A DNA stretch of 64,000 bases, from positions 1-64,000 of the forward strand of contig WSXU01000024.1 in assembly GCA_009773455.1 (NCBI GenBank). The letters run 5' to 3'. Below are positions 1-64,000 of this stretch, one piece after another; positions within the stretch are counted from its first letter, which is position 1, and the number at the start of each line of letters is the position of its first letter. This DNA comes from Bacteroidota bacterium (GTDB lineage: Bacteria > Bacteroidota > Bacteroidia > Bacteroidales > Lentimicrobiaceae). A model generated the notes under the pieces. It was not told where the DNA came from. It made no database searches and was given only the letters and a program-made list of their open reading frames with translations. The position numbers and the translations under genes were made by a program.

Positions 1-36
1 ACCTTTACATCCTCGGGTAAGTCGTATTGCGTTTTC

Positions 37-282
37 TCATGAAGTCCTGTCAGCAATGGCAGGGCTTTTTGTTTTCTTAAAGCTGTAGTTGAGGTGCTTC
101 TGGATAAGGCCCTGCATTTGTGGCCCGGGGACATGGACATAGTTGCCATTGCTGAAGCTGCAGTGATACTGCAGGTGCTTGAAAAGCATGGAGAGCTCAA
201 CACTGGCTGGGATCTGATCAATGGTGTACTTCTGCTTGAACTCGTCAAAGAGCTGTCGTACGGTTTTCTCGGTTGTTTTCAT
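37..282 (-). CDS. Small hypothetical protein of the phage-like early operon
   Basis: An 81-residue protein with no family I recognise. It is mixed charged/polar, with no signal peptide or membrane segment, and its basic C-terminus contains KKTKS. It is the last visible gene of a minus-strand run (1721 down to 37), starting about 20 bases after the 3' end of the embedded tRNA-Met. The reading frame is intact and the gene packing tight, so it is probably real, but the function is unknown. Confidence 0.5.
   Translation of the reverse strand: MKTTEKTVRQLFDEFKQKYTIDQIPASVELSMLFKHLQYHCSFSNGNYVHVPGPQMQGLIQKHLNYSFKKTKSPAIADRTS
46..70 (+). terminator. Possible intrinsic terminator for a gene left of the window
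   Basis: CCTGTC and GGCAGG pair (one T-G wobble) around a 6-base loop, followed by GCTTTTTG on the plus strand. It lies inside the end of the minus-strand small ORF, so it may serve a convergent transcript entering from the left. The short stem makes it weak. Confidence 0.35.
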
Positions 283-301
283 TTGTTTGTATTTAGGGAC
301 T

Positions 302-378
302 TGGTTGCAAGGGCAGGATTCGAACCTGCGACTTCCGGGTTATGAGCCCAGCGAGCTGACCTCTGCTCTACCTTGACA
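302..378 (-). tRNA. tRNA-Met(CAT), element-borne, with a bulged acceptor stem
   Basis: On the minus strand there is a T arm (GCAGG TTCGAAT CCTGC), an anticodon arm with loop CTCATAA (anticodon CAT at 342-344), a D arm GAGC/GCTC, and an encoded CCA at 302-304. The 3' acceptor strand is CCTTGCA. The 5' strand reads TGTCAAGG, which pairs over seven positions only if the U at position 376 is bulged out; without the bulge the first two pairs are mismatched (G-A, U-C). The gene begins right after the stop codon of the preceding ORF (379-654), so it is probably processed from the phage-like operon transcript. The host tRNA-Gly at 11491 lacks an encoded CCA, which supports a foreign origin. It may be a divergent phage tRNA, a degenerate copy, or contain a one-base sequencing insertion. 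Confidence 0.75.
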
Positions 379-654
379 TTATTGTTTAAGCCGATGCATT
401 TTCTCAAGCTTATCAAGCAGCTCCAGCTCGATGAGCGAATAAGTAGTTTTTGAATTGCGCTCGCCAATCTTGACCCGGTTGCAGAGTTTCCTTTGGACCC
501 ACACCTTGACCCGTCCTTCACCGAACTGCCGGTAGGCTTCCCTCTGGCTGATCTCGTCCTTGATGAGTCCGAGCCGGCTGATGGCTTTTCTGGCTCCTAA
601 TTCAGCGATATCGATCAGCTGACGTTTCTGCTCGAGTAATTCCTGGTCACTCAT
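379..654 (-). CDS. Hypothetical DNA-associated small protein
   Basis: A 91-residue, highly charged protein with an N-terminal helical stretch (SDQELLEQKRQLIDIAELG) and a central basic segment (VKVWVQRKLCNRVKIG). The shape resembles small excisionase- or HTH-like phage proteins, but I do not recognise the family. Its start overlaps the end of the LuxR-type gene upstream by 4 bases, indicating translational coupling, and its stop touches the tRNA-Met. A regulatory or DNA-binding role is inferred from context only. Confidence 0.6.
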   Translation of the reverse strand: MSDQELLEQKRQLIDIAELGARKAISRLGLIKDEISQREAYRQFGEGRVKVWVQRKLCNRVKIGERNSKTTYSLIELELLDKLEKMHRLKQ

Positions 655-1142
655 ATCACTCCTGCTTTTGCTGCTAATGAGACAATGTGGTATTTGGAGG
701 TAGCTCCGGTTTTCTTCCGGATATTCTTCAGGATGGTAATGACTGTGTTTGTCGCGATCTTGAGACGGTCGGCTACCTGCTTATCGGCATACCCTTCTGA
801 TATCTGCCGGATGATGTCCCTCTCCCTGGAGGTGATGGTGGACTCCCCTACCATGGCCACCCGATCCCCATCACAATTGCAAAGCCGGCCATCCACCACA
901 TCTGCTTCCTGATTGAAGGCTGACAGGTAATCATGAATGAATCCATAGACAAGGTCATTGCCTGGTTCGTACTTCTTCTTGAGTTTAGGGTAATCAGGGT
1001 GAGCTACTGCGACTTCGAGGATAACGAGGTAATATTTGGATCCGGGAGTTACCTCATGGACATGGCCGCCATCAAGAGCATAGAACCGGTTCTCTGTTTC
1101 GAAGAACTCAATTCTGTTTTCACGGGTAAGTGACTCGTTCAT
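651..1142 (-). CDS. LuxR-type HTH transcriptional regulator
   Basis: A 163-residue protein. The C-terminal 60 or so residues are a clear LuxR/GerE helix-turn-helix: ITSRERDIIRQISEGYADKQVADRL, then a recognition helix around NTVITILKNIRKKTGATSK. The N-terminal 100 residues do not match a receiver domain I can recognise and probably form a small sensory or dimerisation domain. It overlaps both neighbours by 4 bases, so it belongs to a minus-strand operon. In a phage-like control region it may regulate later genes; that role is inferred. Confidence 0.75.
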   Translation of the reverse strand: MNESLTRENRIEFFETENRFYALDGGHVHEVTPGSKYYLVILEVAVAHPDYPKLKKKYEPGNDLVYGFIHDYLSAFNQEADVVDGRLCNCDGDRVAMVGESTITSRERDIIRQISEGYADKQVADRLKIATNTVITILKNIRKKTGATSKYHIVSLAAKAGVI

Positions 1143-1366
1143 ACGGCCTCCTGTTCTTTAGCTTCTATCAAGGCTTCTTCAGGACTTATTCCAAGTCCTT
1201 CTGAAATAATAAGAAGAGCCTTATAGGTGGTGAGAGGACCGTTATCCTCATTCTCTTTTAGGAACCGCCACATGGATCCCCTTGAGATATCGAACAACTC
1301 CAACAGAGACCGTTTTATATCGGCCCGACCGTTGATTCTTTCAATAATTTCGGTTTTAAGTCTCAT
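1139..1366 (-). CDS. Small Cro-like HTH protein
   Basis: A 75-residue protein. Residues about 17-70 look like a compact helix-turn-helix fold (IKRSLLELFDISRGSMWRFL, then TTYKALLIISEGLGISPEEAL), as in Cro/Cox-type regulators of temperate phages. The assignment rests on the helix pattern, not on a recognised family. Its end overlaps the LuxR-type gene by 4 bases. It is separated by about 55 bases from the first gene of the operon. Confidence 0.6.
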   Translation of the reverse strand: MRLKTEIIERINGRADIKRSLLELFDISRGSMWRFLKENEDNGPLTTYKALLIISEGLGISPEEALIEAKEQEAV

Positions 1367-1421
1367 TGGTACTTAAATTTTGGTATTGTTTTTAGTGAAA
1401 CTTTGTTCTATATTTGAAACC

Positions 1422-1721
1422 TTATTCTTTCGATAAGAAGTCATACGTGCTTTGCATTGTGAGGTAGAAATCGATCTTTCCGAAGTCTCCTTTCTCTGAA
1501 TGTTCCTCAGAGCTGAATTGAGCTGCGTAATGCCTTCTGGAATAATCCTGAGGATCTCTTGCCTGAACCAGGAAATTGAAAACCTCCATGGCTATTTCAA
1601 TTGAGGATCCTTCAGTGAGGTTGTGAGGATAAGTCTGAAGGAATGATCGTGTGAGTCTGAGAGATTCAGTCTTTATATGATCCTTCCCGGGGATTGTGTC
1701 GAAAGTTTGAAGTGTTGCCAT
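1422..1721 (-). CDS. Hypothetical first gene of the early operon
   Basis: About 99 residues starting MATLQTFDTIPG. The longer ORF to 1751 is rejected because a Bacteroidota -7 box (TATATTTG on the minus strand, 1749-1756) overlaps it, placing transcription start near 1742. No family recognised; it is soluble, with no membrane segment. It is the first gene after the operator/promoter region facing the repressor gene at 1806, the position of cro-like or early lytic genes in temperate phages. Confidence 0.6.
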   Translation of the reverse strand: MATLQTFDTIPGKDHIKTESLRLTRSFLQTYPHNLTEGSSIEIAMEVFNFLVQARDPQDYSRRHYAAQFSSEEHSEKGDFGKIDFYLTMQSTYDFLSKE

Positions 1722-1748
1722 ATTTGCGTTCTCGTTGAAATGATGTCG

Positions 1749-1756
1749 CAAATATA
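1749..1756 (-). promoter_or_regulatory. -7 box (TATATTTG) of the early operon
   Basis: This matches the Bacteroidota primary sigma -7 consensus TAnnTTTG on the minus strand, about 28 bases upstream of the ATG at 1721. The same box with nearly identical flanks (GATGTC-R-CAAATATA read on plus) recurs at 3193-3200. Confidence 0.7.
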
Positions 1757-1795
1757 CAACGTTTGTTTGATTTATGCAACGATTGTTTGATTTAT
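1757..1795. promoter_or_regulatory. Tandem operator repeats, 20-bp period
   Basis: Two 19-base direct repeats, CAACGTTTGTTTGATTTAT at 1757-1775 and CAACGATTGTTTGATTTAT at 1777-1795, differ at one base and repeat every 20 bp (about two helical turns). They sit directly upstream of the minus-strand -7 box and just before the ATG of the HTH gene at 1806. A repressor bound here could therefore block the early operon and sense its own promoter. Binding is inferred. Confidence 0.65.
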
Positions 1796-1805
1796 TTTTA
1801 CTTAA

Positions 1806-2165
1806 ATGAACGAATTTTCAAATAGAATAATTCAAATCGCTGAATTCTATGGAGTTACTCGTGCTGCTGATTTTGCTAAAAAGACAGGATTTTCTCATCA
1901 GACTGCATCGAATTACTTAAAGGGAGATAGAATCCCTACGGGAGATTCATTAAAAATCATCCAACAGTCGTTTGATAAAATAAGTGCTAAATGGCTCCTT
2001 ACTGGAGAGGGAGAAATGTTGCAATTAGAAGAAACTAAAATTCAAGAAAATCCCAGGTCAGTAGAAATTCAGAAATTGCAGAAAATCATCCAGAAGCAGC
2101 AAGAGACGATCGACAAGCTTGTCGACACAATTCAGAAATTAACCTCAAATGTCAAAGAACGATGA
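1806..2165 (+). CDS. XRE/CI-like repressor with C-terminal coiled coil
   Basis: A 119-residue protein. Residues about 8-72 form a phage-repressor HTH (GVTRAADFAKKTGFSHQTASNYLKG) ending in WLLTGEGEM, the same ending as in the S24 repressor at 3277. Residues about 85-115 are a glutamine- and lysine-rich coiled coil with repeated IQK heptads, suggesting dimers or tetramers. It lacks a peptidase domain, so it would not be inactivated by self-cleavage. It lies divergent from the early operon across tandem operators, and its stop overlaps the next start by 4 bases. The role as a repressor or modulator of the S24 protein is inferred. Confidence 0.75.
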   Translation: MNEFSNRIIQIAEFYGVTRAADFAKKTGFSHQTASNYLKGDRIPTGDSLKIIQQSFDKISAKWLLTGEGEMLQLEETKIQENPRSVEIQKLQKIIQKQQETIDKLVDTIQKLTSNVKER

Positions 2166-2377
2166 AAAAAGAAGATTTGAAACCAGGGGATAAAGTGCAT
2201 TTAGCGCATGATTCAAGATTCACTTACACCTACCTTGGTGAATGGGAAATTGCTGTTGTGGGTAAGCCAGAGCATCGAATTAAAGGAGCAGTGTATGGGG
2301 TATTTGCTCATAATCCTCAACCGACATATGACCTTAAGACTGTTCTTCTTCCTTATGAAGCTGTGATGAAGTCTTGA
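2162..2377 (+). CDS. Small hypothetical protein (KOW/SH3-like look)
   Basis: A 71-residue protein beginning MKKEDLKPGDKVHLA. The N-terminal LKPGDKV motif and beta-rich composition suggest a small SH3-like barrel, but no family is recognised. It overlaps the coiled-coil repressor by 4 bases (ATGA), so it is translationally coupled to it. Its 3' end overlaps the convergent gene 2334-2552. Confidence 0.55.
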   Translation: MKKEDLKPGDKVHLAHDSRFTYTYLGEWEIAVVGKPEHRIKGAVYGVFAHNPQPTYDLKTVLLPYEAVMKS

Positions 2378-2552
2378 TTTCACCCGATTTGATATAATGC
2401 TCAAGCCTTCTTGCATATTCAATATCAACACCCCCTGTTGGATGGTTTGCGAATTCGAGTGCTTTTAATCTGATCCGGATATCTAAGAGTTCCTGGGCAG
2501 AAAATTGAAGTTTGGTTCTTGGTTTACGGTTAATCTGATTTGTGTTTGACAT
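2334..2552 (-). CDS. Small hypothetical protein
   Basis: A 72-residue protein, N-terminally basic (NRKPRTKLQFS), then helical (AQELLDIRIRLKALEFA). No family recognised. It overlaps the 3' end of the 2162 gene on the other strand by 44 bases. Its start codon lies on the CATG at 2550-2553 shared with the divergent gene. Such overlaps are common in phage genomes but also make it less certain. Confidence 0.45.
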   Translation of the reverse strand: MSNTNQINRKPRTKLQFSAQELLDIRIRLKALEFANHPTGGVDIEYARRLEHYIKSGEIKTSSQLHKEEEQS

Positions 2553-2970
2553 GGCTGGATTTGGTTATAATGTTGAGTTAATGGATCAAATTTTAAGGTA
2601 CATTGATGGTTCGTTATTTGAAAGACCAACAAGTGATAATATTGCCAAATCACTTGCTATGGAGAAAGCAACCGTTCAACTTGCCTTTAATGATGTTTGT
2701 GAGCTCGGACATAAGCTTGGTATTCTCAGATCCAATAAAATGGGCTATGGGAACTACGAACTAATAAGTTATAGCAAAGACCGGCTTCATGATTTTGTTG
2801 TGAATGGAGGATTTAGAGGTCATTTTCAACGACAGACTAAATCATCAAAGCTTTTTGGAATCAGGATGACCAAAGAATTTAAAGTTGCCATCTTATCAAT
2901 AATTTCTACTGTAGTTGCAGGAGTTATTCTTGCTTTTCTAAGCAATTATTATGGTTGGCTTTGTCCTTAA
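2551..2970 (+). CDS. Hypothetical protein with winged-helix-like N-terminus and C-terminal membrane anchor
   Basis: About 139 residues. The N-terminal 60 or so residues look like a winged helix (LMDQILRYIDGS, then TSDNIAKSLAMEKATVQLAFNDV), and the C-terminus is a single hydrophobic segment (VAILSIISTVVAGVILAFL) followed by NYYGWLCP. A tail-anchored DNA-binding-like protein is unusual. The ATG at 2551 overlaps the divergent start; an alternative start is the ATG at 2581. The function is unknown; membrane-tethered regulation is speculative. Confidence 0.55.
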   Translation: MAGFGYNVELMDQILRYIDGSLFERPTSDNIAKSLAMEKATVQLAFNDVCELGHKLGILRSNKMGYGNYELISYSKDRLHDFVVNGGFRGHFQRQTKSSKLFGIRMTKEFKVAILSIISTVVAGVILAFLSNYYGWLCP

Positions 2971-3163
2971 GCTCCATGTACTCTTGGTCATAAGGAGGCT
3001 TATAATATTCAGGAGGTGCATATGGACAAATTCGCAACTTCTTTTTGAAGTGAATAGGAAAACTGCGGTATAGCAAATAGGGGATCACCATAGCCAAAAC
3101 AGCTGAAAGAAATCCCGAAACAAAGCCCAAGCCGTAGCGACAAAAGAATTCTGCATAATTCAT
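2924..3163 (-). CDS. Small inner-membrane protein
   Basis: A 79-residue protein with one strong N-terminal membrane segment (GFVSGFLSAVLAMVIPYLLY), then a basic stretch and a proline/tyrosine-rich tail (PPEYYKPPYDQEY). No family recognised. It has its own -7 box at 3193-3200, with operator-like sequence upstream, so it is probably under the same repressor control as the early operon. The 3' end overlaps the convergent gene by 47 bases. Confidence 0.5.
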   Translation of the reverse strand: MNYAEFFCRYGLGFVSGFLSAVLAMVIPYLLYRSFPIHFKKKLRICPYAPPEYYKPPYDQEYMELKDKANHNNCLEKQE

Positions 3164-3192
3164 AGTCGGATTGTTTTAGATTAATGATGTCA

Positions 3193-3200
3193 CAAATATA
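3193..3200 (-). promoter_or_regulatory. -7 box (TATATTTG) of the small membrane gene
   Basis: The same eight bases as the box at 1749-1756, with a matching GATGTC on the downstream side. It lies about 30 bases upstream of the ATG at 3163. The two promoters look like copies of one regulatory module. Confidence 0.65.
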
Positions 3201-3203
3201 ATA

Positions 3204-3274
3204 CAATGTGTTTGATTTCAAACATTACGTTTGTTTTTTAAGCCAATTTTAATACCTATTAAAACATTTTGTTT
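3204..3274. promoter_or_regulatory. Operator cluster upstream of the S24 repressor gene
   Basis: It contains a 16-base inverted repeat TGTTTGATTTCAAACA at 3209-3224 (7-base arms), a half-site ACGTTTGTTT at 3228-3237, and AAACATTTTGTTT at 3262-3274 (5-base arms) ending just before the ATG at 3277. The shared core GTTTGATTT matches the 1757-1795 repeats. These are likely binding sites of the HTH proteins, with the last one placed for autoregulation; binding is inferred. Confidence 0.55.
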
Positions 3275-3276
3275 GA

Positions 3277-3981
3277 ATGAAAAATAAAATACTTGATGCC
3301 GAGAGACTTAAAAAAGTGATCGAATGGTCTGAGTTATCTGCAAATGCATTTGCCAAGAAAATCGGTTATGAGAGCGGGCAAACAGTGTATAATATTTTGA
3401 ACTATGGAAGACCTATAAGCATGCGATTTGCTTTAAGCGTTGTAAATGCTTTTGAACTTATCAGTATTAATTGGCTTTTGACCGGAGAAGGGACTATGAT
3501 CGATGTTGCTTCTAAAAATTCAGAAGTTTTTAATGGGAAATCACAAACTGGGAATGAAGCTGAATCGAAGAAAGAAAGTAGTTGTAAGGAGATACCATAT
3601 TATGATATAGAAGTATCAGCCGGCCCCATTTCATTTTATCAAGACTATCCAGAACTACCACATACTGCTTTGGAAATACCTTTTGTCTCAGACGTCGACC
3701 TGGCTATGCCAGTATATGGAGATTCAATGTACCCACGAATTAAAAGTGGGGATATCGTTCTCTTGAAAAAAATAACGGATCCGGATATAATACTTTTCGG
3801 AGAAGTGTACCTGGTCATCACCAATGATTACAGGACACTGAAGTATGTCCGGAAGCATGAGGATGATAGTAAAATCATCCTGGTTTCAGAGAATGAGAAA
3901 TTCGACCCGGTGACAATCAGGAAAGATTCAATTCTACACTTATTCATCTATAAAGGAAAATTCGAGAAGAGTCAAATATAA
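3277..3981 (+). CDS. CI-like repressor with S24 (LexA-type) self-cleavage domain
   Basis: A 234-residue protein. Residues about 8-75 are an HTH domain ending WLLTGEGTM. Residues about 105-230 are an S24 peptidase domain, with the nucleophile Ser150 in GDSMYP, the general base Lys189 in TLKYV, and a candidate Ala-Gly cleavage bond at 115-116 (SAGPIS). This is the layout of lambda-CI-type repressors that cleave themselves when RecA filaments form after DNA damage. It sits between operator clusters and upstream of the cargo genes, so it is the likely lysogeny switch of the element. Confidence 0.88.
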   Translation: MKNKILDAERLKKVIEWSELSANAFAKKIGYESGQTVYNILNYGRPISMRFALSVVNAFELISINWLLTGEGTMIDVASKNSEVFNGKSQTGNEAESKKESSCKEIPYYDIEVSAGPISFYQDYPELPHTALEIPFVSDVDLAMPVYGDSMYPRIKSGDIVLLKKITDPDIILFGEVYLVITNDYRTLKYVRKHEDDSKIILVSENEKFDPVTIRKDSILHLFIYKGKFEKSQI

Positions 3982-3991
3982 ACTTATCGTT

Positions 3992-4276
3992 ATGACAAAT
4001 TCATCATTTGTTGAGGATGTCTATAAATCTATTAAACCGGGCATACCACAAAAAAAAAGAAAAGAAGTCATTGATGCATTAGGGGATATTCATAAGAAAT
4101 ACCAAGATCTGACTGAAGATGAATTCAAGATCAAATTCTTTCATGAAGCTGACCCAATAATTGATACTTACTCCAGAATCAATCAAAATCAGGAATTAAC
4201 CACAATCAGGATGGTTCTTTACATCTTCCTGATTCTTATGTTTTTATCTGTTCTGATGGGCTTCTTTGTAATGTAA
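3992..4276 (+). CDS. Small tail-anchored hypothetical protein
   Basis: A 94-residue protein. Residues 1-70 are soluble, charged and helical, and residues about 71-94 form one membrane segment (VLYIFLILMFLSVLMGFFV) at the very end. No family recognised. It follows the S24 repressor by 10 bases and precedes the next gene by 6, so it is probably in the same transcript (3277 to 5853 or beyond). AT-rich like the rest of the cargo block. Confidence 0.55.
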   Translation: MTNSSFVEDVYKSIKPGIPQKKRKEVIDALGDIHKKYQDLTEDEFKIKFFHEADPIIDTYSRINQNQELTTIRMVLYIFLILMFLSVLMGFFVM

Positions 4277-4282
4277 GAGATA

Positions 4283-4537
4283 ATGGATAGGCTCAGCCTT
4301 TACAAATACAATCAGCTTTCTAGCGACGAAAAAGCGATTCTTCTCTGGGACCAGGGTATCTATCTAATGAACAGGTTCGAAGGAGTGTATTTGATCAACC
4401 TCCACAGCCTTCTCGATTTCTATGTAGAAGTCTGGTATGATAATGAGAATAACAAAATTGTGAAATTTCGGACGTTTAAAAGCTTGGAAACGTTGGAGCC
4501 TTATTTGGATTTAATTAAGTTGGAACTTGAAAAATAA
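4283..4537 (+). CDS. Small hypothetical protein
   Basis: An 84-residue soluble protein rich in aromatic and acidic residues (LLWDQGIYLMNRF; DFYVEVWYDNENN). I recognise no domain, though the compact alpha/beta look resembles small orphan proteins of Bacteroidota mobile elements. Spacing of 6 bases upstream and 14 downstream suggests cotranscription with the flanking membrane protein genes. Confidence 0.55.
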   Translation: MDRLSLYKYNQLSSDEKAILLWDQGIYLMNRFEGVYLINLHSLLDFYVEVWYDNENNKIVKFRTFKSLETLEPYLDLIKLELEK

Positions 4538-4551
4538 TTCAAATCATTTTT

Positions 4552-5853
4552 ATGAAAACTATTACAATAATTTCTCTGCTAGCCTCTAGCCTCTCTCTAT
4601 TTATTATTTGTTTTAGTATATACATTGAGAGATCTACTTTAGGTAATTTGTTGAAAAACAAGCGAGTTATTCTATTTACAGTTTTATCAGTAGTAGTAAC
4701 AATTATCGAGAAAGTCAGTGGAGGGATAATATCTTCTATTTTCTCAATTAAAACTTACTATATCATTCTTTGCCTATTTCTTATCGGTCTTTTATATTGG
4801 ATTTATCAATTCTTTTTTGCAAAAAAAAGAGACTTATTCAATAAGGCCATTAGCAAAGAGTTTAATCTTGAAGAAATCTTTATTTACCTTTTAGTCTTAG
4901 TAGTCTTTTTCCCTTTTATAACTGATATTGTCCGAATGCGATCTAAGGAGCCAATTGAATTTATTGTCAAAATTAATAGTGATTATGCTAACTTCTCTAC
5001 TCCTAATTCAATAGTAAACTATAATGGAAAAGTTATAATTAAAAATAATACAGATAGGAATTGTAGAATACTTGTCGAAACCATCAGCACACCATTTCAA
5101 AGAATTGAATTCTTGGATTCATTGATGGATATGAATAATAGACAATATATAAATCATACTTACAAAGGGGCAATTGGTTCCAATTCATCTGCTACAATCA
5201 ACTTAGTTGATGAACAAGTCTTGATGCCTAACTTTATCGAAGGAGCGCTTATTGATTCCTTAAATTGGATATTTTCAAATGAATCTCTTGATTACTACAG
5301 TAGTAGGTTCAACTATATTTATCAAAATTTGCTTCCTCAAGATTCATTAACCGACAATGGTTTAAACTTTAAATTTAAATTTCCTGAAATGGGAGTCAAT
5401 TATAGCATTGACTATGATTGGGTTTCAAAAGTTTATATAACTGACAATTATTCAAATGAAGTTTCAGTATTCCGGTTTAAAGGTTCAATGAGACATGACT
5501 TAGGCAGAATGATTCGAGGTGAAGAATTAATCCTCACGCCAGGCGTACTGCAAAATTATTTTATGTTGGAACCAAATTATCTGAAAAACGGTCAATTGAT
5601 GAACTTTACTAAGGGCGCAGTAACTGTGGTTTTTAATGAAGAAGTTGATCTTGCAAAAACCATCTATGAAGAATCCGGAGACAATTACATCTATTCAGGT
5701 GAATTGAATGACAATATTATAATTAATAAAGAAGGCTTTCAGATCAGACATTACATTTATGGTCTATTTATTAGAGATATGCAATTCTACACAAATCTGG
5801 CTAAAAGTTATGGAGTAGAAGTAGATCTGCCATTTAAAAAACGTTCAAAATAA
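4552..5853 (+). CDS. Orphan membrane protein with large extracytoplasmic domain
   Basis: A 433-residue protein. About four hydrophobic segments lie in the first 130 residues (approximately 4-22, 40-58, 66-88 and 110-127), followed by about 300 residues of soluble, beta-rich, asparagine/tyrosine-rich sequence containing a stretch like an immunoglobulin-type or adhesion fold (NYNGKVIIKNNTDRNCRI). No catalytic motif or family is recognised. The gene is strikingly AT-rich. Its position in the lysogenic cargo between the repressor and the restriction system suggests a role in host physiology or phage exclusion; this is inference only. Confidence 0.65.
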   Translation: MKTITIISLLASSLSLFIICFSIYIERSTLGNLLKNKRVILFTVLSVVVTIIEKVSGGIISSIFSIKTYYIILCLFLIGLLYWIYQFFFAKKRDLFNKAISKEFNLEEIFIYLLVLVVFFPFITDIVRMRSKEPIEFIVKINSDYANFSTPNSIVNYNGKVIIKNNTDRNCRILVETISTPFQRIEFLDSLMDMNNRQYINHTYKGAIGSNSSATINLVDEQVLMPNFIEGALIDSLNWIFSNESLDYYSSRFNYIYQNLLPQDSLTDNGLNFKFKFPEMGVNYSIDYDWVSKVYITDNYSNEVSVFRFKGSMRHDLGRMIRGEELILTPGVLQNYFMLEPNYLKNGQLMNFTKGAVTVVFNEEVDLAKTIYEESGDNYIYSGELNDNIIINKEGFQIRHYIYGLFIRDMQFYTNLAKSYGVEVDLPFKKRSK

Positions 5854-5891
5854 TCTCAGACAATGTTCCTTGAGTCATATCAATAAATATT

Positions 5892-6059
5892 ATGACACCA
5901 TGCTCTACATGCGGATCTACCGATGTTAGGAAATTCGTAATTATGCACCGAAAATACCCAATGAAAATTCTAGGACCTTGGTTCTATCTCAAACTATTGC
6001 TCATGGGGAAGCTCGAGGTCCAGTTCTGTAACAAGTGCGGGAGGGTGATTTCGGTGTGA
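5892..6059 (+). CDS. Small zinc-ribbon protein
   Basis: A 55-residue ORF with ATG at 5892 and TGA at 6057-6059. It encodes two CxxC knuckles, CSTC at residues 4-7 and CNKC near residues 46-49, separated by a basic/hydrophobic middle (KILGPWFYLKLLL). The paired knuckles and intact frame support a real zinc-binding peptide. It overlaps the start of the longest form of the next ORF, which favours a later start for that gene. The function is unknown. Confidence 0.55.
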   Translation: MTPCSTCGSTDVRKFVIMHRKYPMKILGPWFYLKLLLMGKLEVQFCNKCGRVISV

Positions 6060-6124
6060 GACGCAATAATCAAATCCTGCTCGATATCCTGATTAAGAAT
6101 GTTAATTCAAAATTGCTAAAAACC

Positions 6125-6673
6125 ATGAAAATGTACTCCCCTACAAATCCTGAAGGATTTGATGATTCCCCTGATAAATTGAACCCCTTGATCAGATTAT
6201 TCATCGTTGTTTTCTTGACTTGGCTCATTTCTTTTTTCATTTTCATAAAAATTTATAATAATCCAAGTACTATCTCAGAATTTGGAGATGCTTTCGGAGC
6301 AATCAATGCCCTTTTTTCAGGCTTTGCATTTGCTGGAATAATCTATACGATATTGCTACAGCGAAAAGAACTAGTATTACAGAGGAAAGAGCTAGTTGAA
6401 ACAAGAAAGGAATTAAGAAGATCAGCTATAGCGCAAGAAAAATCTGAAGAAGCACTAAGAATGCAAATTGAATCAATGAAACTCACTTCTAAACTTAATG
6501 CATTAAATAGCATTGTAGAAGCGTTAAGTCAAGAGTATTCAAGCTTGATGAGTTATGATATTCCAAGTGCTCTGAAAGTTTTAAAAGAAAGAGAGGTCTA
6601 CATGAACCAGATCAAGAAAGCACTAAAAAGTATTGAAGTAGATATAGATCTAGACGATTCGAAAGAGCATTAA
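6125..6673 (+). CDS. Two-TM protein with cytoplasmic coiled coil (Abi-like architecture)
   Basis: About 182 residues from the ATG at 6125 (MKMYSPTNPEGFDD). An in-frame start at 6035 would overlap the zinc-ribbon gene. Two membrane helices (FIVVFLTWLISFFIFIKI and FSGFAFAGIIYTILLQ) flank a segment with the motif FGDAFGAINALFSG. A long charged coiled coil (LVLQRKELVETRKELRR onward) follows. The FGD-FG-NALFSG/AFAG-LLQ pattern recurs in Bacteroidota and proteobacterial membrane proteins, some labelled putative phage abortive infection (putAbiC-like). It ends convergent to the restriction genes, and a defence role is inferred from this setting. Confidence 0.6.
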   Translation: MKMYSPTNPEGFDDSPDKLNPLIRLFIVVFLTWLISFFIFIKIYNNPSTISEFGDAFGAINALFSGFAFAGIIYTILLQRKELVLQRKELVETRKELRRSAIAQEKSEEALRMQIESMKLTSKLNALNSIVEALSQEYSSLMSYDIPSALKVLKEREVYMNQIKKALKSIEVDIDLDDSKEH

Positions 6674-6721
6674 ATATCTATCCAAGTAGATAATTCTATC
6701 TTAGTTTCTTATAATGTTCTC

Positions 6722-8134
6722 TCAAGAGTAGATCACTTTCTCATTTATTTCTGAAATAGCCTCTTGCTCAAGATAGTATGCTTCAGAACGAAGTTCATTA
6801 GCCTTTAAAGCCAAATCATTTATCCTTTTCATTAAATTTCTATCTTCAAGAACAGGAACAGGGACTTTAGCTAAATGAGTATCATCAATCTCATCAACTA
6901 CTGAACCGTAAATATGTCTTTCAACTAACACTCGAGCGTAATCGGTATTTAACCAGATATACAAATAACCTGCAATATCTTTGTTCTTTGGCACTATTCT
7001 GAGTACATGTTGACTCATGGTCCAATTTTCCCAATGCTTAGGAATTATATTTACTTTTCCAATTGTACCACTACATGTTATTGCTATCATATTTTCATGG
7101 AGAAATAATTGTTTAGCGATTCTATCACCATGCTTTTTAACAGACAAATATTTTTTGTTGGTAGGATCTAACTCGTAAATCTGTTTACCTCCAAGAAAAA
7201 CCGTACCATCAGCCTCATCAACATAGATTCGCTTAAAACGACCTGGTAATATGATTTTATCCGAAATTTCAGAATTTCCAATAGGAAGAATAGTCGCCGC
7301 ATTATCTAGCAAGATATCCACAATTGCCAAAGCAATTGGGACATGATAAGATGCATCTAATCTGTCATCTAAAAGATAAAATGGCAAGGAAAAGTTTTTA
7401 AAATCTGCATTTTGATTGTAATGTTCAGCTTTTATTTGGTCAAGCGGTGGTAATTTTAGGGCTTCAATCAATGAATTTTCAGCCTCAAGAATCAAATTAT
7501 TACTTAGGTCTCGTAATTCAAAGGAATGTAAAATTTTATCATTAATTGATTGTCGAATATTTTTATCAGCATAAGGTATCTTAATATTAAACAAATGTTC
7601 TGGTTCTATATGTTGAATTACTGCTCCATAATTATTAGTAAGAAGTACTAATTGGCCTGTTTGTGATTTTAAATAAGAATAAATATATCCTGTATCATTA
7701 ACTTCTTTTGCTGTAATTCTTAATAAGTCATGGCTAAATATTTGATTATCTAGATTATTAGTAACTATAGAACATTTGCCAATAGTGCCAGAGCAGGTCA
7801 TCAATATCTGATTTTTTTTAACTCTTAACCCAGGAATATCTGTTAATGTAAATTCAGAAAGATATAAGCTAGGTTTCGGGCAAATCTCTGTGATTTGCGA
7901 AGGTTGAAAAATTGGGTAATCTGATTTGTCAACATAAATTCTCTTAAACCGTAGCCTATGATAAACATTAGCAATACCCTCTTTCCCGCATAAAGGCTTA
8001 AGTTCATATTTGCATTGTTCAATTTTTGATTTTGCTATCTTAGCTTCAACGTTAAATACTGAAGCCTCTAGTCGAAACTGTGCCTGTTCAACCTCTGAAT
8101 TTGTCACAGTGGTCCATTTCAATGTACTTACCAT
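6722..8134 (-). CDS. hsdS: Restriction-modification specificity subunit (HsdS-like)
   Basis: About 470 residues containing two related halves, each one target-recognition domain plus a helical spacer. RFKRIYVD and TCSGTIGK occur once in each half (first half near residues 60-150, second near 290-360). Each half ends in a helical segment (for example LRDLSNNLILEAENSLIEAL). Two domains imply a bipartite DNA target. The start is taken at 8134 because ATGGTAA there overlaps the methylase stop by 7 bases, a typical coupled arrangement; the longer ORF reaches 8158. It forms a complex with the methylase/nuclease subunit encoded upstream. Confidence 0.88.
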   Translation of the reverse strand: MVSTLKWTTVTNSEVEQAQFRLEASVFNVEAKIAKSKIEQCKYELKPLCGKEGIANVYHRLRFKRIYVDKSDYPIFQPSQITEICPKPSLYLSEFTLTDIPGLRVKKNQILMTCSGTIGKCSIVTNNLDNQIFSHDLLRITAKEVNDTGYIYSYLKSQTGQLVLLTNNYGAVIQHIEPEHLFNIKIPYADKNIRQSINDKILHSFELRDLSNNLILEAENSLIEALKLPPLDQIKAEHYNQNADFKNFSLPFYLLDDRLDASYHVPIALAIVDILLDNAATILPIGNSEISDKIILPGRFKRIYVDEADGTVFLGGKQIYELDPTNKKYLSVKKHGDRIAKQLFLHENMIAITCSGTIGKVNIIPKHWENWTMSQHVLRIVPKNKDIAGYLYIWLNTDYARVLVERHIYGSVVDEIDDTHLAKVPVPVLEDRNLMKRINDLALKANELRSEAYYLEQEAISEINEKVIYS

Positions 8135-10065
8135 GATAGACCCTCTTCTTTTTTCCAATTGGTAAAAACATCTGGTACAAGTATTGTTTGGTCGTCAAGT
8201 TCTAGTTCTTCGTATTCTTCAATATCACCATTTTCGAGAATACGTGTTCGTTTGAAATAAAGAATTTCACCGTCTTTATCTCTTTTATAAATTGGATTTC
8301 CACGCTTATCATGCCCAATTCGTTCAATCATAGCCATGAAAATGGGATAATTGTATTCAGGCTCGTTTGTTTCTTCTATTGTTTTCTTTTGAACAATTAA
8401 AATTGACGTTTGAACACCTGTACTTGGCTGAAATGTATCAGCATGCAAATCAATACTTGCTATTATCCGAGTATATTTTAAAAGCCATTTGCGAATGTGC
8501 ACTAATCCTGGGGCCCCGAGTATACTGTCAGGTAAAACAATGGCTAACCTACCTTTAGGCTTTAAAAATTGCACACAACGTTCAATAAATAATTGTTCAG
8601 GTGGCATTGAATTAGAATTCCGCGAAATATCAAACTGATTTAGAATTGTCCTGTCAGTAATTGGTATTTTGCTACCAAAAGGTGGATTAGTCACTATTAC
8701 ATCGAAATAACCAATTCTATTATGATTAGTCAATTCTTTTAGATTTATATTTAGAGCTTTTGATATTGCTTCTTTAAAATCGACAGACCATTCATGTGGT
8801 GGTAACAATGAATTTTCTCGAAGAATATTGCCACTTCCATCATTGTTCATTACCATATTCATTTTTGTTGCTTTGACTAAGTCAGGATTTATGTCAAAAC
8901 CAAAAAAATTATTACCTGCAACCTCAGCAATCTTACTCCGGACAGTCTGTTTTTCACTATCGTTCCAGCGTTTTTTTTCTTTACCAAACTGGTTTTCTGC
9001 CTTCTTCTCAATTTTTTCGATAACAAGATTCATTGCATTTACTAGAAAACCACCTGTTCCACAACTGCTATCTAAAATATTCTCACCTGGTTGAGGAGCA
9101 ACCATAGCAACAGCCATTTTCATAACGTTACGTGGTGTAAAGAACTCACCACGGTCTCCGCGCAAGTTAGCCCCAACAATCTCCTCATATGCTTTGCCTT
9201 TTACATCAATATTTGTATCAAGCAAACTATATTTTTGAATTTCACCAACAATATTTGCAATTGTTCTTGGATTCAAAGCAATTTTATCATTTGCCTCAAA
9301 TATTTTTTGATATTTAGCTTTTACCTTATTAAATATTCTATCGATTCTGTTTTTGACGGTTAGTTGTCCATCCGGATTATTACGTTCCTTTGAAGTAACA
9401 TAAAATTGAATATCTTCTAGAATATTACGCTCATCTTCAATTTTGCAAAATATCATTTTAAGTAATTCGAAAAAGGCAGGTTGTTTCTGCATTCCTTCAT
9501 TTACATAAATATGATTGTGGCACTTTTTAAAAGCAAACAAAAGATTATCTCCAATAGCCTTTTTCTGAGTGTCTCTTTTAGGTCTATCTATTTCCTCAAT
9601 ATCAGCACCATAAGAAGGAATATCATTATAATCCTCGTAATCCCAATTGCCTTTTTGATTTTTAATTTTTCGAAATACTTCCTTTTCTTTGCCATTTGTC
9701 CACATACCCCATTCACAATTAGGACAGACAGCCATGTAGGTTTTCAATTGCTCAACTCCTTCTTTTTTGTCTGTAGATGGAATTGTTTCCTTTTTACATT
9801 CAACAATTAGGTATATGTTTTTTTGGTCAAAGTCAGTTGTGTCTTTTGGAAAAAGAGCAATATCAACACGTTTACTTGCAGAAGCTTGTTTGATTGAAAA
9901 CTCAATCTTGATTAAATTCTTTGGGAAACTATGTTCATTAACCAAACGCTTTTCAATATTTTGTCGAACATATTCCTCAGGCGTATCGTTACGAAATGTA
10001 TGATCAATATAATCTCGAATCTTGCCCTCAGGAACCGTAATAACTTGCGAATCTTTATTCTGCAT
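8128..10065 (-). CDS. Fused PD-(D/E)XK nuclease and N6-adenine methyltransferase (BcgI-like RM subunit)
   Basis: A 645-residue protein. The N-terminal 130 residues form an HSDR_N-type nuclease fold, with Asp68 in VDIALF, Glu89-x-Lys91 in VECKK and a QxxxY motif (Gln106, Tyr110). A linker is followed by an N-6 methylase domain from about residue 290, with FFTPRNV, SAM motif I DSSCGTGGF (332-340) and the catalytic NPPF (460-463). An adenine methylase carrying its own nuclease and paired with a separate two-domain specificity subunit matches the two-gene layout and approximate size of BcgI-like type IIB systems. No separate HsdR is present in the window. A promoter box lies at 10094-10101. It could instead be an orphan type I methylase whose nuclease domain is inactive, but the catalytic residues look intact. 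Confidence 0.88.
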   Translation of the reverse strand: MQNKDSQVITVPEGKIRDYIDHTFRNDTPEEYVRQNIEKRLVNEHSFPKNLIKIEFSIKQASASKRVDIALFPKDTTDFDQKNIYLIVECKKETIPSTDKKEGVEQLKTYMAVCPNCEWGMWTNGKEKEVFRKIKNQKGNWDYEDYNDIPSYGADIEEIDRPKRDTQKKAIGDNLLFAFKKCHNHIYVNEGMQKQPAFFELLKMIFCKIEDERNILEDIQFYVTSKERNNPDGQLTVKNRIDRIFNKVKAKYQKIFEANDKIALNPRTIANIVGEIQKYSLLDTNIDVKGKAYEEIVGANLRGDRGEFFTPRNVMKMAVAMVAPQPGENILDSSCGTGGFLVNAMNLVIEKIEKKAENQFGKEKKRWNDSEKQTVRSKIAEVAGNNFFGFDINPDLVKATKMNMVMNNDGSGNILRENSLLPPHEWSVDFKEAISKALNINLKELTNHNRIGYFDVIVTNPPFGSKIPITDRTILNQFDISRNSNSMPPEQLFIERCVQFLKPKGRLAIVLPDSILGAPGLVHIRKWLLKYTRIIASIDLHADTFQPSTGVQTSILIVQKKTIEETNEPEYNYPIFMAMIERIGHDKRGNPIYKRDKDGEILYFKRTRILENGDIEEYEELELDDQTILVPDVFTNWKKEEGLSW

Positions 10066-10093
10066 AATAATGTAATAGTATTAGATTTTTTTC

Positions 10094-10101
10094 CAAAGAT
10101 A
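10094..10101 (-). promoter_or_regulatory. -7 box (TATCTTTG) of the restriction operon
   Basis: Exact TAnnTTTG match on the minus strand, about 29 bases upstream of the methylase ATG at 10065. It lies in an AT-rich 81-base gap after the integrase end. Confidence 0.7.
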
Positions 10102-10146
10102 GTATTATCACTTAAGCAATGAAAAGAAAACACTTTAACTCTGATA

Positions 10147-11364
10147 TCAAAGTATTTGAATCAACTTTATGTTCGCCTCCCATATCCGGCTAAAGTCCCG
10201 GGCCACATAGATATCTGTTACCCTCATCACGTCATCAACATGGTTCAGAGCTTCATGGACCAGGTACTTATCAATCTCACAATCATTCACAGCGATGGTT
10301 GCCCAGCTGTGCCTGGCAGCATAAAAAGTAAGATCCGGGATTCCCACTGCAGCTCCCACCTGCTTTAACCCTTTGTTCAGGGCTGAATTAAAATTATTGG
10401 AAGTTCCGTACTTCTTATAAAACCTGAACACCCGTGATCCGGTTTTATCGCGATATTTCTCAACCAATGCCTGAGCTTCAGGTTCAATCCGGATCTGCAT
10501 CATTGCACGGTCCTTCCTACGAGTGGCAGTCTTCTGCCGGTAGTAGGTGATCATATTCCCCTTAAGCTCGCTGCAGGTATACAGGTCTGCAGCATTCATC
10601 CCAACAAGGTAGAAAGAAAGCATAAAACAATCCCGGGCCAGGTTCATCCGGATATCCTTCTCCCCTATCTCCAGATCCCGGATGCTCCGGATCTGGTCAA
10701 TTGACAAGGCTCGCTTCTTTGTTTCTTGAACGACCGGTACTTTATATTTTACAAAGGGAGAAACCCTTACTTTGATTACCCCATGGTCCTCATCGTTAAA
10801 CTCAACCTTGGCCATATTTATCAGCTTCCGGAAGATCCCTGTGTAAAGTGAAATTGCCCGTCCCTTCACTGGGGTATCAGTTTGCTTAACCGGTACTGTC
10901 CTTAACCAGGATTCATATTCCCCCAGGAACTTTGCTGTGATATTGTTTATTGGGAGATGCTCATCACCGGTGAACCGGATCAGGCTGTTGAGAGCTGTTA
11001 AAATATTTGAAGCATTCCCGGTCCTACCCTGTTTCTTCAACTTTTCTGCAACACCTCTTCCAAACTCTATGAAATCAATACCTTCAGCCTTGGCCATGGT
11101 TAGGACTGAAATAACCTCATCGCTCGACATTGCATTCACCTTGAGCCCCAGCTCCATGATCGTCTTCCGGTATTGACCCAGGAGATCATTAATCTTCCCC
11201 TGGATATACTCACTCTTCACGTTCCCTGTTCTGGTCAGATCTCCCTTGGTGACGTATATATCTGTCCTGATTGGCCTGGACTCCCTTTTGTGTGTCATTC
11301 GGATGATGACCCGGGCAGTACCATCAGATTTGAAATAAGGAATTGTCGGTTTGAAGGTTGGCAT
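10147..11364 (-). CDS. int: Tyrosine recombinase / phage integrase
   Basis: About 405 residues from the ATG at 11364. The longer ORF (11397) is rejected because a promoter box lies at 11395-11402. It has an N-terminal arm-binding region, a SAM-like core-binding domain (about residues 95-180), then the catalytic domain. Catalytic residues seen are Arg351 (AARH), His375 (ALNH) and nucleophile Tyr386 (TDIY), with a beta-hairpin Lys near 278. The position of the first catalytic arginine reads SFYLVGMNAADLY, apparently without Arg; IntDOT-type integrases of Bacteroides elements also lack the first arginine. Its codon use and GC resemble the host more than the cargo genes. It lies directly beside tRNA-Gly, the expected target. 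Confidence 0.9.
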   Translation of the reverse strand: MPTFKPTIPYFKSDGTARVIIRMTHKRESRPIRTDIYVTKGDLTRTGNVKSEYIQGKINDLLGQYRKTIMELGLKVNAMSSDEVISVLTMAKAEGIDFIEFGRGVAEKLKKQGRTGNASNILTALNSLIRFTGDEHLPINNITAKFLGEYESWLRTVPVKQTDTPVKGRAISLYTGIFRKLINMAKVEFNDEDHGVIKVRVSPFVKYKVPVVQETKKRALSIDQIRSIRDLEIGEKDIRMNLARDCFMLSFYLVGMNAADLYTCSELKGNMITYYRQKTATRRKDRAMMQIRIEPEAQALVEKYRDKTGSRVFRFYKKYGTSNNFNSALNKGLKQVGAAVGIPDLTFYAARHSWATIAVNDCEIDKYLVHEALNHVDDVMRVTDIYVARDFSRIWEANIKLIQIL

Positions 11365-11394
11365 TTTCTGAAACAATTCTGCAACAATTGTCAG

Positions 11395-11402
11395 CAAATG
11401 TA
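11395..11402 (-). promoter_or_regulatory. -7 box (TACATTTG) of the integrase gene
   Basis: TAnnTTTG on the minus strand about 31 bases upstream of the integrase ATG at 11364. It decides against the longer integrase ORF. Confidence 0.6.
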
Positions 11403-11433
11403 TTATTTTTTTGAAGATAGTGCAGAAAAAGAA

Positions 11434-11461
11434 ACGGGCACTCGATCCCGAAAGTGCCCGT
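11434..11461 (-). terminator. Terminator downstream of tRNA-Gly
   Basis: ACGGGCACT and AGTGCCCGT form a perfect 9-bp stem with a 10-base loop; on the minus strand it is followed by TTTCTTTTTC. It ends tRNA-Gly transcription before the integrase promoter, near the expected element junction. Confidence 0.75.
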
Positions 11462-11490
11462 CATATAACCAAAGTATTCAAAATCAATCG

Positions 11491-11562
11491 AGCGGAAAAC
11501 GGGGATTGAACCCGCGACCTCCAGTTTGGGAAACTGGCGCTCTACCACTGAGCTATTTCCGC
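11491..11562 (-). tRNA. tRNA-Gly(CCC)
   Basis: A full cloverleaf on the minus strand. Acceptor strands GCGGAAA and TTTCCGC pair perfectly, the D arm is GCTC/GAGC, and the anticodon stem CCAGT/ACTGG carries loop TTCCCAA (anticodon CCC at 11528-11530). The T arm contains GGTTCAATC. No CCA is encoded. The mobile element and its integrase lie immediately on the 3' side, so this tRNA is the likely integration site; the distal att copy is not in the window. Confidence 0.95.
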
Positions 11563-11704
11563 AATTACGCCGGCAAATTTAGTAAAAGTTGAACATTGGC
11601 CCGCATGCAGGCACACATTTTTTCATTCCGAGTACATCGGTCTGATTAATTGCGTGTGAAATTCTTTTTCCGTAATTTTAACGCTCACTTAACCTATTCT
11701 CTCT

Positions 11705-12994
11705 ATGACAAAGAAGCCCCGCCTGAGTTTCTGGCAGATATGGAACATGAGCTTCGGATTTCTGGGTATCCAGTTCGGCTTTGCGCTGCAAAACGGCAAC
11801 GCCTCACGTATCCTGCTCACCTTTGGTGCAGATGTCCATCACCTGAGCTGGTTCTGGCTTGTTGCACCCATTACAGGTATGATCGTACAACCCATCATAG
11901 GTTACATGAGCGACCGCACCTGGAACAGGTTGGGCCGGCGGCGCCCCTATTTTCTGGTAGGCGCACTGCTCACAAGTACCGCACTTATCCTTATGCCCAA
12001 TGCCCCGCATCTGGCTTCATTTATAGCGCCTATGTTTATTGGTGGCGGTTTGCTGATGATTATGGATGCCTCCATCAACATCTCCATGGAACCCTTCAGG
12101 GCCCTGGTGGCGGATAAACTGCCTGAAGAACAGCACACACTCGGCTTCTCGGTGCAGACATTGCTGATTGGTATCGGCGCTGTGGTAGGTTCGTGGCTGC
12201 CATACATGATGGGCAACTGGTTTGGTGTCTCAAAAGATGCCGGAGCCGATGGACTTGTTCCGGATAATGTGACCTATTCTTTTTATTTTGGGGCATTTGT
12301 GCTGCTTACTTCCATCCTGTGGACCATCTTTAGTACCAGCGAATATCCGCCCGATCAGCTTGAAGAGAAAGAAGAAACGGAAAAGCCGAAAAAGTTTTTC
12401 ATCCCTTCAATCATGGTGAAACTTTTACTCGTTCAGTTTTTTTCATGGTTTGCGCTGTTTTCAATGTGGGTCTATACCACCCCGGCCATTGCTCTTAAGT
12501 ATTACGGTACAGCCGATGCGAATTCAACCGCATTTCAGGATGCCGGTGACTGGGTGGGAATATTGTTCGGAATTTATAACGGTGTTTCGGCCATTATCGC
12601 GTTATCACTACCAATCATTGCAAAAAGGCTTTCCCGAAAAGTCACCCATTCCCTTGCTCTGGCCATCGGAGGAATATCCTTACTTTCCATCCTTATCTTC
12701 AAAGACGAGAATTTCCTGATCATTCCCATGATCGGCATCGGTATTGCCTGGGGAAGCATCCTGGCCATGCCATATGCTATGCTGGCAAGCTCAATTCCGG
12801 CCAAACGGATGGGTATCTACATGGGATTGTTCAACATGTCCATCACCATTCCCCAGATTGTCAGCGGTGTTTTCAGCGGGTTAATCCTCAAGTACTTCTT
12901 TGCTGATAACCCTGTTCTCTGTATCGTGATGGCCGGTGTTTCGATGATGCTGGGCGCAGTCAGTGCCTTGTTTATCAAAGAAAAACATGTTTAA
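11705..12994 (+). CDS. MFS sugar transporter (SLC45/GPH-like, maltose or disaccharide)
   Basis: A 429-residue protein with about 12 membrane segments and the MFS signature in the loop after helix 2-3 (GYMSDRTWNRLGRRRPYF). This loop and the early segment WQIWNMSFGFLGIQFGFALQ resemble the bacterial relatives of the SLC45 sucrose/maltose transporters. It lies 48 bases upstream of malQ on the same strand, so import of maltose or maltodextrins across the inner membrane is the likely role. Proton coupling is family knowledge; the substrate is inferred from context. Confidence 0.85.
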   Translation: MTKKPRLSFWQIWNMSFGFLGIQFGFALQNGNASRILLTFGADVHHLSWFWLVAPITGMIVQPIIGYMSDRTWNRLGRRRPYFLVGALLTSTALILMPNAPHLASFIAPMFIGGGLLMIMDASINISMEPFRALVADKLPEEQHTLGFSVQTLLIGIGAVVGSWLPYMMGNWFGVSKDAGADGLVPDNVTYSFYFGAFVLLTSILWTIFSTSEYPPDQLEEKEETEKPKKFFIPSIMVKLLLVQFFSWFALFSMWVYTTPAIALKYYGTADANSTAFQDAGDWVGILFGIYNGVSAIIALSLPIIAKRLSRKVTHSLALAIGGISLLSILIFKDENFLIIPMIGIGIAWGSILAMPYAMLASSIPAKRMGIYMGLFNMSITIPQIVSGVFSGLILKYFFADNPVLCIVMAGVSMMLGAVSALFIKEKHV

Positions 12995-13042
12995 CGGATT
13001 TAAGAATTTCTGATTTTAATCAATAAAACCAATCTGTCTATT

Positions 13043-14530
13043 TTGGAACATAAACGGTACAGCGGCATCCTGCTGCATCCCACCTCCCTGCCCGGTGAGT
13101 TCGGGATCGGGAACCTCGGGCCTGAATCCCTGAAATTTATTGATTTCCTTGCCGAAGCAGGGCAAAGCCTCTGGCAGATCCTGCCTTTGGGGCCCACCGG
13201 TCCGGGCGACTCGCCTTACCAGAGCTTTTCAGCCTTTGCCCTGAATCCCCTGCTGATCGATCTGAACCATTTTGTAAACAAGGGACTGATCGGTAAAGGC
13301 GACCTTGAAGAAGCACGGGTTCAGAACACCGGCAGGATCGATTATGCCTTTGTGAACAGCACCCGTTCACATATTTTCACGAAGGCTTACCAGTCATTTC
13401 TTGCATCAGCTCCTGACCAGGACAGAAAAGCCCTGGCATCGTTCAACCTGAGAAACCGCTCCTGGCTCGACGATTATGCACTTTTTATGGCCATCAAGGA
13501 TTACTATGGCGGAATTGCCTGGCATGAATGGCCCGCTCCCGTGAGGAAAAGAGATAACAAGGCATTGAACGGTTTCAGGAAAATGCTTGCCTGGGAAACA
13601 GGCTATCACCGGTTCCTGCAATTTGTGGTCAACTGCCAGTGGATGAATGTAAAAGCGTATGCAAACGACAGAAAGATTAAAATAGTGGGTGATATTCCGC
13701 TGTATATTTCGTTTGATAGTTCAGATGCCTGGTCAAAACCCGAAATGTTTCTGCTCGATAAGAAGCTGAAACCCATTCTTGTAGCCGGTGTACCACCTGA
13801 TTTCTTCAGCGAAACCGGTCAGTTGTGGGGAAATCCCGTCTACGACTGGGAGTACCAGAAGAGAACGAATTTCCATTGGTGGGTGCAACGGATGGAATAC
13901 AACCTTGAACTTGCCGACATCATCCGGATCGATCATTTCAGGGGACTTGCAGCTTACTGGGCTGTACCTTATGGTGCTGAGAACGCGATCGAGGGTGAAT
14001 GGTTACCTGCCCCCGGAGAAGCACTATTCAAAGCGCTGACCAGGAAAACCGGCACGCTTCCGGTTATAGCCGAAGATCTGGGCGTTATCACCCCCGATGT
14101 TGATGAACTCCGCGAAAAGTTCGGCTTACCGGGAATGAAAATCCTGCAGTTTGGGTTCGACAAAGCGGAAGTCAATCCTTATCTGCCACATTTCTATACG
14201 CAAAATTCCATAGTTTATACCGGCACACATGACAACGATACCGTGATGGGATGGTACCAGCTGATGGATGAGGAGGATAGGAGGAAATTCCACGAATACA
14301 GCGGTTGCGACGGCTGTGATGTCCACTGGCAGATGATCAGGATGTCGATGGCATCCGTTTCGGATTATGCTGTAATTCCCTTACAGGATGTATTCGGACT
14401 TGGCAGTGAAGCCCGCATGAATATTCCGGGCACCCCTTACGGAAACTGGCAATGGAGGTTTCAGGAATCTGATCTTCTTACTGAATATGCTGAAAAACTC
14501 CATCATTTATGCAGACTTTACAATCGGTGA
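13043..14530 (+). CDS. malQ: 4-alpha-glucanotransferase (amylomaltase, GH77)
   Basis: A 495-residue protein, the size of Thermus-type amylomaltases and shorter than E. coli MalQ. Family motifs include LHPTSLPGEFGIGNLG at the N-terminus, the nucleophile Asp in IIRIDHFRG, the acid/base Glu in VIAEDLG and the third Asp in YTGTHDNDT. It transfers glucan chains between maltodextrins, releasing glucose. The frame opens with TTG at 13043; I see no in-frame ATG before the conserved N-terminus. It probably forms an operon with the transporter upstream. Confidence 0.93.
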   Translation: MEHKRYSGILLHPTSLPGEFGIGNLGPESLKFIDFLAEAGQSLWQILPLGPTGPGDSPYQSFSAFALNPLLIDLNHFVNKGLIGKGDLEEARVQNTGRIDYAFVNSTRSHIFTKAYQSFLASAPDQDRKALASFNLRNRSWLDDYALFMAIKDYYGGIAWHEWPAPVRKRDNKALNGFRKMLAWETGYHRFLQFVVNCQWMNVKAYANDRKIKIVGDIPLYISFDSSDAWSKPEMFLLDKKLKPILVAGVPPDFFSETGQLWGNPVYDWEYQKRTNFHWWVQRMEYNLELADIIRIDHFRGLAAYWAVPYGAENAIEGEWLPAPGEALFKALTRKTGTLPVIAEDLGVITPDVDELREKFGLPGMKILQFGFDKAEVNPYLPHFYTQNSIVYTGTHDNDTVMGWYQLMDEEDRRKFHEYSGCDGCDVHWQMIRMSMASVSDYAVIPLQDVFGLGSEARMNIPGTPYGNWQWRFQESDLLTEYAEKLHHLCRLYNR

Positions 14531-14559
14531 TCTTAACTGATAATAAGGGGATTAGAGTT

Positions 14560-14622
14560 GAGTTATGAGTTATGAGTTATGAGTTATGAGTTATGAATGA
14601 TGAGTAATGAGTTATGAGTTAT
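14560..14622. repeat. Tandem array of GAGTTAT heptamers
   Basis: About nine 7-base units in a row; seven are exact GAGTTAT and two are variants (GAATGAT, GAGTAAT). It is intergenic, with no ORF. Confidence 0.9.
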
Positions 14623-14944
14623 GGTGAGTGAATGTGTCCGAACTATAACTCAAAAAATCAGCTAATCTTCTCAGCATCTAATCTGAAATCATAATCCATT
14701 TAATATCAGTTCCGAGCACAGATGATACAGATTAAACTGATTTTGACGGATTTATAATTACATCCCTGAATATCTGCAGCATCCACTTCTTTTGCTAAAA
14801 TAGTCAAGCAGCAAATCCATATTCCCTTTGCCGAAACGGAGCAAAGCGAAGGTCACAAAAGGTAAATCCGCTAATCAACTGATCAGCTAATTAGCTAACC
14901 CGTGAATCGAAATCCGAAATTTACACCGGGCACAGCTGAGGTGC

Positions 14945-14984
14945 CGAAATCCGAAATCAGCAATCCGAAATCCGAAATCCGAAA
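14945..14984. repeat. Tandem ATCCGAA heptamers
   Basis: Repeats of ATCCGAA with a 7-base period, broken once by ATCAGC, ending at the stop codon of the following minus-strand gene. Related single copies lie just upstream near 14905. Confidence 0.8.
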
Positions 14985-15620
14985 TTAAGCAGGAACAACC
15001 TGATACTCCTTATTGATAAAGATGTTGGCCTTACTTCTGAGTGACTGAACCACCTGGTGTTCACGTTCCAGTACCTGCATACGGTATTCATTCTGAGGCT
15101 CTTTTCCCCTTACCACCTGTGCCTTCTTGGTTTCATGATAAGTGAGTTCGATAAAAATCCTCAGATCGATGCCCTCCGTATTGATGGCATACAAACCGTC
15201 TACGATGATCATCTCAACTCCTTTGAAATCAGTGGTGAGGTGATCAACCTGCTCTGTTACCAGATCGATACAGGGCATGGTTGAGGTACGATCGTTTTTA
15301 AAATCGTCAATGTTCTTATAAATGGTATCCCAATCATATTCGCCAAGGCCAACAGCGGTTTCAATACCGTTTTTCTTACGCCATTCCGTTCGTTCAAGTG
15401 GATGGATCCGGTAATAATTATCTATGTGAATGGGTTTACAAATAATGCCTTCTTTTCGAAGCATTTTAGCAAGAACATGCGATAATTCTGTTTTACCCGA
15501 TCCCGATTCTCCGGATACAGCTATCATAAATTTGTTCTTCCGGTTTTTCAAAATGTAAGGAAGGATTTCTTTTGCCGCATTTTCATGCTTTTCGCCAATC
15601 AGCAATACATCACCAAGCAT
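14985..15620 (-). CDS. Uridine kinase-like P-loop kinase
   Basis: A 211-residue protein with an intact Walker A (GESGSGKT, residues 37-44) and a downstream HIDNYYRIHPLERTEWRKK motif that places it in the uridine kinase/phosphoribulokinase superfamily. The DNYY motif corresponds to the substrate-binding Asp region of that family. A Walker-B-like strand follows (VEMIIVDGLY). It phosphorylates a nucleoside or sugar hydroxyl with ATP; the exact substrate cannot be read from sequence. It shares about half its residues with the paralogue at 15996, separated from it by a repeat array. Confidence 0.8.
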   Translation of the reverse strand: MLGDVLLIGEKHENAAKEILPYILKNRKNKFMIAVSGESGSGKTELSHVLAKMLRKEGIICKPIHIDNYYRIHPLERTEWRKKNGIETAVGLGEYDWDTIYKNIDDFKNDRTSTMPCIDLVTEQVDHLTTDFKGVEMIIVDGLYAINTEGIDLRIFIELTYHETKKAQVVRGKEPQNEYRMQVLEREHQVVQSLRSKANIFINKEYQVVPA

Positions 15621-15659
15621 AGTTTCGGTTGTTTATGTTGAACTTATTATAATTTCAGG

Positions 15660-15850
15660 GTTTCAATGTTTCAAAGTTTCAGGCCTGCCCGCCGAAGAAG
15701 GGATTTCAAAGTTTCAGAGTTTCAGAGTTTCAAAGTTTCAGGCCTGCCCGCCAAAGGAGGGGTTGCAAAGTTTAAAAGTTTCAAGGTTTCAAGGTTTCAA
15801 AGTTTCAAAGTTTCAAAGTTTCAAAGTTTCAAAGTTTCAAAGTTTCAAAG
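15660..15850. repeat. GTTTCAAA octamer array with GGCCTGCCCGCC insertions
   Basis: Many near-perfect 8-base units (TTTCAAAG), most regular from about 15785 to 15850, interrupted by two copies of GGCCTGCCCGCC(G/A)AA at 15682 and 15741. A fragment resembling that insertion occurs again at 25352. An ORF read through the array (15666-15932) is an artefact of the repeat. The rest of the gap up to 15995 is AT-rich with AATCTG/AATCAG fragments and no gene. Confidence 0.9.
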
Positions 15851-15995
15851 TTCCAGAATTGCAGGGTTGCAGGGTTGCAGAATTAAAGGATCCGGAGTTC
15901 AGAATGAGAAATATCTGATTTCTAATTTCTAAATTGGTCCGTTAATCTGTCAATTAATTAATCCACTAATCTGATAATCAGCAAATCAGCCAATC

Positions 15996-16634
15996 TCAGT
16001 AATGAAAAATCTCACTTGCCGTATCAAAATCAAGATAAAAATCGGCCAGGGGCTTCAGCGATTGCACCACCTGGTGTTCGCGTTCAAGTACCTGCATCCG
16101 AAAGTCATCGAGCTCTTCCTTACCTGACCGGCGCTGCTCTTCCATGGTTTCATGATAAGTCATTTCAATAAAGACTTTCAGGTTAGCATCTTCAATCTTC
16201 ATGGAATATAAACCCTCAATGATCAGAATATCAATGCCTTTGAAGTCTGTTGTAACATGATCGATCTGACCGGTAAACAGGTCTACACAGGGGAAAGTAG
16301 ACTTTTCTCCACTTCTGAAGTCGATGATGTTTCTGTAGATCACATGCCACTCGTATTCTTCAAAACCGACCGATTCAATACCATGTTTTTTACGCCATTC
16401 GGTGCGTTCAAGCGGAGCGATGCGGTAATAGTTGTCCATATGAAGCAGTTTCACCCGTAAACCCTGCTTTTTCAACAACCGGCCCAGCATATGGGCTACT
16501 TCACATTTGCCGGTCTCCACCTCACCTGAGATGGTAATGATGTATTTCCCCTTACGATCTTCCAATACTTTGTCAAGAATGGTCTGAGCCGCATTTTCGT
16601 GCTTTTTGTTCAGCAATAATATGTCGTTGAGCAT
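15996..16634 (-). CDS. Uridine kinase-like paralogue with degenerate Walker A
   Basis: A 212-residue protein, collinear with the kinase at 14985 (same MLxDxLLL start, HMDNYYRIAPLERTEWRKK, GLYSMKIEDANLKVFIEMTYHET). Its P-loop reads GEVETGKC (37-44): the Lys is kept, but the Ser/Thr that coordinates magnesium is Cys and the glycine pattern is lost. It may be a weak kinase or a regulatory pseudo-kinase. It lies only 40 bases after the PGM-GH65 gene on the same strand and is likely cotranscribed with it, linking it to glucoside phosphorolysis. Confidence 0.75.
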   Translation of the reverse strand: MLNDILLLNKKHENAAQTILDKVLEDRKGKYIITISGEVETGKCEVAHMLGRLLKKQGLRVKLLHMDNYYRIAPLERTEWRKKHGIESVGFEEYEWHVIYRNIIDFRSGEKSTFPCVDLFTGQIDHVTTDFKGIDILIIEGLYSMKIEDANLKVFIEMTYHETMEEQRRSGKEELDDFRMQVLEREHQVVQSLKPLADFYLDFDTASEIFHY

Positions 16635-16674
16635 AATCTTTAATTAAGATTTAGAGTTAATTGAGTAGATTTAC

Positions 16675-19600
16675 TTAGAGCGATACTTTAAGTTCATTTT
16701 TGTTGTCAAACAGGTGAGTTTTACCATTGATGATAACACCATCCGGCGAGGTCAATTTACTTAAAGCTTTAAGTTGAATTATATCCTTTTTTACTTTAAG
16801 GATGAATCGGTTACCCTTATATGAAAAACTAAAACTGAGCGATTTCCAGGCATCCGGCAGGTTCGGGTTTATTCTGATCTGATCTCCCCTCAGGTTAAGA
16901 CCGGCATAGGCGTAGATGGCGATCAATACCGTTCCGGCCATTACCCCCAGATGAATTCCTTCGGCAGTTGTGCCACCCTGAATATCGTTATAATCGCTGC
17001 TCAGGGCATCCTGGTATAACTCCCAGCTCAGTTTCCTGTCGCCGATCATGTTCGCCAGCAGGGCATGCACAACCCTGCTCAGGGTTGATCCATGTGAAGT
17101 GCGGGCAAGGTAATAGGCCAGATTGTCTTTCAGATATCCATCCTTAATCCGGTATCCAAGTTCTTCAAGAATCACGCGGACTTCTGCATCGTCAAGATTG
17201 TAAAATGCCATCAGTGTGTCGGCTTGTTTGGCAACCTTAAATTCATCGGCCGATTTTCCTTCGGCTTTCAGAATACGGTCGAGCCGGTATATGTTACCGT
17301 ATTTCTGACGATAATAATCCCAGTCAAGTTCTTTCAGGTCAAAATAGCCATCGTATTGTGAAATGATGCCTTCCGGAGAAATCACAACATTCAGTTTCCT
17401 TGAAATATCCTTCCACCGGGCCAGTTCATCATCGCCCAGGTCAAGTTTTGATCTCACGGCACCTGCATCATCACCGATGAGTTCAAGTACCTTAAAAGCC
17501 TTGTCGATGGCCCAGACAACCATGATATTGGTGTATGCATTGTCGCGCAATCCGCCTTCGGTAGAACCATGGTACTGTTCATGGAATTCGTCGGGGCCCA
17601 TTACTTTAGAAATACTGTAGCGTCCGGTTTCAGGGTTAAATTCCGATTTTCCGGCCCAGAAACGGCAGATATCCAGAAACATTTCGGCACCGGATTTTTT
17701 AAGAAAGTCAAGATCACCGGTTGTATGGTAATACTCCCAGACATCGTAGGCTATGGCCAGTGAAACATGCCGCTGAAGTGAACTGTAATCGTCACCCCAT
17801 TCCCCGTTAAGCGGGTTCAGGTGCACAACCTGGGTTTCCTCCCTCCCATCGCTTCCGCTCTGCCATGGGAACATGGCGCCTGTATAGCCGTATTCCCGGG
17901 CATATTCCCTGGCTTTAGGCAACCGGTTATAACGATACATCAGGGTTGCTTTCGCAGCATCAGGAAGATGAATGTTGTAAAAAGGCAGGATAAAAAGCTC
18001 ATCCCAGAAAATATGCCCCCTGTATGCTTCACCATGCAATCCCCGGGCAGTAAAACTGGCATCAATCTTTGCATTGTGATGAGAGGCAGATACCATCAGA
18101 TGATACAGGTGAAGCCGGATCAGCTTCTGATCCATACGGTTTCCTTCAATCTGAACATCAATTTTGTCCCACAATTCCTTCCAGACCTCACTGCTTTCCT
18201 GAAGAAGCTCATCAAACCCATGGTTTGCACCAGCCGCTTCTATCGCCTTTTCCAGCGGATCGTTCACATCGTCGTGTTTCGAGGTATAGATGGCAACAAA
18301 TTTCTCAAGAACAACAGTCTTTCCGGATTCTGCCTTGACACTAAAATGCAGGAAAGCTTTCGAAGGACCCAGTTCTTCTGTACCGGTAATTTTCAATGCT
18401 TCCCCATCAATCAACAACTTATGATTGGCTGCTTCCACAATGCTGACGGCCGATTGGGTAGTATCAACCGAAACCCAGATCAGGTTTTCACGGCAACCCT
18501 GCTGCCTGTGCTTCAGGTGCTGCTGATTCAGTTGTTTGTAGCGCTCAACACCATCGTTGATGATGGCTCCGTTGATTCCGCTGCTCAGCGTGATTTCACC
18601 ACCGTAATTCAATGGCGTGATCTGATATTGTAATGAAGCCAGGTGAGGATCTGCCATGCTTGCCATTCTTTTGGAAACAATCTCTGTTTCACGGCCCTTC
18701 GCATCCCTGACAACTATATGACGACTGAAAACACCTGTCCTGAAGTCGAGGTGTTTTTTGAATTCAAGAAACTCCGTATGATTGAAATCGAACCATTCTC
18801 CGCCATCGATCCTGAAATTGACGGGCAGCCAGTTCGGAACATTGACAAAATCTTCATTTTCGACCATCCGGTCACCTACCTTTGATGCAAGACGGTTATA
18901 CAATCCGGCGATGTATGTTCCGGGATTGTTCACTGCATTGGAATCTGTTTCTTCCATGGCGCCGCGGGTTCCGAAATAACCATTTCCGACAGCAAGCAAG
19001 GCTTCGCGGGTGCGTTCCTTCTTTGGCTCATAGGCGTGATAGGTTATCGACCACTGTTCATCATTCAATCCCTTACCGAACCATTCATTGATGCGTTCAA
19101 TGCTGAACTCTTCAAGATCTTCCACCACAACATCAGCACCATTGAGGAGCAGTTCATTTGAATTTTCTTCCCTTGCAATTCCGATGACAAGTCCGAATGC
19201 ACCCTTTTGTCCTGCCTGAACACCGGAAACAGCATCTTCTACAATAACAGAGCGATCATAGGACACACCCATGTTATCGGCAGCCGTGGTAAAAATATCA
19301 GGTTCCGGCTTGCCTTTAAGTTTCAGCTCAGCTGAAACCACCCCATCTACCCGTGTTTCAAATAAATGCAGCAATCCGGCGGCTTCGAGCACCGGGCCGC
19401 AGTTCTTGCTTGATGAAGCCACACCAACCCTGATATCCTGTGCCTTAAGTTCACGAATGAGAGAAACAGTACTTTCATACACGCCAACACCATCCCGTTT
19501 TAATATTTCATTGAAAGCATAATCCTTACGATTGCCGAGTCCGCAAATGGTTTCCAGATCATGTGTATCTGCAGGATCACCAAATGGAAGAATGATGCCC

Positions 19601-19827
19601 CTTGATTTAAGAAAATCCTCTACCCCCTTATACCTGGGCTTGCCATCTACAAAAGGCAGATAATCACCTGTATGGGTGAATTCTTTAAATGGTTCACCCT
19701 GCTTTTCAGCTCTTTCCTTTAGAAAATCATCAAACATTTTTTTCCAGGCCGTGCTGTGAACCAGGGCTGTCTTGGTAATTACCCCATCAAGGTCGAAAAT
19801 GACGGCATCAAAGTGGTTTTTATGCAT
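16675..19827 (-). CDS. Beta-phosphoglucomutase fused to GH65 glycoside phosphorylase
   Basis: About 1050 residues from the ATG at 19827; a promoter box at 19873-19880 rules out the longer ORF. Residues about 1-230 are a HAD beta-phosphoglucomutase (FDAVIFDLDGVITKTALVH; GVASSSKNC; GKPEPDIF; VEDAVSGVQAG). Residues about 270-1050 are a GH65 catalytic module (ITYHAYEPKKERTREALLAVGNGYFG near its start; the general-acid Glu in VMGPDEFHE). GH65 enzymes phosphorolyse maltose, trehalose or kojibiose to beta-glucose-1-phosphate, which the mutase turns into glucose-6-phosphate; the fusion channels these steps. The exact disaccharide is not readable. It likely cotranscribes with the kinase paralogues downstream. 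Confidence 0.92.
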   Translation of the reverse strand: MHKNHFDAVIFDLDGVITKTALVHSTAWKKMFDDFLKERAEKQGEPFKEFTHTGDYLPFVDGKPRYKGVEDFLKSRGIILPFGDPADTHDLETICGLGNRKDYAFNEILKRDGVGVYESTVSLIRELKAQDIRVGVASSSKNCGPVLEAAGLLHLFETRVDGVVSAELKLKGKPEPDIFTTAADNMGVSYDRSVIVEDAVSGVQAGQKGAFGLVIGIAREENSNELLLNGADVVVEDLEEFSIERINEWFGKGLNDEQWSITYHAYEPKKERTREALLAVGNGYFGTRGAMEETDSNAVNNPGTYIAGLYNRLASKVGDRMVENEDFVNVPNWLPVNFRIDGGEWFDFNHTEFLEFKKHLDFRTGVFSRHIVVRDAKGRETEIVSKRMASMADPHLASLQYQITPLNYGGEITLSSGINGAIINDGVERYKQLNQQHLKHRQQGCRENLIWVSVDTTQSAVSIVEAANHKLLIDGEALKITGTEELGPSKAFLHFSVKAESGKTVVLEKFVAIYTSKHDDVNDPLEKAIEAAGANHGFDELLQESSEVWKELWDKIDVQIEGNRMDQKLIRLHLYHLMVSASHHNAKIDASFTARGLHGEAYRGHIFWDELFILPFYNIHLPDAAKATLMYRYNRLPKAREYAREYGYTGAMFPWQSGSDGREETQVVHLNPLNGEWGDDYSSLQRHVSLAIAYDVWEYYHTTGDLDFLKKSGAEMFLDICRFWAGKSEFNPETGRYSISKVMGPDEFHEQYHGSTEGGLRDNAYTNIMVVWAIDKAFKVLELIGDDAGAVRSKLDLGDDELARWKDISRKLNVVISPEGIISQYDGYFDLKELDWDYYRQKYGNIYRLDRILKAEGKSADEFKVAKQADTLMAFYNLDDAEVRVILEELGYRIKDGYLKDNLAYYLARTSHGSTLSRVVHALLANMIGDRKLSWELYQDALSSDYNDIQGGTTAEGIHLGVMAGTVLIAIYAYAGLNLRGDQIRINPNLPDAWKSLSFSFSYKGNRFILKVKKDIIQLKALSKLTSPDGVIINGKTHLFDNKNELKVSL

Positions 19828-19872
19828 AAGTATCTGATTATGTGTATTTTCTATACTTTCAATTTTGCAAAG

Positions 19873-19880
19873 CAAAGATA
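19873..19880 (-). promoter_or_regulatory. -7 box (TATCTTTG) of the PGM-GH65 gene
   Basis: Exact TAnnTTTG on the minus strand, 46 bases upstream of the ATG at 19827. It fixes the start choice. The remaining 19890-20130 gap holds nothing recognisable. Confidence 0.75.
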
Positions 19881-20130
19881 AGGAATTACTGACATCCATC
19901 TGATGGCTATTGTAAAAAATAAGCAGGCAGTCGGGAATGAGAAAGAACTCAGAATTTAATGCGTGATTCCTGGTTCTTAAACTCTACAGATACAAAAAGA
20001 TAAGCATACGAATTGGAGAAGTCGGCCAGGGTTATAATTTCCGGTTACTTCAATGTAACCCGGTTCTTTAATTGGCGGCAGACTGAAAGTACCAGGCAAT
20101 CCGGATGCAGAACACTGAAAACAGGGTATA

Positions 20131-20165
20131 AAAAAAGCGTGCCGGAATCAATGGCACGCTTTTTT
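20131..20165 (-). terminator. Strong terminator after the fasciclin gene
   Basis: AAAAAAGCGTGCC pairs perfectly with GGCACGCTTTTTT (13 bp) around a 9-base loop, with T/A tracts on both sides; it can work in either direction. It sits 18 bases beyond the fasciclin stop. Confidence 0.9.
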
Positions 20166-20182
20166 GAGAAGATTATTTAAAA

Positions 20183-21112
20183 TTATGGCAGGAGTACTGC
20201 ATCAATCGCATGAATCACACCGTTTGCTCCCTGTACATCGGTAGCTATAACATTTGAGTTTCCGTTTAACTTAACGCCCATAGTATTGGCTACAATGCTG
20301 ATGTTACTTCCTTCGTTGAGTGTCGGCACCATGCCAGAAGAAACCTGTGAGGCCACAACATTACCTGAGACAACATGATATAATAGAATCGGTGTCAGCT
20401 GAGCAGCGGTAAGATCATCGATTCCACTCACTCCGAGGGCAGCAAATAGTTCAGCAAATGCAGCATTGGTCGGCGCGAATACAGTAAACGGACCAGGAGC
20501 ACTCAAAGCATCAACCAGCCCTGCTTTTACGACAGCCTGAACCAGGATGCTGAAGTCAGGATTGTTGATGGCATGACCAACAACACTGGGAGGAAGAATC
20601 ACTTTATCAATGGCATGAATCGTTCCATTGGAGGCCATAACATCGGTGGTAACAACTTTGCTGTTATCTACCATTACGTTGCTGCCCTTCAGGATAAACA
20701 ATTTTACTTTGTTCCCATTGGGACCATAATTATTCAATGTTTCAACATAACCGGTTGCAATATCCATTGCTTTTACGTTACCTGAAATAACGTGATTGAG
20801 CAGAATCGGTTTAAGGGTTTCAGCACTTAAATCGCTGATACCTGAAACACCTAATTGGGCAAAAAGTGCGTTAAAAGCTGCATTGGTTGGCGCAAAAACG
20901 GTGAATGGGCCTGTCCCTTCCATTGCAGATACAAGGTCTGCTTTGTCAAGCGCTTCAACAAGAATTGAAAAATCCGGGTTGGAAGATGCAACCTGAGCAA
21001 TGTTCTTGCTTTCAGTCTTTTTATCATCCTCATCTTTAGAGCAGGATACAAATACGGTTAAGGCTGCTATGGCAAATATTGCCAGTCTGAATTTTGAGAA
21101 GTTGGTTTTCAT
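20183..21112 (-). CDS. Lipoprotein with two fasciclin (FAS1) domains
   Basis: A 309-residue protein with a lipoprotein signal (FAIAALTVFVSC, lipobox FVSC near Cys24). Two tandem FAS1 domains follow (about residues 35-170 and 175-309), each with NPDFSILV at the start, GPFTVFAPTNAAF, ILLxHVxSGNV and NGxIHAIDxVxLP at the end. These surface proteins usually act in adhesion or matrix contacts. Upstream 21113-21342 holds no other gene; I see no clear TAnnTTTG box there. Confidence 0.92.
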   Translation of the reverse strand: MKTNFSKFRLAIFAIAALTVFVSCSKDEDDKKTESKNIAQVASSNPDFSILVEALDKADLVSAMEGTGPFTVFAPTNAAFNALFAQLGVSGISDLSAETLKPILLNHVISGNVKAMDIATGYVETLNNYGPNGNKVKLFILKGSNVMVDNSKVVTTDVMASNGTIHAIDKVILPPSVVGHAINNPDFSILVQAVVKAGLVDALSAPGPFTVFAPTNAAFAELFAALGVSGIDDLTAAQLTPILLYHVVSGNVVASQVSSGMVPTLNEGSNISIVANTMGVKLNGNSNVIATDVQGANGVIHAIDAVLLP

Positions 21113-21342
21113 AATGGTTTTGTTTAAGGTTTAGTTCAATTTGTTAAACATAACTCTTAAACCAATATCCCAACCAGATTGTTTAATTATTCGTAATATT
21201 TTTTAGACAAAAAAAGTTAAAAACCAGAATGAAAAGATATAATACAATGATTATTAGTGATTTAGAATTTATTAGATTTCCCGGGAATTAAAGAATTTGA
21301 ATCTGATCTGAATTATACAGCATTCACACTAAGGTAACCAAA

Positions 21343-22623
21343 TCAGGCACTCCCTTTACCTGGCTTCATAATCAGTCGCAGCGACTGATCATAAGTCATA
21401 TAATTCCACAACCAGTTAATAAAAATAAGCATGCGGTTCTTAACTCCCACGATCGACATCAGGTGAACAAACATCCAGACCAGCCAGGCAAAGAAACCCT
21501 GAAAACGTAGAAATGGAAGGTCAACCACGGCTTTGTTTCGACCAATGGTTGCCATTGAACCCTTGTTGTAATACCTGAAGGGCTTCATGCTCCCAGACTT
21601 CAGTTTGCGTTTCAGGTTACCGGCCAGTGTTGATGCCTGTTGAATAGCTACCTGTGCAACCTGTGGATAGCCGTTGGGGGTTAGATCCGACTCAAACAGG
21701 GCAATATCACCTATGGCAAAGACCGAATCAAGGCCTTTTACCTGGTTATATTCATCTATCAGCAAGCGGTTTCCCCGCCCTGTATTAACTTCAGCAATCC
21801 CTTTGGGCAGTTCTCCCCGGATACCTGCAGCCCATATCAGTGTGTGAGCCTTCAGATGTTCACCGTTGTGTAATAATACCTCATCATTTTCATATCCGGT
21901 AACCTGAATTCCGGTAAGAATATTGACCCCAAGTTTTTCAAGAAACCTGGTGGCTTTATCTGAAGAAGAAGCTGACATGCTTGAAAGCAACTTTGTGGAC
22001 GCTTCAACAAGATATATCTTCATTTTCCTGAAGTTCAGCTCAGGATAATCCTTAGGAAGCACATAAGTGCGCATTTCAGCCAGTGCACCGGCAAGCTCAA
22101 CACCAGTAGGACCACCTCCAACAATCACTGTATTCAACAACGATTCTATTTCTGAAGGATCGTCACTGGTGAGCGCTGCTTCATAGTTTTTCAGAATGGT
22201 ATTGCGGAGATTCAGCGCCTCACCAACCGTTTTCATTGGTAAAGCCGACTCGGCAATCTGTTTCATACCAAAAAAATTGGTATTTGCGCCGGTCGCTATC
22301 ACAAGAAAATCGTAATGCACATCACCCAAGGTCGTTTGCACCAGCTTATCATCAGTGTTAACGTTAATAACTTCAGACAGCCTGATATGCAGGTCGTTCT
22401 GCTGCTGGAAAATTTTCCTCAGGGGAAATGAAATGGCGCTGGGTTCAAGCCCGGCGGTTGCAACCTGGTAAAAAAGAGGCTGAAACTGGTGGAAATTATT
22501 ACGGTCGATCAGAACCACCTGGTACATGGTGCCCCGCAGGGCCCTGACAAGTTTGAGTCCGGCAAAGCCGGCACCAATAACAACAATGCGCTCGTGTTGT
22601 GTTTCAGGGATATTTAATGGCAT
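21343..22623 (-). CDS. ndh: Type II NADH:quinone dehydrogenase (NDH-2)
   Basis: A 426-residue protein with an FAD-binding Rossmann motif at the N-terminus (IVVIGAGFAGLKLVRAL) and a second NADH-binding motif (VIVGGGPTGVELAGALAEM) near residue 165. FAIGDIAL near residue 300 contacts FAD. The C-terminus has the hydrophobic membrane-attachment region (FFAWLVWMFVHLMSIVG). It passes electrons from NADH to quinone without pumping protons. It is a single-gene unit divergent from the CotH-family gene. Confidence 0.93.
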   Translation of the reverse strand: MPLNIPETQHERIVVIGAGFAGLKLVRALRGTMYQVVLIDRNNFHQFQPLFYQVATAGLEPSAISFPLRKIFQQQNDLHIRLSEVINVNTDDKLVQTTLGDVHYDFLVIATGANTNFFGMKQIAESALPMKTVGEALNLRNTILKNYEAALTSDDPSEIESLLNTVIVGGGPTGVELAGALAEMRTYVLPKDYPELNFRKMKIYLVEASTKLLSSMSASSSDKATRFLEKLGVNILTGIQVTGYENDEVLLHNGEHLKAHTLIWAAGIRGELPKGIAEVNTGRGNRLLIDEYNQVKGLDSVFAIGDIALFESDLTPNGYPQVAQVAIQQASTLAGNLKRKLKSGSMKPFRYYNKGSMATIGRNKAVVDLPFLRFQGFFAWLVWMFVHLMSIVGVKNRMLIFINWLWNYMTYDQSLRLIMKPGKGSA

Positions 22624-22809
22624 ACGATTCTTGTTTCAGGCATTAATAACAAACAATACCTGATTTTTGCCTGTAAAATTATCAAGAAAAATGTGGCGGA
22701 TCCCTTTATTCATGAAAATCGTTGATTCTGAAAGGATAAAGTGGCTTAACAAAAATAGCTGAACACAAAGGAATAATGGTTGCCCGATGAATGCTGCCGC
22801 ATTCTTTAG

Positions 22810-22817
22810 TACCTTTG
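22810..22817 (+). promoter_or_regulatory. -7 box (TACCTTTG) of the CotH-family gene
   Basis: TAnnTTTG on the plus strand, 36 bases upstream of the ATG at 22853. It lies inside the longer ORF form and so supports the shorter start. Confidence 0.6.
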
Positions 22818-22852
22818 TCAGTGCAACAAGTATCCACGGCAATTCATTTCCA

Positions 22853-25111
22853 ATGAACAAACTTTCCTTACTATTCCTTACTTTAACCGGACTTCTGACC
22901 AACAGCAACACCTTTTCACAACCGGTATTTCCACCTGACGGGGAATTGTACGTTAAAAATGTTGTTCCAAGGGTAGACATTCTGATCAACCCGGATACAC
23001 TCAACTGGATTTACGATAATGTTGAAAGTGATAGGGAATTCCATGCCGTGTTTGTTTATGACAACGGCAATGTCCACGATACCATTCACGAAACAGGATT
23101 CAGATTAAGGGGAAATACCTCCCGATACTCCGCCAAGAAGTCCTTCAAAATATCATTTAATACTTGGGTGCCGGGGCAAAAATACCAGGGAGTTGAAAAA
23201 ATGAACCTGAACGGGGAACACAATGATCCCTCTATTGTCCGTGCAAGGTTGTACTGGGATATTCTGAACCGTTCCGATCTGGCAGGCCCGAGGGCCAATC
23301 ATGTTCAGGTTTTTATCAACGGCAATTATTATGGACTTTATCTGAATGTTGAACACATAGACGAAGAGTTTGCAGATGCCCATTTCGGCAATAATGATGG
23401 AAACCTCTATAAATGTCTCTGGCCGGCTGATCTCACATACCGTGGAAGCAACCCGGATGAATACAAATTCATGTCGGGTGACCGCAGGACCTATGAATTA
23501 AAAACGAATGAAGAAGCAGATGATTACACTGATATCGCCGGATTCATCGATATTCTGAATAACACTCCGATTGATGATCTGCCCTGTGCACTCGAGGGTG
23601 TTTTCAATGTTCAGGATTACCTCAAAATCGCTGCCGTTGATGTTCTTACAGCCAACTGGGATGGCTATATTTTCAATAAAAATAACTTTTATCTGTATCA
23701 CAATACCGCAACCGGACTTTTCGAATACATACCCTATGACACTGACAATACATTCGGAATTGACTGGTTCGGCATTGACTGGGCATCCAGAAATATCTAC
23801 GACTGGTCCAACACGGGTGAACAACGCCCCCTTTATACCCGGTTGATGCAGGTACCGGAATACCGGGCATGGTATACCTGGTATATCAGACAGGTTATCA
23901 GTGAAGTAACGGGTAACCCTGAATTTCTGAATACAATTCCAGCGTTGAAAAATCAGCTCGATGACTATGTAGCGACAGACCCTTATTACCCATTGGATTA
24001 CGGCTATACCCTGGAATCGTTTATCACCTCATTTACGGCAGGAACCGGAGCACATGTACCGGTTGGTATTCAGCCCTACATTCAGACCCGAAACAGTATC
24101 GCCTTGTCGCAGGCTGACAATACCGATGCCTCGCCTGTGCTGAAATACATCCGTCACAACTCACCCGTCTCAGGTGAAAATATAATTGTGAATGCCCGGG
24201 CTGAAGATGCCGGATTGAATTCGGTTATCCTCGAGTTCCGCATCAATAGCGGCGCATGGCAACAAACCGGAATGCATGACGACGGACTCGATGGTGATGC
24301 CGTTGCCGGTGATCATACTTACACGGCAGGCATTCCCGGAATGCCGGGAAATACCCTTGTTGAATTCACTGTTAAGGCATCTGACAACAGCCAGCAAACC
24401 ACATCAAAGCCCTGCAATCCGCTGCAATATACCATCCCTTCGGGGAACGCCTATGGTCTTTTCATCAACGAATTCATGGCCAGTAACAGCACTACAATAA
24501 CCGATGATTTTGGTGAATACGAAGACTGGATCGAACTCTATAACGGGGGATCAGCCTCTGTCTGGCTTGGAGATAAATACCTGAGCGATAATCTTGCCAA
24601 CCCTTCAAAATGGGCACTTCCCGATATTTCACTGGATGCCGGAGGGTTTTTACTGGTTTGGGCTGATGATCAGCCGGAACAGGGCCCTTTACATACCAAT
24701 TACAAACTTGACAAGGATCTGGAAGAGATCGGACTTTTCGAAAATGAAGCATCCGGATATGCCTTACTGGATGGCCTGACATATTCAGTGCAATCAACCG
24801 ATATTTCGATGGGCAGGATCACCGATGGCTCTGCCGAATGGAAGCTGTTTGACGTTGCTACCCCCGGCAGTTCAAACAGCCTGGTCACAATAGAAGAAAG
24901 ACCCTTGACAAAATTGAATATCTGGCCAAATCCGGTCAATGATGGAATCATTTACCTGACTGAAAGAATTAATTTTTCAATTTATGATTTAACCGGCCGC
25001 AGATTAAGCACATATATAAACAGCAATCAGGCTGATATATCCCTGTTAAAACCCGGTCTTTATCTCGTGGTGGCTGAAGACGGTACAACAAGCCGACTGG
25101 TCATAAATTAG
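22853..25111 (+). CDS. Secreted CotH-family protein with lamin-tail domain and T9SS sorting domain
   Basis: About 752 residues. The ATG at 22853 gives a signal peptide (MNKLSLLFLTLTGLLTNSN). Residues about 40-400 match the CotH kinase-like fold (FRLRGNTSRYSAKKSFKISF; MNLNGEHNDPSIVRARL; YIPYDTDNTFGIDW). An Ig-like segment and a lamin-tail-like domain follow (INEFMASNSTTITDDFGEYEDWIELYN). The last 75 residues are a type IX secretion C-terminal domain (LNIWPNPVNDG at its start; ISLLKPGLYLVV). It is exported to the cell surface; the catalytic role in Bacteroidota homologues is not established. Confidence 0.88.
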   Translation: MNKLSLLFLTLTGLLTNSNTFSQPVFPPDGELYVKNVVPRVDILINPDTLNWIYDNVESDREFHAVFVYDNGNVHDTIHETGFRLRGNTSRYSAKKSFKISFNTWVPGQKYQGVEKMNLNGEHNDPSIVRARLYWDILNRSDLAGPRANHVQVFINGNYYGLYLNVEHIDEEFADAHFGNNDGNLYKCLWPADLTYRGSNPDEYKFMSGDRRTYELKTNEEADDYTDIAGFIDILNNTPIDDLPCALEGVFNVQDYLKIAAVDVLTANWDGYIFNKNNFYLYHNTATGLFEYIPYDTDNTFGIDWFGIDWASRNIYDWSNTGEQRPLYTRLMQVPEYRAWYTWYIRQVISEVTGNPEFLNTIPALKNQLDDYVATDPYYPLDYGYTLESFITSFTAGTGAHVPVGIQPYIQTRNSIALSQADNTDASPVLKYIRHNSPVSGENIIVNARAEDAGLNSVILEFRINSGAWQQTGMHDDGLDGDAVAGDHTYTAGIPGMPGNTLVEFTVKASDNSQQTTSKPCNPLQYTIPSGNAYGLFINEFMASNSTTITDDFGEYEDWIELYNGGSASVWLGDKYLSDNLANPSKWALPDISLDAGGFLLVWADDQPEQGPLHTNYKLDKDLEEIGLFENEASGYALLDGLTYSVQSTDISMGRITDGSAEWKLFDVATPGSSNSLVTIEERPLTKLNIWPNPVNDGIIYLTERINFSIYDLTGRRLSTYINSNQADISLLKPGLYLVVAEDGTTSRLVIN

Positions 25112-25194
25112 TTTTTATGTCAAAAGACATTCCAGGTAAAAAACAAATACAATCAAACCCCTGAAACCTGGTCATTGCATCCTTAATTCAGCAC

Positions 25195-25232
25195 AAAAAA
25201 AATCCTGTTAACAGTTGTTAGCAGGATTTTTT
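25195..25232 (+). terminator. Terminator after the CotH-family gene
   Basis: AAAAAATCCTG and CAGGATTTTTT form an 11-bp stem with an inner TAAC/GTTA pairing. It is symmetric enough to act both ways. Confidence 0.85.
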
Positions 25233-25411
25233 ATCAATATATGCTCTTTATTTTATAATAAGCCTGTCGTCACTTTCCTTGTAGCCACTTACAGGCAGGT
25301 AGCACTGAACAGTAGTCTCTAATTTTAGACTTTTACCTGTCTGCCAATTTACCCGCCGAAGGCAGGCAGGCAGGCTTTTTACTTTGAGCTTTGAGCTTTA
25401 AGCTTTCCTCT
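25233..25411. repeat. Spacer with a GGCAGGCAGG hairpin and AGCTTTGAGCTTT repeats
   Basis: CCTGTCTGCC (25336-25345) pairs with GGCAGGCAGG (25361-25370), and CAGGCTTTTT follows. Between the arms lies CCCGCCGAA, shared with the 15682/15741 repeats. TTTGAGC units follow near 25383. It may also serve as a plus-strand terminator. No gene. Confidence 0.6.
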
Positions 25412-26506
25412 TTAGTCCCCAAAACACATCCCTACCCCACGGGCAGTCTTCATGAGTGCAGTATCGGGTTCAACCAGGTTTGGTTTCTGGATGGCCTCTT
25501 TCAGGGTAACTGATGTGATGTGCGGGTGCCGGTAAGATACCATCCGGCCATATTCACCTGCCAATGCCAGTTCAAATGCCTTTACACCATACTGGGTAGC
25601 CAGGACACGGTCATAGGCAATGGGAATACCTCCACGCTGCAGGTGGCCAAGTACGGTAGTCCGGATACTATGCTCGCAACCGGCTTGCTTTAATTCTTCT
25701 TCAAAACGAAATCCTACCCCACCAAGCTTAACATTCTCGTATCCGATTTCCTTGCTTTTGGAACCGGTAATTTCACCCTTGATGTTTCTGGCTCCTTCAG
25801 CAATCACAACATTCACAAAACCACGGCCTTTTTCAAAACGCTGGTCGATTCGTTCCATCACTTTTTCAATGTCGTATGGAAATTCAGGCAGGAGACATAT
25901 TTCAGCACCACCGGCTACAGCTGCATTGAGTGCAATCCAGCCGGCATTCCGGCCCATGACTTCCAGAATCTGAACACGGTTATGGCTGGCAGCTGTTGTA
26001 ACCAGCTTATCTACTGCTTCAGTTGCAATCTGAATGGCTGTCTGAAATCCGAAAGTAGCGTCGGTAGCAGATAGATCATTATCAATGGTTTTAGGAACAC
26101 CAATAATGTTGAGTCCCTTTTCGAATAGTGCCTGTGAAATCCGCTGTGACCCATCGCCACCGATGTTGATGACCGCATCAATACCCAGATACTGAATCTT
26201 ACGGATCATTTCATCAGAGCGGTCAACGGTAGTGAATGTACCATCGTGTTGCTTTACAGGCCAGGCAAATGGCCCGCCTTTGTTGGTGGTCTGAAGGATT
26301 GTACCTCCCTGGTAATGAATCCCTGAAACCGCCTTTTCGTCCAGAACAACGATTTCGGTGGGTTCACGCAGGATTCCGTTAAATGCTTCAATACTTCCGA
26401 CAACTTCCCAGTCTTTTTCGCGGGAGGCTCGCTTTACAATGGCACGGATAACCGCGTTAAGTCCCGGACAGTCGCCCCCACCGGTAAGAACCAATACTCT
26501 CTTCAT
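25412..26506 (-). CDS. pfkA: 6-phosphofructokinase
   Basis: A 364-residue protein of the PfkA family: TGGGDCPGLNAVIR at the N-terminus, GGDGSQR at 116-122, PKTIDNDL at 138-145, and ILEVMGRNAGWIA further on. It commits fructose-6-phosphate to glycolysis. At the two specificity positions it has Gly (GGDG) and Lys (PKT). Classical ATP enzymes carry Gly/Gly and PPi enzymes Asp/Lys, so this is the mixed type; ATP use is the likelier reading because the Asp is absent. A promoter box lies at 26569-26576. Confidence 0.93.
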   Translation of the reverse strand: MKRVLVLTGGGDCPGLNAVIRAIVKRASREKDWEVVGSIEAFNGILREPTEIVVLDEKAVSGIHYQGGTILQTTNKGGPFAWPVKQHDGTFTTVDRSDEMIRKIQYLGIDAVINIGGDGSQRISQALFEKGLNIIGVPKTIDNDLSATDATFGFQTAIQIATEAVDKLVTTAASHNRVQILEVMGRNAGWIALNAAVAGGAEICLLPEFPYDIEKVMERIDQRFEKGRGFVNVVIAEGARNIKGEITGSKSKEIGYENVKLGGVGFRFEEELKQAGCEHSIRTTVLGHLQRGGIPIAYDRVLATQYGVKAFELALAGEYGRMVSYRHPHITSVTLKEAIQKPNLVEPDTALMKTARGVGMCFGD

Positions 26507-26568
26507 TGAGTTTTACTTTAATAATGAATAACTTAGGTCTATCAGGTCTTGTTTCTGAAAAAACGCTG

Positions 26569-26576
26569 CAAAAGTA
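26569..26576 (-). promoter_or_regulatory. -7 box (TACTTTTG) of pfkA
   Basis: TAnnTTTG on the minus strand, about 63 bases upstream of the pfkA ATG, in the divergent gap shared with mgsA. Confidence 0.6.
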
Positions 26577-26683
26577 CAAAAAAATACTACATCATTTTTC
26601 TTTGTATTTCGCGGCAGCATTCGTTTACCATTTTACAAATGCTTCACGATAATTAAGTACTTTCGCGCCACAGAAACCAGGGT

Positions 26684-27154
26684 ATGGATAAGAAGAAAAA
26701 ACTTGCGCTTGTTGCGCACGATAACCGGAAACAGGACCTGATCGAATGGGTCGAATTCAATGCCTTAAAATTGCGTGAACACCAGATCGTTTGCACAGGA
26801 ACTACAGGCCGGCTGATCGAACAGCAACTACGGTTAAGCCTTACCGAAGAACAATACGGTGAATTTGAGGTTCTTAAACTCAAATCAGGACCTCTGGGGG
26901 GAGACCAGCAACTGGGGGCACTGATTGTTGAGGGCGAAATTGACCTCATGATTTTTTTCTGGGATCCCATGCAGCCCCAACCCCATGATGTGGATGTAAA
27001 AGCCTTGCTCCGGATCACTGTTTTGTACAATATTCCTACCGCCTGCAACCGATCAACCGCCGATTTCCTCATTTCTTCCCCTTTGTTCACCGAACATTAT
27101 CAGCGGAAGGTGAAAGATTTCAGTTCCTATATCAACCGTGAAGTGAAAATGTAA
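26684..27154 (+). CDS. mgsA: Methylglyoxal synthase
   Basis: A 156-residue protein closely matching E. coli MgsA along its length: LALVAHDNRKQDLIEW, CTGTTGRLI, KSGPLGGDQQLGALI, IFFWDPMQPQPHDVDVKALLR and PTACNRSTADFLI. The catalytic Asp is in GGDQQ. It turns dihydroxyacetone phosphate into methylglyoxal and phosphate, a bypass that relieves sugar-phosphate buildup. It is divergent from pfkA, and its stop overlaps the next start (TAATG), so it is coupled to a HAD phosphatase. Confidence 0.95.
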   Translation: MDKKKKLALVAHDNRKQDLIEWVEFNALKLREHQIVCTGTTGRLIEQQLRLSLTEEQYGEFEVLKLKSGPLGGDQQLGALIVEGEIDLMIFFWDPMQPQPHDVDVKALLRITVLYNIPTACNRSTADFLISSPLFTEHYQRKVKDFSSYINREVKM

Positions 27155-27819
27155 TGGAAGCTGGTTTTGCTGTTATATTCGATATGGACGGTGTCCTGAT
27201 CGATAATTTCACCTGGCACCTGCTTGCCTGGGAAACCTTCTGCAAAAAACACAGGAAACACATTTCCGCTGAAGAGTTCCGTGAACATGTATTCGGGGGC
27301 AATAACCCTGACCATCTCAGATACATTTTCGGGAACGGAATCAGCGATGCACTTATTCAGGAATACAGCCGGGAAAAGGAAAGTATTTACCGCGAACTAT
27401 ACAGGAACCAGATCGTTCCGGTAAAAGGTCTTACAGAATTTATTCATCAGTTAAAAAAGTTAAACATTCCCCTGGCTATAGCGACTTCCGCAGAAAGAGA
27501 AAATGTGGACTTTATACTGGATGCCATTCAATGTACCGGGATCTTTGATGTTATTGTTGACTCTTCAATGATCAGCAAAGGAAAACCTGATCCGGAGGTA
27601 TTTCTTAAAGCTGCCCTGCTGCTGGATAAAAAGCCTGAAAATTGTATTATTTTTGAAGATTCGCTGAAAGGGATTGAAGCCAGTCTCAGGGCCGGAATGA
27701 AAGTCGTGGGCGTGGCCACCACTCATTATTATGCTGAACTAACCGAAGCGCATAAAGTCATCCCTGATTTCAGTGGAATTAATCCCCCGGATCTTGAACA
27801 ATTACTGAAAAATTCTTAA
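27154..27819 (+). CDS. HAD-family sugar phosphatase / beta-phosphoglucomutase-like
   Basis: A 221-residue protein: VIFDMDGVLIDN (motif I), ATSAEREN (motif II), KGKPDPEVFLKAA (motif III) and IIFEDSLKGIEASLRAGM (motif IV), with a helical cap between I and II. The cap and EDSxxGIEA pattern are those of beta-PGM and related sugar-phosphate phosphatases. It overlaps the mgsA stop by one base, suggesting it acts on a phosphorylated sugar in the same overflow response; the substrate is inferred. Confidence 0.88.
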   Translation: MEAGFAVIFDMDGVLIDNFTWHLLAWETFCKKHRKHISAEEFREHVFGGNNPDHLRYIFGNGISDALIQEYSREKESIYRELYRNQIVPVKGLTEFIHQLKKLNIPLAIATSAERENVDFILDAIQCTGIFDVIVDSSMISKGKPDPEVFLKAALLLDKKPENCIIFEDSLKGIEASLRAGMKVVGVATTHYYAELTEAHKVIPDFSGINPPDLEQLLKNS

Positions 27820-27843
27820 CCAACAACCTATAATCATCCATTT

Positions 27844-29169
27844 ATGTTTTCATTCAGAAAAACAATCGCGATCACTGTACTGGTTTTAATCAGCAGTATT
27901 GCTATGGCCCAGAGCCGGATCGACTTTACGGAGTTTGATCTGCCCAATGGGTTGCACGTTATCCTGCATCAGGATAATTCTACGCCCATTGTGGCGGTAA
28001 CAATTTCCTACCATGTAGGATCAAAAAACGAAAATCCGGACCGGACCGGGTTTGCTCACTTCTTTGAACACCTGATGTTTGAAGGATCCGAGAATATTCC
28101 AAGAGGACAATTTGATAAAATTGCCATGAATGCCGGAGGTCAGATCAACGCCAATACCAGTTGGGACAGGACATTCTATTACATTCTGCTGCCATCGAAC
28201 CAGCTTGAACTGGGTCTGTGGATGGAGTCGGAACGTTTGCTGCATCTGCGTATTGACAGCACCGGACTGGAGACACAGCGCCGTGTTGTCAAGGAAGAGC
28301 GCAAACAATCGTATGACAACAGGCCTTATGGTTCACTGGTCGAAAAAACATTCAGTACAGCTTACAAAGTACATCCTTACCGCTGGACACCCATCGGGTC
28401 GGCTCAGTATATCGATGAAGCCAAACTTGAAGAATTCATCGAATTCCACTCCAGGTTCTATGTCCCAAACAATGCCATTCTCTCTATTGCCGGAGATATT
28501 GATCCTGAACAGGCCAGGGTTCTTGTAAGAAAATACTTCGGAGATATCCCGAGGGGTACAAAGGAAATTACCAGACCGAACATTGTTGAACCAAAACAAA
28601 CTGCAGAAGTCCGTGATACGGTTTTCGACAACATCCAGTTACCGGCAGTGGTTCAGGCTTATCATATGCCAGCCATGGGTACACCCGATTACTATGCATT
28701 GAGTATGTTAACAACACTCTTGTCTGATGGTGAAAGCTCACGCCTGAACAAATCGGTGGTCGACAAACAGCAGAAGGCACTCTTTGTTGGCTCCTTCCCT
28801 ATTCCGCTTGAAGAACCCGGATTGTTCCTTGTGTTCGGCATTGTTAACATGGGGATTGACCCGGCTGACCTGGAATCCGCTGTAGATGCGGAAGTAAAGC
28901 GGGCCCAGACTGAAGAACTCACCGACCAGGAATTTGAAAAACTGAGAAACAAGATGGAGAATGACTTTGTTTCCAGAAATTCAACCATGGCAGGCATAGC
29001 AGAAAGCCTTTCGGACTATAAGATGTATTTTGGCGATGCCAACCTCATCAACACGGAAATCGATAAATACATGAAGGTGACCAAAGCGGACATCATGCGG
29101 GTAGCCAACCAGTACCTGACCAAAGACAACCGCATTGTGCTTTATTATTTGCCTAAAAAAAGTCAGTAA
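27844..29169 (+). CDS. Zinc M16 family peptidase (catalytic)
   Basis: A 441-residue protein with a signal peptide (TIAITVLVLISSIAMAQ). The inverted zinc motif HFFEH is near residue 75, with the downstream third-ligand Glu in VVKEERKQ. It has two M16 halves, the usual size of one beta-type subunit. It is exported, probably periplasmic. The next gene encodes the partner that lacks the zinc motif, spaced by 15 bases: the pairing known from mitochondrial-processing-type and bacterial two-subunit M16 peptidases. Confidence 0.92.
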   Translation: MFSFRKTIAITVLVLISSIAMAQSRIDFTEFDLPNGLHVILHQDNSTPIVAVTISYHVGSKNENPDRTGFAHFFEHLMFEGSENIPRGQFDKIAMNAGGQINANTSWDRTFYYILLPSNQLELGLWMESERLLHLRIDSTGLETQRRVVKEERKQSYDNRPYGSLVEKTFSTAYKVHPYRWTPIGSAQYIDEAKLEEFIEFHSRFYVPNNAILSIAGDIDPEQARVLVRKYFGDIPRGTKEITRPNIVEPKQTAEVRDTVFDNIQLPAVVQAYHMPAMGTPDYYALSMLTTLLSDGESSRLNKSVVDKQQKALFVGSFPIPLEEPGLFLVFGIVNMGIDPADLESAVDAEVKRAQTEELTDQEFEKLRNKMENDFVSRNSTMAGIAESLSDYKMYFGDANLINTEIDKYMKVTKADIMRVANQYLTKDNRIVLYYLPKKSQ

Positions 29170-29184
29170 ACAGGAGGAACCATC

Positions 29185-31278
29185 ATGAAAAAAATCATAG
29201 CAATCGCATTTACAATCGCCCTGTTTTCTGCCTCTTTCAACGGGAGTGCACAGGTAAAAAGCGACAGGAAGCCCGGCCTTGACCGGAGCATCAAACCGCT
29301 GCCAGGACCGGCACCGGTTATCAACATAGGCAAATACGAGTCGTTTGAGCTGGAAAACGGCTTGAAGGTCTTTGTTGTAGAAAACAAAAAGATTCCCCGT
29401 GTTTCCTATTCGCTTATCATAGATTATACCCCGGTTCCTGAAGGTGAACTGTCTGGTCTGGCCGATATTACAGGACAGATGCTGAGAAAAGGGACCACAA
29501 ATCTGCCCAAGGATCAGCTCGACGAGGAAGTTGACTTTATTGGTGCCAGCCTTTCAACCAGTGCCACCGGATTATACGCCTCAGCGCTGAAAAAACACAA
29601 CAGCCGTTTACTGGAACTCATGGCGGATGTATTGATGAATCCCGCGTTTCAGGATGTAGAACTGGATAAGATAAAAACTCAGACCATTTCAGGTCTTGAG
29701 GCTTCCAAAAATGAGCCTTCCCACATCAGTGAGCTCGTAGGAAAACAACTTGTTTTTGGTACGACCCATCCTTACGGAGAATCAATGTCCGAGAAATCCG
29801 TCTCCAATATTACCATTGATCAGTGCAAGGCCTTCTATCAGGGTTTTTTCAGGCCACAGATAGCCTATATGGCCATCGTAGGCGATATCTCCGTCTCTGA
29901 AGCCAAAGCCCTTATTACCAAGTATTTCAGTCGTTGGGAGAAAAAAGATGTTCCGGAACTTGTTTTCCCTATGCCTGAATTACCCCAAAATAATGTAGTT
30001 GCACTTGTCGACCGGCCCGATGCTGTACAGACCACCCTGAGCATCGGTTACCCGATTGACTATAAGCCCGGAAACCCGGATATTATCAAAGCCAGGGTTA
30101 CCAATACCATTCTTGGAGGCGGCACCTTCAGGTTATACAACAATCTCAGGGAGGATAAAGCCTATACCTACGGAGCCTATTCGAGGCTCAGTGCTGATAA
30201 ACTAGCCGGTCAGTTCAGTGTGTCCACAGAAATACGTAATTCTGTTACCGACAGTGCCATCAATGAAGTGATGTTTGAAATGAAACGGATCCGTGAAGAG
30301 ATGGTACCTCAGCCCGAACTTGACCTGGTTAAGAATTATCTTTCAGGAGCATTTGCCCTTTCACTCGAAGAACCCCAGACTGTTGCCAATTTTGCCATCA
30401 ATACTGCCAGGTACGGACTTCCGTCAGATTATTACATGAATTATCTGAAAAACCTTGCTTCAGTGACTGCTGCTGATGTAAAGGAAATGGCTGTAAAGTA
30501 TATCAAACCTGACAATGCTTACATTCTTGCCGTTGGTAAAGCATCCGAAATTGCCGGGAAACTTGAGCGGTTTACCGGTGGAAAGCCGATCCGCTATTTC
30601 GATTTTGAAGGTAAGGAATACGACCCAAACAAGAAAGTGAAACCTGCACCCGCCAGCCTCACTGCAGCTGATGTCAACAAGGCTTATATCAATGCCATCG
30701 GTGGTGAGAAAGCCATGCTCAAAATCAAGGATATTACCATGATGGCCAGCACCAGTATGCAGGGAATGACCATAGGCATTGATATCTTCCGTAAAGCTCC
30801 TGACAGGTACATGATGAAGATTGGTGCCGGCGATATGGTTTTCCAGCAAATGGGATACGATGGAACCACGGCAAAAATGATCTCTCCCATGGGTGGAGAA
30901 AACAAGACCCTAGAAGGCAAGGAATTTGAGGATATGAAATTTGAAGCAATCCTGAATCCCGAACTTCAGTATGATAAACTGGGTATTGTATTAAAGCTTG
31001 AAGGCATCGAAGAAATCAACGGCGTTGAAACATACAGGGTTCTGATTACTTATCCCGGAGGGAAGGAAACCACCCGTTTCTTTGATACCCGGTCAGGTTT
31101 GCTTCTGAGGGAAAGTGGTGATCAGGGCATTTCAGAATTCGCTGATTACAGGGAAGTCAACGGTGTAAAATTCCCGTTTATGATTTCTCAGCAGATGGGC
31201 CCTCAAACCATGAAACTGAGTGTGCTTTCCATCAAGGTCAATACCAAACTGAAGGATGAACTGTTCATATTGAAGTAA
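29185..31278 (+). CDS. Non-catalytic M16 subunit with C-terminal LolA-like extension
   Basis: A 697-residue protein with a signal peptide (IIAIAFTIALFSASFNGSAQ). Residues about 45-470 are M16-like, but the zinc motif site reads GLADITGQML with no HxxEH. The C-terminal 220 or so residues (AINAIGG-type start YINAIGGEKAML; later VETYRVLITYPGGKETTRFF, REVNGVKFPF) resemble the outer-membrane-lipoprotein-sorting-like domain common in Bacteroidota. It is probably the substrate-binding partner of the upstream peptidase. A terminator follows at 31297. Confidence 0.88.
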   Translation: MKKIIAIAFTIALFSASFNGSAQVKSDRKPGLDRSIKPLPGPAPVINIGKYESFELENGLKVFVVENKKIPRVSYSLIIDYTPVPEGELSGLADITGQMLRKGTTNLPKDQLDEEVDFIGASLSTSATGLYASALKKHNSRLLELMADVLMNPAFQDVELDKIKTQTISGLEASKNEPSHISELVGKQLVFGTTHPYGESMSEKSVSNITIDQCKAFYQGFFRPQIAYMAIVGDISVSEAKALITKYFSRWEKKDVPELVFPMPELPQNNVVALVDRPDAVQTTLSIGYPIDYKPGNPDIIKARVTNTILGGGTFRLYNNLREDKAYTYGAYSRLSADKLAGQFSVSTEIRNSVTDSAINEVMFEMKRIREEMVPQPELDLVKNYLSGAFALSLEEPQTVANFAINTARYGLPSDYYMNYLKNLASVTAADVKEMAVKYIKPDNAYILAVGKASEIAGKLERFTGGKPIRYFDFEGKEYDPNKKVKPAPASLTAADVNKAYINAIGGEKAMLKIKDITMMASTSMQGMTIGIDIFRKAPDRYMMKIGAGDMVFQQMGYDGTTAKMISPMGGENKTLEGKEFEDMKFEAILNPELQYDKLGIVLKLEGIEEINGVETYRVLITYPGGKETTRFFDTRSGLLLRESGDQGISEFADYREVNGVKFPFMISQQMGPQTMKLSVLSIKVNTKLKDELFILK

Positions 31279-31296
31279 ATCCAAAACCGGTATATA

Positions 31297-31326
31297 AAAG
31301 GGTTGCCTTCAGGCAGCCCTTTTTTT
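31297..31326 (+). terminator. Terminator of the M16 operon
   Basis: AAAGGGTTGCC and GGCAGCCCTTT pair around TTCA, with a run of Ts after. Confidence 0.85.
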
Positions 31327-31404
31327 ATCGCTTGTGCCCGACAAAAACTGAAAATAATTCAAATTAAGCATTGGATTACCTTCGGTGAGCTCCCTTTGGT
31401 CGGT

Positions 31405-31529
31405 TCCTCACTTCGTTCGGAATGACAGATGGTCAGTAATTAAGGAGGGGTGGGTGGCGGCTTAGACACAACCCACCCTTCCATTTTATCTCTATCCCGA
31501 ATGCCATGTCATTCCGAATGAAGTGAGGA
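31405..31529. repeat. Nested inverted repeat element
   Basis: Outer arms 31405-31427 (TCCTCACTTCGTTCGGAATG...) and 31507-31529 are reverse complements at 22 of 23 bases. Inner arms 31444-31455 and 31471-31482 (GGAGGGGTGGGT type) match at 11 of 12. The region has no ORF. It could be an intergenic palindromic element of REP/MITE kind; mobility is not shown. The surrounding 31327-31635 gap holds no gene. Confidence 0.85.
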
Positions 31530-31635
31530 ATCTCTGATAAAATAGCCGGACTATACTTTTTTTTTATATTATTCCTTCTAAGTCAGCCGGCAATCATACT
31601 TCATTAATTCACATTTCAGAATTATTCTATTTTCT

Positions 31636-31643
31636 TATCTTTG
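31636..31643 (+). promoter_or_regulatory. -7 box (TATCTTTG) of the GH13 gene
   Basis: Exact TAnnTTTG on the plus strand, 43 bases upstream of the ATG at 31687. Confidence 0.75.
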
Positions 31644-31686
31644 TTTAGTCGTTAGTTCAATAAAGGTCAAATCAAACAAGCATTCT

Positions 31687-33069
31687 ATGAAAATCGTTCC
31701 AAAAAGCCTTTTCACGGCATCGGTGCTGATCGCTGTAATGATGATCACCGGAATATCGTGCAGGCAAAAGCATGCACCCCTGAATACCGGTGACAGTGCA
31801 ACTGCATTGGTTAAACATCCTGAATGGAGTAAAAATCTGAGCATCTATGAGATCAATGTGAGGCAGTTTACCCCTGAAGGTACATTTGCCGCATTGGAAG
31901 CGCATCTTCCCAGATTAAAAGATCTTGGAACCGATATCTTATGGATTATGCCCGTTCATCCCATTGGCCAGCTGAACCGGAAAGGTACACTGGGAAGCTA
32001 TTATTCAGTGATGGACTACAAGGCAGTCAATCCTGAATACGGAACAGATCAGGATTTCAAACATTTCGTAAAGAAAGCCCATGAACTCGGCTTATATGTG
32101 ATTATTGACTGGGTAGCAAACCATTCGGCCTGGGACAATAAACTGGTAAAGGAACATCCTGATTGGTATGCCAAAGACTCAACAGGGAAAATGCTGTCGC
32201 CTTTTGACTGGACAGATGTGGTAAAATTCAACTATGAAGTCCCTGAAATGCGCGCATACATGCTTGACGCATTGAAATACTGGGTAGTGAATTTCGATAT
32301 CGATGGATACAGATGCGATGTGGCAGGGGAAGTTCCGGACGATTTCTGGAATAAAGCACGTGTTGAACTTGACAGCATCAAGCCTGTATTTATGCTGGCT
32401 GAAGGTGAAAAACCAGGACACCACACCGCTTTTGATATGACTTACAGCTGGGAATTTCACCATGTAATGAATAAAATCCATAAGGGTGAATTTACTGCAA
32501 ACGACATCGGAAAATATCTGAAAAAGAATGACTCAGCCTATGCATTTGACGCCTACAGAATGAATTTCATCACCAATCATGATGAAAACTCATGGAATGG
32601 AACTGAATTTGAACGCCTGGGTGAAGGTGTTGAAGCATTTTATGTTCTCACTGTTTCTGTTCCCGGTATGCCGCTGATTTATACCGGACAGGAATCGGCC
32701 ATGAATAAAAGGCTTGAATTTTTCGAAAAGGATCCGGTAGAATGGGGTGATTATAAAATGACCGGCTTCTATAAAACATTGCTTTCGCTTAAGAAAAACA
32801 ACCCTGCCCTTTTTAACGGATCATTCGGAGGAACCTGGGCCAGGGTAAATACAGGCAGCGATGATAAAATTTTTGCTATCCTCCGCGAGAAAGACAACAA
32901 CAGGGTCTTTTCTGTCATCAACCTTAGTGCAGCGCCAGTTACTGCTGATCTCATGGGAGAAGTATTTGCAGGTGATTACACCGAACTTTTTACCGGAAGC
33001 AAAAGCACACTGAAGGCCGGTGATAAGATTGAACTTCCTGCATGGGGCTACAAAGTATTTTATAAGTAA
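31687..33069 (+). CDS. GH13 alpha-amylase family lipoprotein
   Basis: A 460-residue protein with a lipoprotein signal (LIAVMMITGISC, Cys25). The (beta/alpha)8 barrel shows the conserved regions VIIDWVANH (I), DGYRCDVAG with the nucleophile Asp (II), MLAEGE with the acid/base Glu (III) and FITNHDEN with the third Asp (IV). A C-terminal beta domain ends with LPAWGYKVFYK. It cleaves alpha-1,4-glucans at the cell envelope; the exact bond preference is not readable. It is followed by a GH31 enzyme 75 bases away. Confidence 0.93.
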   Translation: MKIVPKSLFTASVLIAVMMITGISCRQKHAPLNTGDSATALVKHPEWSKNLSIYEINVRQFTPEGTFAALEAHLPRLKDLGTDILWIMPVHPIGQLNRKGTLGSYYSVMDYKAVNPEYGTDQDFKHFVKKAHELGLYVIIDWVANHSAWDNKLVKEHPDWYAKDSTGKMLSPFDWTDVVKFNYEVPEMRAYMLDALKYWVVNFDIDGYRCDVAGEVPDDFWNKARVELDSIKPVFMLAEGEKPGHHTAFDMTYSWEFHHVMNKIHKGEFTANDIGKYLKKNDSAYAFDAYRMNFITNHDENSWNGTEFERLGEGVEAFYVLTVSVPGMPLIYTGQESAMNKRLEFFEKDPVEWGDYKMTGFYKTLLSLKKNNPALFNGSFGGTWARVNTGSDDKIFAILREKDNNRVFSVINLSAAPVTADLMGEVFAGDYTELFTGSKSTLKAGDKIELPAWGYKVFYK

Positions 33070-33085
33070 AATGATTCATCCCGGG

Positions 33086-33118
33086 AAGCCTGTTTGCTTG
33101 TTAAAAAGCAACAGGCTT
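33086..33118 (+). terminator. Weak hairpin between GH13 and GH31 genes
   Basis: AAGCCTGTT-T-GCTT and AAGCAACAGGCTT form a 13-bp stem with one bulge, but only TATAAT follows rather than a T run. It may attenuate or stabilise the message rather than end it. Confidence 0.45.
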
Positions 33119-33143
33119 TATAATGTTGGTAAATAAAATTGAT

Positions 33144-35600
33144 ATGAAAAAAATCATTCTTCTGTTTTTAATAATGTCAGGCATGAACCACGCTTTCACT
33201 CAAAGCAGTCAATATCAAAGCTTAGGAACCATAACCTCTCATCATCTGAATGGCCAGGTGCTAAGTATTGAAACTGATTTTGGCAAGGCTGAAATTACGG
33301 TGTTCTCTCCGGGCATATTCCGCATCAGGATTGTTAAATCAGCGTTTACGGAGGAATTTTCCTATGCGGTTACAGGAAAACCGGCTGACTGTCAGGTAAG
33401 CCTCGAAGAGACAAAAGAGAAAATCGTTCTGTCAACCAGCCAGTTAAAACTTGAGATAAACAAAGAGCCTGCTAGGTTCGCCTTCTATACCAGCGATGGC
33501 AGATTAATCAACGCCGACGACAAGTCTTTCGGCACTTCATGGATTGGTACAGAAGTCACAACCTGTAAGCAGCTTCAGGAAGGAGAACGTTTCATCGGAC
33601 TGGGTGAAAAGACCGGCAATCTTGACCGGAGAGGAAGTGCATACGACAACTGGAATACCGACAATCCACGCTATGGGCCAAATGATGATCCCTTATATGT
33701 GACCATTCCGTTTTACATGGGATTGCACAATGATCTGGTCTACGGTATTTTCATGGATAACACACACAGAAGCCGGTTTAATTTCGGTGCCAGCAACGAT
33801 CGTTTCAGTTCTTTCAGTGCCGATGATGGTGAAATGGATTACTATTTCTTCCACGAATCCGATGTTGCGGGTATTATCAGTGATTATACCATGCTTACAG
33901 GAAGGATGACCATGCCACCTATCTGGTCGCTGGGTTACCAGCAATGCCGGTGGAGTTATTTTCCTGATTCCGAGGTACTGAACATCGTTCAGAATTTCCG
34001 TGATCGCAAAATTCCACTGGATGTTATCTACCTGGATATTCATTACATGGATGCCTACAAGATCTTCACCTGGCACCCTGACAGGTTCAGCAATCCTCAG
34101 AAATTACTCGGTGATCTGAAAGCCCTGGGTGTTCATACAACGGTAATTGTTGACCCGGGAATCAAGGTTGAAAAAGGCTATGAAGCATACGAGGACGGAT
34201 TGAAAAAGGATATGTTCATCAAATATCCTGACGGCAAGGTATATACAGCCCAGGTCTGGCCCGGATGGTGCCACTTCCCTGATTTTACTGATCCCATAGC
34301 CAGAGGTTGGTGGGGCAGTAAATTCAGCGGGCTGGTTTCCAATGGTGTTGAAGGATTCTGGAACGATATGAACGAAATTGCTTCCTGGGGTGGCGGGACA
34401 ACACCGCACATGGTACAGCTGAACTGGGAAGGCCGGCATGCAACCTATCGTCAGGCAAAGAACGTCTATGGAATGCAGATGGCCCGCAGCACCTATGAAG
34501 GAACCCGTAAACTGATGAACAACAAGCGACCGCTGATCCTTACAAGAGCCGGATATGCCGGTTTGCAGAGGTATACAGCCCTGTGGACTGGCGATAACCA
34601 GGCCAGCGAAGAACATATGCTTTTGGGCAGCAGGCTGCTCAATAGCCTGGGATTAAGTGGCGTGTCATTTACGGGTGTTGATGTCGGAGGATTCAGTAAA
34701 GATGCAACCCCGTCGCTGTATGCACGATGGATTGGTGTCGGAGCATTCAGCCCGTTCTTCAGAAGCCATACCCATTACGATACCAAACAGGCCGAACCCT
34801 GGGCTTATGGAGAGGTGGTTGAAAACATTTCACGCAACTATATTCAGTTAAGGTACAGGTTGTTGCCGTATATCTATTCCGCCTTTCACGAATCGGTTGA
34901 ATCCGGAATGCCTGTTATACGCAGCCTGGCAATCAACTACAGTTTCGATGAAAAAATCTACAACTATATATACCAGAATGAATACCTCTTTGGCCCGTCT
35001 ATCCTTGTCGCCCCCACCGAAAGTACACGTGAGCTTGTGAAAGTATATCTTCCGGCCGGGGAATGGTATAATATGCACACAGGGATGAAATATCACGGGA
35101 AAAACGAGATTGTTACCGAATGCCAGGTTCATATTCTGCCACTCTTTATAAAGGCCGGATCGGTGATCCCTATGCAGAAAGCGGTTCAGAGCACTTCCGA
35201 AGATCCTGGAGAAATCCTTTACCTGCATGTTTTCAGCGGGAATGAAAACACCAGCTATACCTATTATGAAGACGATGGAAAATCTTACGACTATGAGAAA
35301 GGTGCCTATTACAAGAGGCTGATTACCATTGATGCCCGCAAGCGCATTTTGACGATGGAAGCCAGCACAGGTTCGCTTAAGAGCCGTTTCAAAAAGGTAC
35401 AATTTGTTTTTCACGGTTTTGCCACGGGACAGGAATTCAAACTCAACGATCAACCATTCAAATCGCAAACAGCCGAATCAGACCTGTTCAATGCACTTGA
35501 TGCTTCAGACCCACAGTTTCTGGAGACAATGCACAAAACCACAAGTGTTATTACAGCTGAAACCGGACTTTCTGACGGGAAAATTATCATAACCTGGTAA
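33144..35600 (+). CDS. GH31 alpha-glucosidase, secreted
   Basis: About 818 residues from the ATG at 33144, which gives a clean signal peptide (KKIILLFLIMSGMNHAFTQ). An N-terminal beta-sandwich (to about residue 220) is followed by the GH31 barrel: IPLDVIYLDIHYMDAY, nucleophile Asp in GFWNDMNE, acid/base Asp in LWTGDNQ, and ARWIGVGAFSPFFRSHTHY. C-terminal beta domains complete the family layout. It releases glucose from maltodextrin ends and complements the GH13 enzyme upstream. Confidence 0.93.
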   Translation: MKKIILLFLIMSGMNHAFTQSSQYQSLGTITSHHLNGQVLSIETDFGKAEITVFSPGIFRIRIVKSAFTEEFSYAVTGKPADCQVSLEETKEKIVLSTSQLKLEINKEPARFAFYTSDGRLINADDKSFGTSWIGTEVTTCKQLQEGERFIGLGEKTGNLDRRGSAYDNWNTDNPRYGPNDDPLYVTIPFYMGLHNDLVYGIFMDNTHRSRFNFGASNDRFSSFSADDGEMDYYFFHESDVAGIISDYTMLTGRMTMPPIWSLGYQQCRWSYFPDSEVLNIVQNFRDRKIPLDVIYLDIHYMDAYKIFTWHPDRFSNPQKLLGDLKALGVHTTVIVDPGIKVEKGYEAYEDGLKKDMFIKYPDGKVYTAQVWPGWCHFPDFTDPIARGWWGSKFSGLVSNGVEGFWNDMNEIASWGGGTTPHMVQLNWEGRHATYRQAKNVYGMQMARSTYEGTRKLMNNKRPLILTRAGYAGLQRYTALWTGDNQASEEHMLLGSRLLNSLGLSGVSFTGVDVGGFSKDATPSLYARWIGVGAFSPFFRSHTHYDTKQAEPWAYGEVVENISRNYIQLRYRLLPYIYSAFHESVESGMPVIRSLAINYSFDEKIYNYIYQNEYLFGPSILVAPTESTRELVKVYLPAGEWYNMHTGMKYHGKNEIVTECQVHILPLFIKAGSVIPMQKAVQSTSEDPGEILYLHVFSGNENTSYTYYEDDGKSYDYEKGAYYKRLITIDARKRILTMEASTGSLKSRFKKVQFVFHGFATGQEFKLNDQPFKSQTAESDLFNALDASDPQFLETMHKTTSVITAETGLSDGKIIITW

Positions 35601-35615
35601 TTTCACCCATAAACC

Positions 35616-35648
35616 GAAAGCCGCCGGAAGGTTCTTCCGGCGGCTTTC
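35616..35648. terminator. Bidirectional terminator between convergent genes
   Basis: GAAAGCCGCCGGAAG and its perfect complement form a 15-bp stem with a 3-base loop, between the GH31 gene and the convergent histidine kinase gene. Confidence 0.85.
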
Positions 35649-35673
35649 CTGCAAATTATAGAGATTGGGGATC

Positions 35674-38058
35674 TTAATCCTTTTTTTTGCTGTGGAGAAC
35701 AGTGCCCCACTTGATGATCATTTCCTGAAGCTGACTGATATTAATGGGTTTGGCCATATAGTCAACCATCCCTGATTCGAGGCATTTCTCGCGGTCACCG
35801 ACCATTGCATTGGCTGTGAGTGCAATAATATAAGGCTGCTTCGCAGCGGGAAATGAATCCCTGATTTTAATGGTCGCCTCAATGCCACTCATTTCCGGCA
35901 TCTGAATATCCATCAGAATGATATCAAAGTCCTTTTCATAAAGTATCTCAACTGCTTCACGTCCGTTGATCACGGCATCAACCTTATATCCCATAAGGTT
36001 CAGCAGGGAGATGGTAAGTTTTTGATTAACAATATTATCCTCGGCAATCAGGATCCTGAGAGGAATCCTGGAACTTAGTGAAAAATCAATTTCACTGTGT
36101 TTATCCGGACTATTTTCTTTTTTTGAAACTTCTGACATAAGTTGTACGACTTCCTGGAATAACTCTTTCAATCTAACCGGTTTGGATAACTGTCCGGCGA
36201 AAAGGTCACCTTTTATTCGCTCTAAATCACCCGAAGATGAGAGAAGGAGCATGGGCGCCATCCCTTTGGGTCCGATATCCCTGATTCTGCCTGCAAGTTC
36301 TATCCCATCCATTCCGGGCATTTGCAGGTCAAGCACCATCAGGTCAAAACCACTCCCCGATTCTATTAATTCAAGTGCTTCCTCTCCTGAAGCTGCCAGT
36401 ATTGGATTCATCCCCCAGGAATCAAACTGCAGCCTTAAAATCTGGCGGTTGGTTTGATTATCATCAACGATTAGTACCTTACGTCCACGTAGTTGAGGTA
36501 AATAACCTTTGACATGCAGTTTTGTTTTACCAACACCTGAAATTTTGATCTTAATTGTAAAATTAAAGATGGAGCCCCTGCCTGTTTCACTTTCTGCCCA
36601 GATTTCACCTCCCATCAGATTAACCAGTCTTTTCGAAATCGCCAATCCCAGTCCGGTACCCCCATATTTCCTGGTGGTAGAACTGTCGGCCTGTATAAAT
36701 GGCTCAAACAAAGAATTTATCGTTTCACTGCTGATCCCGATCCCACTGTCTTTCACCGCAAATTTCAGTTCTACAGCCCCATCCTTTTCCTGAAGATGCT
36801 GAACCGAAATGAAAACTTCACCCTTCTCTGTGAATTTTATAGCATTGTTAATCAGATTGATAAGTATCTGTCGTAAGCGGTTCGAGTCGCCCAGCAGGTT
36901 TGACGGAACATCAGGATCAATCATATACAGCAGATCCAGCCCTTTTTCAATAGCTTTCATGGCGAAGAGATCAAGGGTGTCTTCTATGCAGGTTCTAAGC
37001 TCAAAATGATTCTCCTCCAGAATCATTTTTCCGGATTCGATTTTTGAGAAATCAAGAATATCATTGATGATGCTGATCAGACTGTCGCCCGAAAGCTGTA
37101 TGGTTTCTGCATAGTCGCGCTGGGCAGAGGTTAATCTGGTATTGAGCAGCAGGCTGGTCATCCCGATGACTCCATTCATCGGGGTCCTGATCTCGTGGCT
37201 CATCATGGCCAGAAAATCCGATTTTATCCTGTTGGCCGATTCAGCCTCTGATTTGGCAATACTCAATTCATCCAGGGCTTTTTTGAACTCCGAAATATCG
37301 CGGATAACCGCCACAAATGCAGGTTCTCCGCGGTAACTGATTTTCCTTAGGCTGATCTCACAGGTTTTCTGATTACCATTTTTTGTTAAAAGAATGGCTT
37401 CAAACCTGTTGGCTAAAATGGAAGATTCACTGTAGATAAACCTTATTTCATCAACACGCTCTCTGTCTGATGGATCAAACAAGGTGAGATAGTCCCTGTC
37501 ATAAAGTTCAAGAGCCGGATATCCGAGAATCGTTTCAGCTACATCATTCACAAAAAGGATCCTTCCTTTCCTGAAGATGCAAATCAGATCAAGGGTGTTA
37601 TCAACGATGGCCCTTAGCCTTTCTTCACTTTCAATCAGGTTATGAATGGCCGACATACGTGATGTTACATCGTAGATTCTGAGACAAAATCCGTTCAGTT
37701 TGCCATTTTGATCTGTGCTGTTGTATATATTGGCATCAGCATACATATAACTCTTATCCTTACGCTGCATCCTGAATTCGCACCGATCGGTTTTGCTGTT
37801 GCTGATTCCGGAAAGAAAATTGCTGTCTTCCTGAGGAACAATATCTTTTAAAGAAATCCCACACAAATCCTGTTCATTAAACCCGAGCAGATTCAGAACA
37901 GGCCCTTTTACAGAGCGGATAACCCCGGACAGGTCGAGGCAAACCAGCAGACTATTTCCGTTGGCCTCACGGGGACGCAGTTCTGATAATTCAGAACAGT
38001 GCTCCTTCCCGGTCCCATCACCTTTTGTTCCTGTCGGCTTCATTTTGGCCTTATCCAT
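35674..38058 (-). CDS. Soluble hybrid sensor histidine kinase (PAS-PAS-HisKA-HATPase-REC-REC)
   Basis: About 794 residues (ATG at 38058; the longer form reaches 38115). Two PAS domains (about 40-150 and 155-275) are followed by a coiled linker and HisKA with the phospho-His in [16 protein letters not shown]. The HATPase has N and G boxes ([34 protein letters not shown]). Two receivers carry the Asp in [11 protein letters not shown] and [11 protein letters not shown]. No membrane helix, so it senses a cytoplasmic cue through PAS. No separate regulator gene is adjacent; output may go through a distant partner. Confidence 0.93.
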
Positions 38059-38176
38059 ATTAAAACTTTCCGGGAGAGAGATCTCCGGAAAAAAAATTGC
38101 AACCACCGGAATCATCGGATTCCGGATGCAAGGCAGATTTCACTATCAAAGATTCAGCCACATTTTCAGGGTGTTG

Positions 38177-38184
38177 CAAATCTA
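38177..38184 (-). promoter_or_regulatory. -7 box (TAGATTTG) of the hybrid kinase gene
   Basis: TAnnTTTG on the minus strand, about 120 bases upstream of the preferred ATG at 38058 and 62 upstream of the longer start. Confidence 0.5.
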
Positions 38185-38361
38185 TTACTTACAAAAAATC
38201 TGATTGATTTGACGTCCTGAAACAGGACATTTTTTCCCTTATCAGGACAATAATCCGATAGCATTCATCGATTTAAGAATTGTTTTTCTTATCATTTCCG
38301 GCTAATAGTGCCGTTTATAAAGCACGGAATTCAGTACTTTAGCCGTCTGAAATCAACCTGT

Positions 38362-40467
38362 ATGAAAAAGATAGCCAACATAAGTCTGCTGTTCCTTTTA
38401 ACGGCAGCATTTCCTGTTAACACCCATGCACAGGAACGTTTTACAGCTGAAACCATGTGGAAACTCGGACGTGTCAGTGATGTACAACTCTCACCTGACG
38501 GAAGTGCCATTCTTTATGGAATAACGAGATATGATCTCGCCTCCAACAAAGGAAACCGCGATATTTATACACTCAGCCGGAATGCTGAATCTCCCAGGCA
38601 ACTGACCGATTTCAAAGGAAGCGAGATCAATGCAATCTGGCGTCCGGATGGAAAAAAGATTGGATTCCTGTCTGCAGAATCGGGTTCGATGCAGGTATGG
38701 GAAATGGGCATCAACGGAGAAGATAAAGTTCAGATCAGCAATATTGAAGGGGGTATAAATGGATTTGCCTACGCACCGGATATGAGGTCCATCGTCTACA
38801 TCGCTGATGTTAAGCTTGAGAAAGATGTTCATGATCTTTATCCTGACCTCCCACTGGCCAACGCACTTGTTTATGATGAACTGATGTACAGGCACTGGGA
38901 CAACTGGCATGATTACGCTTACAGCCACATCTTTATTGCAGGTTATACCGATGGAAAGCTCAGTCAGGGTAAAGATATTATGCCGGGCGAACCCTGGGAC
39001 AGCCCACTGATGCCAAATGGCGGGATGGAGCAGATAGCCTTTTCGCCCGATGGCAAACAAATTGCCTACACCTGTAAGAAACTGAAAGGTAAAGACTATG
39101 CCATCAGCACCAACAGCGATATATACCTTTATGATCTGGCAAGTGGTAAGACAGAAAACCTGAGCGAAAGTAATCCGGGTTATGACCAGGATCCGGTTTT
39201 TTCACCCGATGGATCAAAAATCGTGTGGCGTAGTATGGCGACCCCCGGATTTGAGGCAGACAAGGATCGCATCATGCTGTGTGAGATCAACCCGAAAGCC
39301 CTTGACGGCTTGAAAAAAGGGATTGAATCAAAGAGTTCATCCTCAGGAAGATCCACCATTATGACCAGCCGTGTTTTTACCGATCTTTCGGAAGGCTTTG
39401 ACCAGAGTTCATCTAATTTTACCTTCAGCCCTGATGGAAAGCAGTTGTATTTTATCAGCGGAACTGAAGCCACTTATCAGGTTTACCGCATCGACATCGC
39501 CACACGCAAAATCATACAACTTACCAGGGGTGATCATGATATCCAGGCATTCAGTCTGGATGGCAAGGACCTGATCATCACCAAAATGCGCCACGACCTT
39601 CCATCCGAGGTTTTCAGGGTAAAGCCCGATGGCAGGGAAGAACAACTGACCTTCACCAACCGGGAAATTTTGAAGAATGTAAAACTCGCTACAGAACAAA
39701 AACGATGGATCACAACAACAGATGGCAAAAAAATGCTGGTCTGGGTTATTCTTCCACCTGACTTTGATCCCAATAAAAAGTATCCTGCCCTGCTTTACTG
39801 CCAGGGTGGTCCGCAGAGTGCTGTCAGCCAGTTCTTCTCCTACAGATGGAATTTCCAGATGATGGCTGCCAACGACTATGTTATCGTAGCCCCCAACCGG
39901 CGCGGTTTGCCCACCTTCGGCCAGGAATGGAACGATCAGATCAGCGGAGACTATGGCGGACAGAATATGCTCGATTATCTCACTGCCATTGATTCACTGG
40001 CATCAGAACCCTGGGTTGACGAAAACAGGCTGGGTGCTGTCGGAGCCAGTTACGGCGGATATTCGGTTTACTGGCTTGCCGGCAATCACAACAAACGCTT
40101 CAAAGCATTCATAGCCCATTGTGGTATCTTCAATTTTGAAAGTATGTACCTTGAAACTGAAGAGATGTTTTTTGTGAACTACGATTACAAAGGTGCTTAC
40201 TATGATAATCCACGTCCGAAAAGCTATGATTTCTCGCCGCACAACTTTGTCCGGAACTGGGACACACCCATGCTGGTGGTTCACGGAGGCTATGATTTCC
40301 GGATCCCCTATACCCAGGGAATGCAGGCTTTCAATGCAAATCAGATGCTGGGCATCCCCAGCCGTTTTCTTTTTTTCCCGGAAGAATCCCATTTTGTACT
40401 GAAACCACAGAACTCGGTACTCTGGCAGCGGGAGTTTTTCAGGTGGCTGGATGGTTTTCTCAAGTAA
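38362..40467 (+). CDS. S9 family prolyl oligopeptidase-type peptidase, exported
   Basis: About 701 residues. The ATG at 38362 gives a signal peptide (ANISLLFLLTAAFPVNTHAQ). An N-terminal beta-propeller with TolB/WD-like repeats (SPDGSAILYGI, FSPDGKQIAYTC, FSPDGSKIVWR, FSPDGKQLYFIS) is followed by an alpha/beta-hydrolase domain with Ser in GASYGGYS, Asp in GGYDFRIP and His in EESHFVL. This is the DPP/acylaminoacyl-peptidase layout, acting on short peptides, likely in the periplasm. Confidence 0.93.
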   Translation: MKKIANISLLFLLTAAFPVNTHAQERFTAETMWKLGRVSDVQLSPDGSAILYGITRYDLASNKGNRDIYTLSRNAESPRQLTDFKGSEINAIWRPDGKKIGFLSAESGSMQVWEMGINGEDKVQISNIEGGINGFAYAPDMRSIVYIADVKLEKDVHDLYPDLPLANALVYDELMYRHWDNWHDYAYSHIFIAGYTDGKLSQGKDIMPGEPWDSPLMPNGGMEQIAFSPDGKQIAYTCKKLKGKDYAISTNSDIYLYDLASGKTENLSESNPGYDQDPVFSPDGSKIVWRSMATPGFEADKDRIMLCEINPKALDGLKKGIESKSSSSGRSTIMTSRVFTDLSEGFDQSSSNFTFSPDGKQLYFISGTEATYQVYRIDIATRKIIQLTRGDHDIQAFSLDGKDLIITKMRHDLPSEVFRVKPDGREEQLTFTNREILKNVKLATEQKRWITTTDGKKMLVWVILPPDFDPNKKYPALLYCQGGPQSAVSQFFSYRWNFQMMAANDYVIVAPNRRGLPTFGQEWNDQISGDYGGQNMLDYLTAIDSLASEPWVDENRLGAVGASYGGYSVYWLAGNHNKRFKAFIAHCGIFNFESMYLETEEMFFVNYDYKGAYYDNPRPKSYDFSPHNFVRNWDTPMLVVHGGYDFRIPYTQGMQAFNANQMLGIPSRFLFFPEESHFVLKPQNSVLWQREFFRWLDGFLK

Positions 40468-40506
40468 AAAGTTAAAAGTTAAAAGTATAATACATACTGT
40501 TGAATT

Positions 40507-40550
40507 AAAAGTTAAACCCGGTTCATGAAAATAAACCGGGTTTAACTTTT
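40507..40550. terminator. Bidirectional terminator between convergent genes
   Basis: AAAAGTTAAACCCGGTT pairs perfectly with AACCGGGTTTAACTTTT (17 bp, 10-base loop). It separates the S9 peptidase gene from the convergent propeller protein gene. Short AAAGTTA repeats precede it. Confidence 0.9.
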
Positions 40551-40563
40551 AGAAATTATCCTT

Positions 40564-42918
40564 TTACCTGACTATCATCCGCACATATCCGGATTCTTTA
40601 CCGCTGATCAGCCTGCAGATGTAAATACCGGGACTCACCTTATTGCCTGAGTTATCATCCCTGTTCCATACAACAGCTGAAGTTCCTGAATTGTAAAAAG
40701 TATCTTCAAAGTTTTTAACCATCCTGCCATTGATATCAAAAATATCAATCGAGACGATACCATCATCTTTGATGAAGAAACTGACGCTGGTCCTATCATT
40801 GAAAGGATTCGGATAATTCTGTAAAAACAGGTTTGGCTTGTTCAAAGCAACCTGCTGAGTACCGACAGGTTCAGTAATCACCTTTAAAACCGCTACTCCC
40901 CTGCTCAGGCAGCTCATCCACAGTTCATAACCTTCTTCGATGTCCTTGATTTCCATGTCCTTAATCTGAGCATGGGGTAATCCACCATCGATAACGGGAA
41001 AAATACCGAACTCATTACCATCGAACCAGCAGAGTCCAATTTGTGAAGGTTCATTGCTTCCGAAAGTGGTAAACCAGAGCCGCCCGTCGGGACTAAATGC
41101 CAGCGGGGTAATATTATCTCCGGGAATCAAACTGTTCTCAGGTGAATAGAACTGATAGGTATTCTGTTCGGCATCAACCCTGAACAACCCTTTATTTGAA
41201 CCGATCCAGGCAATGCCACCGGGTGCAGGAACAACACCAGTTAAAACATCACTTTGCGGATCGAGCTCGGGGAAATCATCCACCACTTTCGAGAAACTGT
41301 AAATACCATCGGTTCGTAATGCCTGATAGTATGAACAAGCCCAAATGGTTCCATTACGCGAGGGATCAGCTTTAATATTAGCTCCTATGCCTGTGAACTC
41401 CACATTTGTCCAGGATGAGCCGGCGTCATTGAAATAAGAAAGGCTGTAGTATTCGCCAAGGCTCCACAGGCGGTTCCGGGAATCTTCAACCAGACCCTGT
41501 GACCTTGAATTCGGATAATTGAGTGATGTGTAGGCGGAGCCGTTCCAGGAATGCAGGAAGTTAAACATCGGATTAACTACAATTTCTCCGGTTGATGGCC
41601 GGTAACAAATGGCTTCTGCATTGTCGGTCGGAAAAGGAAAAGGGAATCCCAGCCCATAGTTGAGCTCATTGTATCCTGTCCAGTTAGCCCCGTCGAATTT
41701 CTGAAATCCACCGACTCCCGGCCCAGCATTGCCTGTCATCCAGACATTGCCGGTATTATCGATGGCCAGATCATCAACCCAGTAATCAATCTGTGATGTA
41801 TTGGTTATCCTGTAACGCTGCCAGAATCCTGTTGCGGCATCCAGCCTGGCTGCGCCCTCAGTGCCAGTCACCCAGATATTATCCTGTGCATCCATATCCA
41901 GGGCATAAGTGTAAGCCCCTTCTCGCCAGATTCCTTTGCTTTGCCAGGCCGAACCGTTGAAATGGAAGATTTCACTGCTCAGGCCTGTAATCAGGGCTTC
42001 TTGGTTGCCAAGCGCTTTAAATGCCCAGATATCTGAAACAACAGATACGGGTTGCGGGGGTGTTACCCAGGTGCCGTCAGGCTGCCTGTAATCAAGTGAA
42101 AACGGCTCACCTGGAGCAGTTACCCTTAATGCCCAGAGGTTCCCCTCATCATCAATACAATCGTTGCCCGGAAGTGATACCACTTCACCGGCAACATATT
42201 CCTGTGGAAGCAAGGTAAACTGCTGGGTATCACTGTCAAAATTTATCATGGTATTCCAGCCTTCGCCATCTACCCAAACATTGTAGCCACCCGATGGTTT
42301 GGCCTGAATGGACACCTGCTCACAAAAACCAATCAGCTCAGGCCAGCCATTCGCAGTTGATCCATATCCCCAATATTGCCACTGATTACTTTGTGGATCA
42401 AAGCGGACAAGTCCGCCACCTCCCCAGACCACTGATTGAACAGCTCCCCATATTGAACCATCGGGAGCAATGTCAATGTCCATGGTTCTGCCACCGGGAT
42501 GCAAAGAGTTGCCAGCTCCCCAGAATTCAAGTGAGCCAGGCCCGGCCACAGGATCGAACCTGAGTATCCCCCGCCAGGTAGCCATCCATAATATGCCATT
42601 TGCATCTTCAACAATTTCACTGATTCTCGATCCGCCTACATCATATGTACTTCCGATTTCAGGATATTGGGTGTTAGAATAATTGATCCAGTGATTTTCC
42701 TCCCGGATAAACTTTGAGAATCCGCCTTCTTCCCATCCCGGCACATAAGCAGCTATATATGGATTTCCATCGTGATCAATCCAGAGTCCTTCTGAATAAT
42801 CACCCATGATCCCGGTATTGCCGGCGGTGTAATAACGCCAGGAATACTCATCTGCCGACTGGGCTGCCAGGAACCCGGCTGTTGCCAGGAAAATAAAAAT
42901 TAAATAAATGTTTTTCAT
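40564..42918 (-). CDS. Secreted beta-propeller protein with T9SS sorting domain
   Basis: About 784 residues (ATG at 42918, signal peptide NIYLIFIFLATAGFLAAQ). The body is a series of two-component-regulator-propeller-like blades, recognisable by repeats such as GLWIDHDGNPYIA, DANGILWMATWRGILRFD, CIDDEGNLWALR, DAQDNIWVTGTEGAARLD and DNTGNVWMTGNAG. The final 85 residues are a FlgD-like type IX sorting domain (QNYPNPFNDRTSVSFFI; VSPGIYICRLISG). There is no kinase or DNA-binding part, so it is an extracellular binding or structural protein rather than a regulator. Confidence 0.88.
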   Translation of the reverse strand: MKNIYLIFIFLATAGFLAAQSADEYSWRYYTAGNTGIMGDYSEGLWIDHDGNPYIAAYVPGWEEGGFSKFIREENHWINYSNTQYPEIGSTYDVGGSRISEIVEDANGILWMATWRGILRFDPVAGPGSLEFWGAGNSLHPGGRTMDIDIAPDGSIWGAVQSVVWGGGGLVRFDPQSNQWQYWGYGSTANGWPELIGFCEQVSIQAKPSGGYNVWVDGEGWNTMINFDSDTQQFTLLPQEYVAGEVVSLPGNDCIDDEGNLWALRVTAPGEPFSLDYRQPDGTWVTPPQPVSVVSDIWAFKALGNQEALITGLSSEIFHFNGSAWQSKGIWREGAYTYALDMDAQDNIWVTGTEGAARLDAATGFWQRYRITNTSQIDYWVDDLAIDNTGNVWMTGNAGPGVGGFQKFDGANWTGYNELNYGLGFPFPFPTDNAEAICYRPSTGEIVVNPMFNFLHSWNGSAYTSLNYPNSRSQGLVEDSRNRLWSLGEYYSLSYFNDAGSSWTNVEFTGIGANIKADPSRNGTIWACSYYQALRTDGIYSFSKVVDDFPELDPQSDVLTGVVPAPGGIAWIGSNKGLFRVDAEQNTYQFYSPENSLIPGDNITPLAFSPDGRLWFTTFGSNEPSQIGLCWFDGNEFGIFPVIDGGLPHAQIKDMEIKDIEEGYELWMSCLSRGVAVLKVITEPVGTQQVALNKPNLFLQNYPNPFNDRTSVSFFIKDDGIVSIDIFDINGRMVKNFEDTFYNSGTSAVVWNRDDNSGNKVSPGIYICRLISGKESGYVRMIVR

Positions 42919-43078
42919 GAATGCAGGTTTTGGTTTAAATATGTCTGCAAATAGAATTAACAATTACATCTCCTGAAAGTTAAAGCTTACGAATCGGAAT
43001 AAATCGATGCCGGAATGGAATTTCTGCTTTCCAACGGAATGATTATTGATTCCGATATCAGTTGGCGGCTAATTATAT

Positions 43079-43086
43079 TAACTTTG
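43079..43086 (+). promoter_or_regulatory. -7 box (TAACTTTG) of the small lipoprotein gene
   Basis: TAnnTTTG on the plus strand, 49 bases upstream of the ATG at 43136. Confidence 0.65.
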
Positions 43087-43135
43087 AAGTTAAATTTAAT
43101 ATTCTGAATAACTCACCATTTTTAAATCATTTGAC

Positions 43136-43525
43136 ATGAAAAAGCTGGCAGTTCTGGGTCTTGTGTTCATGGCAGTTTGTGCCTGTTCTTCGCAGAAAGA
43201 AACCACCGGAACAGGAAAACCTGCGGCGACAGTGGCCATTGACAGCACAGAATATGAGATAACCATCATAGACCCTGATTTTGATCGTTGGTACGTTGGC
43301 CATTATTCACCGGCACTTGATCGCACCAATGAGTATTACCGTTCAATGAATTCGCAGGGTGTCATAAACTGGAACTATTATTTCACGCGCAACAAATACA
43401 GCACTGTCATCGGTTCCTATATCAGTTACAATCCATCTATAGATTATGGCCTCGAAGTAAACCGGCGATTGTACTGGTATTTTAGATTTATTGAGGAAAA
43501 TTACCGGATCCGCCTGTTGCGCTGA
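43136..43525 (+). CDS. Small lipoprotein, probable DUF6146 family
   Basis: A 129-residue protein with a lipoprotein signal (AVLGLVFMAVCAC, Cys about 16-18). The mature part carries DSTEYEITIIDPDFDRWY and many aromatic residues (NEYYRSMNSQGVINWNYYF; NRRLYWYFRFIEENY). This matches my recollection of the Bacteroidota-restricted DUF6146 family, whose function is unknown. Confidence 0.7.
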   Translation: MKKLAVLGLVFMAVCACSSQKETTGTGKPAATVAIDSTEYEITIIDPDFDRWYVGHYSPALDRTNEYYRSMNSQGVINWNYYFTRNKYSTVIGSYISYNPSIDYGLEVNRRLYWYFRFIEENYRIRLLR

Positions 43526-43564
43526 TTTCCCTGCACCGGTATCCTGAACAGGAATCACAGAAGA

Positions 43565-44500
43565 TTATTGTTGATTTTCAATAGCTTTACTGACAATACG
43601 AATCACTTCACCTGCGTCAGGCGGGCTCCAGATCATCTCCCTTTCTTTTCTGAACCATGTCATTTGCCGGCGGGCATAGCGCCGGGTATTGGTTTTTATT
43701 TTTTCTACGGCTTCAGTCAGGCTGCATTTGTCTTCAAAATAATCGAAAAGTTCCCGGTAACCAACTGTATTGAGTGCATTCAGCTGACGTAGCGGATAGA
43801 GGCTGCGGGCTTCAGCTTCCAGTCCGGCATTCATCATCTGATCAACCCTTGAATTGATGCGGTGGTGAAGCTCTGCCCTGGGCAATTCAAGCCCTACCCT
43901 GAAGATCCTGAAATCACGTTTCAGCGGTTGCCGGTTCCTGAAAGAGGTGTAGGTTTTGCCGGTAGAAAGGCACACCTCCAGGGCCCTGATGATGCGGTTG
44001 GGATTGGCCGGATCTACCACAGCCGAATAATCCGGATCAAGTTTAAGTAGCATAGCCCTTAGCGAAGCAAGTCCCTCGTTTTCGAATTTCGAGTGAAGCG
44101 TATTCCTTAGTTCAGCATCGGCATCGGGCAGATCATCGATGCCTTCGCATACGGCTTTGATGTAAAGACCTGAACCACCCACCATCACTGCTATCGGGTT
44201 ACGGCTGAAAAGGTCCGGAAGTATCTTAAGTACATCCTGCTCAAATCGGGAAACATTGTAGCTATCGGTGACCGACAGGTTACCAACCATATGGTGCTTA
44301 ACTTCTGCAAGTTGTCCGGCATCAGGCACCGCAGTACCAATAACCAGTTCACGGTAAAACTGCCTTGAGTCTGCTGAAATAATGTCACAACCAAAATGTT
44401 TTGCAACATCAATAGCCACAGAAGTCTTTCCAACGGCAGTCGGTCCGGCAATCACCAATAAAATCGGGTAATCAGGGTACAGGAATGTACGCTCTACCAT
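43565..44500 (-). CDS. miaA: tRNA dimethylallyltransferase
   Basis: A 311-residue protein with P-loop AGPTAVGKTSVAI, then DIISADSRQFYRELVIGT (catalytic Asp region), VGGSGLYIKAV and KTNTRRYARRQMTWFRKE at the end. It adds dimethylallyl to A37 of tRNAs reading U-starting codons. It overlaps the upstream gene by 7 bases (44494-44500), so it is the second gene of a minus-strand pair. Confidence 0.95.
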   Translation of the reverse strand: MVERTFLYPDYPILLVIAGPTAVGKTSVAIDVAKHFGCDIISADSRQFYRELVIGTAVPDAGQLAEVKHHMVGNLSVTDSYNVSRFEQDVLKILPDLFSRNPIAVMVGGSGLYIKAVCEGIDDLPDADAELRNTLHSKFENEGLASLRAMLLKLDPDYSAVVDPANPNRIIRALEVCLSTGKTYTSFRNRQPLKRDFRIFRVGLELPRAELHHRINSRVDQMMNAGLEAEARSLYPLRQLNALNTVGYRELFDYFEDKCSLTEAVEKIKTNTRRYARRQMTWFRKEREMIWSPPDAGEVIRIVSKAIENQQ

Positions 44501-45093
44501 TCAGTACTTTGCTCAAGTGAGGGGTCAGCGGGAATATCATCCTCTTCCTCATTATTCAGGATATCATCAAACTCACTGAGGAGGGCGATTTCGTCCTCAT
44601 CGGCATCAACAGAATCCGCAATCGGAAGGGCTGGAGTGGTAACGATAAGCTTCCCTTCACTTTTTACACACATCGGATACTGATCTTTGTTGCCGGCCTC
44701 AAGTATACGGGTGAGTTCTATGTAGAATGTTCTGGGATTCAGAAAGTCATATTCATAAAGCAGTCGCTGATGAGGATCATCGATTACATCCTTGATCCTA
44801 ACTTTGTCCATTTCAAAGATGGGCATCCGGTCGCGCTTTGGACCCCGCCTGTCATCATCGTCTTCATCATCAGCAGGCCCTCCGTTCTGCTGCATATTGA
44901 TCAGCGTAATCTCTTTCTTTTTACGCCAGTTACGGTCACAAACAAAAAATGAAGCCAGTTCATTGCCGGGAAGTTCTACCGATAACTTGATGGCATTGTG
45001 CAAATCAGCAAATGTTTGTGACGACAGAATGTCGAAATCGCGAAGGAAGTCCTCCTGGTCTTCAAACAACAACCTGAAACGATATACGTGCAT
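44494..45093 (-). CDS. pRiA4b ORF-3-like domain protein
   Basis: A 199-residue protein. Residues 1-160 resemble the plasmid pRiA4b ORF-3-like family (VYRFRLLFEDQEDFLRDFDI; TFADLHNAIKLSVELPGNELASFF; KVRIKDVIDDPHQRLLYEYDF), and the C-terminus is very acidic (NNEEEDDIPADPSLEQ). The family name comes from an Agrobacterium plasmid and no activity is established. It is coupled to miaA by a 7-base overlap. Confidence 0.75.
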   Translation of the reverse strand: MHVYRFRLLFEDQEDFLRDFDILSSQTFADLHNAIKLSVELPGNELASFFVCDRNWRKKKEITLINMQQNGGPADDEDDDDRRGPKRDRMPIFEMDKVRIKDVIDDPHQRLLYEYDFLNPRTFYIELTRILEAGNKDQYPMCVKSEGKLIVTTPALPIADSVDADEDEIALLSEFDDILNNEEEDDIPADPSLEQSTEW

Positions 45094-45158
45094 GCCTGTT
45101 TATATTTATGTTGGTTTGGTGTGATAAAATTAATCGATTCAGTTAAAAAAAACAAATT

Positions 45159-46583
45159 TTAAAGTGACTCATTTACAGGTTGTAAACCCATGCTTTTCCC
45201 CTCTGCTATCATAAAACGGTAAGCTTTTTCAAATTCATTCTCCAGTTTCCCATCCAGAATAGCTTCGCGGATTGCCGTTTTGATCAGTCCCACTTCACGT
45301 CCCGGAGGTAATCCGAAGGCTTCCATAATGACCTCCCCGGTCACAGGGGGTTGCCAGTTTCTCAGCTTATCCTTTTCTTCAATTTCTTTCAGCTTCTGTC
45401 GTACAAGATCAAAATTGGCCAGGTACCGCTTTACTTTTTCACGGTTTTTAGAGGTGATGTCTGCTTCGCACAGGGTCATCAGGTCGTCGATGTCATCCCC
45501 GGCTTCATACAGCAGCCTCCGGATGGCTGAATCAGTAACCTCTTCCTCTGAGAGTACAATGGGTCTCAGGTGAAGAAAAACCAGCTTTTGGACATATTTC
45601 ATTTTCTCATTTAACGGAAGCCGGAGCTGCCTGAAAATCTGGGATACCATACGTGATCCCTTCACTTCATGACCATGAAATGTCCATCCAGTTTCTTCCT
45701 GATACCGCCTTGTTGCAGGTTTTCCGATGTCATGAAGAATTGCAGCCCAGCGAAGCCATATATCGTTGGTATTCGGTGCTATGCGATCGAGAACCTCGAG
45801 TGTGTGATAGAAATTATCCTTATGTCCCTTCCCTTCTCTTGTTTCGGCGCCCTTGAGTGCGAGGAACTGCGGGAATATGATTTCCAGCAGGCCTGTTTCA
45901 TCCAGCAGTTTAAATCCAACAGATGGTTTATCAGCCAGGATTATTTTGTTCAGCTCCTCGCTGATCCGCTCACTTGAAACGATTCTGATCCTCTCACGGT
46001 TCCGTGAAATTGCTTCCATTGTTTCGGGAAGGATGGAGAAGCCCAGTTGGGTCGAGAATCTTATACCACGCATCATCCGGAGCGGATCATCAGAAAAGGT
46101 GATGTCCGGATCAAGCGGGGTACGGATCAGCTTTCTTTCAATATCCGACACACCTTCAAAAGGATCCACCAGCGTACCATAATCCGCTTCATTCAGACTG
46201 ATGGCCAATGCGTTTATTGTGAAATCGCGCCGTTTCTGGTCGTCATCCAATGTGCCGCTCACTACATCTGGTTTTCGCGAATCGGGATGATAGGATTCTT
46301 TTCGTGCCCCGACGAATTCAAGCTGATAATCCTGATAATGGACCATAGCTGTGCCAAATGTTTTGAAGATACTCACCTTGTGGTGGCCCCTGAGCCTTTT
46401 GGCAAAGCGCTGTGCTACTTCTACCCCGTCGCCGATCACCACAAAATCAATATCCGTGGAGGAACGTCCGAGGAAAACATCACGTACAAATCCACCTACC
46501 ACAAAAACCGGGAGGTTTAATTCTGCGGCAGCTTCGGCGATTTTCCTGAAAAGCGGATGCTTCAGATTTGATTTTAAGTTCAT
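45159..46583 (-). CDS. cca: CCA tRNA nucleotidyltransferase / poly(A) polymerase-type with HD domain
   Basis: About 474 residues (start at ATG 46583, because the promoter at 46605-46612 puts transcription start next to the longer ORF's ATG at 46595). The head has [14 protein letters not shown] and [12 protein letters not shown] (catalytic Asp pair), [11 protein letters not shown] and [11 protein letters not shown]. An HD domain follows ([10 protein letters not shown]). It adds or repairs the 3' CCA of tRNAs; the host tRNA-Gly here lacks an encoded CCA, consistent with the need for it. Confidence 0.9.
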
Positions 46584-46604
46584 TTGAAACGGCATTCAAT
46601 GCGG

Positions 46605-46612
46605 CAAAAATA
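46605..46612 (-). promoter_or_regulatory. -7 box (TATTTTTG) of the cca gene
   Basis: TAnnTTTG on the minus strand about 22 bases upstream of the ATG at 46583. Confidence 0.6.
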
Positions 46613-46745
46613 CAAAACTAATCTTGAAAACGCTGTCATTAAAGAAAAGGTAACCTTCGAAACACCCCATTGACAAGTGGTACAGGCATGAAAATGAGCG
46701 GGAAAAATATTTTATAAAATCATTTGGGGATGAGGTTTTGTTCCA

Positions 46746-46753
46746 TATTTTTG
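46746..46753 (+). promoter_or_regulatory. -7 box (TATTTTTG) of the dehydrogenase operon
   Basis: TAnnTTTG on the plus strand, 43 bases upstream of the ATG at 46797. Confidence 0.65.
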
Positions 46754-46796
46754 ACGCTCTGATCGGAATCTATTCAACAATTTAAATTAATCAGAA

Positions 46797-47996
46797 ATGG
46801 CAAAAAGAACCATCGTAACATTGCCCGGTGACGGCATAGGAAAAGTTGTACTTGATGAAACCATCCGCGTACTGGAAGCAGCAGGTTTTGAAGCAGATTA
46901 TGTTCATGGTGACATAGGCTGGGAATTCTGGTGTAAAGAAGGTAATCCATTGCCCGACCGTACCATCGAACTGCTCAGAAAACACAAAATTGCCCTCTTT
47001 GGTGCAATTACGTCAAAACCTAAGGACAAAACTGCAGCAGAACTGGCACCCGAGCTTCAGGGTAAAGGCTTTACCTATTACAGCCCGATTGTAACCATGA
47101 GGCAGATGTTCGACCTCGATATCTGTATGCGTCCCTGCCAGACCCTGCCCGGCAACCCGCTCAATTTTATCAGAAGGGGTAAAAACGACACCATTGAGGA
47201 ACCGGTGATTGATGTGATGATCTTTCGTCAGAATACCGAAGGATTGTATGGTGGGGTTGAATGGACCAATCCGGGCGACCAGGTTTATGATGCATTGATG
47301 ACACACCCAAAATTCAAATCAAATTTTGCCTGGTGTCCCCGCCCCGACCTCGCTGTTTCAACACGTATCTTTACCAGGAAATATACCACACGTATTGTTA
47401 AGGCTGCTTTTGAATATGCTCAGAAACGCGGTTTCAACAAGATCACGGTATGCGAAAAACCCAATGTGATCCGTGAAACCTCGGGCATGATGCTGAAAAT
47501 TGCCCAGGAAATGAGTAAAAATGAGTATCCGAACATCTGGGTTGAAGACGTGAACATTGATGCCATGACCATGTGGCTCACCAAAAATCCCGAAAACTAC
47601 AATGTTATCGTTGCAGGTAATATGTTCGGAGATATTGTTTCTGATGCTTTTGCCGGGCTGATCGGTGGTCTTGGTTTCGCAACCAGCGCCCAGTTTAACC
47701 CTGAGCTGGGTATCGGTGTTTTTGAGCCAACCCATGGTTCTGCACCGAAATATGCCAGCTATGAAACAAGCATCGTCAACCCGATTGCAATGATCCTCTC
47801 CGCTGTAATGATGCTGGAGCATCTTGAAGAATGGGATATGGCCAACCGCATCCGCAAGGCCGTGGGTGAAGTCATTGCAGAAGGCAAGGTGCGCGCTTAC
47901 GATATGATGAAGCTCAAAGGTTCACCGGATGTTATCAACCAGGGAGCAGCTTCTACCCATCAGATGGCCGACGCCATTATTGCCAGGTTAAAGTAA
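46797..47996 (+). CDS. Isocitrate/isopropylmalate dehydrogenase family enzyme (likely isocitrate dehydrogenase)
   Basis: A 399-residue protein of the beta-decarboxylating dehydrogenase family: TLPGDGIGKVV, IALFGAITSKP, IFRQNTEGLYGGVEW (the usual REN reads RQN), the metal-binding region NVIVAGNMFGDIVSDAFAGLIGGLG, and GIGVFEPTHGSAPKYA. It oxidatively decarboxylates a 2-hydroxyacid dicarboxylate with NAD(P). The aconitase-family gene two places downstream suggests isocitrate as substrate (oxidative TCA branch, 2-oxoglutarate for glutamate). Isopropylmalate or homoisocitrate cannot be excluded, though no leuA-type gene is near. Confidence 0.85.
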   Translation: MAKRTIVTLPGDGIGKVVLDETIRVLEAAGFEADYVHGDIGWEFWCKEGNPLPDRTIELLRKHKIALFGAITSKPKDKTAAELAPELQGKGFTYYSPIVTMRQMFDLDICMRPCQTLPGNPLNFIRRGKNDTIEEPVIDVMIFRQNTEGLYGGVEWTNPGDQVYDALMTHPKFKSNFAWCPRPDLAVSTRIFTRKYTTRIVKAAFEYAQKRGFNKITVCEKPNVIRETSGMMLKIAQEMSKNEYPNIWVEDVNIDAMTMWLTKNPENYNVIVAGNMFGDIVSDAFAGLIGGLGFATSAQFNPELGIGVFEPTHGSAPKYASYETSIVNPIAMILSAVMMLEHLEEWDMANRIRKAVGEVIAEGKVRAYDMMKLKGSPDVINQGAASTHQMADAIIARLK

Positions 47997-48019
47997 ATCA
48001 ATTTATTACAGAATTCAAT

Positions 48020-48053
48020 TCTCCCCTTTGTTTCACCAAAAGCAAAGGGGAGA
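48020..48053. promoter_or_regulatory. Intercistronic hairpin
   Basis: TCTCCCCTTTG and CAAAGGGGAGA form a perfect 11-bp stem with a 12-base loop, but no T run follows, so it is unlikely to be a full terminator. It may stabilise the dehydrogenase message or lower expression of the downstream genes. Confidence 0.6.
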
Positions 48054-48064
48054 TTATTAAATAC

Positions 48065-48658
48065 ATGAACAAAAAAAACAAAACTATGACCCCGGAAATT
48101 AAGCCAGAATATGTAAAACAGGCCAGGGAACTGTGGCCTGAAATTGAATGGATCAGCGACGCATCCCTGCGCGAAACCACCACCAATACCTGGGCGCTGG
48201 CATTACAGAAAAGTGTCCTTACTCCCGGTGATCTGAATACCATACCCTTCACCCTGCTCGCAGGTCCTGATCTTAAGGTGACCTTTATGGACCATAAAAG
48301 GGCTGTGGTGCACATTGCCAAAGACTGCGGCAACCAGATGAATCTGTTTTTCAAAAACGATCTTCCGGTGAACATGGATGTGATGATCGCCGGTGCCATT
48401 CTTGCTGATGTCGGAAAATTGCTTGAATATGAAATGAAAGACGGTAAATCCATTCAGGGAAGTTATGGCAAATACCTGCGTCACCCCTTTTCCGGAGTCT
48501 CGCTGGCCGAAATGTGCGGCGTTCCCGCTGAAGTCTGCCACATCATTGCTACCCATGCCGGTGAAGGCAATATGGTAAAACGTTCAACAGAAGCATACGT
48601 AGTTCATCATGCTGACTTTATGACCTTCGAGCCATTCCGCGAAAGACTGAAAATCTGA
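48065..48658 (+). CDS. HD-domain-like protein with altered HD motif
   Basis: A 197-residue protein (a second ATG at 48086 is possible). The overall pattern is of a small HD-domain phosphohydrolase: GAILADVGKLLEY, HPFSGVSLAEMCGVP, VCHIIATHAGEG, VVHHADF. In the hallmark motif the His is Ala (A114-D115 where LHDIGK is expected), while other His residues (83, and those in the C-terminal half) remain. It may use other ligands or be regulatory. It lies between the dehydrogenase and aconitase-family genes on the same strand, so a metabolic role linked to them is inferred. Confidence 0.75.
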   Translation: MNKKNKTMTPEIKPEYVKQARELWPEIEWISDASLRETTTNTWALALQKSVLTPGDLNTIPFTLLAGPDLKVTFMDHKRAVVHIAKDCGNQMNLFFKNDLPVNMDVMIAGAILADVGKLLEYEMKDGKSIQGSYGKYLRHPFSGVSLAEMCGVPAEVCHIIATHAGEGNMVKRSTEAYVVHHADFMTFEPFRERLKI

Positions 48659-48685
48659 TAATTTCAAACCAACTGAAACAACGTT

Positions 48686-50491
48686 ATGACAGTAATTGAG
48701 AAAATTCTTGCCGGCCATTCAAACCAGTCAACTGTAAAACCGGGTGATATCATCGATGTTTTTATAGATTCGCGCGCCGCCCGTGACTTCGGTGGAGCCA
48801 ATGTTGTAAAGAACCTGATCGACAACGGCCTTACCATTGCCGATGCAAAACATACCGTCTTTACCTTCGACTGTAATCCGGGTGGGTCAGACCAGAAATA
48901 TGCTGCCAACCAGCATTACTGCCGGCTTTATGCAAGGCAGAACAACATCAGGGTGTATGATGTTGATTCGGGAATAGGCACCCATCTGGCCATTGATAAA
49001 GGACTGGCCTATCCGGGCTCCACGTTTGTTTCAACCGACTCCCATGCCAACATTATGGGTGCCATCGGTGCTTTCGGCCAGGGAATGGGTGATCAGGACA
49101 TTGCAGCTGCCTGGGCAAAAGGCGCTGTGTGGTTTAAAGTTCCGGAGTCAGTTAAACTGAACCTGACCGGAAAACGACCGGCCAATGTGACTGCCAAAGA
49201 CATCGTACTCAACCTGCTCTCCATATTTGGTGCAAACAAGCTGTTGGGCTACAGTGTTGAGGTATATGGCGATGCCGTTGAAGACCTGAGCCTTGACGAA
49301 CGCATCACCATTTCATCCATGGCAACGGAAATGGGTGCCATCATCGTACTTTTTACCCCGAACGAGAAAGTGCTGAACGAACTTGAGAAAATAACCGGCA
49401 ACAGGTACGAAGCAGTAAAAGCCGATGCAGATGCCGTGTATACCGAGGTTTTCAATATTGACCTGGGAAGTTTTGTTCCGATGGTTGCCAACCCGGGACA
49501 CCCCCATGACAATGCTTCTGTAGATTCAGTTTCCAGAACCAAAATAGATTCCGCCTTTATCGGCAGCTGCACCAACGGGCGTATTGACGACCTGAGGGTT
49601 GCCGGTGAGATCCTTAAAGGCCGCAAAGTAGCACCGGGTGTTGTGCTCAAAGTGGTACCGGCTACTGATCAGATATGGCAACAGGCGCTTGAAGAAGGAC
49701 TGATCAAAATATTCAAGGATGCCGGAGCAATGGTCTCCAATGCAGGTTGCGCGGGTTGTGCTGCCGGACAGGTTGGCCAGAACGGACCCGATGAGGTTAC
49801 CATCAGTACCGGAAACCGTAATTTCTCAGGCAAGCAGGGTAAAGGATTTGTTTACCTGGCCAGCCCGGCTACGGTCGCAGCTTCGGCCATCGCCGGATAC
49901 ATCACCACACCGGATGAAATCCCTGCCGAACCGGCCCTGTTTTCAGCCAAACCAGGAGCCGTTGCTGCTGAAGTCAAAGCAAAAGCAACACCGGCTGATG
50001 TAAAAACCACGGTTGAGGGCCGGGTTTGGGTGATCCGCCAGGATGATATCGATACCGATATGATCTTCCACAACAGATATCTGGCCATCACCGATATCAG
50101 GGAAATGGGTCAGTACACCTTCGATAACCTGAAAGGTTATGAGGACTTTGCAAAGAAAGCACAGACCGGCGACATCGTGGTTACAACCAAAAATTTCGGT
50201 GCCGGAAGCTCACGTCAGCAAGCGGTCGATTGTTTCAAGGCGCTGGGCGTACAGTGCATCATTGCTGAATCGTACGGAGCTATTTATGAGCGCAATGCCA
50301 TCAATGCAGCTTTACCCATCATGACCTACAAACAGGGAATGCTGGAAGAGCTGAACCTTGAAACCGGTGATGTAATCAGTGTTGATTTTATTTCAGGTTC
50401 AATGACCAACAAAACCAAAGGAAAGTCAACAACCATCAATAAGTTTTATGATGCGCAGTTGCAGGTTTACAGAAATGGCGGACTTTTATAA
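48686..50491 (+). CDS. Aconitase-family hydratase (fused large and small subunits)
   Basis: A 601-residue protein. Residues about 1-420 are the LeuC-like iron-sulfur part: FTFDCNPGGSDQK, STDSHANIMGAIGAFGQGMGD, SCTNGRIDDL (a cluster Cys) and AGCAGCAAGQVG (the CxxC). Residues about 455-600 are the LeuD-like swivel domain (DDIDTDMIFHNRYL; TTKNFGAGSSRQQAVD). At about 600 residues it is shorter than AcnA/AcnB. It isomerises citrate/isocitrate or a similar tricarboxylate; the neighbouring dehydrogenase favours aconitase. 3-isopropylmalate and homoaconitate remain alternatives. Confidence 0.85.
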   Translation: MTVIEKILAGHSNQSTVKPGDIIDVFIDSRAARDFGGANVVKNLIDNGLTIADAKHTVFTFDCNPGGSDQKYAANQHYCRLYARQNNIRVYDVDSGIGTHLAIDKGLAYPGSTFVSTDSHANIMGAIGAFGQGMGDQDIAAAWAKGAVWFKVPESVKLNLTGKRPANVTAKDIVLNLLSIFGANKLLGYSVEVYGDAVEDLSLDERITISSMATEMGAIIVLFTPNEKVLNELEKITGNRYEAVKADADAVYTEVFNIDLGSFVPMVANPGHPHDNASVDSVSRTKIDSAFIGSCTNGRIDDLRVAGEILKGRKVAPGVVLKVVPATDQIWQQALEEGLIKIFKDAGAMVSNAGCAGCAAGQVGQNGPDEVTISTGNRNFSGKQGKGFVYLASPATVAASAIAGYITTPDEIPAEPALFSAKPGAVAAEVKAKATPADVKTTVEGRVWVIRQDDIDTDMIFHNRYLAITDIREMGQYTFDNLKGYEDFAKKAQTGDIVVTTKNFGAGSSRQQAVDCFKALGVQCIIAESYGAIYERNAINAALPIMTYKQGMLEELNLETGDVISVDFISGSMTNKTKGKSTTINKFYDAQLQVYRNGGLL

Positions 50492-50510
50492 TTAAAATGC
50501 CCGCAGATTA

Positions 50511-50539
50511 AAAGCCGGTTCTTCGGGATCGGCTTTTTT
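50511..50539 (+). terminator. Terminator of the aconitase operon
   Basis: An 11-bp stem (AAAGCCGGTTC / GGATCGGCTTT, with wobble pairs) closed by a TTCG tetraloop and followed by Ts. Confidence 0.9.
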
Positions 50540-50676
50540 ATTCTTTTTCAGCTGTTAAGCAGAAAATCCGCTCAATGCTGGTAAATTTAACAACACCGGC
50601 CATTTTCCGGAATAGTGTCTTTTCTAATGAATCAGGAATTACATGATTCTCACAATCATCAATTTACAAGCCTGAA

Positions 50677-51339
50677 ATGAAGTTTACTCACCTGTTTTTC
50701 GACCTCGACGGTACGTTAATTGATTCCCGACCCGGGATTTTCAGTTCTCTATACTCAATGCTCGGAAAGCTTGGAATACCGGAAAGCAGATGGCCGGTCG
50801 ATTTTAATCCCTTTATCGGTCCTCCACTCCGTGACTCCTTTAAATCTCTTTTCGGATTTGATGAAGAGTTGACCGAAACAGCAACAACGATATACCGGGA
50901 GTATTACAGCAAAACAGGTATGTATGAATTCACCGTTTACCCGGGTATCGTGGAGGCGCTGACACATTTAAAAGCAGCCGGATTTAACCTCAGCATCGTT
51001 ACGTCAAAGGCGGAATCCTATGCAGAAAGGATGATCAGCAGAGCCGGATTTTCGGATCTTTTCACAACCGTATCCGGGTGTGAGATCAATGGAAACAGAA
51101 GCGAAAAAGCAGAACTGATCAATTACACTCTTGGTAAATTCGGGCTTCAGCCATCGAAACAAATTCTGATGATCGGTGATCGGTACCATGATCTCAGGGG
51201 AGCCCGGATGACAGGCATTTCTTCTGCTGCAGTACTTTACGGATATGGATCTGCAAGTGAACTTGCAGCTGAAAAGCCATGTATAACCATCACCTCTCCG
51301 CTTGAAATAGCTGAAAAAATCATTGGAGCAATAGGATAG
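50677..51339 (+). CDS. HAD hydrolase, phosphoglycolate phosphatase-like
   Basis: A 220-residue protein with HAD motifs FFDLDGTLIDSRPGI (I), IVTSKAES (II), a conserved Lys in NRSEKAELI (III) and MIGDRYHDLRGARMTGI (IV). The helical cap between I and II fits Gph/PpaX-type phosphatases. The substrate cannot be assigned; phosphoglycolate or pyrophosphate are common for the group. It appears to be a single gene with no clear promoter box. Confidence 0.85.
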   Translation: MKFTHLFFDLDGTLIDSRPGIFSSLYSMLGKLGIPESRWPVDFNPFIGPPLRDSFKSLFGFDEELTETATTIYREYYSKTGMYEFTVYPGIVEALTHLKAAGFNLSIVTSKAESYAERMISRAGFSDLFTTVSGCEINGNRSEKAELINYTLGKFGLQPSKQILMIGDRYHDLRGARMTGISSAAVLYGYGSASELAAEKPCITITSPLEIAEKIIGAIG

Positions 51340-51493
51340 TTATTCTTTAAGGATGGAATATGGTAAATACTTAACCCATAAATTTGCCTGTTGATAAATA
51401 TTTTCTACCAAACCGCTTACAAATGTGTATCCGGTGAATTAACAACTGACGCTTACCAAACCTCATATTACAAACCAAATATCTGATCTGAAA

Positions 51494-54400
51494 ATGAAAA
51501 AAGTATTTACTCTTTTTCTTGTGCTGGCTTCTGTTATAGCCATGGCCAATCCTGTTGACAGGAAAACCGCTGAAAGTGTGGCAGTCAATCATTATACCTT
51601 CCATGCCCCGGACGGTATCAACGACTTCACGCTAAGTGGTTCATCAGAAAATACTTACGATGGAATTACCACTTTTTACATTTTTACTTTTAACGCAGGG
51701 GGATTTGTAATGGTAGCAGCTGATGATGCTTCCATTCCTGTTTTGGGCTATTCGTATGAAGGCCGGGTTTCTGCAACCGATGTCCATCCTGCAGCGATGG
51801 CATGGTTTGAAACCTACAACAAGCAAATGGTTGAAATAGAAGGTGCAAAACTCAGCAATCAGTCAACCCGCCCGCTCTGGGACAATATTTTGACGAATAA
51901 CATGGAGCGATCGGTCATGGATGTTAACCCCTTGCTAACAACTACCTGGGACCAGGGTTGCTACTACAACGCACTTTGCCCGGTTGAAACCGGAGCCGGC
52001 GGAGGTTCATGCAACCATGCCTGGACTGGCTGTGTTGCCACTACAATGTCACAGTTAATGAAATATCACTCTTTTCCTTCAACAGGAATCGGGTATCACT
52101 CTTATACACATCCCGATTATGGTTTGCAGTCGGCCAACTTCAGCAGCACTACCTATAATTTTGCTGCCATGCCGAACAACGTAACTTCTTCAAATACATC
52201 CGTGGCTACCCTGATGTACCATGCCGGTGTTTCGGTCAATATGCAGTATGCTGCTGCCGGTTCCGGGGCCTTCAGCGAGGATGTGCCCTTTGCACTGGTA
52301 AATTATTTCAACTATGCACCTACTGCTGAATTGAAAAGCATAGCCGACTATCCGGTTATGGCTGACTGGTGGGCACTCATCCGCACTGACCTTGATGCAG
52401 GACGCCCGGTGTATTATGCCGGATCGAGCACTGCCAGCGGCGGACATGCCTGGGTGTGTGATGGTTACCGGATAAGTGACAACAAATTCCATTTCAACTG
52501 GGGATGGTCAGGTTCATACAACGGATATTTTGCAATCGGTGCCCTGAATCCCGGTGGAAACAACTTCAATGACGACAACCGGATAATTACAGGAATTGAA
52601 CCGGGCAACAACCTGGCTACCTGGCTGGTTCAGAATTCATCATTTTCAACTGCTTCGAGGGGAATATCCTATATGCACGCAGCTTCGGCCACTGTAGCCT
52701 GGGCTACAGCCTACGACGGATCAGGCGGAGGTGCCACCATCAATGAATTTACCCGCACCACCAATGGTGGGGAAACATGGACCGCCGGACAGGTGCTTGG
52801 CGGATCAACCTACGGGCTTGGCAACATCTGTGCCCTGGATGCCAATATTGCCTATGTTGCAGTCTACAACGGGACAGGTAACCAGAACAATACCTGTGGC
52901 GTTTACAAAACCTCGAACGGCGGTGTTACCTGGAACCAGCTTCCGGGTGCCCTGCAGGGATCGGCCTCCTTTGCGAACAATGTCTATTTCTGGAACGAGC
53001 AGGAAGGAATGTGTCACGGGGATGTCAGGGACGGATATTTTGAGATTTATACCACTGTAAATGGCGGCTCGACCTGGCAACGGGTTCCCCAGGCCAATAT
53101 TACAGGTGGTACCCCTGCGAGCGGCGAAGGCGGATGGACATCAGTGATAGAAGCCACCGGAGAAAACACCATCATGTTTGGCACCAACAAGGGTAAAGTC
53201 TATATCTCTGATGACCGCGGATTCCACTGGAGGGTAACCAGTACCGGTATCACTCCGGCAACCAATGGCGGAATCAATCTCCTTGCCTTCAGCGACCCCA
53301 ACAATGGTATTGCTGCTCAGACCCAGACTCCGATTGTCTACAAGAGAACAACAAATGGCGGTGCAACATGGGAAACGCTGACTCCCAACGGACCTTTTCT
53401 CACCAACGACCTGATGGCCGTTCCGGGGCTTGTCAACACCTATGTTTCTACAGGTGCAGCCACCGGAGCTACCGGTGTTTCCTATTCCACTGACGGAGGT
53501 CTGAACTGGACCTATTTCGGCGGCACAGCCAGCAAGCAGTTCCTTGCCGGTGACTTCTTCGACAATACCTGTGGCTATGCCGGAGGATTTAATGAAGATC
53601 AGTTTAACAGCGGTATGTACAGGATGATCGGTGAACTTGGTACTGCAGCCAGCGGGGCCCAGATCAGTATCAATCCTCAGGAGTTCAGCCTTACACTCAA
53701 TGTTGATGAAATTACCACCAGTCCGCTCACCATTTCCAACACAGGTGATGCGCCGCTGAACTGGACATTAGCCATTGACCCGGATCCATCTCCCTGGTTG
53801 AGTGTTACACCATCTCTGGGAACTGTCCCGGCCGGCGAATCCGCTGAATTGCAGGTTACTTTCGATGCAACCGGCCTGTTACCGGGAGAATATGATGCAT
53901 TTATTGTAATAAGCAACAACAGCATAAACAACACAGCTGTTGACATTCCGGTTCACCTCATTGTCGAAGGTGTTACCCTTGCAGCCCCATACGACCTGCA
54001 GGCAACAGTTGAAGGAGTTAGTGTCAATCTTACCTGGATTGCACCGGGTGGAGGAACAGGTACCACCGAAGAATTAATCTATGATAACGATGGAACAGTT
54101 ACAGGTGCTTACAGTTACGAAGGTTATGCCATGTCGACCCACATGTCACCTCAGGGGCCATGCCAGATTCTGTCGCTTAAATATTTCACAACCATAGATG
54201 CCGGGGATAACGCTTTCAACGCAGAAATTTATGGTTGGGACGATGTAGCAGGAACACCATCCACTGAACTGATTCATGAGGTCAGCGCCACCGGCATAGA
54301 TAATGACTGGCTTGAAGTTGATGTTTCAGGACAAAATATCATTGTTGACGGGGATTTTGTTGTTGGTTTCGGATCGATCAATGCCACAACCTATGTCGGT

Positions 54401-55072
54401 TACGACGGAGGGCTTGATAATGGCCGCTCATGGGATTACGACCATGCCGGAAGCTGGGCTGCCTACAATGAAGCCTATCTGATCCGGGCTGTGGTTCAAT
54501 ATACCAATGGCACCGTCAGGGAAATTTCCGCAGTACCGGAGCATAGCCTGCCCAAATCAACTGTTGCGGTAAATAGTGCCAGAACAGCGTTCAACGGGGC
54601 AGTATCACCTGTTCAGATACCGGCCATGACTCGCAACACCAATGCCCTGATCGGATACAATCTATACAGAAACGGATCTCTTATTGCCGGACCGGTCGCA
54701 GAAACATTTTATACCGATGCTGATCTTGACAATGGAACATACGCTTATTATGTAACCGCTTTGTACGACAATGGTGAATCAGGACCTTCAAATGTAGTTG
54801 AAGTACAGATTACCGGGGTTGGTACAGGACAAAACGGATCAGTTGCTGAGTTTGAGGTTTATCCCAATCCGGCAGGAAGCATCCTGAACATTTCAGGTAA
54901 CAGTGAAATGCTTAACCTCAGGATGTTAAACATGGCTGGCCAGGTTGTTTACGCAACAGCGAATTGCGGAAAACATTTCAGAATAAATACTTCGGAACTG
55001 GAAAGTGGTTTGTATCTGCTTGAAGTCCGCACAGGTAAAGGTATTTCAACCAGGAAAGTTTCTATCAGGTAA
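51494..55072 (+). CDS. Secreted C10 (streptopain-type) peptidase with Asp-box repeats and T9SS domain
   Basis: A 1192-residue protein. A signal peptide (VFTLFLVLASVIAMA) and C10 propeptide precede the peptidase domain, with nucleophile Cys180 in WTGCVATTMSQLMKY and His about 318 in SGGHAWVCDGY. Residues about 380-720 carry repeated Asp-box/YCF48-like blades (TTNGGETW, SNGGVTW, NGGSTW, TNGGATW, STDGGLNW). Then come a BACON/ASPM-like Ig domain (SLTLNVDEITTSPLTISNTGDAPLNW), a jelly-roll-like region and an fn3-like segment. The final 80 residues are a type IX sorting domain (EFEVYPNPAGSILNIS; LESGLYLLEVRTG). It is probably a cell-surface protease. Confidence 0.9.
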   Translation: MKKVFTLFLVLASVIAMANPVDRKTAESVAVNHYTFHAPDGINDFTLSGSSENTYDGITTFYIFTFNAGGFVMVAADDASIPVLGYSYEGRVSATDVHPAAMAWFETYNKQMVEIEGAKLSNQSTRPLWDNILTNNMERSVMDVNPLLTTTWDQGCYYNALCPVETGAGGGSCNHAWTGCVATTMSQLMKYHSFPSTGIGYHSYTHPDYGLQSANFSSTTYNFAAMPNNVTSSNTSVATLMYHAGVSVNMQYAAAGSGAFSEDVPFALVNYFNYAPTAELKSIADYPVMADWWALIRTDLDAGRPVYYAGSSTASGGHAWVCDGYRISDNKFHFNWGWSGSYNGYFAIGALNPGGNNFNDDNRIITGIEPGNNLATWLVQNSSFSTASRGISYMHAASATVAWATAYDGSGGGATINEFTRTTNGGETWTAGQVLGGSTYGLGNICALDANIAYVAVYNGTGNQNNTCGVYKTSNGGVTWNQLPGALQGSASFANNVYFWNEQEGMCHGDVRDGYFEIYTTVNGGSTWQRVPQANITGGTPASGEGGWTSVIEATGENTIMFGTNKGKVYISDDRGFHWRVTSTGITPATNGGINLLAFSDPNNGIAAQTQTPIVYKRTTNGGATWETLTPNGPFLTNDLMAVPGLVNTYVSTGAATGATGVSYSTDGGLNWTYFGGTASKQFLAGDFFDNTCGYAGGFNEDQFNSGMYRMIGELGTAASGAQISINPQEFSLTLNVDEITTSPLTISNTGDAPLNWTLAIDPDPSPWLSVTPSLGTVPAGESAELQVTFDATGLLPGEYDAFIVISNNSINNTAVDIPVHLIVEGVTLAAPYDLQATVEGVSVNLTWIAPGGGTGTTEELIYDNDGTVTGAYSYEGYAMSTHMSPQGPCQILSLKYFTTIDAGDNAFNAEIYGWDDVAGTPSTELIHEVSATGIDNDWLEVDVSGQNIIVDGDFVVGFGSINATTYVGYDGGLDNGRSWDYDHAGSWAAYNEAYLIRAVVQYTNGTVREISAVPEHSLPKSTVAVNSARTAFNGAVSPVQIPAMTRNTNALIGYNLYRNGSLIAGPVAETFYTDADLDNGTYAYYVTALYDNGESGPSNVVEVQITGVGTGQNGSVAEFEVYPNPAGSILNISGNSEMLNLRMLNMAGQVVYATANCGKHFRINTSELESGLYLLEVRTGKGISTRKVSIR

Positions 55073-55089
55073 AACCCGCCCGAATCAAC

Positions 55090-55121
55090 AAAAACTGCCC
55101 CGGAATTCCGGGGCAGTTTTT
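55090..55121 (+). terminator. Terminator of the C10 peptidase gene
   Basis: AAAACTGCCCC and GGGGCAGTTTT around GGAATTCC form a near-complete palindrome followed by TGTTT. Confidence 0.9.
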
Positions 55122-55471
55122 GTTTCGGGTTAAATATGGTTTATACCTTGCATGATACAGATTTATAATTACTTACATTAACCGGAATTGATTTTGCTTC
55201 TGCATGATGACCATTCAGGACTTTGCTTCAATAAAGGCAGCTCAGACAGCAATTAATCTTTGAATTATGGAATTACTGAAAACCTGAATATTTTTTTTTA
55301 CATCCGGATAGGGGTAAATCCGTTTTCGATTGTCTAATATACAAATAACAAAGAAATTAGTTGGTTTGAGAGATTTCCTTTCAAACAATTAACCGGATAA
55401 CCCCTCCTCAATCCCTGATTAAATCAGGCTGTCTCCACCCCGGAGCAGCCTTTTTCTTTTATAATATCCGA
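55122..55471 (+). ncRNA. Possible small RNA region ending in a strong plus-strand terminator
   Basis: A 350-base gap without a gene. AGGCTG-T-CTCC / GGAG-CAGCCT at 55426-55451 forms a 10-bp stem with a 5-base loop, followed by TTTTTCTTTT: a strong plus-strand terminator, although the upstream gene already has one at 55090. A second hairpin (GTTTGA/TCAAAC, near 55364-55387) lies before it, and AATCTTTG near 55253 is close to a -7 box. This could be an independent short transcript, but no known RNA family is recognised. Confidence 0.3.
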
Positions 55472-57250
55472 CTACATCTTTTCAGGAACATCAATACCCA
55501 ACAAAGACATTCCATTCCTGATTACTGTGGCTGACAATTGAGAAAGAGCAAGGCGTAAAGTCCTGGTATCCGGATCTTCTTCTTTCAGAATGGTTAGCTC
55601 ATGATAGAACTGATTGTATTCACGGGCCACTTCAAACAGGTAATTTGCAACCACCGAAGGGCTTAATTCACCGGCGGCCTGTGATAATACCTGGGGAAAC
55701 TGGTAAAGTAAGATCAGCAGACCGGCTTCCTTCGGATGCAGGCTTACCGGCCCTTTAAATTGAATCTCCTCTCCTGCTTTCCTGAGGATTGACCTGATCC
55801 TGGCATGGGTATATTGTATAAAAGGACCTGTATTCCCGTTGAAATCGATGCTTTCGCGGGGGTTGAAGGTCATATTTTTCTTTGGGTCGACCTTCAGGAT
55901 AAAATACTTGAGGGCACCCAATCCGACCATACTGTAAAGCGCTTCTGCTTCCGTGCTGTTGAAATCTTCAATTTTCCCGAGTTCCTCAGTCATCGCCCGG
56001 GCAGTGGAGATCATTTCATCCATCAAATCATCAGCATCCACAACGGTACCTTCGCGCGATTTCATTTTCCCTTCAGGCAGCTCTACCATTCCATAGGACA
56101 GGTGGTAAATGCTGTCGGCCCAGGGGCGTCCGAGTTTCTGAAGCACAAGTTTCAATACATCGAAATGGTAGTTCTGCTCATTGCCAACAACATAAATCAG
56201 CTGGCCGGGGTTAAAATCATCGGCACGTAACTGGGCGGTACCCAGATCCTGAGTCATATAGACTGAAGTACCATCGCTCCGGAGCAGCAGTTTTTCATCA
56301 AAACCATTTTCTGTCAGGTCGATCCACACTGATCCGTCATCTTTCCTGAATAGTATCCCTTTCTGAAGCCCCTCTTCTACTATTTTTTTACCGAGAAGAT
56401 AGGTTTGCGATTCATAAAAAATCCGGTCAAAATCAACACCAAGTCTTTTATAGGTTGCATCAAAACCCTTATATACCCAGGCATTCATTTTATTCCAGAG
56501 TTCAAGGGTTTCCTCATCACGGGCTTCCCACTTCAGCAGCATTTCACGGGCCTGCTTCATCAGCACAGATTCAACAGTTGCCTGCTCCTCATTCATACCC
56601 TGTGCCATCAAACCGGCCAGTTCTTCTTTGAATTTCCTGTCGAAAAGCACATAATAATCCCCAACCAGCTTGTCTCCCTTTTTAGCGGACGACTCGGGTG
56701 TTTCCCCCTGTCCGAAAAGTTTCCAGGCCAGCATCGATTTACAGATATGGATGCCCCGGTCATTGACCAGATTAACCTTTATCACATTTCTTCCACTGGC
56801 ACTGAGGAGTTGCGACACCGAATAACCCAGCAGGTTATTCCGTACATGACCCAGATGAAGGGGTTTGTTTGTATTGGGCGATGAATATTCAACAACAACA
56901 GGACGGCCCTCTTTTTCATGCTTTAATCCGAATGTACCGTTCCCCGACTGTTGTGCGAGGAACTGGTTCCAGTAAAATGATTTGACGCGGATGTTCAGAT
57001 AGCCTTTGACCACACCAAAACTTTCAGCTTCCTCCATCGATTCCAGGATGGCCTGCCCAAGCATAGCTGCCGTTTCTTCAGGCGATTTCCTGGAAATTTT
57101 CAGCAGTGGAAATACCACCAGCGAGAAATCACCCTGGTTGCGGAATGCGGGAATTGTGCGCTGGACTGCCAGTAAAGCAGGCTCAACCTGTGTACCAAAG
57201 AGCCGGCTTACAGCTTCAAGGGCATGCTTTGTGAGAATCTGTTCAATCAT
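55472..57250 (-). CDS. argS: Arginyl-tRNA synthetase
   Basis: A 592-residue class I synthetase. It has an N-terminal additional domain, the HIGH-type motif HLGH in SSPNTNKPLHLGHVRNNLLG, the catalytic core (VVGNEQNYHFDVLKLVL), a KMSKS-like KMKSREGT, and a C-terminal anticodon-binding helical domain (NGNTGPFIQYTHARIRSILR at its border). It charges tRNA-Arg. It is transcribed alone from the box at 57274. Confidence 0.96.
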   Translation of the reverse strand: MIEQILTKHALEAVSRLFGTQVEPALLAVQRTIPAFRNQGDFSLVVFPLLKISRKSPEETAAMLGQAILESMEEAESFGVVKGYLNIRVKSFYWNQFLAQQSGNGTFGLKHEKEGRPVVVEYSSPNTNKPLHLGHVRNNLLGYSVSQLLSASGRNVIKVNLVNDRGIHICKSMLAWKLFGQGETPESSAKKGDKLVGDYYVLFDRKFKEELAGLMAQGMNEEQATVESVLMKQAREMLLKWEARDEETLELWNKMNAWVYKGFDATYKRLGVDFDRIFYESQTYLLGKKIVEEGLQKGILFRKDDGSVWIDLTENGFDEKLLLRSDGTSVYMTQDLGTAQLRADDFNPGQLIYVVGNEQNYHFDVLKLVLQKLGRPWADSIYHLSYGMVELPEGKMKSREGTVVDADDLMDEMISTARAMTEELGKIEDFNSTEAEALYSMVGLGALKYFILKVDPKKNMTFNPRESIDFNGNTGPFIQYTHARIRSILRKAGEEIQFKGPVSLHPKEAGLLILLYQFPQVLSQAAGELSPSVVANYLFEVAREYNQFYHELTILKEEDPDTRTLRLALSQLSATVIRNGMSLLGIDVPEKM

Positions 57251-57273
57251 CTGATTACTGTTGATAAAGTCAG

Positions 57274-57281
57274 CAAAATTA
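57274..57281 (-). promoter_or_regulatory. -7 box (TAATTTTG) of argS
   Basis: TAnnTTTG on the minus strand, 24 bases upstream of the argS ATG. Confidence 0.6.
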
Positions 57282-57425
57282 ACTGATTTTTCGTCATAAG
57301 CCCTTGGGATATTCGCTGCCTCTCATTATTACGGTCAACCGGTGGCCTCCTTATTCATAATGTCTATGAATTAGCCCTGTTATTAAAATATTTCGGGCAA
57401 ATTTCTGCTGTGATACTTAAACATT

Positions 57426-57433
57426 TATATTTG
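57426..57433 (+). promoter_or_regulatory. -7 box (TATATTTG) upstream of the GTPase gene
   Basis: TAnnTTTG on the plus strand, about 130 bases before the preferred ATG at 57566; the leader contains AGCAGACTCCCAGTCTGC, a small hairpin. The 57282-57425 stretch shows nothing else. Confidence 0.55.
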
Positions 57434-57565
57434 CAACGGTTTTTTTGCGGCAGGTTGCCGGTAAAGGTTCTTAAAGCAGACTCCCAGTCTGCCCGGGCCC
57501 GTAAAAGAGCTGAAATACGCTAAATGCTGAATTTCACTCAATTAACAATACAAAAACCAATATCA

Positions 57566-58909
57566 ATGAAAAAAAATGTAATTATTATCGGAGCCGCCGG
57601 AAGGGACTTCCACAACTTCAACACCTATTACCGGGGTAATGCCAACTACAATGTAGTAGCTTTTACAGCAGCCCAGATTCCTGATATTGATGGCCGTAAA
57701 TACCCCAAAGAACTTGCCGGAGAGGATCTCTATCCTGCCGGAATTCCTATTTATGCTGAACAGGACCTGCCGAAACTGATCAAAGATCTGAAAGCCGATG
57801 ACTGTGTGTTCTCTTACAGCGATGTTCCCTACCCAAGGGTGATGACCATGAGTGCCATTGTTAATGCTGCAGGAGCCAATTTTATTTTACTGGGACCCGC
57901 CGATACAATGGTGAAGAGCACCAAGCCGGTGATTGCCGTTGGAGCTACCCGTACCGGTTGCGGTAAAAGCCAGACCAGCCGCCGTATCATTGAGATCCTT
58001 ATGGAAAAAGGCCTGAAGGTTGTGGCCATCCGTCATCCAATGCCTTATGGCGACCTGAATGCACAGAAAGTTCAGCGTTTTGCTACGGTTGAAGATCTGA
58101 AAAAACACAAATGCACCATCGAAGAGATGGAAGAATATGAACCACATGTGGTTCGTGGCAATGTTATTTATGCCGGGGTTGACTATGAAGCCATTGTGCG
58201 CGCAGCCGAGGTTGATCCGAGTGGTTGTGATGTTATCCTGTGGGATGGCGGAAACAACGACTTCCCGTTCTACAAACCCGATCTTATGATCGGTGTTGCC
58301 GATCCTTTGCGTCCCGGAGCTGAAGTAAGCTACTATCCCGGCGAGGTGGTTGCCCGTATTTCTGACGTTATCGTTATCAACAAGATAGATTCAGCCAGCC
58401 TTGATAACATCAATGCTGTCCGCGCCAACCTGGCCAGGATCAATCCGAAAGCCATCATCGTTGATGGAGCCTCACCGCTTACCGTCGACAAACCCGAACT
58501 TATCCGCGGCAAACGCGTGCTGGTTGTTGAAGACGGCCCAACCCTCACCCACGGTGAAATGAAGATCGGTGCCGGCGTTGTTGCCGCCCTGAAATTCGGT
58601 GCCGGTGAACTGGTTGACCCGAGACCATACACCGTCGGAAAACTGAGCGAAACCTTCCGCATCTACCCGAACATTGGTACCCTGTTACCTGCTATGGGTT
58701 ATGGTGACGAGCAGGTCCGCGACCTCGAGAAAACGATCGAAAACACACCTTGCGATGCAGTGGTTATTGCAACCCCGATTGATCTGAGCAGAATTGTTAA
58801 GATCAACAAGCCAACCGTCAAAGTTGGCTATGATCTTCAGGAGATCGGCACTCCGAATCTGTCAGGCATCCTTGACGAATTCGTTAAAAAACACAATCTG
58901 GTGAAGTAA
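57566..58909 (+). CDS. Cyclic 2,3-diphosphoglycerate synthetase-like P-loop GTPase
   Basis: About 447 residues from the ATG at 57566 (MKKNVIIIGAAGRDFHNF). It has an N-terminal Rossmann-like half, then a P-loop GATRTGCGKSQTSRRI near residue 130, ILWDGGNNDFPF, and a nucleotide-specificity-like IVINKIDSA, which suggests GTP. The family includes the archaeal cyclic 2,3-diphosphoglycerate synthetase, but most bacterial members are simply called GTPases and their product is not established. It is a well-conserved, well-expressed-looking gene with its own terminator. Confidence 0.8.
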   Translation: MKKNVIIIGAAGRDFHNFNTYYRGNANYNVVAFTAAQIPDIDGRKYPKELAGEDLYPAGIPIYAEQDLPKLIKDLKADDCVFSYSDVPYPRVMTMSAIVNAAGANFILLGPADTMVKSTKPVIAVGATRTGCGKSQTSRRIIEILMEKGLKVVAIRHPMPYGDLNAQKVQRFATVEDLKKHKCTIEEMEEYEPHVVRGNVIYAGVDYEAIVRAAEVDPSGCDVILWDGGNNDFPFYKPDLMIGVADPLRPGAEVSYYPGEVVARISDVIVINKIDSASLDNINAVRANLARINPKAIIVDGASPLTVDKPELIRGKRVLVVEDGPTLTHGEMKIGAGVVAALKFGAGELVDPRPYTVGKLSETFRIYPNIGTLLPAMGYGDEQVRDLEKTIENTPCDAVVIATPIDLSRIVKINKPTVKVGYDLQEIGTPNLSGILDEFVKKHNLVK

Positions 58910-58912
58910 ATA

Positions 58913-58940
58913 AGAGCCCCGTTTATCGGGGCTTTTTTTT
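58913..58940 (+). terminator. Terminator after the GTPase gene
   Basis: AGCCCCG and CGGGGCT pair around TTTAT, followed by eight Ts. Confidence 0.9.
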
Positions 58941-58983
58941 TAACACTTTATGAACAACGAAACCCATTGATCCTGTTGTTAAG

Positions 58984-58991
58984 TATTTTTG
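58984..58991 (+). promoter_or_regulatory. -7 box (TATTTTTG) of pyrBI
   Basis: TAnnTTTG on the plus strand, 36 bases upstream of the pyrB ATG at 59028. I see no leader peptide/attenuator of the enterobacterial pyrBI kind in the short leader. Confidence 0.7.
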
Positions 58992-59027
58992 CAAAACAAA
59001 TAAGAATCCTAATCCGGAACAAAACCC

Positions 59028-59936
59028 ATGAAAAACCGTAGCCTGGTATCCATCAATGATTACACAAAGGAAGAGTATCTGAAAATACTCGATCTGGCTG
59101 AAGAATTCGAGAAACAGCCTACCCAGAAAATACTTGAGAACTTCGTGGTTGCCACGTTGTTTTTCGAGCCTTCCACCCGTACGCGACTGAGTTTTGAGAG
59201 TGCAGCCTCAAGATTGGGTGCCAAGGTGATCGGATTCTCCGATGCTTCCAATTCGAGTGTTTCAAAAGGTGAATCGCTGAAAGACACCATCCTGACGGTG
59301 AGCAATTACAGTGATATCATCGTGATGCGGCACCCCCGGGAAGGCAGCGCCCGCTTTGCAAGCGAAGTAGCTTCTGTACCGGTTATCAACGCCGGTGACG
59401 GCGGCAATCAGCATCCGACCCAGTGTCTGCTCGACCTTTATTCCATACGTAAAACGCAGGGAAAACTCGATGGCCTGAACATCGCTTTCGTAGGTGACCT
59501 CAAATACGGAAGAACCGTGCATTCTGATGTTATGGCACTTTGTAATTTCGACACCACATTCCACCTGGTTTCACCTGTAGAGCTCAAACTGCCGAGTTAT
59601 GTCAAGATGCACATCAAGGAAAACAACCTTAAATACCACCAGTACACCGACCTGAACGATGTGATGGGCATTGCTGACATCATCTATATGACCCGCATCC
59701 AGAAAGAAAGATTCTCCGATCCCATTGAATATGAAAAGGTTAAGAATGCCTATATCCTCACAGCCAGCATGCTGGCCGGTTGCAGGGAAAATATGCGCGT
59801 TTTGCATCCGCTGCCAAGGGTCAATGAAATTACAGAAGATGTGGATTCAACCAGCCAGGCTTATTATTTCCAGCAGGCACTCAATGGTGTTTACGTAAGG
59901 CAGGCTTTGCTGGCAACCATTCTTGGAGTTAAATAA
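59028..59936 (+). CDS. pyrB: Aspartate carbamoyltransferase, catalytic chain
   Basis: A 302-residue protein with the carbamoyl-phosphate loop FFEPSTRTRLSFESAASRLG, SVSKGESLKDT, MRHPREGSA, INAGDGGNQHPTQCLLDLYS and VLHPLPRVNEI. It makes carbamoyl-aspartate, the first committed step of pyrimidine synthesis. It is followed by pyrI, with which it forms the regulated holoenzyme. Confidence 0.96.
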   Translation: MKNRSLVSINDYTKEEYLKILDLAEEFEKQPTQKILENFVVATLFFEPSTRTRLSFESAASRLGAKVIGFSDASNSSVSKGESLKDTILTVSNYSDIIVMRHPREGSARFASEVASVPVINAGDGGNQHPTQCLLDLYSIRKTQGKLDGLNIAFVGDLKYGRTVHSDVMALCNFDTTFHLVSPVELKLPSYVKMHIKENNLKYHQYTDLNDVMGIADIIYMTRIQKERFSDPIEYEKVKNAYILTASMLAGCRENMRVLHPLPRVNEITEDVDSTSQAYYFQQALNGVYVRQALLATILGVK

Positions 59937-59964
59937 AAGGCATTCAACAAGGAAAAACAAAGCA

Positions 59965-60432
59965 ATGGAAAACGATAATATCAGAAAAGAACTGGTTGTT
60001 TCAGCCATCGAGAACGGAACCGTAATCGACCATATCCCGGCTAAAAGTGTGTTCAGGGTTGTAAAAATGCTGAATCTTGATGAAAATGACACACAGGTAA
60101 CCATCGGACTTAACCTGAACAGCAGCAAGTACGGCAAAAAAGGGATCATTAAAGTGAGTGATGTCTATTTTGAAAAGCAGGAAATCAACAAAATAGCACT
60201 GATAGCCCCAACAGCAACGCTTATCATCATCAAGAACTACAAAGTCGTTGAAAAGCGGCATGTTGAGATCCCGGATGTGATAAAAAAGTTTGTGAAATGC
60301 GTAAACCCGAATTGTATTACCAATCACCAGCAGGTCAATACCCGATTCAGTGTGATCGACAAGGAGGACCTCCGGCTGCAGTGTCATTATTGTGAAAAAA
60401 TCACCGCAAAGAACAATATTGTAATTTTGTAA
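59965..60432 (+). CDS. pyrI: Aspartate carbamoyltransferase, regulatory chain
   Basis: About 155 residues from the ATG at 59965 (MENDNIRKELVVSAI). The longer frame to 59923 overlaps pyrB, and its extra N-terminus is not typical. The nucleotide-binding domain (NGTVIDHIPAKSVFRVVKML) is followed by the zinc domain with four Cys in CVNPNC and CHYC. It binds nucleotide effectors (CTP/ATP in the E. coli enzyme) and transmits allosteric control to PyrB. Confidence 0.95.
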   Translation: MENDNIRKELVVSAIENGTVIDHIPAKSVFRVVKMLNLDENDTQVTIGLNLNSSKYGKKGIIKVSDVYFEKQEINKIALIAPTATLIIIKNYKVVEKRHVEIPDVIKKFVKCVNPNCITNHQQVNTRFSVIDKEDLRLQCHYCEKITAKNNIVIL

Positions 60433-60450
60433 TCACCGGAAAGATCATAA

Positions 60451-60499
60451 CACCCCTGTCGATCCGGATCAAAACCCGGATTTACAGGGGTTTTTTTTT
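60451..60499 (+). terminator. Terminator of pyrBI
   Basis: An outer stem CACCCCTGT/ACAGGGGTT with an inner ATCCGG/CCGGAT pair, followed by a long T run. Confidence 0.85.
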
Positions 60500-60512
60500 A
60501 ACCACTTTAACC

Positions 60513-61760
60513 ATGAAAAAACAAAATCTTATTTTATTCTGTCTGAGCTGCATGTTGATGGCCAATGCCCAGAACCAGCCCTCACAGAAAGGCACCTTTA
60601 AATTTTACGAGCCGGGCTATTACCAAAATTCAATCCTGAAAGGCATTGAAAAGTTCGAAACTGCCCAGGAACCTGCGAAACAGGCCGGTACCTTTAAACT
60701 TGACCCGGCCGGTCTCAACATTCCAACCAATAAGAGTGCCTTTAAATCCATCTGGCATCTTCCCCCGGTTTCTCAGGGCAATACCAATACCTGCTGGAGC
60801 TATTCAGCCACTTCGATGCTGGAATCTGAAATATTCAGGCTTACCCGGCAGGAGGTCAAGCTTTCTGAGATGTTTACAGTCTATTGTGAATACATCGAAA
60901 GGGCCGAACAGTTTATCAGAACACGTGGAAAGATCAACATTGGCGAAGGCTCCGAAATGAATGCGGTGATCAAGGTGATGAAAAAATACGGGGCCATGCC
61001 CTATTCATCATTTTCAGGCCTTCAGCCAGGTCAGGAATTCCAGTCGCACGAGAAGATGTTCAACGAGATCAAGGCATTCCTCGACGGCCTTAAAGTCCGC
61101 AACGCCTGGGATGAGGCTTCGGCTGTAAGTACAGTAAAAAGTATTATGCATCATTATATGGGCGTTCCACCGGCATCTGTCAACATGAATGGCAAGGAGT
61201 ATACACCCCGTGAATACCTTACCGGAATCCTCCGCATCAACCCTGACGACTATGTTGATGTTTTGTCCTATATGCAGCAGCCTTACTGGAAACAGGTAAG
61301 TTTTGACGTTCCTGACAACTGGTGGGGTGATGAAAGTTATTACAATATTCCGCTGGATGATTATATGAAGATTCTTAAGAAATCGCTCAAAGCAGGCATT
61401 ACGGTTTCCATCGCCGGGGATGTTTCGGAAGCCGGTTTTCTGGCCCGTGAAGCCAATGCGGCACTTGTCCCCTCATTTGATATTCCTTCAACAGCAATCG
61501 ATGAAAATGCGCGTCAATTCCGCTTCAGCAACGGTACTACGACCGATGATCACGGATTGCATGTGGTTGGCTATCTTGAGAAAGACGGCGTTACATGGTA
61601 CCTGGTGAAGGACTCAGGTGCTGGTTCCAGAACAGGGGGTATTGAGAAAAACATCAATTTCGGATACTATTTCTTCCATGAAGATTATGTAAAACTGAAA
61701 ATGATGACCTTCCTGGTGCATAAAGAAGTGATGAAGGACTTACTTCCGAAGTTTCGTTAA
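60513..61760 (+). CDS. C1 family (bleomycin hydrolase/PepC-like) cysteine peptidase, exported
   Basis: A 415-residue protein with a signal peptide (LILFCLSCMLMANAQ). The papain-like core has the oxyanion Gln and nucleophile Cys94 in SQGNTNTCWSYSATSMLE, and His350 in DHGLHVVGY. The usual third residue Asn (xNSWG) reads Asp in LVKDSGAG. The general layout matches aminopeptidase C/bleomycin hydrolase, a family normally cytoplasmic in other bacteria. It stands alone. Confidence 0.88.
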   Translation: MKKQNLILFCLSCMLMANAQNQPSQKGTFKFYEPGYYQNSILKGIEKFETAQEPAKQAGTFKLDPAGLNIPTNKSAFKSIWHLPPVSQGNTNTCWSYSATSMLESEIFRLTRQEVKLSEMFTVYCEYIERAEQFIRTRGKINIGEGSEMNAVIKVMKKYGAMPYSSFSGLQPGQEFQSHEKMFNEIKAFLDGLKVRNAWDEASAVSTVKSIMHHYMGVPPASVNMNGKEYTPREYLTGILRINPDDYVDVLSYMQQPYWKQVSFDVPDNWWGDESYYNIPLDDYMKILKKSLKAGITVSIAGDVSEAGFLAREANAALVPSFDIPSTAIDENARQFRFSNGTTTDDHGLHVVGYLEKDGVTWYLVKDSGAGSRTGGIEKNINFGYYFFHEDYVKLKMMTFLVHKEVMKDLLPKFR

Positions 61761-61953
61761 AAAAATTCTCGCAAACCGGCTGGCAGGGATGCCAGGACAT
61801 GATGCAGGAATTAATTTCCTTACAGGAGCAATTGGTTTTAGAACATTGTTTGCCAGGTATTTCAAAAACCTGCATTAAAGCCGGAATACACAATCAGGTA
61901 TATCTTAGCGTCATCGCGTCATTGCGTGAATACTATAAAAAAATACAGACAAA

Positions 61954-62601
61954 TTGCCAACACACATCCGGAAACTGATCAGCGAAGGGGAACATCAGCA
62001 ACTTGACTTTAAGTTCGGAATTACCGACTCGAAGAAGATTGCCCGCTCCCTGGCTGCATTCGCCAATACCGATGGCGGAAGACTGCTGCTTGGTGTCAAG
62101 GACAACGGAACCATTGCCGGAGTGAGGTCTGACGAAGAATACTATATGGTTGAGGCCGGGGCCAGCCTTTACTGCAGGCCTGAAGTTTATTTTGAAATGA
62201 AAGAATGGGAAGAGAATGGTAAAGCTGTGCTCGAAATTATAATCCCGAAAAGTTTCGCCGGACCACATTCTGCCCCGGATAAAGAAGGAATTTATCGTGT
62301 TTTTGTGAGAGTTGGAGATGAGAATTACCCTGCCAACGGGGTTTTGCGTAAAGTATGGAACAAACAGAAAGATCCGAAAGGAGTCTGTATTGAATATACG
62401 GTTATAGAGCGCACCCTGCTTGCTTACCTCGAAATTCATGAAATCATTACGCTTCAGGCGTTTAAAAAGCTTTCAGGGTATTCAAAACAGCGATGTGAAC
62501 ACATACTGGCCGACTTTATTGTCCTGAACATCATTAAGCTCAATTATTCGGCTACCGGTGAGTTTTATACACTAAACCCGGATTACCGGTTCGATCAGTG
62601 A
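61954..62601 (+). CDS. AlbA_2 / Schlafen-type putative DNA- or RNA-binding domain protein
   Basis: A 215-residue protein. The AlbA_2 domain is recognisable by EHQQLDFKFGI near the N-terminus, ARSLAAFANTDGGRLLLGVKDNGTIAGV and RVGDENYPANG. The C-terminal 70 residues look like a winged helix (LLAYLEIHEIITLQAFKKLSGYSKQRCEHIL). Proteins of this type act as regulators or, in Schlafen-like enzymes, as nucleases; the role here is open. The frame opens with TTG at 61954, since a stop lies 18 bases upstream and no ATG intervenes. Confidence 0.8.
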   Translation: MPTHIRKLISEGEHQQLDFKFGITDSKKIARSLAAFANTDGGRLLLGVKDNGTIAGVRSDEEYYMVEAGASLYCRPEVYFEMKEWEENGKAVLEIIIPKSFAGPHSAPDKEGIYRVFVRVGDENYPANGVLRKVWNKQKDPKGVCIEYTVIERTLLAYLEIHEIITLQAFKKLSGYSKQRCEHILADFIVLNIIKLNYSATGEFYTLNPDYRFDQ

Positions 62602-62621
62602 CAGGAAATGAAGAATGACAA

Positions 62622-62790
62622 TTTCGATTTACGATTTACGATTTACGATTTTAGATTGCTGAATACCAGGAGACTATACTGACCTTTAATTCTGCAAAGT
62701 AATGGTTGGGTTGTCCTTATTCAGAATTCCAACAATCCAATATTTCAACATTCCAACATTCCAACATTCCATTAATCCAATCTTCCAACA
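62622..62790. repeat. Short tandem arrays (ATTTACG and AACATTCC)
   Basis: ATTTACG heptamers at about 62625-62651 and AACATTCC octamers at about 62742-62770, with degenerate copies to 62790. No gene in the 62602-62827 gap. Confidence 0.8.
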
Positions 62791-62827
62791 TTCCTGAATT
62801 CCATTACCATCTTTAAACCAACTACAA

Positions 62828-63322
62828 ATGAAACGCATCGGACTACTCTCAGATACACACAGCTACATTCATCCGAAAGTCTCTGTTTTCTTTGCTGAAT
62901 GCCATGAGATCTGGCATGCCGGTGACATCGGCGACCTGGAAACTGCAAAAATCCTGGCATCCATCAAGCCACTGAAAGCCGTTGTGGGAAACATTGACGG
63001 AAATGATCTGAAAGCATTTTATCCGGTTTTTCATGACTTTATGTGTGAAAATGTGAAGGTGTTGATGATGCACATCGGTGGATACCCGGGAAAATATACA
63101 AAAGAAGCCAGGCAGCTGATCCGGGAAACCAGTCCGAATCTCTTCATTACCGGTCATTCTCATATCCTGAAAGTGATCAATGATCCGAAAAACAACCTGT
63201 TACATATAAATCCGGGTGCAGCCGGAAAACAGGGGTTACACCAGGTTGGTACCCTGGTCAGGTTCACCATCGACGGTGAAGATATCCGTGATCTTGAAAT
63301 AATGGAACTTCCGCGGAAATAA
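62828..63322 (+). CDS. YfcE/MJ0936-family metallophosphoesterase
   Basis: A 164-residue protein with the dimetal motifs GLLSDTHSYIH, HAGDIGD, VVGNIDGND and FITGHSHI, then a C-terminal LLHINPGAAGKQG. It hydrolyses phosphodiesters in vitro in known members; the natural substrate is unknown. It ends 3 bases from the convergent DUF4293 gene. Confidence 0.92.
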   Translation: MKRIGLLSDTHSYIHPKVSVFFAECHEIWHAGDIGDLETAKILASIKPLKAVVGNIDGNDLKAFYPVFHDFMCENVKVLMMHIGGYPGKYTKEARQLIRETSPNLFITGHSHILKVINDPKNNLLHINPGAAGKQGLHQVGTLVRFTIDGEDIRDLEIMELPRK

Positions 63323-63325
63323 TTG

Positions 63326-63799
63326 TTAGCGGAGTCTGTCGGCAGCCCTTACCAGTTTATCATCCTTCATGATTCCCCGGTTTGCAAGCACAAACATAAC
63401 CAGCGAAACCAGCAACAGATAGATTCCGGCATGGTTGAAATCCGGTACAGTTGAAGATACCTTTGCCAGCATGTTGGCATAATAAAAGAAAATAAGTGCA
63501 ATTTCGACGAGAACAAGAACAATCCCAAGCCGCACCAGTTTCATCTGTGATTTCCTGTTTTTGAAAAGGAAAATAGCAGTAACAGCAAGTATTATCGAAA
63601 GCACAGCCATTACCTGCAACGGAAGCAGCATAGAGCCGTTAATACCAAGTTGCGGGGATGAATTGTCTTTGATTCCCTTCAGGTAGATTTCGAGCCAGAT
63701 CTGAGCGTCGTTGAGATAGGTTATGATGGGAAAAAAGAATGCAATGGCAATGGCTGCTGCGGCGATGGCAAGATAAAGGGATTGAAGGCGTTGTATCAT
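63326..63799 (-). CDS. DUF4293 family membrane protein
   Basis: A 157-residue protein with four hydrophobic segments (about 6-24, 58-77, 84-104 and 117-138). The start MIQRLQSLYLAIAA with FFPII is the hallmark of the Bacteroidota-specific DUF4293 family. The function is unknown; the protein sits in the inner membrane. A promoter box lies at 63820. Confidence 0.85.
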   Translation of the reverse strand: MIQRLQSLYLAIAAAAIAIAFFFPIITYLNDAQIWLEIYLKGIKDNSSPQLGINGSMLLPLQVMAVLSIILAVTAIFLFKNRKSQMKLVRLGIVLVLVEIALIFFYYANMLAKVSSTVPDFNHAGIYLLLVSLVMFVLANRGIMKDDKLVRAADRLR

Positions 63800-63819
63800 G
63801 ACTTGATTTCTTTAGCGCA

Positions 63820-63827
63820 CAAAGATA
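63820..63827 (-). promoter_or_regulatory. -7 box (TATCTTTG) of the DUF4293 gene
   Basis: Exact TAnnTTTG on the minus strand, 20 bases upstream of the ATG at 63799, giving a very short leader. Confidence 0.7.
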
Positions 63828-63957
63828 AAGACAAGTTGGCAAAGCCCATAACGTTAATCCAAATAATGCATTCTGATTTTCCGTAATTGAGAAATCTAAA
63901 TGAACATACATTCTGTGACAGTTTTATTTCAGGTTTCGCTGTTCAGGTATAATGAGT

Positions 63958-63965
63958 TATCTTTG
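63958..63965 (+). promoter_or_regulatory. -7 box (TATCTTTG) for a gene right of the window
   Basis: Exact TAnnTTTG on the plus strand, 35 bases from the window end; the transcribed gene lies outside. Confidence 0.6.
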
Positions 63966-64000
63966 CAGACTTTCCGGTTACAACCTGGAAATCCTGCGAT

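What the first reader, a model, noticed from the sequence alone, without database searches (positions are those of the whole stretch)
6722..10065. Self-contained restriction module: nuclease-methylase fusion plus two-domain specificity subunit
One polypeptide carries Asp68, Glu89-x-Lys91 and QxxxY of a PD-(D/E)XK nuclease together with an N6-adenine methylase. Its partner has two target-recognition domains and overlaps it by 7 bases. No HsdR is present. This fits BcgI-like type IIB enzymes, which excise a short fragment around the site, in a lysogenic cargo position suited to excluding other phages.
Basis: partly seen in the sequence, partly recalled or inferred. Interest (0 to 1): 0.55.

Follow-up and report, generated by a model that had tools for sequence, protein, structure and literature searches.

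The report
Two-gene cut-and-methylate phage defence enzyme
A mobile element carries a two-gene restriction enzyme that should both mark and cut DNA by itself; it is an ordinary kind of enzyme, but its closest relatives inside a larger defence system called MADS have lost the cutting part.

Summary
Window 8128-10065 (-) encodes a 645-aa PD-(D/E)XK nuclease/N6-adenine methylase fusion; 6722-8134 (-) encodes a specificity subunit with two target-recognition domains, overlapping it by 7 bases. No HsdR N-terminal domain was found in the 95%-complete assembly. Best explanation: a self-contained restriction-modification enzyme of the RM+S (type IIB-like) kind. BsaXI is the top match among solved structures by sequence profile and by fold. 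Cutting on both sides of the site is inferred, not shown.

In 80 relatives across many phyla the pair is the only widely conserved unit, and E55, D68, E89, K91, Q106 and Y110 are identical in all 81 proteins.

In 13 of 13 MADS-like loci the Mad2 nuclease lost E-x-K and the Q of Q-x-x-x-Y; the methylase motifs are kept in the 11 where both were read. None of 112 loci with an intact nuclease carries a Mad7- or Mad8-like gene. More distant relatives keep the nuclease, so the loss is probably derived: MADS probably grew from a disarmed enzyme of this kind.

The enzyme itself is a new member of a known kind. Prophage status is plausible but unproven, because the contig begins at window base 1.

The parts
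8128..10065 (-). RM gene: N-terminal PD-(D/E)XK nuclease fused to gamma-class N6-adenine methylase, 645 aa
   Evidence: model pLDDT 84.5
9616..9981 (-). HSDR_N_2 nuclease domain, residues 29-150
   Evidence: Pfam 9.2e-27; place also
9736..9864 (-). stretch from D68 through E89-x-K91 and Q106 to Y110, nuclease active-site residues
   Evidence: invariant 81 of 81; D68, E89, K91 align with D90, E105, K107 of BsaXI (alignment, numbering mine), essential by mutation (PMC11997821, passages)
8374..9210 (-). N6-adenine methylase domain, residues 286-564, with motifs DSSCGTGGF and NPPF
   Evidence: Pfam 2.3e-33; motifs
6722..8134 (-). S gene from the ATG (470 aa; alternative TTG start at 8158): two target-recognition domains and two long spacer helices
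   Evidence: (TRD1 vs TRD2 37% identity over 151 residues, 3e-28)
8128..8134 (-). 7-base overlap: RM terminal Trp codon and stop share the S start codon
   Evidence: terminal Trp in 79 of 81, ATG or GTG at -7 in 79 of 81
10147..11397 (-). tyrosine recombinase of the host element
   Evidence: Phage_int_SAM_5 2e-13, phrog_1 1.7e-12
11490..11562 (-). tRNA-Gly(ccc), probable integration site next to the integrase
   Evidence: a second, full tRNA-Gly(ccc) with a 43-base identical 3' part lies on another contig
3277..3981 (+). S24 CI-like repressor of the element

Best explanation
A self-contained restriction-modification enzyme of the RM+S (type IIB-like) kind, carried by an integrated mobile element. 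Two RM chains are inferred to assemble on one S subunit; each S half would recognise one half of a split site. The methylase marks an adenine in each half-site of the carrier's DNA. On unmarked incoming DNA the N-terminal nuclease cuts, probably at fixed distances on both sides of the site, without ATP-driven translocation. Shown here: both genes, domains, intact catalytic residues under strict conservation, a two-TRD S subunit, coupled overlap, and no HsdR found. Inferred: stoichiometry, methylation, cleavage, cutting on both sides, and phage exclusion. By descent it belongs to the lineage that also gave Mad2-Mad5 of MADS, in which the nuclease has decayed.
For: Domains. Catalytic set E55/D68/E89/K91/Q106/Y110 invariant in 81 of 81 and in 105 of 105 rows of a wider, partly redundant set. 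RM and S are the only genes shared by most of 81 loci, the next family being in 12. An S gene or part of one was found in 79 of 81 loci; the other two run off the contig within 328 and 155 bases. BsaXI is the best PDB match by profile (2.2e-57), Foldseek (2.4e-26) and VIA-align (Z 27.8, 529 residues, rmsd 8.5). The S model matches type I-like S subunits and BsaXI S (Z 15.4 and 13.9). No HsdR N-terminus in the genome. 231 of 2,628 pairs of S proteins share one TRD above 70% but the other below 50%, as expected if half-sites are exchanged, though a faster-evolving TRD1 would also do it.
Against: No biochemistry. BsaXI is only 19-25% identical in the structural alignments, and the nuclease part alone scores weakly by sequence. 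E55 aligns with BsaXI E75 (not among the inactivating mutations) rather than E73 (essential). Both NCBIfam names are MADS components, although below their cut-offs. Cutting on one side only, or nicking, is not excluded.
Confidence: 0.8

Rival explanations
1. A reduced or remnant MADS: only Mad2-Mad5 remain, acting as methylation module of a system whose other parts are lost or lie elsewhere.
For: NCBIfam best hits are MAD2 (594 bits, cut-off 720) and MAD5 (344, cut-off 400). The cut-off is not a clean divide: three MADS-like loci also miss it (L192 671, L203 692, L204 680 bits).
Against: MADS-like Mad2 has lost the nuclease in 13 of 13 loci; this one has it intact. Its score is in the range of the stand-alone pairs (594-650 bits for those printed). 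Of 112 loci with an intact nuclease none has a Mad7- or Mad8-like gene at 1e-5, against 13 of 13 MADS-like loci. No protein in the own genome passes the MAD2 cut-off; Mad6, Mad7 and Mad8 were not searched for in the rest of the own genome.
Confidence: 0.06
2. A type I-like methylase whose N-terminal nuclease domain has a regulatory or structural role, with restriction done by another protein.
For: HSDR_N-type domain; the methylase is close to type I HsdM by sequence and fold.
Against: Strict conservation of all nuclease residues, and their loss where the other MADS genes are present. No HsdR in the genome.
Confidence: 0.07
3. A self-contained RM enzyme that cuts on one side only (type IIG-like) rather than excising the site (type IIB).
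For: Type IIG enzymes share R-M-S architecture and fold (BpuSI Z 18.3, DrdV Z 20.4).
Against: Separate S with two TRDs and matching spacer helices implies two RM per site, the architecture of the enzymes listed as cutting both sides (Table 4 of PMC3874165, passages; section 29 of PMC11997821).
Confidence: 0.12

Closest known systems
BsaXI (type IIB, RM + S; cryo-EM 8w0p, 8w2p, 8w2q)
   Same: Nuclease-helical connector-gamma N6A methylase in one chain, separate two-TRD S; D and E-x-K of the nuclease align.
   Different: 645 against 916 aa; only 19-25% identical in structural alignments. No room for BsaXI's knob and paddle (inference from length); a short C-terminal helix instead, as described for the other RM+S type IIB enzymes (section 29 of PMC11997821).
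BcgI and other RM+S type IIB enzymes (BaeI, CspCI, NgoAVIII)
   Same: Two-gene 2RM:1S organisation with N-terminal cleavage domain (PMC3874165 passages).
   Different: No BcgI sequence available here; direct homology not measured.
Mad2-Mad5 of MADS (methylation-associated defense system)
   Same: Best NCBIfam matches for both proteins; 37.5% identity over 93% of the query to Bacteroides finegoldii Mad2.
   Different: Mad2 has lost E-x-K and the Q of Q-x-x-x-Y in 13 of 13 MADS-like loci, which all carry Mad6-, Mad7- and Mad8-like genes; the window pair stands alone with an intact nuclease.
Type I HsdM/HsdS
   Same: Methylase and S folds.
   Different: Nuclease fused to M; no HsdR found.

Membership tests
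Type IIB RM+S | N-terminal PD-(D/E)XK nuclease fused to gamma-class N6A methylase | tested here: met
Type IIB RM+S | separate S subunit with two TRDs and two spacer helices | tested here: met
Type IIB RM+S | no separate translocating R subunit | tested here: met
   N-terminal domains of HsdR searched, within a 95%-complete assembly
Type IIB RM+S | homology to a characterised type IIB enzyme | tested here: met
   BsaXI is best hit, 2.2e-57 by profile, mostly over the methylase; BcgI not compared
Type IIB RM+S | (RM)2S assembly | not testable with these tools
   no complex prediction available
Type IIB RM+S | double-strand cuts on both sides at fixed distance, m6A in both half-sites | not testable with these tools
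   needs digestion and long-read methylation calling
MADS | Mad2 and Mad5 over the curated NCBIfam cut-offs | tested here: not met
   594 against 720; 344 against 400. Weak criterion: three MADS-like loci also miss the MAD2 cut-off
MADS | Mad6/Mad7/Mad8-type genes beside Mad2-Mad5 | tested here: not met
   neighbours are integrase and small element genes; relatives with intact nuclease lack Mad7/Mad8-like genes
Type I restriction | HsdR subunit | tested here: not met

The most novel reading that the evidence does not exclude
The MADS defence system grew out of a self-contained enzyme of this kind. Its Mad2-Mad5 core is a disarmed type IIB-like nuclease-methylase that kept methylation and site recognition, lost cleavage, and passed the killing step to recruited partners (Mad6, Mad7, Mad8). 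The stand-alone pair in this window is a living, still armed sister of that core. No locus examined combines an intact nuclease with Mad7- or Mad8-like genes (0 of 112, against 13 of 13 MADS-like loci with a dead one).
Probability: 0.6. Interest if true: 0.6.

Novelty: new member of a known kind. Interest (0 to 1): 0.4.

Why it matters
The enzyme alone is one more restriction system on a mobile element. Its family is more useful: a compact, highly conserved pair found in bacteria, archaea and phages that gives MADS, whose restriction step a 2026 review still lists as unknown (PMC12904381, passages), a likely ancestor and a testable prediction: methylation and recognition stay with Mad2-Mad5, and cleavage cannot come from Mad2. 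It also predicts that the pair alone should restrict phages in a laboratory strain.

Tried and rejected
Remnant MADS as the identity of the window pair: rejected mainly on the intact nuclease and the two-gene family. The score cut-off is weaker evidence, because three MADS-like loci also miss it.

Second att site: a 23-base tRNA-Gly 3' pattern (up to 2 mismatches) found only two places, both full tRNA-Gly(ccc) genes, so the element's far end was not located. Terminase: phrog_2 gave three weak hits in the own genome (best 1.5e-6), likely other ATPases; other terminase families were not searched.

Independent double loss of the nuclease: one tree rejected a single dead clade (p-AU 0.0215, 43 rows); a tree with more MADS-like rows did not (p-AU 0.268, 40 rows). 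One loss or two stays open; the group was named after seeing the first tree.

Against the neat association: two loci with an intact nuclease have a kinase-like frame that partly matches Mad6, L041 (90 bits, 28%) and the distant L207 (62 bits, 86 residues). I read these as ordinary kinase domains. L149, a Streptomyces plasmid protein, has a dead nuclease but no MADS neighbours within 14 kb and no S gene annotated there. L148 keeps the Tyr of Q-x-x-x-Y, though not the Gln.

Mad2 homologues in viral contigs with a Piscinibacter query: none confirmed. Further samples for MAD2-type proteins gave no new MADS-like locus (for example 0 of 299 over the cut-off in one phylum).

Literature: searches for MADS listed papers that mention it, not the original paper. 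Passages of PMC12904381 and PMC11842806 were seen; in PMC12926258 and PMC12707154 the passages shown did not treat MADS. Maestri 2024 was seen only as a reference entry. Whether the loss of the Mad2 nuclease is already in print is therefore not known to me.

Rows dropped: L004 (stop inside the coordinates given) from the structure alignment. The last tree used 40 proteins chosen by me; L181_M2b, L149 and L155 were left out. All three are dead.
Full report
What is there. The larger protein (645 aa) has an HSDR_N_2 nuclease domain at residues 29-150 and an N6-adenine methylase at 286-564; the smaller has two Methylase_S stretches. Counting from the ATG at 10065, D68, E89, K91, Q106 and Y110 are as described. 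The S gene begins at ATG 8134, overlapping the RM end by 7 bases; a TTG at 8158 would give 31.

Family. A scan of species genomes gave 291 relatives, of which the best 80 were kept, 56-70% identical, in Bacillota, Bacteroidota, Poribacteria, archaea and others by record title. With the window that makes 81 loci. After clustering neighbouring genes (blastp 1e-6, over half the length), only RM (81 loci) and S (79 loci) are common; the next family occurs in 12 loci. The two loci without S run off their contig within 328 and 155 bases; some others have a short, displaced or split S, such as L041 and L078. E55, D68, E89, K91, Q106 and Y110 are identical in 81 of 81. The RM protein ends in Trp in 79 of 81, and an ATG or GTG for S lies 7 bases before the RM end in 79 of 81: the pair looks translationally coupled and the last codon is shared. 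Among 73 full-length S proteins of 80, median pairwise identity is 45% in TRD1 and 53% in TRD2, against 65% for RM; 231 of 2,628 pairs share one TRD above 70% but the other below 50%. That fits exchange of specificity, though a faster TRD1 would also give it. The two TRDs of the window protein are 37% identical to each other over 151 residues. The family is uncommon: in a sample of 395 genomes of the window's own phylum, 4 have a match above 590 bits to the MAD2 model, the window's genome included; three are stand-alone pairs and one (G337) is MADS-like.

Fold. With an alignment of 41 proteins the RM model has mean pLDDT 84.5; its best solved match is BsaXI by Foldseek (2.4e-26) and by VIA-align (Z 27.8, 529 residues, rmsd 8.5), as it is by sequence profile (2.2e-57). 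The large rmsd probably reflects domains placed differently (my reading). The S model (pLDDT 86.9) shows TRD, long helix, TRD, long helix and matches PacII S (Z 15.4), type I S subunits and BsaXI S (Z 13.9). In the BsaXI paper (passages and section 29 read) alanine at E73, D90, E105 or K107 in the nuclease domain abolishes cutting. D90, E105 and K107 correspond to D68, E89 and K91 here (alignment, numbering mine); E55 aligns with E75, which is not among the inactivating positions, so its role is not settled. The paper states that the RM+S type IIB enzymes other than BsaXI carry a lone helical tail after the methylase; the window model likewise ends in a helix (630-641).

No HsdR. PF04313 finds nothing in the own genome but rings in 9 of 14 control genomes. 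PF13588 finds this RM and a 176-aa frame on another contig.

Relation to MADS. NCBIfam names both proteins as MADS components, MAD2 (594 bits, cut-off 720) and MAD5 (344, cut-off 400), both below cut-off. All 13 carry Mad6-, Mad7- and Mad8-like genes (the query proteins come from L090 and L093, so those two match themselves). Nine of the 13 Mad2 pass the NCBIfam cut-off (760-1031 bits), three miss it (L192 671, L203 692, L204 680), and L148, whose gene is split, was not scored. In all 13, E89, K91 and Q106 are replaced (where L192 appears as its shorter locus L094). Methylase motifs CG[TS]GGF and NPPF remain in the 11 whose motifs were printed in full; for L148 only the first was covered, and L204 was not printed for these. 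Two loci on short contigs, L155 and L205, are also dead.

Against this, 105 of 105 rows in the stand-alone and viral group have the intact set, and so have L193, L206 and the distant L185-L189 and L207, except that L185 lacks E55. The rows are not all independent: for example L018/L024, L053/L190, L005/L124 and L092/L134 look like the same or nearly the same sequence. Searching the neighbourhoods of 114 loci (112 with a nuclease read as intact, L149 with a dead one, L139 not read) with Mad6-, Mad7- and Mad8-type queries and one AAA-ATPase query from L090, at 1e-5, gave no Mad7- or Mad8-like gene and two kinase-like frames that partly match Mad6, in L041 and L207. Of the 80 genome loci, 62 are longer than 12 kb, so a distant partner could be missed in the shorter ones. 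Exceptions on the dead side: L149, a Streptomyces plasmid protein with dead nuclease but no MADS neighbours, and L181_M2b, a second Mad2 copy inside a MADS locus whose methylase motif is also altered.

Direction of change. In trees built without the nuclease columns, MADS Mad2 and the stand-alone enzymes separate, and six more distant nuclease-methylases (L185-L189, L207) all keep D, E-x-K and Q-x-x-x-Y. Taking these as outgroup, the nuclease was lost on the MADS side. They are long branches and the root split is weakly supported (74/95). L094/L192, the MADS-like locus of G337 whose Mad2, Mad5, Mad7 and Mad8 matches are all below the NCBIfam cut-offs, groups with the stand-alone side in two trees and is unresolved in the third. 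A single loss was rejected at p 0.02 in one data set and not rejected, p 0.27, in the one with more MADS-like rows.

Context. The pair lies next to an integrase, with a tRNA-Gly(ccc) beyond it. G+C is 31.5-34.3% in the 1-kb bins from 4 to 10 kb and 39.5-48.9% in those from 11 to 20 kb. An S24 repressor at 3277-3981 marks a lysogeny-type region. The contig begins at window base 1, so the rest of the element is not visible. The closest viral relative, 69% identical, lies between portal/terminase and capsid genes of a tailed phage (L123). A Mycobacterium prophage carries a 45% relative, and a Skermanella plasmid carries a 54% relative with the same overlapping pair beside a recombinase. So carriage by phages and other mobile elements is established for the family, and plausible for this copy.

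Judgement. Self-contained restriction by this pair is well supported; cutting on both sides is likely by architecture only. The enzyme is an ordinary member of a known kind. What raises the interest is that it probably shows what the MADS core looked like before it was disarmed, which makes the unknown restriction step of MADS easier to test.

Noticed in passing
L181 (G441), 3022-7142: Two Mad2 genes in tandem inside one MADS locus; the second has lost the nuclease and has NPWF in place of NPPF in the methylase.
   Followed up: partly
L192 (G337): MADS-like locus: 592-aa Mad6-like, Mad7-like, dead Mad2, Mad5-like and a 1701-aa Mad8-like protein with a HerA/TraD-like ATPase at its C-terminus; the Mad2, Mad5, Mad7 and Mad8 matches are all below the NCBIfam cut-offs.
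   Followed up: partly
L149, 13887-16103: Streptomyces plasmid Mad2-like protein with dead nuclease, no S gene annotated beside it and no MADS neighbours.
   Followed up: partly
L123, 7995-11338: Close relative of the pair in a tailed-phage genome, on the strand opposite to the packaging and head genes around it.
   Followed up: yes
L041, 3542-5146 and L207, 15111-16298: Kinase-like frames with partial Mad6 similarity near an intact nuclease-methylase.
   Followed up: no
window 3992-6673: Proteins of no clear family between the repressor and the S gene, some with hydrophobic stretches; superinfection exclusion is a guess.
   Followed up: no
own genome, G000:C19:81731-83137: A second N6-methylase frame of 873 aa with weaker MAD2-model similarity.
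   Followed up: no
own genome, G000:C62:15842-16153: A 176-aa frame with an HSDR_N_2 nuclease domain.
   Followed up: no
L148, 13980-15991: Mad2 of a Phocaeicola plasmid is split into two frames.
   Followed up: no
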